Below are positions 1 to 37,510 of a stretch of DNA of 37,510 nucleotides, in pieces; the stretch's first letter is position 1, and every line of letters starts with the position of its first letter. Origin of the DNA: Pontimonas sp. (GTDB taxonomy: Bacteria; Actinomycetota; Actinomycetes; Actinomycetales; Microbacteriaceae); contig JANQZT010000010.1 in NCBI GenBank assembly GCA_030728325.1, positions 9,415 through 46,924 on the forward strand, in the 5' to 3' direction. Made by a program: the position numbers and the translations under genes. The notes under the pieces are model-generated. The model worked only from the letters and a program-made list of their open reading frames with translations, searched no databases and was not told where the DNA came from.

Positions 1-284
1 CAATATGCCGCAACCGCCCGCGCCTTGTTGGATTGAAGTTGACCCACGAAATGCCAGGTCAGATCAAGATCGGCCACTTCGAGCTGTTTCGGAGCGGCGT
101 CCTGATGGCGATTCTCTCCCACATGACGGACCCCCAACGCATGAAGCTCCCTGACCAGGCTTGCCGGATGAAACTTGGTCACCACGATGGTGGTGACCTC
201 CTCAGGATCTCGACCGCACTTCTCGCAGGCTTGAGCTATCTCTTGCTCAACGCGGTGCCAACGATTCGCGAGCGTCTCGGACAC
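1..284 (-). CDS. YggS/PROSC-family PLP-binding protein, N-terminal part, runs off the left edge
   Basis: GTG start at 284; translation VSETLANRWHRVEQEIAQACEKCGRDPEEVTTIVVTKFHPASLVRELHALGVRHVGEN... has the YggS-like TKFHP and GEN segments; located just downstream of ftsZ as usual in actinobacteria. Confidence 0.85.
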   Translation of the reverse strand, partial: MSETLANRWHRVEQEIAQACEKCGRDPEEVTTIVVTKFHPASLVRELHALGVRHVGENRHQDAAPKQLEVADLDLTWHFVGQLQSNKARAVAAY

Positions 285-292
285 CGGGGCCC

Positions 293-1438
293 TTATCGAA
301 GAAATTCTGGGACGTCGAGCTCGTCGTCCTCGTCAGCCTCCGCAGCGAAAACAGGAGCCTCCTCCGGCTGAGCGCCGGGACGTTCCTCAGAGGGCAGCAG
401 CCAAGACTCTTCGGCCTCGGGAGCGGAGCCAGAGCTGGCGGGCGCTCCCTCTGGTTCGCTAGCTGTCACTGGCGTCGCGACGGAGCGCTGCTGTGACTCG
501 TCAAATCCTGCCGCCACCACGGTGACTCGGACTTCATCGCCCAGCGAGTCATCAATAACTGCACCGAAGATGATGTTCGCGTCGGGGTGTACGGCTTCTT
601 CGACGAGTTTTGCTGCGTCGTTGATTTCGTAGAGACCCAGATTCGATCCACCTTGGATGGACAGCAGGACACCCTGCGCGCCCTCGATGCTCGATTCCAG
701 AAGTGGCGACGCCACGGCAAGCTCAGCTGCCTTGATGGCGCGGTCTGCGCCCCTTGCCGATCCAATCCCCATGAGGGCGGTTCCAGCATCCTGCATGACC
801 GACTTCACGTCAGCGAAGTCCAGGTTTATGAGACCAGGCGTGGTGATCAGGTCCGTGATTCCTTGCACACCCGCCAACAAGACGTGATCGGCCGTCTCGA
901 ACGCCTCCAACATGCTGATGGTGCGATCGGAGATCTCGAGCAGACGGTCGTTTGGAACCACAATCAGAGTGTCAACTTCGTCTTTCAGAGCTTGAACACC
1001 CACCTCAGCCTGGGACATCCGACGCTTCCCCTCGAAGGCGAAGGGTTTCGTCACGATACCGACAGTGAGAGCACCGATTGATTTGGCAATGCGAGCAACG
1101 ACGGGTGCGCCACCGGTTCCGGTACCACCACCCTCTCCCGCGGTCACGAAGACCATGTCGGCGCCTGCGAGCGCTTGTTCAATCTCTTCCTGGTGGTCTT
1201 CTGCTGCCCGACGGCCGACCTCAGGGTCTGCCCCTGCGCCCAATCCCCGGGTGAGGTCTCGACCCACGTCCAGCTTGACGTCGGCGTCACTCATCAACAA
1301 AGCTTGCGCATCGGTGTTGATAGCAATGAACTCAACGCCTCGCAGACCGCGGTCGATCATGCGGTTGACGGCGTTGACGCCACCGCCCCCGACCCCTACT
1401 ACCTTGATCAGCGCGTTGTAGTTGTGTTGACCGGACAC
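293..1438 (-). CDS. ftsZ: Cell division protein FtsZ
   Basis: [11 protein letters not shown] tubulin signature, NTDAQAL, C-terminal DVPEFLR peptide. Start refined to GTG at 1438 ([20 protein letters not shown]) preceded by GAAGGAG; the ORF track extends to 1465. Confidence 0.97.
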
Positions 1439-1585
1439 CGGTTCTCCTTCGTGATAAACCTTCAAGCTCTAGTTGAAGATGAGAGTTTTCTTCACTTTTT
1501 GCTCTCGACTGACGGTAGGGCGCCAAGGCCCTTCGTCGAAGGAGGCTCTGGGCGTGTCGCGGAACCCGGTTAAGGCAAGGAAAAC

Positions 1586-2425
1586 TCAGCCTCGGGCACG
1601 AACGACCATGCTCTCCGGTGTGGTCACATCAATGACCTTAGATTCTTCAGAATCCAGAGCGATCAGGGCGGCTCTCAGAACTCGCGCTTTCTCAGGTGAA
1701 CGCTCAGACGAGCCCCACACCACTTCATGCGAACTTCCGCGAATCGTGAAACGAACATCATCCAAAGTGGTGGCCGTAATGCCCTCCACCTGTCCCAGAA
1801 GCTCATCAGGGAGTGTGCGCAAAACCCGAGTGATGGCTCCAAAGCTCGGAGACGTCGGGTCGGCCGCGACCAAAATTCTGGGGAGTCCGATGGGCAAGGT
1901 CGCCTCCTGCCACAGTGTTACTCCCGCTGCATCGACCACGTCGAAGGCTTCCCCGGCCAATACGGCACCGAGAGGTTTCCGCTCGATGATTGTCACCACC
2001 AGGGTTCCCGGCGGCTCGATCCGCGTTTCAAAAGCCTGAACCAGCGTGAGAGGCTCCAAGGCGATCTGAACGCGCTCATCATTCACACGCGCGAGCGGCT
2101 CTCCGTACAGACCCGAGAGAGCGTCTGCGACAGCCTGAGAGGTAACCCGATCGCCACCCTCTACACGGACCTCCCGAAACGCGAGAAGCGGTGAGAGGGT
2201 GAGAACCACCACACTCACCATCAGCAGGCCAATACTCCCCAATGACACAGCCCAGGTAATGCGGCGTCGCCTCGTTGCCTCGGTGAATCGTCGATACTCT
2301 GCTTTTTCTGCCGACACCCGCTGTTTGGTCGCCGTTTTCACCCGAGCAGCGGGCTTTGAGGAGCGCAACGTGCGGGGTGAGGACTTCCGAGAGCCTTTGG
2401 ACTGAAAACCCTCGGGCCTATCCAC
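1586..2425 (-). CDS. ftsQ: Cell division protein FtsQ/DivIB (POTRA domain)
   Basis: Single TM then FREVRVEGGDRVTSQAVADAL POTRA-like segment; dcw position; likely GTG start at 2425 overlapping the murC stop (the track start at 2488 lies inside murC). Confidence 0.9.
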   Translation of the reverse strand: MDRPEGFQSKGSRKSSPRTLRSSKPAARVKTATKQRVSAEKAEYRRFTEATRRRRITWAVSLGSIGLLMVSVVVLTLSPLLAFREVRVEGGDRVTSQAVADALSGLYGEPLARVNDERVQIALEPLTLVQAFETRIEPPGTLVVTIIERKPLGAVLAGEAFDVVDAAGVTLWQEATLPIGLPRILVAADPTSPSFGAITRVLRTLPDELLGQVEGITATTLDDVRFTIRGSSHEVVWGSSERSPEKARVLRAALIALDSEESKVIDVTTPESMVVRARG

Positions 2426-3830
2426 CAGATGCCTCGTCGGCTCGTCGTTTGGTCGCCAAGAGTAGCGGGACAATTTGGTAGAGGTCACCCGTCGACATCG
2501 TCAACACGATGTCTCCTGGCTGGGCCCGAGCCACCGCCAACTCACACGCACTCTCCCAGTCCGGCTCAAACTCAAATGAAGCGCCGCTGGCCATTTTCTG
2601 GAGGATGAGATCAGTCGTCACACCCTCAATCGGATCTTCGCGGGATCCAAAAATGTCCAGAAAAATCGTGTGGTCGCTTCCCACAGAGAACGCGCCTGCG
2701 AGTTCACCCGCCATGTATTGCGTGCGGGAATAGAGATGGGGCTGGAACATGGTGATGACGGATCCCTCCCCCACCACAGCGCGAGCAGTCTCCAAGGCCG
2801 CTGCAACTTCGGTGGGGTGATGAGCGTGGTCATCATAGAAGCGAACACCGCCGATCTCGCCATGGAACTGGAATCGTCGATCAGCGCCACGGAACCCACT
2901 CGCCGCGCTAGCAGCCTCGTCTAGCGAGTATCCGCTCGCCACAAGGGTGGCAATCACTCCGGTGGCATTGAGGGCATTAAGCCGGCCAGGAACTCCAAGC
3001 TCGCACCGCGCGCTAGCACCCTGATAGGTCACGGTGAAGCTCGCTACCGGACCTGCCACCAGATCTGTGTGCACCACATCAGCGCTCGGGGTGGACCCAT
3101 ACGTGAGAGTGGCGACGTCGTCGCCGAGCCTGGTGGCGAGATGCCGGGTTCCCTCATCATCAGCACACAGCACCACTGTCTCGGTAGCGCTGCGCGCAAA
3201 CTCCTCGAACGAGTCGTAAATGGCGTCGAGGGTCCCATAAAAATCGAGATGGTCAGGAGCGATATTGGTCACCATCGCGACGGCTGGTCGATAGTCGACA
3301 AACGAGCGATCTGACTCATCGGCCTCAATGACAAAGAGCTCGTCCTCTCCCCAACGGGAGGAAACACCCCACTCGCTCACCACACCGCCGTTGACAGCGC
3401 CAATCGGGCGACCGGACCGATCGAGCGCGGTCGCCAGCATCGCAGTGGAGGTGGTCTTCCCATGAGATCCCGCCACCGCAAGAACTCTCTTGCCCCGGAT
3501 AATCCAGCGCAACGCCTCCGAGCGATGCAACACCTGGAGTCCTCGAGCGCGGGCCTCCATCAACTCCGGGTTGTCCTCACGGACAGCACTAGAAATCACG
3601 ACAGTAGTGGCCTCTCCGAGGTGGGCAGGATCGTGCCCCACCGAGACTGTGATGCCAGCAGCCTGAAGAGACTCTGTGACTTCTGACGCAGACCGGTCAG
3701 ACCCCGATACCGTGAGCCCCCGCTCTGCCAATACCCGAGCGATTCCGCTCATACCTGAGCCGCCGATGCCAATGAAGTGCACCGTCCCTAACTCATCGGG
3801 AACAACGCGACCTAGTTCTGGTCTGACCAC
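2418..3830 (-). CDS. murC: UDP-N-acetylmuramate--L-alanine ligase MurC
   Basis: HFIGIGGSGMSGIA, AGSHGKTTST P-loop, EADESDRSF, NIAPDHLDFYGT, DDHAHHPTEV: catalytic motifs present. Confidence 0.96.
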   Translation of the reverse strand: MVRPELGRVVPDELGTVHFIGIGGSGMSGIARVLAERGLTVSGSDRSASEVTESLQAAGITVSVGHDPAHLGEATTVVISSAVREDNPELMEARARGLQVLHRSEALRWIIRGKRVLAVAGSHGKTTSTAMLATALDRSGRPIGAVNGGVVSEWGVSSRWGEDELFVIEADESDRSFVDYRPAVAMVTNIAPDHLDFYGTLDAIYDSFEEFARSATETVVLCADDEGTRHLATRLGDDVATLTYGSTPSADVVHTDLVAGPVASFTVTYQGASARCELGVPGRLNALNATGVIATLVASGYSLDEAASAASGFRGADRRFQFHGEIGGVRFYDDHAHHPTEVAAALETARAVVGEGSVITMFQPHLYSRTQYMAGELAGAFSVGSDHTIFLDIFGSREDPIEGVTTDLILQKMASGASFEFEPDWESACELAVARAQPGDIVLTMSTGDLYQIVPLLLATKRRADEASGG

Positions 3831-4924
3831 GAGGGAGCCTTTCTGCTCGGGGCGCTTGCCCGATGCATCATCTGGACAAAAGCTTCGGCGGCGTCCTTTC
3901 TCCCCAAGCCCTGAGCGCGTTGCCGCATACGCTTCACAGCAGCGTCATCTCCGAGCAACGGCAACACAGTGGCCCGAACATAATCCGGAGTGAAATCGCT
4001 GTCAGTGACCAAGACAGCGGACCCAGCCTGCAAAGAATCCCACGCGTTCTTCTCCTGCTCACCGTTGCCCACCGGGTAGGGAACAAAGACCGCGGGCAAA
4101 CCCAAGAGTTGAACTTCCGACACCGTGGCTGCTCCAGCGCGAGAAATCACGGCAGTGGCCGCCGCGAAGGCCAGATCCATGCGATCGCAGTACTTCAGCG
4201 CCACATAACCCGGTGTTTCGACCGTTGGCATCGGGTTTCGATTGCCCACAATGTGAAGAACCTGCCACCCGGCGGCAAGGATGTCCTCCACCACTGCCTG
4301 AACCGTCGAATTTATCGACACCGAGCCCTGCGACCCGCCTGTCACCAGCAGAGTCTTTTTCCGGGGAGACAAACCAAAGTGCGCCCGAGCGGCAGACAGC
4401 GTCGGCGTTGATGCGGGGTGAGTAATAGTGCGCGGCATCGGCATTCCCAGTAGCGTCGCACCAGGGAGTTTGGTCAGCGAAAATGTTGTCACGACGTGCG
4501 GCGTGAGCCTGGCACCCCAGCGGTTGGCGAAGCCGGGAACAGCGTTGGCTTCATGTATCACCAAGGGGACCCGAAGCGCCCAGGCCGCCACATAAACCGG
4601 CGCAGAGACATAGCCACCGAAGCCCGCCACAACATCAGGGCGGTGCGAGCGAAGGAGCCGCATGCTCCGCAAAACAGCCCCCACAAATCGCGGCCAAAAG
4701 AGCAGGGCTTCGGCATTCACTCTCCGGGGAAAGGGCAACCTCGCAATGGTGTTCAGGGTGAAGCCCGCCTCGGGGACCAGGCGAGTTTCCAGGCCCTCTT
4801 TCGTGCCAATCACCAGAATGTCCCCCGGAGTCGACGAGCCCTGTCGCACGAGCTCATCAGCCACCGCAAGCAGAGGATTCACATGGCCCGCGGTACCCCC
4901 GCCGGCAAGCACCACCCTCATCAT
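3812..4924 (-). CDS. murG: MurG lipid II glycosyltransferase
   Basis: VLAGGGTAGHVNPLLAVADEL, GFGGYVSAPVYVAA, VTGGSQGSVSIN, SRAGAATVSE. Confidence 0.96.
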   Translation of the reverse strand: MMRVVLAGGGTAGHVNPLLAVADELVRQGSSTPGDILVIGTKEGLETRLVPEAGFTLNTIARLPFPRRVNAEALLFWPRFVGAVLRSMRLLRSHRPDVVAGFGGYVSAPVYVAAWALRVPLVIHEANAVPGFANRWGARLTPHVVTTFSLTKLPGATLLGMPMPRTITHPASTPTLSAARAHFGLSPRKKTLLVTGGSQGSVSINSTVQAVVEDILAAGWQVLHIVGNRNPMPTVETPGYVALKYCDRMDLAFAAATAVISRAGAATVSEVQLLGLPAVFVPYPVGNGEQEKNAWDSLQAGSAVLVTDSDFTPDYVRATVLPLLGDDAAVKRMRQRAQGLGRKDAAEAFVQMMHRASAPSRKAPSWSDQN

Positions 4925-6159
4925 CGAGAGGAGCTCCGTCGGTTCTTACCTGCGGTAACGGAGATTGCATCGTGCCTATTCACAGACATCACCACTCCGA
5001 TACCGATGAGAGACGCCATCAAGGCCGATCCCCCGACCGACATGAAGGGTAACGGCACGCCAAGGACGGGAAGGACCTCAAGAACCACGGCAATGTTGAT
5101 CAATGCCTGACCGATCAACCAGACCATGACTCCCCCAGTGACGAGACGGGCAAAAGGGTCTGGCTGTGCGCGCACCAGCCGGGCCATCACCACCGCCAGA
5201 ATGACGAAGGAAATAATCACCATGCTGGTGCCAATAAGACCCAACTCTTCGCCGACGATGGCAAAAATGAAGTCGGTTTCAGCGTGGGGCAACCAGGACC
5301 ATTTAGCGCGGGAGTTCCCCAGCCCCACACCGAGGACTCCTCCAGAACCCAGCGCATAGGTGGAGTGAACGATCTGCCAACACGTCCCCAGATAGTCCTC
5401 TTCGGTGCAGCCTGAAAACCAGGTCATGATGCGGTTGATGCGGGAGGGGCTCAACATGGCCAACATTGCTACTCCAGCAGCAATCACTGCCACAACAGTG
5501 AAAAGGTGGCTCAGTCTCGCTCCCGCAAGAAAGACGATCCCCAGTGCAATCACGACCATGACTCCCATGGTTCCCAGGTCTTGCCCCATCATGACCAAGC
5601 TCAAGGCAATGAGAACTCCCAGTCCCAGCGGTCTCATGAGGGTGCGGTAATCCTCAACCTGATCGATGCGGTCGGCAAGAATCGCCGCCATCCAAATGAT
5701 CATGGCAACCTTCAAGATTTCCGAGGGTTGCCCGGTGAAACCGGCGATGTTGACCCAGTTGGTGTTACCGCCGGAGGTAATTCCCAGAGGAGTAAACACC
5801 AGACCCTGGAGAAGCAGAGCCACGAGAAAAATCGTCGGGGCAAGTTTCTTGAGGGCCCGTGCAGGGAATCGTGAAATCACCAGCATCGCAGGGATACCCA
5901 GCAAGACCCACATCACCTGACGGAAAAAGGTGGCAAAGAAGTTGCCGTCATTACCGAGAGCAGACCCCACAAAGGACGAGGAAAGAACCATCACCAAGCC
6001 GAAAATGACCAGGAAAAAAACCATGGACACCATGACCACGTAATCGGCGGATTCCCGGCCAAAAAGGCGCTTAACGCTGACCGTCATACGGGGTGCAGAC
6101 GGCTTGGATGCGACTTGAGTCACTGGCCGTTCACCTGCTTTCACCCACGGAACCTTCAT
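4921..6159 (-). CDS. ftsW: FtsW SEDS-family peptidoglycan glycosyltransferase
   Basis: Multi-TM protein; NWVNIAGFTGQPSEILK and PHAETDFIFAIVGEELG SEDS signatures; ATGA overlap with murG. Confidence 0.94.
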   Translation of the reverse strand: MKVPWVKAGERPVTQVASKPSAPRMTVSVKRLFGRESADYVVMVSMVFFLVIFGLVMVLSSSFVGSALGNDGNFFATFFRQVMWVLLGIPAMLVISRFPARALKKLAPTIFLVALLLQGLVFTPLGITSGGNTNWVNIAGFTGQPSEILKVAMIIWMAAILADRIDQVEDYRTLMRPLGLGVLIALSLVMMGQDLGTMGVMVVIALGIVFLAGARLSHLFTVVAVIAAGVAMLAMLSPSRINRIMTWFSGCTEEDYLGTCWQIVHSTYALGSGGVLGVGLGNSRAKWSWLPHAETDFIFAIVGEELGLIGTSMVIISFVILAVVMARLVRAQPDPFARLVTGGVMVWLIGQALINIAVVLEVLPVLGVPLPFMSVGGSALMASLIGIGVVMSVNRHDAISVTAGKNRRSSSR

Positions 6160-6254
6160 CCCACGGTTGATGGATGAGGATTACCCTCAATTGTGCGGGG
6201 AAAACACCGAAAAAACCGCTAAGGCGCGCCGATTAGACGCCACTGCCCTGGCGC

Positions 6255-7259
6255 TTAGGGAAGGCTCAAGACACCAGCTATCAGTGCCGGTGCGACGTCT
6301 TTGGAGCGAGTGATGGCGATCGCTGCGAGGAGTGCCGGTAGCTGCTCGGGAACCTGCCACCCCGCCTCGCGCACTTCCTCCAGTGTCGAAATCTCAAGAG
6401 CTTGATGAGCGCGATCATCGAGAAATGCTCGGTCCACGATGATCCCCTCTACGAGGCCAATATCGCTCATTCCTGGCGAATCAAGTCCCAGACCAATCGC
6501 TCGCGCTCCCTCGACCACATCGGCATCGTGAACCTGCGCCTCCGTGGGGCCGACACCTTTGCGGTAAACGCAGGCCTGGGTTGTGCCATCGAAAAACACC
6601 CCGCTGTCATCTGTCCCTTCGGTCTCCAGCGAGACAGTAATCGAGGGGCTGATGTAGCTCTGTGGAAAACGCTGGCGCCACTGAAGGGAGGAGGCGGACA
6701 CCTGCACAATCAGCGCGGAATAGGCCCTGGGTTCACGTAGAGCATCGAGAACCGGCGGGGCCCCGAAGCCGACAACCCTCGTCGGGACTGCTGCGGCCTG
6801 AAAAATACGCTGAGCGATGTCTACCGCGCTATCGCTCTCGGCGCTGTGGCGGACCATTATCCAGTCTGCTGGATCGCCCGCCTTGTCCCGGAGTCTCCAC
6901 GCAAGCTCAAGATCCGACCACAAGGGAATTTCCGATTCCACCAGTTGCTCGATGACAGGATCATCAGGCTTCACTCCTGGGGATACAACCGCGAGGTCCC
7001 ATGAGCTAGCTCCCACAACCTCTACGCGACGAGCCGCCTCATCGACAGTGACCTTGGCACCCACGACTTCGGCGAGTTTCACCAGGTCACTGTTCGCTGT
7101 GACAGCAACGACCGAGACGTCGCACCCCAGTTCACACAAAGTGTCAACCAGTGCGAAGCCTGTCTGGCCCAAGCCCACCACAACAACGCGGAGACCCGTC
7201 CAGGAGGAGTGCCAACTGGTGAGCCCGGAAAGGGAGTCCTCACTCAACGACTGAGCCAC
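6255..7259 (-). CDS. Degenerate MurD-like protein: N-terminal Rossmann-like domain plus eroded central domain; P-loop and C-terminal domain absent
   Basis: dcw position between mraY and ftsW; VVVVGLGQTGFAL, VVSPGVKPDDPV, ADVVEGARAIGLGLDSPGMSDIGLVEGIIVDRAFL resemble actinobacterial MurD; WIMVRHSAESDSAVD sits where W(V/I)xVTGTNGKTT is expected; ORF ends at 334 aa. Confidence 0.85.
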   Translation of the reverse strand: MAQSLSEDSLSGLTSWHSSWTGLRVVVVGLGQTGFALVDTLCELGCDVSVVAVTANSDLVKLAEVVGAKVTVDEAARRVEVVGASSWDLAVVSPGVKPDDPVIEQLVESEIPLWSDLELAWRLRDKAGDPADWIMVRHSAESDSAVDIAQRIFQAAAVPTRVVGFGAPPVLDALREPRAYSALIVQVSASSLQWRQRFPQSYISPSITVSLETEGTDDSGVFFDGTTQACVYRKGVGPTEAQVHDADVVEGARAIGLGLDSPGMSDIGLVEGIIVDRAFLDDRAHQALEISTLEEVREAGWQVPEQLPALLAAIAITRSKDVAPALIAGVLSLP

Positions 7260-8341
7260 TCCAGGTAGAACAGTCCCGCACCCACCGCCGCGAAGAGGCC
7301 CGCGATGAGCCAGAATCTCACCACAATGGTGACCTCAGCCCATCCCTTGATTTCGTAATGGTGGTGCAGAGGAGACGAGTAGAAGATTCTGCGCCCCCCG
7401 GTGGCCTTGAAATACAAGCGTTGAAGAATCACAGACCCGGTCAGGATGACAAACAGTCCTCCGACAATGGGAAGCAACACCTCGGTCCGCGAGAACAGGG
7501 CAAGCGCTGCCACCCCACCGCCCAAAGCGAGAGACCCGGTGTCTCCCATGAAAATCTTCGCCGGGGAAGTGTTCCACCAGAGGAAACCAATCAAGCTCGC
7601 CGCCACTATGGCGGCAACCGCGGTGAGCTCGAGCGAATCTCGAACCTCGTAACACTTATAGAGAACATCCTCGTCGGGGAAGGCTCGGAAACATGACTGG
7701 TTGAACTGCCAGAACGTGATCATGACGTACGCAACAAACACCAGGATTGTCGCCCCGCTGGCGAGCCCATCCAAACCATCGGTCAGGTTCACCGCATTGG
7801 ATGTTCCCACGATGATGAGAGTTGCCCACACCGCAAACGCCACAACCGCTGCCCAGTAGCCCCATTGCACGAAGGACAGAAGATCTGCGCCTCTCACGAC
7901 CGAAATTCCTTGAGCGGCGGGGGTTACTCCGTTCTCATCGGGGAAAGAGACTGCCCCCCAAGCGAACGCCACTGAGACCGCAAGTTGACCAATAACTTTC
8001 CCGCGCGGCGATAGCCCCAGGGACTGCTGGCGTCGCACTTTGGAAAAGTCGTCCAAGAAACCGACCAACCCCAAACCCACCATCAGCCCGATGACGAGGA
8101 GCCCGGAAGGGCTTGGCATGCGACCCTCGATCAGATGGGCACCGAAAAAGCCAAACAGCACCGCCAACAGAATGACGATTCCGCCCATTGTGGGAGTGCC
8201 GCGCTTCACATAGTGAGTCTTCGGGCCATCTTGACGAATGAATTGTCCCCACCCTATTTTCGCGAAAAGACGAATAAAAAGTGGGGTGAGGAACAGGGAG
8301 AAGCCCAAGGCCAAGGCACTACCCAACAACAGTATTCTCAC
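7244..8341 (-). CDS. mraY: Phospho-N-acetylmuramoyl-pentapeptide-transferase MraY
   Basis: GTPTMGGIVIL, NAVNLTDGLDGLASG, FMGDTGSLALGG, PLHHHYEIKGWAE. Confidence 0.97.
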   Translation of the reverse strand: MRILLLGSALALGFSLFLTPLFIRLFAKIGWGQFIRQDGPKTHYVKRGTPTMGGIVILLAVLFGFFGAHLIEGRMPSPSGLLVIGLMVGLGLVGFLDDFSKVRRQQSLGLSPRGKVIGQLAVSVAFAWGAVSFPDENGVTPAAQGISVVRGADLLSFVQWGYWAAVVAFAVWATLIIVGTSNAVNLTDGLDGLASGATILVFVAYVMITFWQFNQSCFRAFPDEDVLYKCYEVRDSLELTAVAAIVAASLIGFLWWNTSPAKIFMGDTGSLALGGGVAALALFSRTEVLLPIVGGLFVILTGSVILQRLYFKATGGRRIFYSSPLHHHYEIKGWAEVTIVVRFWLIAGLFAAVGAGLFYLEWLSR

Positions 8342-8985
8342 GAGAGGTCGGCTTTCAGCTTCTCAACCATCTCGGACAAAGGCTCATCGGTGCTCCCGAG
8401 AACAAGGACAACGTCTCCCGGCCTAATGTGCGCACGGATGTCATCGTACGCGCTGTCGCTGTCCTCGCAGAACCGCGACTCTCCATCCCAGGAACCCTCC
8501 ATACCCACCGACAGGAATAAGGCCCTGGCTCCTCGACCTACTGCAAAGACCTGGGTCACATTAAGTCGAACCATGAGAGCACCAAACGCACTGAGATTGT
8601 CGTAGTCAGATTCCCCCGAGAAATCGAGAGTTCCGGCGACAGCCACCACCCGACGGGTACCACGGGCGAGTGCGGAGACTGACTTGGTGATGTCCACAGC
8701 GGGCGAAGCCTGGGTGACATGAGACGCATCGACCAAAATCACGTCGTTGGACATCAGACTTCCGACTGGCAGCTCTTCAGAAGCCCCGAGCGTGATCGCT
8801 TCCTTGAGTGCGTCCATCAGGCTCGAACCGAGCGCTAGCTGGTCTCGCACAATACCCAGTGCCGCATCTCTCGCCTCGAGACTGATGCCCCTAATGCGCA
8901 GTGTTTCCGAGGCGTCCCCAAGAGTCAGTTTTGCGCCGGTGGACTCCCAATCCAGCCACTCCTCCGTGACCTGCAGTGCGCTCAT
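8338..8985 (-). CDS. Truncated MurF-like protein (end of central domain plus C-terminal domain only)
   Basis: Position between murE and mraY; AFGALMVRLNVTQVFAVGRGARALF...EGSWDGES...AYDDIRAHIRPGDVVLVLGS matches the MurF C-terminal domain; no GTNGKT. ATG at 8985 overlaps the murE TGA (ATGA), so the true product is about 215 aa. Confidence 0.83.
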   Translation of the reverse strand: MSALQVTEEWLDWESTGAKLTLGDASETLRIRGISLEARDAALGIVRDQLALGSSLMDALKEAITLGASEELPVGSLMSNDVILVDASHVTQASPAVDITKSVSALARGTRRVVAVAGTLDFSGESDYDNLSAFGALMVRLNVTQVFAVGRGARALFLSVGMEGSWDGESRFCEDSDSAYDDIRAHIRPGDVVLVLGSTDEPLSEMVEKLKADLS

Positions 8986-10523
8986 GATGTCTTGCCCCAC
9001 CCTGCATCCTGGAGAGCCTGTCGAGCTTGTTCGCGCGCCGAGTAGGGAATTTTGACCCCTCCGATATCGCGATAATCCTGAGAGCCCGGTCCGCTCCACA
9101 GGATCGTGTCGCCCTCCTGGGCGAGAGACACGGCGAAACGGATGGCCTCACTGGGGTCGGGGATTTCGTGCACTGGAACCCCGTGGATAGCGCGCGCGCC
9201 CTCGAGGAGTCCCTCGCGAATCACGGTCGGATCCTCCCGACGGGGGTCATCATCGGTAATGATCACAACATCGGCATGTTCAGCTGCGGTGCGACCCATG
9301 ATGGGACGCTTCGTCGCGTCTCGGTTCCCAGAGGTTCCACAGACCATGATGAGCGAGCCAGAGGTTGATGTCCTCAGAGCCGAGAGAGTCTGCTCGTACG
9401 CATCCGCACTTCGTCCGGCGTCCACATAGACCTGAGGTCCTCGTAAGCCTGACACCCGCTCCATTCGCCCCGGGATAAAGACTGGAATTCCTTTTGTTCC
9501 AGGGCCGAGCACTGCCAGCTCCTCCCACGTGACACCAGAGCGAATAACCATCACCGTCGCCAGGGCAGCATTAGCAACCATGTGGTCTCCTGTCAGGGGG
9601 ACCACAATCTCCCCCTTGGCCCCCTCTGGGGATTCCAGGACGAAGGTTGTCGACTCGCCCTGAACATCCACGATGTCCCACGACCACTGGGCCGAAGCGC
9701 TCCCCCGGCGGCCGAGTGTGGTGCAGGGAATGGTCACCTTTGAGGCAAGCTTCTGACCCCATGTCGTGTCCACACACACCACTGCCTCTCGCGCTTTCTC
9801 AACCGTGAACAGCGCGGCCTTGGCCTCGAGATAGTTGTCCATCGTCTGAAAATCCTCGAGGTGGTCATGACTGAGGTTGGTGAAACCCGCAACATCACAC
9901 ACCACCTGGTCCATGCGATTCTTGTTCAGAGCTTGGGCGCTGATCTCGACCGCGATCGCGCTCACGCCTTCCTCCCTCGCACGCGCAATCATGGCGTGGG
10001 TGTCCGGCGCCTCCGGTGTGGTGAGCGTGCTCGGAAAATTCTCACCGTTTACTTGACGAAGTGCCGTCGTGGATAAGGCCGTGCGCGCCCCCAGACCCCG
10101 CATGATCGCTTCGAGCAGGAACGCGGTCGACGTCTTTCCATTCGTGCCCGTCACGCCCAAAATGGTGGGCACGGAGTCAGGGTGTGTTCCATAGATTTCT
10201 GCCGACACCGCCCCCACAAGAGCCCGAGGATCCGGGGCCACGAGAATCGGCACCGAGGAATCTTCGAGCGCAGCCCAACCCTCTTCGTCGGTGAACACAG
10301 CGACTGCACCCGAGGCGAGGGCGTCGGGCCAAAATTCGCTCCCGTGACGATTCACACCCCGCACTGCCACAAAGAGGTCACCGGCCTGCACTGCAGAGGA
10401 CGCCAGCGCCACCCCTGTGACACTCACGTCCTGACCACGGTGCTGAAGTCCGAGTGCGAAGGCTAGAGAACTGAGAGTCTTTGGCGAGGTGGACAGGGGT
10501 CGCAGCGCTCGAGCTTTATGCAC
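8982..10523 (-). CDS. murE: MurE-type Mur ligase (UDP-MurNAc-tripeptide synthetase family)
   Basis: ILGVTGTNGKTSTAFLLEAI, TTPEAPDTHAM, FTNLSHDHLEDF, GNRDATKRPIMGR, TDDDPRREDP, C-terminal ILWSGPGSQDYRDIGGVKIPYSARE. Confidence 0.9.
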   Translation of the reverse strand: MHKARALRPLSTSPKTLSSLAFALGLQHRGQDVSVTGVALASSAVQAGDLFVAVRGVNRHGSEFWPDALASGAVAVFTDEEGWAALEDSSVPILVAPDPRALVGAVSAEIYGTHPDSVPTILGVTGTNGKTSTAFLLEAIMRGLGARTALSTTALRQVNGENFPSTLTTPEAPDTHAMIARAREEGVSAIAVEISAQALNKNRMDQVVCDVAGFTNLSHDHLEDFQTMDNYLEAKAALFTVEKAREAVVCVDTTWGQKLASKVTIPCTTLGRRGSASAQWSWDIVDVQGESTTFVLESPEGAKGEIVVPLTGDHMVANAALATVMVIRSGVTWEELAVLGPGTKGIPVFIPGRMERVSGLRGPQVYVDAGRSADAYEQTLSALRTSTSGSLIMVCGTSGNRDATKRPIMGRTAAEHADVVIITDDDPRREDPTVIREGLLEGARAIHGVPVHEIPDPSEAIRFAVSLAQEGDTILWSGPGSQDYRDIGGVKIPYSAREQARQALQDAGWGKTS

Positions 10524-10557
10524 GACTACACCCCTCCTTGGGGCTCCGTCCCCCCGG

Positions 10558-12300
10558 CTACCAGGTTAGCGGGGGAAGGATGGCTGGCTCGCTAGATGGG
10601 GCAACACGGTAGTGCTTGAGGACGTGGGAGAGGATCTCGTGGAATGCGGGTGCTGCGGCGGTCGAAACTCGAGACGTCTGGGGCTTATAAAAGCTGACCA
10701 ACACCACATATTCGGGATCTTCTGCAGGCGCCATCCCTGCGAGCGAAATCACACGGTCATCGCCATATCCACTGGACGTGGCAATTTCTGCGGTACCAGT
10801 CTTTGCCGCAACTCGGTATCCAGGAATTTCTAGAGTGTTGCGAAGCGGTCCCTGCGACACGATGGTCTCCATCATTCGCACGGTCTGTTGAGCGGCGCTT
10901 GCCGAGACAACCTGGACAGGTTCCGCAACAGGCTCGGGAACGAACTCCCCCTCATTGGTCATACACCCGTCGACCAGTCGCAGTGGGACTCTTACCCCGT
11001 CATTGGCGAGCGTTTGATAGGACGACGCCATCTGCGCTGCCGTGACTGATATTCCCTGTCCGAAGAATTGGTTGTATCGGGTCACCACGTCAACTTGGTC
11101 AACCGGCAAGACCTGACCAGAGGACTCTCCCAAGAAATCGATGCCGGTGACTTCACCGAACCCAAATTCGCGAAGATAGTTGGTGGCTTCCGCTTTTGGC
11201 ATACGGTCGGCGAGGACCGAAATTCCGGTGTTGGAGGAGGTGTGGAGCACTCCAGCCGTGGTGAGCTGACGATCATCAGCGACCAGGAAGTTCTTGATGA
11301 AGCGACCGGGGTAGACCTCATAAAACCCGGGGGCAACAATCTTGTCCTCTGAGTAGGTGTACCCACCATCAATGAGCATCGCGATTCCGACGGATTTCAT
11401 GATGGAGCCCGGCTCATAGGGTGAGCTGAAGGAACGCGCACCCATGAACTCCACCGGAGACTCTGAAAAGTCATTCGGGTCAAAAGTGGGCCAGTCAGCA
11501 GCCGCGAGAACGTGCCCATCATCCACCCGGACCACCATGGCCGATCCGTATTGGGCGCCCAGCCTGCTGCCGTGTTCTGCCAGCGTTTGGAGGACATACC
11601 ACTGGAGGTCACTGTCAATAGTGAGCTTCACGTCACCACCGTGAATGGGTTCCTCCACGAGTTGAGTGGTGCCGGGGAGTCGAATACCATCGGCGCCCTT
11701 TTGGTACGTCGCAGTCCCGTTGATGGCACGCAAGCACGGGTCATATTTGCGCTCAACGCCAGCGAGGGGTTCGTCCCTTCCGAGCATGCCTGTGAGGTTC
11801 GCCGTGACGGGGCCAAACGGGTAGGTGCGCTCGCGCACCAAATCCATTTGAAGCCAAGGATTGCGCAGTTCTCGCAGAACTTGTCGGTCCTCTGGGCTCA
11901 CGCCCTTCACCAGGTAGGTAAAGTGCGCCTCGGGGTCGCTGTTCACTGCGTAGAGCAACTCATCCGCGTTCGCCCCTGTAATTAGCGCAATCTCCGCCAT
12001 TGCTGCCATGACTGTGACGGTCTCACCGTCACGACGGAAGTCCCCCACCTTGCGAGGGTCTGCGCTGACGTCATATCGGTCGACATCCGTGGCCAAATCA
12101 TTTCCAAAACTGTCGACGATCGACCCGCGCGAGGCCCAGATAACCTCACTGGTCGTGCGAATCTCCGCAGACTGCTCTTGAAGCTCCGCGGCGCGCACCA
12201 CTTGAACATCAACGAGTCGGGACACCAACAATCCCGCCATGAGGAAGACAACAAGAAGCGCAATGCCCATGCGGCGACTGGAAATGCGCTGATGTGCCAT
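10558..12300 (-). CDS. ftsI: Class B penicillin-binding protein FtsI/PBP3
   Basis: N-terminal TM, SPYEPGSIMKSV (SxxK), SSNTGIS (SxN), AAKTGTAE (KTG). Confidence 0.94.
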   Translation of the reverse strand: MAHQRISSRRMGIALLVVFLMAGLLVSRLVDVQVVRAAELQEQSAEIRTTSEVIWASRGSIVDSFGNDLATDVDRYDVSADPRKVGDFRRDGETVTVMAAMAEIALITGANADELLYAVNSDPEAHFTYLVKGVSPEDRQVLRELRNPWLQMDLVRERTYPFGPVTANLTGMLGRDEPLAGVERKYDPCLRAINGTATYQKGADGIRLPGTTQLVEEPIHGGDVKLTIDSDLQWYVLQTLAEHGSRLGAQYGSAMVVRVDDGHVLAAADWPTFDPNDFSESPVEFMGARSFSSPYEPGSIMKSVGIAMLIDGGYTYSEDKIVAPGFYEVYPGRFIKNFLVADDRQLTTAGVLHTSSNTGISVLADRMPKAEATNYLREFGFGEVTGIDFLGESSGQVLPVDQVDVVTRYNQFFGQGISVTAAQMASSYQTLANDGVRVPLRLVDGCMTNEGEFVPEPVAEPVQVVSASAAQQTVRMMETIVSQGPLRNTLEIPGYRVAAKTGTAEIATSSGYGDDRVISLAGMAPAEDPEYVVLVSFYKPQTSRVSTAAAPAFHEILSHVLKHYRVAPSSEPAILPPLTW

Positions 12301-12310
12301 CGTGTTCCGT

Positions 12311-12952
12311 CTAGCGCGTCACCGGAGAGGGAATAGAACCACCAAACCGGGGCGCAGGCGCCTCTGCTACCGCCACCGTCGAAGCCGTGGGCTCAGCAGT
12401 CTGGGGAGCGCCAAGGTCAGCGGTCGGGGGTGCCAAGACATCGGTCGCGTCGGCTTCGAGTGCTGTCGCCGTGGAAATTGTGAGGAACACATCCTCCACA
12501 ATCTCGGGCGCGACAACCGATTCGGTCCCTGCTGTCACCGCAAAAATTTGACCGCTCGCCGTTGCTTCCGCAGGAATCGCCTCTCCCACGACGGCGCCAT
12601 CAGAGACTCTGATGTAGGCGGGGTTGTTGTCCGGCACCATGCCCATGGAACCTGCCAAGGTGGCGAGGGTGTCAGGGGCAACCAGGGCGCTAATTTCCTC
12701 GCCCACAATCTGTTGCTGCTGCTGACTGCCTCGAAGGTCAGTTTTCAGTGAGGCGATTTCATAAGCGCCACCTGACACCGCAATGGAGAGCAAGAGTTGT
12801 CCACCTAAAATCGCAAAAATACCGGCCAGCAGCACCACGATATAGCGGAGCTTGGGAACAGCGTCCGCCTTCGTCTTCTGGCGTGTCGAGGACACTGCGC
12901 GGGGCTTCATTGCCCGAGGCGCGCTTCCGACACTGGGAGCTAGAGCAGTCAT
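12311..12952 (-). CDS. FtsL-like septum formation protein with long Ala/Pro/Thr-rich tail
   Basis: Single TM (YIVVLLAGIFAILGGQLLLSIAV) followed by a short coiled segment; position between rsmH and ftsI; ATGA overlap with rsmH. Confidence 0.75.
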   Translation of the reverse strand: MTALAPSVGSAPRAMKPRAVSSTRQKTKADAVPKLRYIVVLLAGIFAILGGQLLLSIAVSGGAYEIASLKTDLRGSQQQQQIVGEEISALVAPDTLATLAGSMGMVPDNNPAYIRVSDGAVVGEAIPAEATASGQIFAVTAGTESVVAPEIVEDVFLTISTATALEADATDVLAPPTADLGAPQTAEPTASTVAVAEAPAPRFGGSIPSPVTR

Positions 12953-13908
12953 CGAGATACCTCTTTCACTTTCTCCCCTGCCCGCAAACGGACAGAGGCA
13001 CTTCGGGGGTTGGAGGCAATTTCCTCGGCGCTTGCCACCTCGGCGCCACGCGTAATCTCACGAAAACTTGGAAGGTGTTCAGGGAGCTCTCGAGGCAGAC
13101 CAGCGGGAGCGCTCGATACGGAGAGCTTCCGAAGCTCCCTCTTCACCAGGCGGTCCTCGCCCGAGTGGTAGGACATGATGGCTACCCGTCCCCCGATGGC
13201 GACGCGATCGAAAGCAACGGGCAGCGCTCTGGCCAACGAATCAAGCTCCTGGTTTACCGCCATCCGAAGCGCTTGAAAGACCCTCTTTGCCGGGTGGCCT
13301 TTGTCTTTCAGGGCGTAAGGCGTCGCTTCTTGAAGCACATCGACGAGATCACCGGTCCGGACAATTGGTGCCTGCAAGCGACGCTCAACAATCGCTCGCG
13401 CGTAACGCTTGGCCAGCTTCTCGTCGCCCATGCGGAAGAAGAGATCGGCCAGGTCAGCCTCCGTGAAGGACTGCAGGATGTCGGCGGCGCTGACATCATC
13501 CTGAGGATTCATCCTCATGTCCAGCGGTGCGTCGTGCGAGTACGAGAACCCGCGTTCGGGCTTGTCCAGATGCAGGGACGAAACACCTAAGTCGAACAAG
13601 ATGGCACCCGGTGCCTGGTCAGGAACGTGCTCATCCAGCGCGGTGTCCAGCTCGTCGTAGCGACAGAGGGAGAACATCACCCGATCGCCGAAAGGCGCAA
13701 GGCGCTCGCGAGCTTGAGCCAGAGCTTCCGGATCGCGGTCAATACCCAAAACCCTCAGCGCCGGAAGTGAGGCCAGGAACATTTCGGTGTGCCCACCGAG
13801 CCCGAGGGTGGCGTCTACCAGAATGGGCGATTCCCCGTGGAGTGCTGGGGAGAGCAGTTCGAGAGCCCTTGGCGCAAGGACGGGTATGTGTGAGTAGGTA
13901 GCGATCAT
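12949..13908 (-). CDS. rsmH: 16S rRNA (cytosine1402-N4)-methyltransferase RsmH (MraW)
   Basis: HIPVLAPRALELL, VDATLGLGGHTEMFL, LFDLGVSSLHLDKPERGFSY, DAPLDMRM. Confidence 0.97.
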   Translation of the reverse strand: MIATYSHIPVLAPRALELLSPALHGESPILVDATLGLGGHTEMFLASLPALRVLGIDRDPEALAQARERLAPFGDRVMFSLCRYDELDTALDEHVPDQAPGAILFDLGVSSLHLDKPERGFSYSHDAPLDMRMNPQDDVSAADILQSFTEADLADLFFRMGDEKLAKRYARAIVERRLQAPIVRTGDLVDVLQEATPYALKDKGHPAKRVFQALRMAVNQELDSLARALPVAFDRVAIGGRVAIMSYHSGEDRLVKRELRKLSVSSAPAGLPRELPEHLPSFREITRGAEVASAEEIASNPRSASVRLRAGEKVKEVSR

Positions 13909-14007
13909 GATTTACCCGGTCTCCCTGGAGTCAGATTCCCTTCCGTGTGATGACCTGGGACCGGGGAAGGTGACACAGGGCTCACGGAGGGGAGTCAGAC
14001 TTCAGGG

Positions 14008-14439
14008 CTACAAAAGCCCAGGAATCACCTCCTCTTCGGTGTCAGAGAAGGCTTGCTCGCGTTCTTCGTAGTACTGATCCCATGCGGTGGAAGACCAAAT
14101 CTCAGCTCTGTTGCCGGCGCCAATCACTGTCAGTTCGCGCTCAAGCCCTGCGTAGTCGCGCAGCGCCGGAGGAATCGTGACCCGGTTTTGCTTATCGGGG
14201 ATTTCGGAGGAGGCGCCTGACAGAAACAGACGCAGAAAGTCTCGACTGGCCTTCGAGGTCAGGGGTGCCTCTCGAAGCCGCTCAACGTGGGCATCGAAGT
14301 CTTTAGAGGTGAAGACGTAAATACATCTCTCTTGACCGCGGGTAAGAACCAGACCATTCGCGAGCTCGTCGCGAAATCTTGCGGGGAGAATCACTCGGCC
14401 TTTGTCGTCGAGCTTGGGGGCGTGCGTACCCAAGAACAT
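14008..14439 (-). CDS. mraZ: MraZ transcriptional regulator
   Basis: [26 protein letters not shown] and second [18 protein letters not shown] repeat; head of dcw cluster; SD AAAGGGGGG. Confidence 0.96.
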
Positions 14440-14478
14440 GGTGCCCCCCTTTCTTGTCCGGCCACGAGAAGGTATTCA

Positions 14479-14515
14479 CCACTTTACTCCACTTTGCTCC
14501 AAATTCAACCACTTT
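14479..14515 (-). promoter_or_regulatory. MraZ box: four direct repeats of AAAGTGG-like heptamer at exact 10-bp period
   Basis: Minus strand reads AAAGTGGttg AATTTGGagc AAAGTGGagt AAAGTGGtga; plus-strand CCACTTT at 14479, 14489, 14509 and CCAAATT at 14499. Confidence 0.8.
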
Positions 14516-14588
14516 TAGCTTTTTTCTTCCCCGCGATTTGTGGATCAGCTCCACCGGTAGAAACCAAGCAAATACTGGGCGCACGCGA

Positions 14589-14615
14589 AAAAACCGGCCC
14601 AGAGGGCCGGTTTTT
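14589..14615. terminator. Bidirectional intrinsic terminator
   Basis: AAAAACCGGCCC-AGA-GGGCCGGTTTTT, perfect 12-bp stem with A-tract/T-tract; lies between the DUF3040 gene and mraZ. Confidence 0.88.
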
Positions 14616-14653
14616 CGATTCCTAACGAAAGTGGGCTAGCGCTCCACTAAGGG

Positions 14654-15034
14654 CTAGAGGCCTTCTCCGCGCTCCCTGCGCTCCCACCGATCATTGAGTC
14701 GATCCATGAAGGACGACGAACCCGCAGGGCTCTTCGCCCGAGGTGCTGAGGGCGGAGTCGATCCGCCATCAGAAGAGGCGCCCGGAAACGCCACCGCCAC
14801 CATGACGCCGCCGAAGAGAACACCGAAGCCCACAATCCCCACCAGCGTGATGTCGAGAGACACCCCCACCACCATGGTGACAATACCGACTAGGCCCATC
14901 AGGACGCCTACCGCAATGGCAGTGTAATTCGGCGCCCTCCGGAAGTCCGAGGTGCTCATCACGTCGGCTTCGTTCTTGTAGAGGTTGCGCTCCATTTCTT
15001 CGAGCAGACGCTGCTCGTGCTCAGAAAGTGGCAT
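14654..15034 (-). CDS. DUF3040 family two-TM membrane protein
   Basis: MPLSEHEQRLLEEMERNLYKNE signature; two TM segments; SD GGGGAGGA. Confidence 0.88.
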   Translation of the reverse strand: MPLSEHEQRLLEEMERNLYKNEADVMSTSDFRRAPNYTAIAVGVLMGLVGIVTMVVGVSLDITLVGIVGFGVLFGGVMVAVAFPGASSDGGSTPPSAPRAKSPAGSSSFMDRLNDRWERRERGEGL

Positions 15035-15093
15035 GGTGTCCTCCCCACGGGTGTGGCTGATTTTCTACAGAGTGTACGCAGATTTCCTGAGGA

Positions 15094-15106
15094 TAGGCTA
15101 GGTGCG
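15094..15106 (+). promoter_or_regulatory. -10 element adjacent to the polyprenyl synthase GTG start (candidate leaderless mRNA)
   Basis: TAGGCT at 15094-15099, GTG at 15106, no SD in the gap. Confidence 0.45.
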
Positions 15107-16221
15107 TGTCAGCGCAGATGAAACTTGTCGATGTAGTCGACGCCCGCATCACGTCCTTCCTCGAAGCCCGTTCAGAGGAGATGTCTCACATCTCCCCCGA
15201 CCTCGAGCACATCCTGGCGTATGCCAACAGCATGCTTCGCAGCGGAAAGCGCTTCCGCGCTCGCTTCTGCTACTGGGGCTGGAGGGCAATCGATCAGGAA
15301 GTTGAGGGTGACCCTTTCGGGGGTGTCGAGACACTGGAGGACGCATCGCCGGTCATTGCCCTCGCTACCTCGTTGGAGGTTTTTCACGCAGCGGCACTCG
15401 TCCATGACGACATCATGGACAATTCCGACACCCGTCGCGGACTCCCGGCAGCTCACAAAGCATTTGAGCGAGTTCACCGCGACCGCTCCTATTCCGGATC
15501 CACAGAGCACTTCGGCACTTCGACAGCTCTCTTGCTGGGCGACCTCCTGTTGGCGTGGAGTGACGACCTCCTGACTCATGCACTCTCCACGGTGCGCCCC
15601 GAGATTGTGGCGGCGACCCGTTCTCAGTTCTCGACCATGCGTCAGGAAGTAACACTGGGCCAGTACCTTGACATCCACGAGGAAGCAGCGTGGCATCATC
15701 ACGGTGAGAGCGAACGGCTGGAGAGAGCGCTCAGAGTCGTGACCTATAAGTCAGCGAAGTACAGCATGGAAGCACCCCTCCTGATTGGCGCTTCGCTCGC
15801 CGGTGCCACAGCCCAACAGTTGGAAGATCTCTCCTCCTTCGGCCTACCTCTGGGAATCGCCTTTCAGCTCCGAGACGATGTGTTAGGTGTCTTCGGTGAC
15901 TCGGAAGTAACCGGGAAACCTTCAGGCGACGACCTGCGGGAGGGCAAGCGCACCGTCCTCATCGCCCGAGCAGAAGCTTCCATGCCCGAAAGCGCGAAGC
16001 GTGTTTTCAACGAACTCTTGGGAGACCGAACCCTGGACCCAGATCAGATCGACGTCATGCAGTCCACGCTCAGAGATACGGGTGCATTGGATGAAGTGGA
16101 AGAGATGATTCAGCATTACGCCGATACCGCCATGGCGGCACTCGAGAGCGCGCACATCACGGAAGGGGCTCGGGCCGAGCTCCGCCGCCTGGCAGATGCG
16201 GTCACGAGGCGAAACTCCTAG
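15106..16221 (+). CDS. Polyprenyl (geranylgeranyl-type) diphosphate synthase
   Basis: VHDDIMDNSDTRRG (first Asp-rich motif), FQLRDDVLGVFGD (second), GDDLREGKRT. Confidence 0.93.
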   Translation: MSAQMKLVDVVDARITSFLEARSEEMSHISPDLEHILAYANSMLRSGKRFRARFCYWGWRAIDQEVEGDPFGGVETLEDASPVIALATSLEVFHAAALVHDDIMDNSDTRRGLPAAHKAFERVHRDRSYSGSTEHFGTSTALLLGDLLLAWSDDLLTHALSTVRPEIVAATRSQFSTMRQEVTLGQYLDIHEEAAWHHHGESERLERALRVVTYKSAKYSMEAPLLIGASLAGATAQQLEDLSSFGLPLGIAFQLRDDVLGVFGDSEVTGKPSGDDLREGKRTVLIARAEASMPESAKRVFNELLGDRTLDPDQIDVMQSTLRDTGALDEVEEMIQHYADTAMAALESAHITEGARAELRRLADAVTRRNS

Positions 16222-16559
16222 AGGGCGAGGGTTTGCGCGAGTCTTCGAACTTCCGTCTTGCGCCCGTTCCTGATGGCATCGATGGGGCTGGTTCCCAAAA
16301 CATCATGAGGTTCGATCAACCACTGGAGCGCGCTCTCAGGAGAGAAACCTCCATCAATGAGCACGAGAGCAGTGCCCTTGAGGTCTGCGACAGGGGAACC
16401 CTCATCCAGAAAGATGTCAGGAATCCGAAAAACCCCCTCTTCTTTTCGCCCCAGTAGCGCTCGGTCTTCGACCAAGCGATGCACTTTGCCGGGGGTGAGC
16501 GACAATCGGTCGCATACGTCAGGGACACTGAGCCAGGTGATGGCAGAGGGGCTTGTCAC
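16218..16559 (-). CDS. Rv2175c-like wHTH DNA-binding protein
   Basis: WLSVPDVCDRLSLTPGKVHRLVEDRALLGRKEEGVFRIPDIFLDEG...LKGTALVLIDGGFSPESALQWL. Confidence 0.85.
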   Translation of the reverse strand: MTSPSAITWLSVPDVCDRLSLTPGKVHRLVEDRALLGRKEEGVFRIPDIFLDEGSPVADLKGTALVLIDGGFSPESALQWLIEPHDVLGTSPIDAIRNGRKTEVRRLAQTLAL

Positions 16560-16646
16560 GTTGATAAGGGTCCCACGTTCTGCTCCTCGAGCGCCAGTGG
16601 GGACGCAGGGGGTTTCCAGCCCTCATGTTTCCAACAAGTTAACTGC

Positions 16647-16662
16647 TGTAACATCTGTCACA
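16647..16662 (+). promoter_or_regulatory. CRP/GlxR-like operator
   Basis: TGTAACATCTGTCACA = TGTaA-N6-TCACA, 9 of 10 half-site bases match TGTGA-N6-TCACA; sits in the divergent intergenic region. Confidence 0.5.
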
Positions 16663-16685
16663 GTGATTGACGCAGGTATCATCCT

Positions 16686-18239
16686 GTGACACCGTTGTTG
16701 CACGGAGCGTCGCTACGCCCGTCAGCGCTGTGCCACGAAACGATGGAAGACATGACACACCAGGACTCCCACGCTCAGACCACTGAGGCATTCGAGGAAT
16801 CTCTCGAGCACTCAGTTTTTCGGGGTCTTTCTCCACGGCTCGAGACTTTTCAGGAATGCGAGAGTGCCTCCGGCGCTGTGTCTCGAGGTCTCATGGGCGC
16901 GCTCCCCTTCGTGATGTCGGGAACACTCGCAACGAGCGCAATTGTTACACCTGGCCTCGTTCAACACTCCGCCCAGCCTGCGGAGCCAGGTGCCAGCGCT
17001 GATCACGCCAATGATCAGCGTCCAGGATTTGGTGAGCGACTCTCTGGAGCTTTTCTTCCCGTGGCCCATTCTGTTCTCTCGACTGTTCGACCCGACCTCC
17101 CCGCGACCTACGTGGTGCAAGGAGGCGACACTATTTCCTCTATTGCCGACAGCTTTGGAATCCCGACACCCGCCGTCTTGACCCTCAATGCGTTGAGTTG
17201 GAACGCTGTCCTTCACCCGGGACAGGTACTCAAGCTGAGTGCAGAGCCCACGAAAAAGGCAGCAGCGTCACCTGCTCGAGTGGCAGGCAATGCTTACCTT
17301 GTCCAATCTGGCGAAACAATGAGCACCATTGCCGATCGTTTGGGGATATCAACAACCGCCCTCACTCAGGCCAATAATTTGACGGAAGATTCCACCATTT
17401 ATGCGGGTCAAATGATCCGCATCCCAGGCTCCACCGCTCCCGTCGTGGAGCGTGACGCTGAGCTCGTCATGCCGGCCCTAGCATCCGCCCCGACCATCAT
17501 CCCCGCCTCCGTTGAATCCACTGACCAGGTGATGTCCAGCAATGACGAGAGCGAAGATCAAGAGCAAACCTCGAGTGATTCCCCCGAGGTTTTTGATGCT
17601 GCCGATATCGAGCTAGCCGAAAAGCCCGCTCTGATTACCGTCAAGGTACCCACTCCTCAAGCCCCCGTTGCGGCAAAGAAGGTCACGCCCGTTGCCACTC
17701 CTGTCGTGAAGAAGGAGACGCCTGCGCCGAGCCCGGCACCGGTAACCCCTGCGGAATCTGAGCCTGAAGAGAGCGAAGAAGAGGCGGAGCCCACATCTAC
17801 TATCGGGCAACCTGTGACCGGCAGCGTGACGCCACTCAACGATGAAAGACGGACCAACGCGCAAATCATTGTCAATGTTGGGCGGGAGATGGGAATCTCC
17901 GACTACGGAATTGTGATTGCGCTCGCCACCGCCATGCAGGAATCCTCGTTACGCAACATCAACTGGGGAGATCGCGACTCTGTGGGTCTCTACCAGCAAC
18001 GTCCCTCCTCCGGTTGGGGAACTGTCGAGCAAATCATGGACCCGGCATACGCAACGCGCCTGTTCTTTGGTGGCCCCAACAACCCCAATAAAGGTAAGAC
18101 GCGAGGATTGCTGGACATCTCAGGGTGGGAGTCCATGGCCTTGACAGTTGCTGCCCAACGAGTTCAGATTTCTGCCTACCCCGATGCTTACGCAAAGTGG
18201 GAGCCCAGTGCGTGGGCTTGGCTTTATGAATTGACCTAG
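16686..18239 (+). CDS. LysM-repeat cell-wall protein with C-terminal lysozyme-like domain
   Basis: Two LysM segments (YVVQGGDTISSIADSFGI..., YLVQSGETMSTIADRLGI...), C-terminal NAQIIVNVGREMGISDYGIVIALATAMQESSLRN...GLYQQRPSSGWGT. Start uncertain: GTG 16686 or ATG 16743/16752. Confidence 0.85.
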   Translation: MTPLLHGASLRPSALCHETMEDMTHQDSHAQTTEAFEESLEHSVFRGLSPRLETFQECESASGAVSRGLMGALPFVMSGTLATSAIVTPGLVQHSAQPAEPGASADHANDQRPGFGERLSGAFLPVAHSVLSTVRPDLPATYVVQGGDTISSIADSFGIPTPAVLTLNALSWNAVLHPGQVLKLSAEPTKKAAASPARVAGNAYLVQSGETMSTIADRLGISTTALTQANNLTEDSTIYAGQMIRIPGSTAPVVERDAELVMPALASAPTIIPASVESTDQVMSSNDESEDQEQTSSDSPEVFDAADIELAEKPALITVKVPTPQAPVAAKKVTPVATPVVKKETPAPSPAPVTPAESEPEESEEEAEPTSTIGQPVTGSVTPLNDERRTNAQIIVNVGREMGISDYGIVIALATAMQESSLRNINWGDRDSVGLYQQRPSSGWGTVEQIMDPAYATRLFFGGPNNPNKGKTRGLLDISGWESMALTVAAQRVQISAYPDAYAKWEPSAWAWLYELT

Positions 18240-18251
18240 TGGAGTGGCAAC

Positions 18252-18274
18252 CGCAGGGCTGACTAAGCCCTGCG
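18252..18274. terminator. Hairpin between the LysM gene and pknB
   Basis: CGCAGGGCT-GACTA-AGCCCTGCG, 9-bp perfect stem, no T-tract. Confidence 0.5.
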
Positions 18275-18287
18275 TACAATCCGAAGA

Positions 18288-20258
18288 ATGGATACTCCAC
18301 CTACTGATCCGCTCCTTGGCAGGCTGGTGGATAAGCGCTATCTCATTGAGAGCAAAGTAGCTCGCGGTGGCATGGCGACCGTCTATCAAGCGATGGATCA
18401 ACGGCTCGAGCGTCCTGTGGCCATCAAAATCATGCACCCTCACCTCGCCGAGGATGGCGACTTCACGAAACGTTTTATCCAGGAAGCTCGCCAGGCCGCG
18501 AGACTCGCCCATCCCAACATTGTCAACGTGTTTGACCAGGGGCAAGACGGTGCCATCACCTTCATCGTCATGGAGTACCTTCCCGGCATCACCCTCCGGG
18601 AACTGCTGCAGGACTTTGGAGCTCTCACCCCTGCACAAACCGTCGACATTGTTCGCGCAGTCCTGCAAGGCCTCGACGCGGCCCATTCTGGAGGTATCGT
18701 CCATCGAGACCTCAAACCAGAAAATGTCCTCCTCGCCGATGACGGTCGCATCAAAATCGCCGATTTTGGTCTCGCTCGTGCCTCAACCCACAACACCGCG
18801 ACCTCGCAGGCCCTCCTCGGAACCATCGCTTATCTCAGCCCTGAACTGATCAGTCGTGGTGAGGCTGACTTGCGCAGCGATATCTACGCACTGGGCATCA
18901 TGATGTTCGAGATGCTCACCGGTTCCCAGCCTTATCAAGGCGACCAAGCGGTCACCATCGCCTATCAACACCAGAACGACATTGTCCCCCCGCCCAGCTC
19001 AAAGAACCCGGCGATACCGGCGCAATTCGATGAGCTCGTCGATTGGTGCACAAGGCGCTCACCTGACGAGCGTCCCCCTCACGCCAGGGCTGTCTTGGAG
19101 CACCTGGTCGAGGTTGAGAAACTTTTGGGTGCCGCGTCACTGGCCACCGCGACGATGGATCTAAATCAGACAGTGGCCATGACGCAGAGACTGTCTCCTT
19201 TGGATGCCCAAGACACAGAAGTCTTGGATCCTAAATCTGCTGTCTTCGACGGCTTGGAGCCTGCGCCCACCCAGGCCATCGCCATAGACGAGCTTCCCGC
19301 GCAAGAGCCAGTGCGTGATCGGCGACCGCCTCGCGGGAGGCGCCTCGCACTCCTCGGAACGCTTGTCCTACTGCTGGTACTCGGTGGAGGCGGTGGGGCT
19401 GCCTGGTGGTGGTTCACAGGCCCCGGCGCGATGGTGAGCGTTCCCGACGTCTCCGGGACATCCGTTTTGGAGGCAACAGCGACTCTGGTGGAGGCGGAAC
19501 TCACAGTCTCCGAGGCAGTCTTGGAGGAATTTGACCTCGTGCTCCCGGAGGGGACAGTGAAAGGTACAACACCTGCTGCAGGCACTGAAATCGAGAAACA
19601 AAGTGAGATACGCCTCATCGTCTCGTTGGGTCCAAACCCCGTGGCTGTTCCCGCAATATCTGGACAAGCCCTGGACGAGGTACGCAGCGCTTTGGAGACC
19701 GTGAACCTGATTCTGGGAACAACAAGTCCCGAGTTCAACGACTTTGTCCAGCGAGGCTCAGTCCTGCGTCTCGTGGATGAGGCTGGCACCACTTTGGCAG
19801 CTGGATCGCAAGTGCTTGCCGGTTCCACGGTGAACGCAGTGGTCTCCGCAGGAGCGCTGCCCGATGTCACGGGGCTACCAGTCGATGAGGCCCGAGAGAT
19901 TCTCCAAGACGCTGGCGTTACCGGAGTCGTCGGAGGTGACGGTGCCTTCTCGGACACTGTCCCCGAAGGCTATGTCGTCGAAGTTTCTCTACCTGCGGGA
20001 GCAACACCGCGCCCCGGTGACACCCTCACTCTCATCGTCTCCCGAGGCCCAGAGCTCGTGATGGTTCCCGATCTGGTCGGCGAGACCATTGCGGACGCCA
20101 AAGACATTCTGGAGGGACTGGGCTTTGAGGTCGAAGTGCGCTCAGAATTTCCCGAATCCGATTGGGATCGCTCGTTTGCGCGCGTCACCAGCCTGAGCCC
20201 GAGCTCCGGTCAGGAGATCGCCAAGGGCGCCCTGGTGATCATCCGCAGCTTCGTTTAG
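18288..20258 (+). CDS. pknB: PknB/Stk-type Ser/Thr protein kinase with four PASTA repeats
   Basis: VAIKIMHPHL, VHRDLKPENVLL, DFGLA, GTIAYLSPEL, TM segment, four extracellular PASTA-like repeats. Confidence 0.94.
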   Translation: MDTPPTDPLLGRLVDKRYLIESKVARGGMATVYQAMDQRLERPVAIKIMHPHLAEDGDFTKRFIQEARQAARLAHPNIVNVFDQGQDGAITFIVMEYLPGITLRELLQDFGALTPAQTVDIVRAVLQGLDAAHSGGIVHRDLKPENVLLADDGRIKIADFGLARASTHNTATSQALLGTIAYLSPELISRGEADLRSDIYALGIMMFEMLTGSQPYQGDQAVTIAYQHQNDIVPPPSSKNPAIPAQFDELVDWCTRRSPDERPPHARAVLEHLVEVEKLLGAASLATATMDLNQTVAMTQRLSPLDAQDTEVLDPKSAVFDGLEPAPTQAIAIDELPAQEPVRDRRPPRGRRLALLGTLVLLLVLGGGGGAAWWWFTGPGAMVSVPDVSGTSVLEATATLVEAELTVSEAVLEEFDLVLPEGTVKGTTPAAGTEIEKQSEIRLIVSLGPNPVAVPAISGQALDEVRSALETVNLILGTTSPEFNDFVQRGSVLRLVDEAGTTLAAGSQVLAGSTVNAVVSAGALPDVTGLPVDEAREILQDAGVTGVVGGDGAFSDTVPEGYVVEVSLPAGATPRPGDTLTLIVSRGPELVMVPDLVGETIADAKDILEGLGFEVEVRSEFPESDWDRSFARVTSLSPSSGQEIAKGALVIIRSFV

Positions 20259-21631
20259 GAGTGGCTCAGTTCCTCCGCGACCAAGAACGCAAGCTCTAGG
20301 GACTGCTGGTGGTTGAGTCGCGGGTCGCACAAAGATTCGTATCGAGTTTCCAGACCCAACTCGTCGATGTTCTGGGAACCCCCCAAACACTCGGTCACGT
20401 CATCACCGGTCAGCTCAACATGGATTCCACCAGGGTGTGTGCCCACCTCGCGATGAGACTCGAAGAAGCCCTTGACCTCGTCGACAACATCATCAAAGCG
20501 GCGGGTCTTGTAACCGGTCTGAGTCGTGATGCCGTTGCCGTGCATCGGGTCGGTGACCCACAGCGGGGTGATGCCTAGCTCTTGCGAGGCTTTCAACAGC
20601 GGTGGCAGTTTCTCGCGAATTTCTCCCGCCCCCATTCTGGTGATGAATGTCAGGCGACCTGGTTCACGCTCGGGATCCAGAAGGTCGGAGAGTTTCTTCA
20701 AAGTGTCTGGGGTGCTGGAGGGACCGAGTTTTACCCCGATGGGGTTTCTCACACGAGAGAAGAAGTCAACATGAGCGCCGTCAAGATCTCTCGTCCGCTC
20801 CCCAATCCACAGGAAGTGACCAGAGGTCACGTAGGGCAGACCTGTCCGCGAGTCAATGCGCGTGAGGGCACGTTCGTATTCCATCAGCAAACCTTCATGG
20901 CTCGCATAAAACTCGACGCGCTTGAGTTCATCAAAATCAGCGCCCGCGGCTTCCATAAACTTCACCGCTCGGTCAATCTCGCGGGCCAAACCTTCATAGC
21001 GAGCATTGGCGGGGTTTTCTGCGAAACCCTTATTCCAGCTGTGCACCATCCTCAGGTCAGCAAAGCCACCTTGGGTGAACGCTCTGATCAGATTCAGCGT
21101 CGAAGCAGCAGTGTGGTAACCCTGGAGCATTCTGGAGGGGTCTGGGGTCCTAGACTCCTCCGTGAAGTCATACCCGTTGACAATGTCTCCGCGGTAGGCG
21201 GGCAATGTGACACCATCGCGCGTTTCGTCGTCGTTAGAGCGAGGCTTGGCAAACTGGCCTGCCATCCGACCCATCTTCACAATTGGAAGTGACGCGCCGT
21301 AGGTGAGCACCACCGCCATCTGAAGGATTGTTTTGACACGGTTTCGGATCTTGTCGGCGGTGGCGCCAGCAAACGTCTCAGCGCAGTCGCCGCCCTGGAG
21401 CAGGAATGATTCACCTCGAGCGACGCGAGCGAGCCGGTCACGCAACATGTCCACTTCACCGGCAAACACCAAAGGTGGCACGCTGGAAAGCTCAGCAACG
21501 ACAGCCGCTGCCGCGCTGGGGTCTGGCCACTGCGGTTGTTGCTTAATGGGCAGGGAATGCCAATGATCCAAACCCGCAACGACTTGGGGGTCTGGTGTCA
21601 CGACGTTCTCGCTGTAATCCACGGTGTCCAT
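20255..21631 (-). CDS. Class II 3-deoxy-7-phosphoheptulonate (DAHP) synthase
   Basis: LLQGGDCAETFA, GRMAGQFAKPRS, LPAYRGDIVNG, GHFLWIGERTRDLDGAHV, VTDPMHGN. Confidence 0.95.
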   Translation of the reverse strand: MDTVDYSENVVTPDPQVVAGLDHWHSLPIKQQPQWPDPSAAAAVVAELSSVPPLVFAGEVDMLRDRLARVARGESFLLQGGDCAETFAGATADKIRNRVKTILQMAVVLTYGASLPIVKMGRMAGQFAKPRSNDDETRDGVTLPAYRGDIVNGYDFTEESRTPDPSRMLQGYHTAASTLNLIRAFTQGGFADLRMVHSWNKGFAENPANARYEGLAREIDRAVKFMEAAGADFDELKRVEFYASHEGLLMEYERALTRIDSRTGLPYVTSGHFLWIGERTRDLDGAHVDFFSRVRNPIGVKLGPSSTPDTLKKLSDLLDPEREPGRLTFITRMGAGEIREKLPPLLKASQELGITPLWVTDPMHGNGITTQTGYKTRRFDDVVDEVKGFFESHREVGTHPGGIHVELTGDDVTECLGGSQNIDELGLETRYESLCDPRLNHQQSLELAFLVAEELSHS

Positions 21632-21690
21632 TTCTCTAGCGGCTCGCGGCCGAAGAACAGCCTACTGGAGGCTTCGTGCGCGCTTCTGTG

Positions 21691-22368
21691 TCAGGCCTGT
21701 TGGCTTCGGATGGTGGATGCATAAACATCCACATACTCCTGCTCGCTGAGCTTGTTCATCTCATAGATGATCTCGTCCGTTATCGAGCGCAGGACAAAAC
21801 GGTCGCTCTCCATCCCCTCAAAACGAGAGAAATCGAGTGGTTCGCCGATCACCACACCCACTCTGTGCACCTTCGGGATGTTGGATCCCAGAGGCATCAC
21901 TTTCTCGGTTCCGATCACTGCTGCAGGAATCACCGGCACGTGAGCCTCAAGAATCATGCGGGCCACCCCTGTTCGCCCTCGATACATCCGACCATCCGGG
22001 CTCCTGGTCCCCTCGGGGTAGATCGCCAATACTCCGCCATCAGCAAGAACTTGAAGGCCCGCGTTCAGTGATGCTTCTGACGCTTTCCCCCCAGAGCGAT
22101 CAATGGGGAGCTGTCCTGCGGAAGTCAAGAAGAAGCGAACAAACCATCCTTTGATGCCCTTCCCGGTGAAGTAATCACTCTTCGCCAAGAACGCCATCTG
22201 GCGGTCGATCATCAACGGCAGAAAAACTGAATCCACAAACGACAAATGGTTACAGACAACGATCAGTGGTCCCGTGCGAGGAACGTTCTCGAGCCCCTTC
22301 ACCCAGGGGCGGAACACCGTGGTCAGCAGGGGTCCAATGACCCAATGCTTCATCAACCAATAGAACAC
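21691..22368 (-). CDS. plsC: 1-acyl-sn-glycerol-3-phosphate acyltransferase (PlsC family)
   Basis: NHLSFVD (NHx4D), AIYPEGTRSPDG, VPVIPAAVIG. Confidence 0.93.
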   Translation of the reverse strand: MFYWLMKHWVIGPLLTTVFRPWVKGLENVPRTGPLIVVCNHLSFVDSVFLPLMIDRQMAFLAKSDYFTGKGIKGWFVRFFLTSAGQLPIDRSGGKASEASLNAGLQVLADGGVLAIYPEGTRSPDGRMYRGRTGVARMILEAHVPVIPAAVIGTEKVMPLGSNIPKVHRVGVVIGEPLDFSRFEGMESDRFVLRSITDEIIYEMNKLSEQEYVDVYASTIRSQQA

Positions 22369-22395
22369 ATGCGCCTCCGGAGTCGGACTTCCAGA

Positions 22396-23328
22396 CTAGG
22401 CCTCTGAAGCCACCCGCGCACGGGCAAGGTCTGCAGCCCCCACAACTCCGGCACTGTTCCCCATGGTGGCAACAGCAATATCCGCAATCGGTCTTTTGTT
22501 TCCGGCCCCGTAGGTCTCCCTAAAACTCTCTCGAATGGGAGCCAACAAGAGCTCACCTGCACTGGCAACGCCGCCACCGATGACGATGCGTTGCGGGTCT
22601 GTCACCGCCACCAAGGAGGTGATTCCTCGCCCAATCGCCCGCGCAACGCCTTCCAGAGCACCAAGAGCGTCGGGGTTCCTCTGAACGAGCAATTCCGTGA
22701 GAGCTGCCTGCGTCAGAGAATCATCACCCAGGCGCTCTTTCGCGTCGCGCATTAGGGCTGTTCCCGACGCGTACTGCTCAAGGCATCCGTAACTGCCGCA
22801 CCCACAAAGACGACCTCCCGGCTCAATGATGATGTGGCCAAGCTCTGCTGCCATCCCAAACCCGCCCACCAACAACCGCCTATCATCAACGAGGGCTCCT
22901 CCCACCCCGGTCCCAATGGTGAGCATCAGCATGGACGTTACATCGCGCGCAGCACCGAATCGAAACTCACCCCAACCCGCCGCATTCGCGTCGTTTTCAA
23001 GAACAACGGGAACACCAAGACGTTCAGTCACGGCCGCTTTCAGAGGGAAATTTTGCCAGGCGATGTTCGGAGAGAAGAAGATGCTGTCGCGCTCGGCGTT
23101 GAGAAAAGCCGCCACGGCAACACCGACGGCCGAAAGCGTCTCCTTGCCACCCAGCTCGTGAAAAATCTCAGCCAGGGCGTCCAGGATGCCCTCCGGGTTA
23201 TCGGGTGTGGTTGGGCGCGATGCCTGAGCGAGAACCTCGCCGTCTGGAGAGACTCGGGCTCCCGCAATTTTGGTTCCACCAATGTCTAACCCAAGCGCAT
23301 CCACAGCCGATAAGTCTAGGCGCTCCAC
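22396..23328 (-). CDS. ROK-family sugar kinase (glucokinase-like)
   Basis: GLDIGGTKIAGARV, ENDANAAGWGEFRFG, CGCGSYGCLEQYASG; start refined to GTG 23328 because the track extension overlaps def. Confidence 0.92.
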   Translation of the reverse strand: MERLDLSAVDALGLDIGGTKIAGARVSPDGEVLAQASRPTTPDNPEGILDALAEIFHELGGKETLSAVGVAVAAFLNAERDSIFFSPNIAWQNFPLKAAVTERLGVPVVLENDANAAGWGEFRFGAARDVTSMLMLTIGTGVGGALVDDRRLLVGGFGMAAELGHIIIEPGGRLCGCGSYGCLEQYASGTALMRDAKERLGDDSLTQAALTELLVQRNPDALGALEGVARAIGRGITSLVAVTDPQRIVIGGGVASAGELLLAPIRESFRETYGAGNKRPIADIAVATMGNSAGVVGAADLARARVASEA

Positions 23329-23350
23329 ACCGGCTGGTAACGCGCCAGAG

Positions 23351-23851
23351 CTATGCCCTTCCAAACCACTCAGAGTCACGAATGGCCTGTAACGCGTGTT
23401 TCTTATGCTCCGGCGCAAGCCCCTGGAAGTAGAGAACTCCTTCGAGGTGATCAAGCTCGTGCTGAAGAGCCTGAGCCATGAGACCCTCGCCTTCAACCTC
23501 GACACGGTCTCCCTCGAGGGTGAAACCTTCTGCCATCGCGTGCGGGTAGCGCTGGCGCGGGTAGGTCAAGCCGGGAACCGAAAGGCACCCTTCCGACATA
23601 TCCTCGGGCTCGCCCCACACTCTCACCAATCGAGGATTCAGGAGATAACCCACCGCCCCATCGATGTTGTAGCTAAAGGCCCGGAGACCCACACCAATCT
23701 GATTCGCAGCAACACCAGCCCTGCCCGGGATTTTGACGGTATCCAAAAGGTCAGTCACCAGTTCTCGACTGCGGGGAGACAAAATATCCACGGGGTCCGT
23801 GGGGCTCGTCAGAATGGGGTCCCCAAAGAGCCGAATGGGACGCTCGGCCAT
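23351..23851 (-). CDS. def: Peptide deformylase
   Basis: GRAGVAANQIGV, EGCLSVPG, QHELDHLEG. Confidence 0.96.
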   Translation of the reverse strand: MAERPIRLFGDPILTSPTDPVDILSPRSRELVTDLLDTVKIPGRAGVAANQIGVGLRAFSYNIDGAVGYLLNPRLVRVWGEPEDMSEGCLSVPGLTYPRQRYPHAMAEGFTLEGDRVEVEGEGLMAQALQHELDHLEGVLYFQGLAPEHKKHALQAIRDSEWFGRA

Positions 23852-24984
23852 TAGCGGACCGAAGAGTCCTCAGCCACTCCCTCGACAACGAGCGCCGCCA
23901 ACTCACGCGCGGCCTCTCGCGTGTAGGGGCTCAAGCGAGACCAGTCGACGATGGAACCGGCAGCCAGGTAGGGGTCGTAGGGAATACGGACAACATCCCT
24001 CACCCGAGACACAAAGTGCTGTTCAATTTCGTCGAGCTTCACGACGTTGGTGCCCTGCGTTGCCGTGTTCAAAGCCACGACAGCTCTGCGAACTAGCTCT
24101 CCGTAGCCGTTAGCTTCCAACCAGGTGAGGGTCTCCGAGGCGAGTCTCGCCTCATCCACACTTCCACCCGAGACAACGACGAGTCCATCGGCGCGCTCCA
24201 ACGTGGGTCGCATCACTGAGTGGACGACACCCGTTCCGCAGTCCGTCAGAACGATGGAATAGAACCGAGCGGCCTGGTCGGCAACAACGTTGTAATCGTC
24301 CTCATCGAAGGCTTCTGAGAGCAGCGGGTCGGTGTCAGAGGCCAACACATGGAAACGTGTCTTGTCTTTTGAGACGAGCTCTGCAAAATCGGTGAAGGAG
24401 GAAATACCTGAGGCAAGATTTACGACATCGCGCACTGTGGCGCCGGTGGACCTGGCGACACGTTCGGCAAGGGTTCCCCGGTCTGGGTTCGCATCAATGC
24501 CGAGAACGCGATCGTCTCGCACTTCGGCGAGAGCCATGCCCAAGAGCGTGGTGACGGTAGTTTTGCCGACTCCACCCTTCCGGGTGAGGACTGGAACAAA
24601 GCGAGTTCCCTGCTCAAAGGGGTGAGAAATTCGGCGATCCAACGCTTTTCGCTCACGGACCGCTCGGGAGTCCCCCACGTTGATGGAGTGGAAAGAGATT
24701 TCGTAGAGGAACCTTTGCCAGAACCCTTCGGGAACTTCGCGGTAGCGACCAGAGGAATCGATCAGGCGATCATCAGTCAGCATCGCGGCCGGCTCAGGAG
24801 CATCCCCGCGTGCCTCAGCGCGACGGTGATACAACTCGTCACCTCCGGGCTTGACCGCGAGGGTGATGCTCTCATCCCCCATTACCTCCGGAGCACCCGC
24901 ATCCACGGTCTCAGCATCCACTGAAACTTCCACCACCTCAGGCAGGTCCTCTGCTGAAGGAGTGGAGTCTGTTTTTTTGACCAT
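23851..24984 (-). CDS. MinD/ParA-like P-loop ATPase with long N-terminal extension
   Basis: VLTRKGGVGKTTVTTLLGMALAEVR deviant Walker A; VLGIDANPDRGTLAERV. Confidence 0.85.
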   Translation of the reverse strand: MVKKTDSTPSAEDLPEVVEVSVDAETVDAGAPEVMGDESITLAVKPGGDELYHRRAEARGDAPEPAAMLTDDRLIDSSGRYREVPEGFWQRFLYEISFHSINVGDSRAVRERKALDRRISHPFEQGTRFVPVLTRKGGVGKTTVTTLLGMALAEVRDDRVLGIDANPDRGTLAERVARSTGATVRDVVNLASGISSFTDFAELVSKDKTRFHVLASDTDPLLSEAFDEDDYNVVADQAARFYSIVLTDCGTGVVHSVMRPTLERADGLVVVSGGSVDEARLASETLTWLEANGYGELVRRAVVALNTATQGTNVVKLDEIEQHFVSRVRDVVRIPYDPYLAAGSIVDWSRLSPYTREAARELAALVVEGVAEDSSVR

Positions 24985-25056
24985 GGAGTGGATCCTTGTC
25001 TCACTTATGTGGGGGAAGACTGATTCTAACTGTTGGAGCAGATAACCAAATGTGTA

Positions 25057-28000
25057 TTAGTCAGCCGCGATCTCCAGAATGAGATCTCCCGCTTCCACTT
25101 GCTGAGTCTTGGGGATTGCCCAGCGGGCCACGACCCCTGAGACAGCTGCGCTGATTCCTGCTTCCATTTTCATCGCTTCAATCGTGGCCACCACGTCACC
25201 CTCAGCCACAGCGTCCCCCACGTCTGCAGACACCGTGACAACTCCCGAGAAGGGGGCAGCAACGTGACGGGGGTTCTGAGGATCAGCCTTTTCGGCGTGA
25301 GTCACCTCAACATCTATTGACGTGTCACGAATGCTGATCGGTCGCATCTGGCCATTCAGCGCAGCGACGACTGTCCGCATACCCCGGTCATCAGGCTCTG
25401 AGATTGATTCCAGGGACACATAGAGACTGACACCCGGCTCCACCTCCACGACCGATTCTTCACCGAGTGGGAGCCCATAGAGGTAGTCGCGGGTCTTGAT
25501 AACGGAGACGTCACCAAATGCTTCCTGAACTTCTCGATACTCCGTTGTAGGGCCCGGGAACAACAGGGTGTTGAGCATGTCTTGTCGATCTCTGCCGGGC
25601 ACAGCGAGTGCAGCTTCTTGCTCCTCCGTGAGATCGGTGAGAGTGGGCTTTCTGGTCTTTCCCTCGAGAATCTTGGAGCGGAAAGGCTCAGGCCATCCAC
25701 CTGGCAGGTCACCCAGCTCCCCCGCCATGAAGCCGACAACTGAGTCGGGTATGTCATAAGCGCCAGGGTTTGCTTCGAAATCTGCAGGGTCAACATCCAT
25801 GGCCACGAGGTGAAGTGCTAGGTCTCCAACCACTTTGCTCGAGGGTGTGACCTTGGTGGGGCGACCGAGCATTCGGTTTGCTTGGGCGTACCAGTCCTCG
25901 ATGTCTTCGAAACGATCCGCAAGACCCAAGGCAATCGCTTGCTGCCGGAGATTGGAGAGTTGCCCACCCGGAATCTCGTGGTGGTAAACGCGCCCTGTGG
26001 GCCCGGGAAGGCCCGACTCAAAGGGAAGATATGTCTTCCGTACTGCTTCCCAATAGGGCTCAAGGGCGGAGACTGCACTCAGGCTCAGGCCGGTGTCTCG
26101 CTCGGTGTTCTCGAGGGCAGCGACGAGAGAAGACAGAGACGGCTGGCTCGTAGTCCCCGCCATGGCCGCGTTCGCGGCGTCGACAGCGTCCACTCCGGCG
26201 GCACTCGCGGCCAAGAGTGTCGCAAGTTGCCCGCCTGCCGTGTCATGGGTGTGTAGGTGAACAGGAGTGTCGAATCTTTCCCTCAGGGCGGCCACCAGTC
26301 GGGAGGCAGCTTCTGCTCGCAACAAGCCGGCCATGTCCTTAATGGCCAGGATGTGGGCCCCTGCCTCCACCATCTCCTCGGCTAAACGTAGGTAATAGTC
26401 GAGGGTGTACAAATCTTCTGCCGGGTCGAGCAAGTTTCCGGAGTAGCACAACCCCACCTCCGCAACCGCGGTACCGGTCTCGAGCACAGCATCGATTGCG
26501 GGACGCATGTTGGTGACGTCATTGAGGGCATCAAAGATGCGGAAGATATCGACGCCGCCCGCTGTTGCCTCTTGAACAAAAGCGTCCGTTACTTGAGTGG
26601 GATACGGGGTATATCCCACGGTGTTTCGGCCACGCAACAACATTTGGATACACACATTGGGCAATCCTTCACGCAATGCGTGGAGGCGGTCCCAGGGGTC
26701 TTCCCCCAGGAAACGCAGGGCAACGTCATAAGTCGCCCCTCCCCACGCTTCGATCGAGAACAACTGCGGAGTTGTCGCGGCCACTGCAGGAAGGACCTCG
26801 ATGAGGTCTTTGGTCCGGACCCTGGTCGCAAGCAACGATTGGTGAGCATCACGGAACGTTGTCTCTGTGACTGCCAGCGCACGAGAAGCACGGAGATCTT
26901 TCGCAAAACCTTCCGGACCCAACTCCATCAGACGCTGTTTTGATCCAGCGGGGGGCGTGCTCGCGGCAACTTCTGGCAACTTGGTGATCGGATCCACGAC
27001 TGAGGGGGCATCTCCGTGAGGTTTGTTAACGCTCACGTCAGCAATCCAGGTCAGAAGCTTGGTGCCGCGGTCTTTACTCGAGCGCGATCGGACAAGATGG
27101 GGCCGCTCGTCGATGAACGAAGTGGAGAGATCGCCGGCGAGGAAGGCCTCATCATCGACCACTGCCTGGAGGAAAGGAATATTGGTGGAGACTCCTCGAA
27201 TCCGGAACTCTGCAAGACCTCTCCTGGCGCGAGAGACGGCTATGTCGAATGTTCTCCCTCGAGTGGTCATCTTGGCCAACATCGAATCGAAGTAGGGAGA
27301 GATTTGGGCTCCCTGATTGACCGTTCCGCCGTCCAGTCGAATTCCTGCCCCGCCAGGAGAACGATAGGTCGTTATTTTTCCGGTGTCGGGTCGGAAGTCT
27401 GCTCCCGGGTCTTCGGTCGTAATGCGACACTGCATGGCAAAACCGCGCAGCACAATGGACTCTTGTGAGAGCCCGATTGACTCCAGGGATTCACCGGAGG
27501 CAACCCGAATTTGGGTGTGGACGAGGTCCACATCCGTGACCTCTTCAGTGACGGTGTGTTCCACCTGAATCCGGGGGTTCATTTCAATGAAGACGTGTTG
27601 CCCGGCTCGTTCTCCTGCGGTGTCCACGAGGAACTCCACAGTGCCCGCATTCTCGTAACCAATCGACTGGGCGAAGGCGATCGCATCCCTCAGAATGGCC
27701 TGCCGAATGGAGTCATCAAGGTTCGGAGCCGGGGCGATCTCAATGACTTTTTGGTGGCGACGTTGGACCGAACAATCGCGCTCAAACAAGTGCAGCGTGG
27801 TCCCCTGCTTGTCCGCCATGATTTGGACCTCGATATGGCGTGGTCGAACCACAGCCTGTTCCACGAACATCCGGCCATCACCAAAGGCTGTCTCAGCCTC
27901 TCGCATGGCCGCTTCGAGAGCAGGCCTCAGGTCTTCTGGTGTGTCAACCCTGCGCATACCTCGGCCACCACCACCGGCGACAGCTTTCGCAAAAATCGGG

Positions 28001-28458
28001 AAGCCAATGTCCTTGGCCGCGGCGACAAGCACATCCAGGTCAGTTGTCGCTTCGCTGGAGGCCAAGACAGGAACGCCTGCTCTGATGGCATGCTCCTTGG
28101 CGGTGACCTTGTTCCCTGCCATCTCCAGGACCGAGGCAGGAGGGCCCACAAAAACTATCCCTGCCTCTTCACAGGCCCTGGCCAAATCAGGGTTCTCGCT
28201 CAAAAACCCGTATCCCGGGTAAATGGCATCGGCTCCAGAGAGCTTCGCAACCCGCATGATCTCGTCAATGGTGAGGTACGCGCGCAAGGGATGGCCAGGT
28301 TCGCCAATCTGATACGCCTCATCCGCTTTCATGCGATGAAGGGAAAAACGGTCCTCGAAGGGATACACCGCAACAGTTTTGAGACCCAGTTCGACGGCAG
28401 CCCTAAAAGCACGAATCGCGATTTCGCCGCGGTTCGCCACAAGAATTTTGCTGACCAT
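25057..28458 (-). CDS. pyc: Pyruvate carboxylase
   Basis: MVSKILVANRGEIAIRAFRA biotin carboxylase start, FAKAVAGGGGRGMRRV, carboxyltransferase domain (TFRDAHQSLLATRVR), C-terminal biotinyl EAMKMEAG. Confidence 0.97.
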   Translation of the reverse strand: MVSKILVANRGEIAIRAFRAAVELGLKTVAVYPFEDRFSLHRMKADEAYQIGEPGHPLRAYLTIDEIMRVAKLSGADAIYPGYGFLSENPDLARACEEAGIVFVGPPASVLEMAGNKVTAKEHAIRAGVPVLASSEATTDLDVLVAAAKDIGFPIFAKAVAGGGGRGMRRVDTPEDLRPALEAAMREAETAFGDGRMFVEQAVVRPRHIEVQIMADKQGTTLHLFERDCSVQRRHQKVIEIAPAPNLDDSIRQAILRDAIAFAQSIGYENAGTVEFLVDTAGERAGQHVFIEMNPRIQVEHTVTEEVTDVDLVHTQIRVASGESLESIGLSQESIVLRGFAMQCRITTEDPGADFRPDTGKITTYRSPGGAGIRLDGGTVNQGAQISPYFDSMLAKMTTRGRTFDIAVSRARRGLAEFRIRGVSTNIPFLQAVVDDEAFLAGDLSTSFIDERPHLVRSRSSKDRGTKLLTWIADVSVNKPHGDAPSVVDPITKLPEVAASTPPAGSKQRLMELGPEGFAKDLRASRALAVTETTFRDAHQSLLATRVRTKDLIEVLPAVAATTPQLFSIEAWGGATYDVALRFLGEDPWDRLHALREGLPNVCIQMLLRGRNTVGYTPYPTQVTDAFVQEATAGGVDIFRIFDALNDVTNMRPAIDAVLETGTAVAEVGLCYSGNLLDPAEDLYTLDYYLRLAEEMVEAGAHILAIKDMAGLLRAEAASRLVAALRERFDTPVHLHTHDTAGGQLATLLAASAAGVDAVDAANAAMAGTTSQPSLSSLVAALENTERDTGLSLSAVSALEPYWEAVRKTYLPFESGLPGPTGRVYHHEIPGGQLSNLRQQAIALGLADRFEDIEDWYAQANRMLGRPTKVTPSSKVVGDLALHLVAMDVDPADFEANPGAYDIPDSVVGFMAGELGDLPGGWPEPFRSKILEGKTRKPTLTDLTEEQEAALAVPGRDRQDMLNTLLFPGPTTEYREVQEAFGDVSVIKTRDYLYGLPLGEESVVEVEPGVSLYVSLESISEPDDRGMRTVVAALNGQMRPISIRDTSIDVEVTHAEKADPQNPRHVAAPFSGVVTVSADVGDAVAEGDVVATIEAMKMEAGISAAVSGVVARWAIPKTQQVEAGDLILEIAAD

Positions 28459-28515
28459 CGATCGTGCCTTTCTGGACAGCCTGCACACTCCCCCGCCTGG
28501 CGTCCTTAGCCCTAA

Positions 28516-28533
28516 GCCTAGCCAAGGCTAAGC
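28516..28533. promoter_or_regulatory. Near-perfect palindrome overlapping the parA-like -10 region
   Basis: GCCTAGCC-AA-GGCTAAGC (7/8 bp); adjacent CTTAG-CC-CTAAG at 28505-28516; TAAGCT -10-like hexamer at 28529-28534. Confidence 0.45.
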
Positions 28534-28541
28534 TAGCCACG

Positions 28542-29345
28542 ATGCGCGTAATTAGTCTGAGTTCACTCAAAGGTGGCGTCGGAAAGACCACCGTGACTCT
28601 CGGGCTTGCCTCAGCCGCTTTCGCGAGGGGCCTCAAGACCCTGGTGGTCGATATGGATCCACAATCAGATGCCTCCACCGGGATGGATGTCATTGTGGGC
28701 CGCCATCTCAACATTTCCCACCTTCTCGCCTCGCCACGCTCCTCACAGGTGAAGAACGCCATTGTTCCCAGTGGCTGGACAAGAAGCCATAAGGGAACAG
28801 TCGATGTTCTCCTGGGTTCTCCCTCCGCCATGGCCTTTGACTCCCCCAGCCTCACGAAGCGGGAGATTTGGCGTCTGGAGGAGATTCTGGCCGCCGTTGA
28901 GGATGACTACGACATTGTGTTGATTGACTGCCCACCCTCGCTCAATGGGCTCACCCGCATGGCGTGGACGGCGAGCGACCGTGTAGCCGTAGTGACGGAG
29001 CCAGGGTTGTTCTCTGTCGCGGCGACGCAACGAGCATTTAGAGCTGTTGATGAGCTCAGGCGTGGTGTGTCACCTCGGCTGCAGCCCCTCGGAGTCATTG
29101 TGAACAGGGTGCGCCCGCAGTCGATTGAACACCAGTACCGCATCGACGAGCTGAAGCAGATGTTTGGCGCTCTGGTCCTGCAACCCGAATTGCCGGAAAG
29201 AGCAGCTCTTCAGCAGGCGCAGGGTGCTGCCAGCCCTCTTCACGTCTGGCCCGGGGAAAGCGCGGAAGAGATGGCCATGAACTTCGACCTGATTTTGGAC
29301 AGAGTTATTCGCTCAGTACAACTGGCGACACCCGAGTCCGCCTAG
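28542..29345 (+). CDS. ParA-family ATPase
   Basis: MRVISLSSLKGGVGKTTVTLGLASAAFARGLKTLVVDMDPQSDASTG; IVLIDCPPSLNGLT; start refined to ATG 28542. Confidence 0.9.
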   Translation: MRVISLSSLKGGVGKTTVTLGLASAAFARGLKTLVVDMDPQSDASTGMDVIVGRHLNISHLLASPRSSQVKNAIVPSGWTRSHKGTVDVLLGSPSAMAFDSPSLTKREIWRLEEILAAVEDDYDIVLIDCPPSLNGLTRMAWTASDRVAVVTEPGLFSVAATQRAFRAVDELRRGVSPRLQPLGVIVNRVRPQSIEHQYRIDELKQMFGALVLQPELPERAALQQAQGAASPLHVWPGESAEEMAMNFDLILDRVIRSVQLATPESA

Positions 29346-29890
29346 CTAGCGCGCTGATTACGGCGGGCCGCAAGCTCATCACGAGGGTCAATCCCCGCGT
29401 TTGTGGCTTCCACTGAGACGAGAGACGACTCAACCTCGCGCAGGACTTTGCCCACTGCGATACCGAAGACACCCTGTCCGCGGCTCACCAAGTCGATGAC
29501 CTCGTCGTTGGAGGTGCAGAGATAGACGCTAGCTCCATCGGACATCAGAGTCGTTTCCGCCAAGCCGGTAATGCCTGCCGCCCGAAGTTGCTCGACCGCG
29601 ACACGAATCTGCTGAAGGGAGATTCCTGTGTCGAGAAGACGCTTCACCAGCTTCAACACCAGAATGTCGCGAAAACCATAGAGACGCTGTGATCCGGAGC
29701 CGTGAGCGCTCTGCACGGTGGGTTCCACCAAGCCGGTGCGAGCCCAGTAGTCGAGCTGACGATAGGTAATTCCGGCAGCGCTCGCGGCAATCTGGCCGCG
29801 GTATCCCTGCTCTTCTTCAATAATCGGCAGGCCGTCGGTGAACAGCAAATCCTTGGCGTACTGCTCAGTGGTGTTGTCTGAGGAAGCCAT
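29342..29890 (-). CDS. MerR-family regulator (Rv1830-like)
   Basis: GYRGQIAASAAGITYRQLDYWARTGLVEPTV...GSQRLYGFRDILVLKLVKRLLDTGISLQQIR. Confidence 0.88.
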   Translation of the reverse strand: MASSDNTTEQYAKDLLFTDGLPIIEEEQGYRGQIAASAAGITYRQLDYWARTGLVEPTVQSAHGSGSQRLYGFRDILVLKLVKRLLDTGISLQQIRVAVEQLRAAGITGLAETTLMSDGASVYLCTSNDEVIDLVSRGQGVFGIAVGKVLREVESSLVSVEATNAGIDPRDELAARRNQRAS

Positions 29891-29962
29891 CTCTCACCTA
29901 ACCTTAATCTTCAACTTGACCCTTAGGGGTGCCCGCTTACGATACCCGCAAACGGAAACTCT

Positions 29963-30013
29963 CGTGGCTAAGAAGCCACGCTCACCCTCTGGCGTGTCGC
30001 CAGGGTGGCTTCT
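29963..30013. promoter_or_regulatory. Mutually exclusive hairpins between ftsR and the downstream merR
   Basis: CGTGGCT(29963-29969)/AGCCACG(29974-29980) competes with AGAAGCCAC(29971-29979)/GTGGCTTCT(30005-30013); inner CACCCT..GGCG-TGT-CGCC-AGGGTG. Confidence 0.5.
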
Positions 30014-30719
30014 ATGACTCTAGCTTGTTGATGGCGTCCCTCGTGAGGACCTGCCGCAGAGTGCTCAGAATGTCAGAGAGCTCACGGCCTTTGTCGCGGA
30101 ACTCATCTCTTGACATTTTTTTGCTCGCACTTCGAGACGCGCTAACCGCCTGAGACACGAGACCCACCTCGCGATCGACTGCCAAGCGCATCCCGCGAAG
30201 GTGGCGAGGTTCCAGCCCAAACTTTGACGCATCCACAATGGACTTCAACACCACAGCGTCGTGCTCCGAATAGATTCGCTTCGGTTCAATGAGTCCAGCG
30301 GTAATCGCTCCCTCCAAGACACTGGCGAGCGCACCGGTTTGATCCAGCAGCTCCTGCTTGGTCAACCGCTGTGAATCAATGACCTTCACGCTTCCCGTCA
30401 CCGGGCCGGCATGAGGAAGAACAGGACTCTTACCCTCGTCGAGTTCATCGAGGTACTGCTTGATGACACGCAAGGGAAGGTAATGATCGCGCTGGACCGT
30501 CAACACAAAACGAAGACGATCAACATCGGAGGAAGAATACGTCCGGTAACCCGCGGGGGTGCGACCGGGAGAAACCAATTCCCGATCCTCGAGAAAGCGG
30601 AGCTTGGAAGGAGAGAGGTCTGAGAACTCGGGAGTCAGTTTTGCCAAGACTTGGCCGATCGAGAGAAGCTGGGGTCTGCTGCTTTCCGACGCAGATCGCC
30701 TCGCTGCGTTCGCACTCAT
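30012..30719 (-). CDS. ftsR: MerR-family regulator FtsR-like
   Basis: LLSIGQVLAKLTPEFSDLSPSKLRFLEDRELVSPGRTPAGYRTYSSSDVDRLRFVLTVQRDHYLPLRVIKQYL; adjacent to FHA gene as in Rv1827-Rv1828. Confidence 0.88.
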   Translation of the reverse strand: MSANAARRSASESSRPQLLSIGQVLAKLTPEFSDLSPSKLRFLEDRELVSPGRTPAGYRTYSSSDVDRLRFVLTVQRDHYLPLRVIKQYLDELDEGKSPVLPHAGPVTGSVKVIDSQRLTKQELLDQTGALASVLEGAITAGLIEPKRIYSEHDAVVLKSIVDASKFGLEPRHLRGMRLAVDREVGLVSQAVSASRSASKKMSRDEFRDKGRELSDILSTLRQVLTRDAINKLES

Positions 30720-31183
30720 GAGGCGGGTTCTCCAGCGTCTCTATGTGAACGCGACGCGTAGAAAGTCATGCGAAACTTTCCGACCTGAACCTCGGCGCCA
30801 TCGTGGAGCAGGGCCTGATCAACGAGGACACCATCAAAGTAGGTTCCATTGAGAGAGCCCATGTCTTTCACCTCGAAAGAGCTACCGTGTCGGACAAATT
30901 CGGCGTGACGCCTGGAGACCGTCACATCATCGAGAAAGATGTCAGCCTCAGGGTGCCGACCCGCAACCGTGGAGTCTTGGTCGAGAAGAAACCTGGCTCC
31001 CACGTTCGGGCCTTTGCGCACGATCAGCAACGCTGACTCGGCCGGAAGGGCGGCGATAATTTCCTGCTCTTCCAGGGAGACACCTGACTCAAGTCCCTGC
31101 AGCTTCTGCTGGAACTCCGGACCAAACTTCTGTGTTGGGTCGGGGGCCCCTGGGCTGTCCGGGCCGGTCGGTGTCTCGCTCAT
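30716..31183 (-). CDS. garA: GarA/OdhI-type FHA-domain protein
   Basis: SALLIVRKGPNVGARFLLDQDSTVAGRHPEADIFLDDVTVSRRHAEF...GSLNGTYFDG. Confidence 0.9.
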   Translation of the reverse strand: MSETPTGPDSPGAPDPTQKFGPEFQQKLQGLESGVSLEEQEIIAALPAESALLIVRKGPNVGARFLLDQDSTVAGRHPEADIFLDDVTVSRRHAEFVRHGSSFEVKDMGSLNGTYFDGVLVDQALLHDGAEVQVGKFRMTFYASRSHRDAGEPAS

Positions 31184-31215
31184 TCCACTCCCTCGATGGT
31201 CGAGTTCACCCTATC

Positions 31216-31824
31216 TCAAGAAATGACCCTCTCGCGAGTCGCCCTCCGTGCAATCGCCACGGCGTCAAAAAGGTAGGAAAAACCTACGACCCAGTAGAGC
31301 ACCACCGCGGCCAGAGCGATAGGCCAGGCAATCATCATGAGGACTCCCCCGACGCTTTCAGAGACATACTCGCTGACCATCACACTCAGGAGGAACAGCG
31401 GAAGCACAAAGAGCAAACCAAAGGTCGCGACCTTTCCCCACCACTTCACGGGGAGTGTCCCTGCGCCAAACCGCACCATCACCAGCCCGCCTACCCCCAA
31501 GAGAGCATCACGAAGCATCACGGCAATCACAAACCACCAGGGCACAACGTCCTGGATAGCCAGAGCAATAACGGTCGCGGCGATGAAAAGCCGGTCAGCA
31601 AAAGGGTCGAGGAACTGACCCAGCTTGGTGATTTCATTCATCCGACGGGCGATCATGCCATCAACGAAGTCGGTCAGGACGGCCACGACCAAGAGGATGA
31701 ACGCCGGAAGTAGACGGTCCTCGATGACCCACCAGAGAAAAACCGGAATCGCCATGAGCCGAAGAACGCTGACGACGTTAGCCAAGGTGAAAACCTTGGA
31801 GCTTGCGACCTGCTCATCGACCAT
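31216..31824 (-). CDS. pgsA: CDP-alcohol phosphatidyltransferase (PgsA-like)
   Basis: DGMIARRMNEITKLGQFLDPFADRL matches DGxxARxxxxxxxxGxxxDxxxD; multi-TM. Confidence 0.92.
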   Translation of the reverse strand: MVDEQVASSKVFTLANVVSVLRLMAIPVFLWWVIEDRLLPAFILLVVAVLTDFVDGMIARRMNEITKLGQFLDPFADRLFIAATVIALAIQDVVPWWFVIAVMLRDALLGVGGLVMVRFGAGTLPVKWWGKVATFGLLFVLPLFLLSVMVSEYVSESVGGVLMMIAWPIALAAVVLYWVVGFSYLFDAVAIARRATRERVIS

Positions 31825-31918
31825 GGGCTCAGTGTAAGAGTGAAAAATGAATTATCAGGGACTTCACAGCGCCACTCGTGCCGAGATACCCGCTACCAGG
31901 AGAAGAGGGAGTTAGCCT

Positions 31919-32383
31919 GTGGTCATGTCGTGCATCAGATTCAACACCACTGCCATGAAATCCCAGCTGGACGAAGCTCGCATTGCAGGTTTGGGTAACG
32001 ACCCGGTGGCCTCTTTCCTCTCGCCGGAGATCACGGAATCCAAGGTGAAGCGCATCGTCACGATGTCGGAAGACCCGAACCCAAAAATTCGAGAAAGCGC
32101 GGCACTCTCGTATCACGCCCCGCTGTCGGTGTATGAAAAGCTCGCGAAGGACCCCGACGAAGGGGTCCGTAGTTGCCTCGCTCGCAACCAGACAACGCCC
32201 TGTGATGTGCTGCGCACCCTCGCGAAGGACTCGTCCGAAACGGTTCGCGCTTTTGTCGCGATCAACTATTACGTCCCCGAGGACGCCATGGAAGAGCTAG
32301 CGAAGGACACTAGCCCCACCGTCCAGAAGCTCGTCGCGTGGAAAGCGTCACTCAAGGAAGACGCTGAACTCGTTTCCGCTTAA
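31919..32383 (+). CDS. Variant leucine-rich/HEAT-like repeat protein
   Basis: 26-aa repeats PLSVYEKLAKDPDEGVRSCLARNQTT / PCDVLRTLAKDSSETVRAFVAINYYV / PEDAMEELAKDTSPTVQKLVAWKAS; start could be ATG 31925. Confidence 0.75.
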   Translation: MVMSCIRFNTTAMKSQLDEARIAGLGNDPVASFLSPEITESKVKRIVTMSEDPNPKIRESAALSYHAPLSVYEKLAKDPDEGVRSCLARNQTTPCDVLRTLAKDSSETVRAFVAINYYVPEDAMEELAKDTSPTVQKLVAWKASLKEDAELVSA

Positions 32384-33132
32384 TCCCCGGCTTGGTGCCA
32401 CTTCTTCGGAAGCACAGCGGCGATCGCAACGAGCGTTTTGTATCGAAAGCTCGGAATCGTCACAGCTCTGCCAGCTTCCACTGCTGTGAGTGAGCGCTCC
32501 ACAACGTAGGGGGCGCTCAACCAGAGGAAGCTCGGAAACATGGTGATATCCATCTTCATCCGTTGGTGAAACTCCGTCCTGGTGAAACCGGGCGCCACTG
32601 CGCTGACATGAACGCCTCGAGATTTGTAGGTGGCGTTGAGAGACCGAGCCATAGTCAAACCCCACGCCTTGTGCGCTGAATAGGAACCCCTCGCCAAGTA
32701 GCCCGCAACGCTGGAGACAAAGACAACCCTGCCTTCACCCCGCTCGAGCATTCCCGGTAGAACGGCCTTTGTCAGCTCGAGCGGAGCGGTGATGTGGATG
32801 GTGAGGTGATCTCTCTCCAGAGAAGCATCACTCTCATCCAGGTGTCCAGGAATTCCATAACCGGCATTGTTGATCAACACCCGAATGGGTTGGGCGCTAT
32901 CGCGCAGCCGCTTGGCGACTCGTGCGACATCCCGAGATTTATGAAGATCGGCGAGAAGCACCTCACACTTGACCGAGAACTCCTGAACGATAGAACCTGC
33001 AAGAGATTCGAGGCGGTCACGGTTTCTAGCAACCAGGACAAGATTGTGGCCCGAGCGAGCCAAACTGCGGGCATATTCAACCCCGAGCCCGCTACTTGCG
33101 CCGGTGACGAGCGCCCACTGTGCTGTGCTCAT
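32380..33132 (-). CDS. Short-chain dehydrogenase/reductase
   Basis: WALVTGASSGLGVEYARSLA, NNAGYG, SSVAGYLARGSYSAHKAW (S-YxxxK); start refined to ATG 33132. Confidence 0.93.
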   Translation of the reverse strand: MSTAQWALVTGASSGLGVEYARSLARSGHNLVLVARNRDRLESLAGSIVQEFSVKCEVLLADLHKSRDVARVAKRLRDSAQPIRVLINNAGYGIPGHLDESDASLERDHLTIHITAPLELTKAVLPGMLERGEGRVVFVSSVAGYLARGSYSAHKAWGLTMARSLNATYKSRGVHVSAVAPGFTRTEFHQRMKMDITMFPSFLWLSAPYVVERSLTAVEAGRAVTIPSFRYKTLVAIAAVLPKKWHQAGD

Positions 33133-33142
33133 AAGTTCGAGG

Positions 33143-34045
33143 TTAGAGGCCAGCTCGCTCAGGTTGAGAGCGCCGGAGCGCCCTCTCCACCGCAATCAAC
33201 AGGACAACGAGGAGGAACCCTCCCAGAGCTAAACCTCCGACAACAAGCACATCACCCTCAGGTGCGAGAAGCTCTCCTCCATCACCCTGCCATGGCCACA
33301 ATGCTCGAAGAGAACCCACCATCAACCCCGTCATGATGGCAAGGGTGATGCTCGAGTGGTTTGCCAGCAACCATTGGAGCGCTGTCACAAAAACGCCGAG
33401 CCCGAAGATTGCACCAAGAACAAATACTCCGAGGTAGGCATAGTCTCGGTCGTTCACCGCGGACAGCGTCGGTTCATACATCCCTAATGTCAACAAGAGA
33501 TATGACCCGGAGACACCAGGAAGCACCAGAGCGCAGACGGCGAGGGCAGCTGCAGGGGCAACCCACAGGAGAGAATCGCTGGGCACTGTTGCTCCAGGTA
33601 AACCAAGAGCGACAAAGACCAGAGCGGAGCTTGCGAGTGCCGCAAGCCCCAAAAGCCAAGACCACCCAGACCCCACCATCTGAATGGGCACCCACAATGA
33701 CGCGAGTATGAGGCCCGCAAAGACTGCCCGGGTGTGGATCGGATAGTTCTCCAACACTGGCTCGAGAAACCAGGCGCCGAGGAAGATTCCTGTCACCATG
33801 CCCAAAGCCACAGGAAGAACCACGGGCCAGGAGACCTGCCGCCACGGCCCTCGCATCGCCGCAGGACCAGAGCGAACACCAGAGAGCACGACCTGTACCA
33901 AGCTTGCCGCCGAGCGGATGAGAGCGCGATACACCCCGACTATGAGGGCGATCGTGCCACCACTCACGCCCGGCACAATCTCGGCAAGCCCAATAAGAAA
34001 GCCCCGAATCGCATTAAGCACGGCGCCGACAAAGTTTGTCATCAA
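33143..34045 (-). CDS. DUF368 (PopT/UptA-type undecaprenyl-phosphate translocase family) membrane protein
   Basis: IRGFLIGLAEIVPGVSGGTIALIVGVYRALI and second ALVLPGVSGSYLLLTLGMY repeat. Confidence 0.88.
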   Translation of the reverse strand: MMTNFVGAVLNAIRGFLIGLAEIVPGVSGGTIALIVGVYRALIRSAASLVQVVLSGVRSGPAAMRGPWRQVSWPVVLPVALGMVTGIFLGAWFLEPVLENYPIHTRAVFAGLILASLWVPIQMVGSGWSWLLGLAALASSALVFVALGLPGATVPSDSLLWVAPAAALAVCALVLPGVSGSYLLLTLGMYEPTLSAVNDRDYAYLGVFVLGAIFGLGVFVTALQWLLANHSSITLAIMTGLMVGSLRALWPWQGDGGELLAPEGDVLVVGGLALGGFLLVVLLIAVERALRRSQPERAGL

Positions 34046-34116
34046 GACTTCCCTTTCCTATGGCACCCGCTGAGTACTGCTTGGAGAGTAACGAAGTGGC
34101 GTGCTCGGAGAGGTAA

Positions 34117-34233
34117 CTACTCGCCGAGAAGGTCAATTATTTGGGGTCCGGCCACAATGACAACTGCGAGCAGAGCCACAACCCATCCCACGATGCGCCA
34201 GGCTCGGACACGCTTGTCGTTCTCCTCAGCCAT
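34117..34233 (-). CDS. 38-aa predicted single-TM small protein
   Basis: MAEENDKRVRAWRIVGWVVALLAVVIVAGPQIIDLLGE*; below the length cut of the supplied ORF track; charged N-terminus then a hydrophobic helix. Confidence 0.55.
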   Translation of the reverse strand: MAEENDKRVRAWRIVGWVVALLAVVIVAGPQIIDLLGE

Positions 34234-34368
34234 CGCCCCAGTGTATTCGGGGACGAAGCATCTCGGCGTGCGCACCGAGAAACAAGGTATCGATTGGTGC
34301 CTCGGATCTGGTGGGCACGGAAAGACCAGTTAAGCCAACGAACCACTGAGCTACTACGCTCGGGGGCC

Positions 34369-34797
34369 ATGAGCAACTACAGCGTGACCAACATTGGGCC
34401 CCTGGATTCTTGGCGTGATCACTTTGGGGGATTTGTACCCGCCACCACTCGAACAGGCAGGCGTGTCGTTGACCATGAGCTCGACGGAGACGTTATTGGT
34501 ATCTCCGCCACGGCATATGAACCGGGCGAGCAAGCTGGTTACTGGCACAGCCACTCGGAAATCGACGAGGTATACCTGTTTCTCGAAGGCGAAGGGCAGA
34601 TGGGCCTTGACGACGAGGTCATCGATGTCCACCCTGGAACTGTCGTTCAGGTTGGAACCGGAGTGATGCGGACCTGGCGGTGCAAACCCGATAGCCCCAC
34701 TCAATTACGGTGGCTCTGCATTCGGGCTGGAGTTATACCCCTGCCCGCCATCCCTGATGATGCAGTTCCGATTACTGACATCCCTATGCCGTGGTAG
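34369..34797 (+). CDS. Cupin-domain protein
   Basis: GYWHSHSEIDEVYLFLEGEGQMGLDDEVIDVHPGTVVQVGTGVMRTW; start ATG 34369; TACGCT at 34355-34360. Confidence 0.8.
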   Translation: MSNYSVTNIGPLDSWRDHFGGFVPATTRTGRRVVDHELDGDVIGISATAYEPGEQAGYWHSHSEIDEVYLFLEGEGQMGLDDEVIDVHPGTVVQVGTGVMRTWRCKPDSPTQLRWLCIRAGVIPLPAIPDDAVPITDIPMPW

Positions 34798-34914
34798 CGA
34801 GTTCTTGGCGCGCCTAGCGCTACCGGGGCTTGCTATCGTGAAGTCTCAATCGCACCAAGCCGCGGTGTCAGGCAGGCAGGACTGACGTGTCTGGCTAACC
34901 CATAAGGAGAGCGC

Positions 34915-35337
34915 ATGTTGAAGAACATTGATCCAGTGTTGACCGGAGCGCTTCTCAAAGCGCTGGACGAAATGGGACACGGGGAGAAACTTGCTCTGGT
35001 CGACAGGAACTATCCGAGCAAGAGTTCCGGGGCTCAAGTTATCCATCTTGGTGAAATTGGAATCGTCCGGGCAGCCGAAGCGGTGTTTGGGGTATTTCCC
35101 CTCGATTCGTTCATTGACAAGCCGCTGTTGCGAATGGAGGCGGATGACCGCTCCCCTGCAACTCCCACCCACGAGGGGGTGTTAGAGGTAGCAGCACGAC
35201 ATCACCCCAAGCCCCTGGAATTCCAGCTCATCCCTCGACCTGATTTTTATGAGGAAGCGACAAGCTGCCTACTCATTGTCCAGTGCCTAGAGAACGCTCC
35301 CTATAGCTGCTTTATTGCCCAAAAGGGCACGGTCTGA
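34915..35337 (+). CDS. RbsD/FucU family sugar mutarotase
   Basis: MLKNIDPVLTGALLKALDEMGHGEKLALVDRNYP; SD AAGGAG. Confidence 0.92.
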   Translation: MLKNIDPVLTGALLKALDEMGHGEKLALVDRNYPSKSSGAQVIHLGEIGIVRAAEAVFGVFPLDSFIDKPLLRMEADDRSPATPTHEGVLEVAARHHPKPLEFQLIPRPDFYEEATSCLLIVQCLENAPYSCFIAQKGTV

Positions 35338-35342
35338 GTGGG

Positions 35343-36563
35343 ATGACACCTCCTGCCGACGGAATGAATCTTGACGGAGTCACGAGGCTTATCGATTTTG
35401 CGAAGCAGTCGGCTCTGACCACCACAGGATTTGGCCATCTCGACAATCGAGGCGACGTCGATTCTTCTCTTCCCCCGTCACTCATGATCACGGCTCGGAT
35501 GACCTTCAGCTTCTCTATCGCGGCTGAGCTGGGATTCGACGAGTGCGCCACTCTCGCCGCACGAGGCATTGGCTCTTTGGCCCATGACTTCTTTGATCCA
35601 ACACACGGCGGCTTCGTGAGCGTACCCGCATCTCACCCCGGTGATGGGACAAAAAGTGCCTACGACACCACGTTTGTGCTTCTGGCCGCCTCGACCGCTC
35701 ACGCCATTGGGGTCACGGGTGCTGACCAGGTTCTGGACCGCGCACTCGATGCACTCTTCACACACTTTTGGAGAGAGGACCTTGGTATTTTCGCGAACTC
35801 GTTCAACCAAGACTTCTCGGTTGCAGAGCCCTATCTTGGCGCCAATGCAAACATGCATGCCGTGGAAGCACTGATAGCCGCAAGTACTGCCCTGAGAGAC
35901 AGCTCTCTCATGGCACACGCACTCAGGATTAGCGACTTCATGGTGAATCAGCAGGCCCGAGAGTCCGAGTGGATGATGCCGGAGCATTTCACTCCGCTCG
36001 GCGAGCCACACCCAGCCTTCAATGCCGAGAACCCCGCCGATGAATTTCGGCCCTATGGTGTCACCATTGGTCACCTTTTTGAGTGGTCACGCCTTCTCCT
36101 CGAGCTGCACCACAGCGGGATCGACAACGCACACTGGATACCCGAAGCGGCGATTAACCTCTACAACACAGCCAAGGAAGTCGGCTGGGCCGCTGACGGC
36201 GCAGAAGGCTTCGTCTACACCGTGGATTGGGAAGGTCAACCAGTTGTTCGAGATCGGATGATGTGGGTGGTTGCAGAGGCCATCAGCGCTGCCGCCCAGA
36301 TCGAGCAGAGCAACCTCCTCGAGACAGCACAGGGTGACGTAGCAGCATGGACCGCTCATCTGGCAACGATGTTTGAGGACACAGAACACGGCAGTTGGCA
36401 TCACCAACTGGATGCCGAGGGCAAACCCTCGTCAACAATTGCCCGGGGAAAGCCCGATGCCTACCACCTTCTGCAGGCACTCCTGATCCCCCAGCTCCCC
36501 CTGGGATGCGGGCTCCTCGATCGCATCCACCAGAACCAGTCACGCACTTCTGAGAACCCCTAG
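35343..36563 (+). CDS. N-acylglucosamine 2-epimerase (AGE)-family sugar isomerase/epimerase
   Basis: Alpha/alpha-barrel-like composition with GANANMHAVEALIAA, EHFTPLGEPHPAFN, YGVTIGHLFEWSRLLLELH, EGFVYTVDWEG; start ATG 35343 or ATG 35364. Confidence 0.85.
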   Translation: MTPPADGMNLDGVTRLIDFAKQSALTTTGFGHLDNRGDVDSSLPPSLMITARMTFSFSIAAELGFDECATLAARGIGSLAHDFFDPTHGGFVSVPASHPGDGTKSAYDTTFVLLAASTAHAIGVTGADQVLDRALDALFTHFWREDLGIFANSFNQDFSVAEPYLGANANMHAVEALIAASTALRDSSLMAHALRISDFMVNQQARESEWMMPEHFTPLGEPHPAFNAENPADEFRPYGVTIGHLFEWSRLLLELHHSGIDNAHWIPEAAINLYNTAKEVGWAADGAEGFVYTVDWEGQPVVRDRMMWVVAEAISAAAQIEQSNLLETAQGDVAAWTAHLATMFEDTEHGSWHHQLDAEGKPSSTIARGKPDAYHLLQALLIPQLPLGCGLLDRIHQNQSRTSENP

Positions 36564-36573
36564 AGGTTCTCAG
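36550..36573. terminator. Hairpin between convergent genes
   Basis: CTGAGAACC-CCTAGA-GGTTCTCAG, perfect 9-bp stem whose loop contains the TAG stop of the AGE-family gene. Confidence 0.6.
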
Positions 36574-36594
36574 TACAACGAGCTAGCACTCTCC

Positions 36595-37383
36595 TTAGAT
36601 GGGAGACAGCTGCTGTTCGGTATCGGGAAGATCGATGGCACCGGTCATCAGACCCACCGAGTCATTCATCGACGCGGACTTGGGTGTGACCACGGCAGCC
36701 CGCTTTCCAAGTCTTTGCACGTGGATTCTGTCGGCGACCTCATACACCTGTGGCATGTTGTGAGAAATCAGCACCACTGTCAGACCGCGATCCTTGAGGT
36801 CCTTGATCAAGTCGAGGACCTTCGCCGATTCGCGCACTCCCAGAGCAGCAGTCGGCTCGTCAAGAATGATGACCTGGCTTCCGAACGCCGCCGCACGAGC
36901 CACCGAGACAGCTTGGCGCTGACCACCGGAGAGCGTCTCTACGGCCTGGGTGATGTCTTGAAGCGTGCTGATTCCCAAGCTCTCCAGGTGCTCCGCTGCT
37001 TTCCGGCGCATCCCCTTCTTATCGAGCTGACGAAAAACGGATCCCATGAAGCCCTTTTTGCGCTCTTCTCTGCCCAAAAAGAGGTTTGACGCAATGTCAA
37101 GTGCTGGGGCAACCGCGAGAGTCTGAAACACTGTTTCGACTCCGTGGCGTCTCGCGTCCTGAGTGCTCTGAAAGACGACCTCTTCACCATTGACCCACAT
37201 CTGACCTTCGTCAGGGGTGTGGGCCCCGGCGAAACACTTGATGAGGCTTGACTTACCAGCACCGTTGTCGCCAATGACAGCCAACACCTCGCCGGGAAAG
37301 AGATCGAAATCCGTTCCATTCAGGGCTGTGACGCTACCAAAGCGCTTTACGAGGCCACGCGCCTTAACAATGGGCTCCGTCAT
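36595..37383 (-). CDS. Sugar ABC transporter ATP-binding protein (FrcA-like)
   Basis: VIGDNGAGKSSLIKCFAG (Walker A), LSGGQRQAVSVARAAAFGSQVIILDEPTAALG. Confidence 0.94.
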   Translation of the reverse strand: MTEPIVKARGLVKRFGSVTALNGTDFDLFPGEVLAVIGDNGAGKSSLIKCFAGAHTPDEGQMWVNGEEVVFQSTQDARRHGVETVFQTLAVAPALDIASNLFLGREERKKGFMGSVFRQLDKKGMRRKAAEHLESLGISTLQDITQAVETLSGGQRQAVSVARAAAFGSQVIILDEPTAALGVRESAKVLDLIKDLKDRGLTVVLISHNMPQVYEVADRIHVQRLGKRAAVVTPKSASMNDSVGLMTGAIDLPDTEQQLSPI

Positions 37384-37510
37384 ACTTTCACCTTTCTAAT
37401 CCACTGATCGATTCCGACAGCGACAATGACCAAAATTCCAATGGAAGCGGTCCGGTATGCCTGGTCAACTCCCGCGAGAGACAAGCCCATCTCGACGGCC
37501 ACAACGATCA
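37380..37510 (-). CDS. Sugar ABC transporter permease, C-terminal end, runs off the right edge
   Basis: IVVAVEMGLSLAGVDQAYRTASIGILVIVAVGIDQWIRKVKV*, ATGA overlap with the ATPase gene. Confidence 0.75.
   Translation of the reverse strand, partial: IVVAVEMGLSLAGVDQAYRTASIGILVIVAVGIDQWIRKVKV

Follow-up and report, generated by a model that had tools for sequence, protein, structure and literature searches.

A catalytically dead MurD retained in the dcw cluster of Pontimonas and other Microbacteriaceae that carry MurL homologs

Introduction

Why would a bacterium keep, between mraY and ftsW of its dcw cluster, a MurD that has lost its catalytic motifs and an entire domain? The question is raised by a 37,510-nucleotide stretch of the genome of Pontimonas sp. 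(hereafter, the window), in which a first-pass annotation, made from the sequence alone, recognized a 334-residue remnant of MurD and proposed that it is under selection as a pseudoenzyme or scaffold. It has long been asked whether the Mur ligases assemble physically with MurG, MraY, and FtsW and whether their roles are structural as well as catalytic, but the essentiality of these enzymes makes the question hard to test. MurG and MreB bind MurD, MurE, and MurF (PMC6420597, PMC4929429), which makes a noncatalytic role for MurD plausible, and PAP11, a MurE homolog, is a subunit of the plastid RNA polymerase (PMC12681378). The genome paper on Pontimonas salivibrio CL-TW6 called its peptidoglycan genes mostly typical (PMC6106888). 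Our search of the literature, largely without subscription journals, found no paper on a MurD pseudoenzyme or a truncated dcw murD.

Results

The dcw MurD of Pontimonas lacks the ligase motifs

The dcw genes of the window lie on the minus strand in the order mraZ, mraW, ftsI, murE, a murF stub, mraY, the murD remnant (hereafter, pseudo-murD), ftsW, murG, murC, ftsQ, and ftsZ (Table 1). Pseudo-murD has therefore kept the dcw position of murD, mraY-X-ftsW. The first-pass description of the cluster as live holds for mraY, murE, ftsW, and murC, which are intact, but not for murF, which is also a stub, so that the cluster is not fully live. Beyond the cluster, the opposite strand encodes a LysM protein (16686–18239, plus strand) and a PknB-type Ser/Thr kinase with a PASTA domain (18288–20258, plus strand).

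Table 1. Coordinates of the dcw genes and of features within pseudo-murD, numbered from the first nucleotide of the window
Feature	Coordinates	Strand	Description
murC	2418–3830	-	Intact
murG	3812–4924	-	Candidate partner
ftsW	4921–6159	-	Intact; 95 nt downstream of pseudo-murD
pseudo-murD	6255–7259	-	GTG start, 334 aa; MurD N-terminal and central domains, catalytically dead, no C-terminal domain
Best-kept block	6360–6575	-	Residues 229–300, ACVYRK...VEGARAIGLGLDSPGMSDIGLVEGIIVDRAFLDDR...; candidate retained interface, from column conservation
Deletion site of DHLDWH and the following lysine helix	6597–6650	-	Residues 204–221, SPSITVSLETEGTDDSGV; from alignment
Former P-loop	6825–6848	-	Residues 138–145, HSAESDSA replacing GTNGKTTT; from alignment to 13 canonical MurDs
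mraY	7244–8341	-	Intact; 16-nt overlap with pseudo-murD (7244–7259)
murF stub	8338–8985	-	215 aa; end of central domain and C-terminal domain, no N-terminal domain, no P-loop
murE	8982–10523	-	Intact

Alignment to canonical MurDs from Microbacteriaceae shows what has been lost. The P-loop GTNGKTTT, present in all 13 of these enzymes, is replaced in pseudo-MurD by a sequence without the GxxGK[ST] pattern of a MurD ligase. The DHxDxH segment for Mg and substrate is deleted together with the carbamylated lysine, and the protein ends near residue 344 of the 511 in the canonical enzyme, where the C-terminal ligase domain with its LDxHR...DDSKATN would start. Over the part that they have in common, identity to MurDs of the family reaches about 45%. 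Pfam recognizes MurD-like_N alone (PF21799, E 1.3e-8; 35.4 bits, over the cut-off of 27), with no match to Mur_ligase_M or Mur_ligase_C (PF02875), and the score against the TIGR01087 murD model, 64.7 bits over residues 24–199 only, falls short of the equivalog cut-off of 211.95. What pseudo-MurD shares with MurD (TIGR01087) is the slot between mraY and ftsW and the fold of the N-terminal and central domains; without P-loop, DHLDWH, catalytic lysine, and C-terminal domain, it cannot ligate. The first-pass reading is thus upheld in its particulars, from the altered P-loop position, the missing DHLDxH segment, and the end ahead of the DDSKATN-bearing domain to the overlap with mraY, and we consider it virtually certain that pseudo-MurD is not a ligase.

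Pseudo-MurD is conserved and predicted to fold

A pseudo-murD ORF lies between mraY and ftsW in all 19 Pontimonas species genomes, at 35 to 85% identity to the window copy, and its frame is open in 17 of them, down to 35 to 40% identity. A stop at codon 4 occurs in G165, a genome with 10% contamination. The frameshift in G156 is probably an assembly error because the neighboring ftsW, murC, and murE on the same contig are broken too. Pairwise dN/dS is 0.04 to 0.13, within the range of MurG (0.05–0.22), MurC (0.03–0.08), MurE (0.03–0.12), and FtsQ, with synonymous sites near saturation for most pairs, which speaks against constraint at the nucleotide level. Two trivial origins of the remnant were considered and rejected: an assembly or consensus error, since the truncation is common to 18 other genomes, and random frameshift decay, given the low dN/dS and the open frames of the orthologs.

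Conservation is unevenly spread along the protein. Among the columns conserved in canonical MurDs, the dead MurDs keep 22 of 25 in the N-terminal domain and 30 of 37 in the late central region (residues 216–334), as against 26 of 54 in the catalytic middle, and the letters at the P-loop are scattered; catalytic positions drift freely while fold positions are kept. Within Pontimonas, the majority residue reaches frequencies of 0.76 to 0.86 over residues 241–300. AlphaFold predicts a two-domain fold with confidence (pLDDT 94.3, pTM 0.91), and a fold search with this model returned MurDs as the closest solved structures (best, 3lk7, TMq 0.72); with this one pseudo-MurD as the query, a search by sequence against PDB chains gave no match. 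Pseudo-MurD combines a homologous fold, loss of the catalytic residues, and purifying selection, the marks of a conserved pseudoenzyme, and this conservation across 19 species supports the selection proposed at first pass. That the protein is kept by selection appears to us very probable.

A MurD2–MurL pair probably supplies the D-Glu linkage

A genome search for a second full-length murD, which the first-pass annotation had suggested along with the Pfam, AlphaFold, and dN/dS analyses given above, found one. Six proteins with a Mur_ligase_M domain are encoded in the source genome (G000; 1.24 Mb, 92% complete): MurE, MurC, FolC, MurT, a MurF on contig C54 (561 aa), and a MurD-like ligase on contig C68 (492 aa). 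The C68 ligase (locus L004) is full length, scores 294 bits against TIGR01087, and adjoins a MurL homolog. Aligned to Escherichia coli MurD, it has all four MurD2 residues, D182E, K348R, A414P, and L416F, the same positions to which the L-Glu specificity of Xanthomonas oryzae MurD2 has been assigned (PMC8788868). The MurL homolog (C68, L004/L093) matches the MurL model NF041275 at 296 to 325 bits over positions 3–425 of 447, below the model's Xanthomonadales cut-off of 700. At L004 (251–979 and 976–3463, minus strand), an ORF that by eye resembles RNase PH (rph) comes after MurL and MurD2.

No glutamate racemase (MurI) was found in G000. Across genomes, MurI (TIGR00067) scored above cut-off in 16 of 16 MurL-negative and in none of 22 MurL-positive genomes, three of the 22 being from a second family. 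A MurD2 with the four L-Glu residues, an adjacent MurL homolog, and no racemase together point to MurD2–MurL as the probable route of D-Glu into the stem peptide; homology thus suggests that G000 makes the linkage with an L-Glu ligase and an epimerase, like the pathway of Xanthomonas and Micromonospora (PMC8788868), to which it corresponds in the specificity residues, the lack of MurI, and, as judged by homology, the adjacent gene pair. The pathway would thereby extend to Microbacteriaceae, a family absent from the list in the 2021 review. MurL homologs also occur in Gordonia, Mycolicibacterium, and Mycobacterium (L304, L306, L308, L310), genera outside that review.

MurD truncation recurs with MurL

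A scan of 400 Microbacteriaceae for MurL gave 22 positives in eight genera, and we compared the dcw regions of all 22 with those of 48 MurL-negative genomes that have a measurable mraY–ftsW interval. Every one of the 48 MurL-negative loci has an intact MurD with P-loop and DDSKAT and an mraY–ftsW distance of 1357 to 1741 nt, whereas 20 of the 22 MurL-positive loci lack the MurD C-terminal domain and span 1008 to 1298 nt. In most truncated copies, the alignment to canonical MurD stops at residue 335–349 of 511. The remaining two MurL-positive genomes, G043 and G588, have full-length but decayed dcw MurDs: both have lost the HR and GG..KG letters, and G043 reads GSSGKSTT at the P-loop, DHLDGWH, and DDSRATT. 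In G647, the C-terminal domain is gone, and GTKGKTTT and HLDWH are still there. From their sequences, these three copies look like intermediates of a process in which C-domain residues would decay, the domain would then be lost, and the P-loop would follow. Within Pontimonas, the MurL scan covered all but nine genomes and was negative for G162 (79% complete); these nine and G162 all have a second, MurD2-sized ligase domain.

On a tree built from MraY, FtsW, MurG, and MurC, and hence from dcw genes themselves, the truncated state needs seven changes, each forced by supported branches. A single ancestral truncation was rejected when the genomes with the truncation were constrained to one clade (p-AU 7e-5). 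Each truncated group is nested among genomes with intact MurD, and a domain once lost would hardly be regained; we therefore read the changes as at least seven independent truncations. MurL and truncation agree in six to seven independent pairs, with none against (p 0.016–0.031), and genus g6 is itself split, with intact MurD in the MurL-negative G005 and G088 and truncated MurD in the MurL-positive G605 and G647. We regard it as highly likely that the pseudo-MurD state follows from takeover by MurD2–MurL.

Outcomes vary beyond the Microbacteriaceae. The identical truncation occurs in a second family of actinobacteria (f34), where three genomes show it. Other MurL-positive genomes have cleanly deleted dcw murD (Micromonospora-like G259 and G358; Mycolicibacterium-like G499; and G383, G229, G244, G187, and G352), which implies that the role of pseudo-MurD is not universal, and in G334 and G182 the gene has been swapped in place for MurL–MurD2. 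G383 and G499, which lack dcw murD, are relatives of the MurL-carrying Gordonia, Mycolicibacterium, and Mycobacterium. The mraY–ftsW interval of G360 (L170) holds only a C-terminal MurD scrap (canonical positions 413–488), the opposite part of MurD from that retained in Microbacteriaceae. Four genomes, G262 (L173), G302 (L180), G501 (L165), and G221 (L166), are actinobacterial exceptions to the pattern and combine a MurL homolog with an apparently intact dcw MurD.

The murF stub is a parallel case

The murF stub of the window matches Pfam solely in the Mur_ligase_C domain of MurF; its coordinates give overlaps of ATGA with murE and GTGA with mraY. AlphaFold predicts a good fold (pLDDT 94.2), and the stub contains the invariant motif EGSWDGES at residues 163–170. 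This motif is the best kept in both murF stubs and intact MurF and is a candidate interface of the MurF C-terminal domain. The full-length MurF on C54 (L002:814–2499), which has an N-terminal hydrophobic region that is probably a membrane anchor, substitutes for the dcw MurF. Strong homologs of the C54 type occur in Pontimonas, g80, g68, G074, and G038, the remaining genomes having weak canonical MurF matches only. The dcw murF is shortened in Pontimonas, g80, g68, G029, and probably G038; in G029, a canonical-type MurF sits on a separate contig. An alternative MurF is present wherever the dcw murF is cut short, and murF stubs therefore go with a second MurF in MurL-positive and MurL-negative genomes alike. 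With the murF stub, the cluster holds another example of what is seen in pseudo-MurD.

Discussion

The takeover by MurD2–MurL as a cause, its recurrence, the parallel murF stub, and the full-length MurD and MurF elsewhere in the genome all go beyond the first-pass annotation. We think that pseudo-MurD is probably a conserved pseudoenzyme that serves as a structural partner in a Mur/divisome complex, and on balance our analysis favors such a scaffolding role over one in ligand binding or regulation. Once MurD2–MurL had taken over the chemistry, the dcw MurD would have been freed from catalysis and would have lost first its D-Glu and ATP residues, followed by the entire C-terminal domain and the P-loop, with strong purifying selection holding the N-terminal and central domains as a folded protein, at least seven times in Microbacteriaceae. 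The retained body may dock in a membrane-proximal assembly through MurG, MraY, or FtsW, whose genes flank pseudo-murD, such that losing it would disturb the assembly even though the chemistry is done elsewhere. The Mur assemblies organized around MurG and MreB offer the nearest comparison, although the MurD, MurE, and MurF that bind there are active enzymes (PMC6420597, PMC4929429). PAP11 resembles pseudo-MurD as a Mur ligase homolog that has become a structural part of a complex but differs in being a MurE homolog in a transcription complex (PMC12681378).

The main rival, given that the UDP-binding loops (GxG..G and SPG), glycines included, are mostly retained, is a ligand-binding or regulatory pseudoenzyme. 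Its N-terminal domain would still bind UDP-MurNAc(-L-Ala), or the protein would bind and tune a Mur enzyme such as MurD2 or MurC. Of 27 truncated copies, all keep G29 and G34, 20 keep G31, and 23 each keep S93 and P94, and the 22 retained N-domain columns point the same way. Against this, SPG is changed in several lineages, G31 varies in seven copies, and an Asn that 13 of 13 canonical MurDs have in their CGNIG segment survives in 4 of the 27; we consider such a role unlikely, if still a serious contender. We give much less weight to the idea that the ORF merely couples or spaces translation, letting ribosomes pass from mraY toward ftsW while the protein is idle. The conserved mraY overlap and the fixed gene order in Pontimonas would fit it, as would the similar overlaps of murE, murF, and mraY, but coupling needs an open frame and not a protein sequence, and the low dN/dS with near-saturated synonymous sites, the coincidence of conserved columns with fold columns, and the shrinkage of the mraY–ftsW gap to 105 to 465 nt in other lineages all count against it.

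A functionless pseudogene decaying in a streamlined genome would account for catalytic motifs that appear to have decayed stepwise (G588, G043, G647), but it is very improbable given 17 open frames in 19 genomes, dN/dS far below 1, a confidently predicted fold, and at least seven parallel retentions reaching one end point. We find it scarcely credible that pseudo-MurD is half of a split enzyme made active by a C-terminal domain from another gene. The ORF does end exactly at the domain boundary, and the murF stub offers a free Mur_ligase_C domain; however, the P-loop, acidic residues, and lysine are themselves lost, and, apart from the murF stub, neither G000 nor the complete genome of P. salivibrio was found to encode an orphan C-terminal domain (PF02875). 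A split gene was rejected on these grounds.

Catalysis has probably moved to MurD2–MurL while the dead MurD was repeatedly kept, and if pseudo-MurD is indeed a structural partner, nature has separated the two roles. More tentatively, and with somewhat less than even confidence, we suggest that MurD of Microbacteriaceae has a second, nonenzymatic function in organizing the Mur/divisome machinery, which may reside in the N-terminal and central domains and be laid bare whenever MurD2–MurL takes over. A MurF counterpart might reside in the C-terminal domain, and the remnants would be natural separation-of-function proteins for both enzymes. For genome annotation, a murD assigned by synteny would be wrong in the genomes with a dead dcw MurD.
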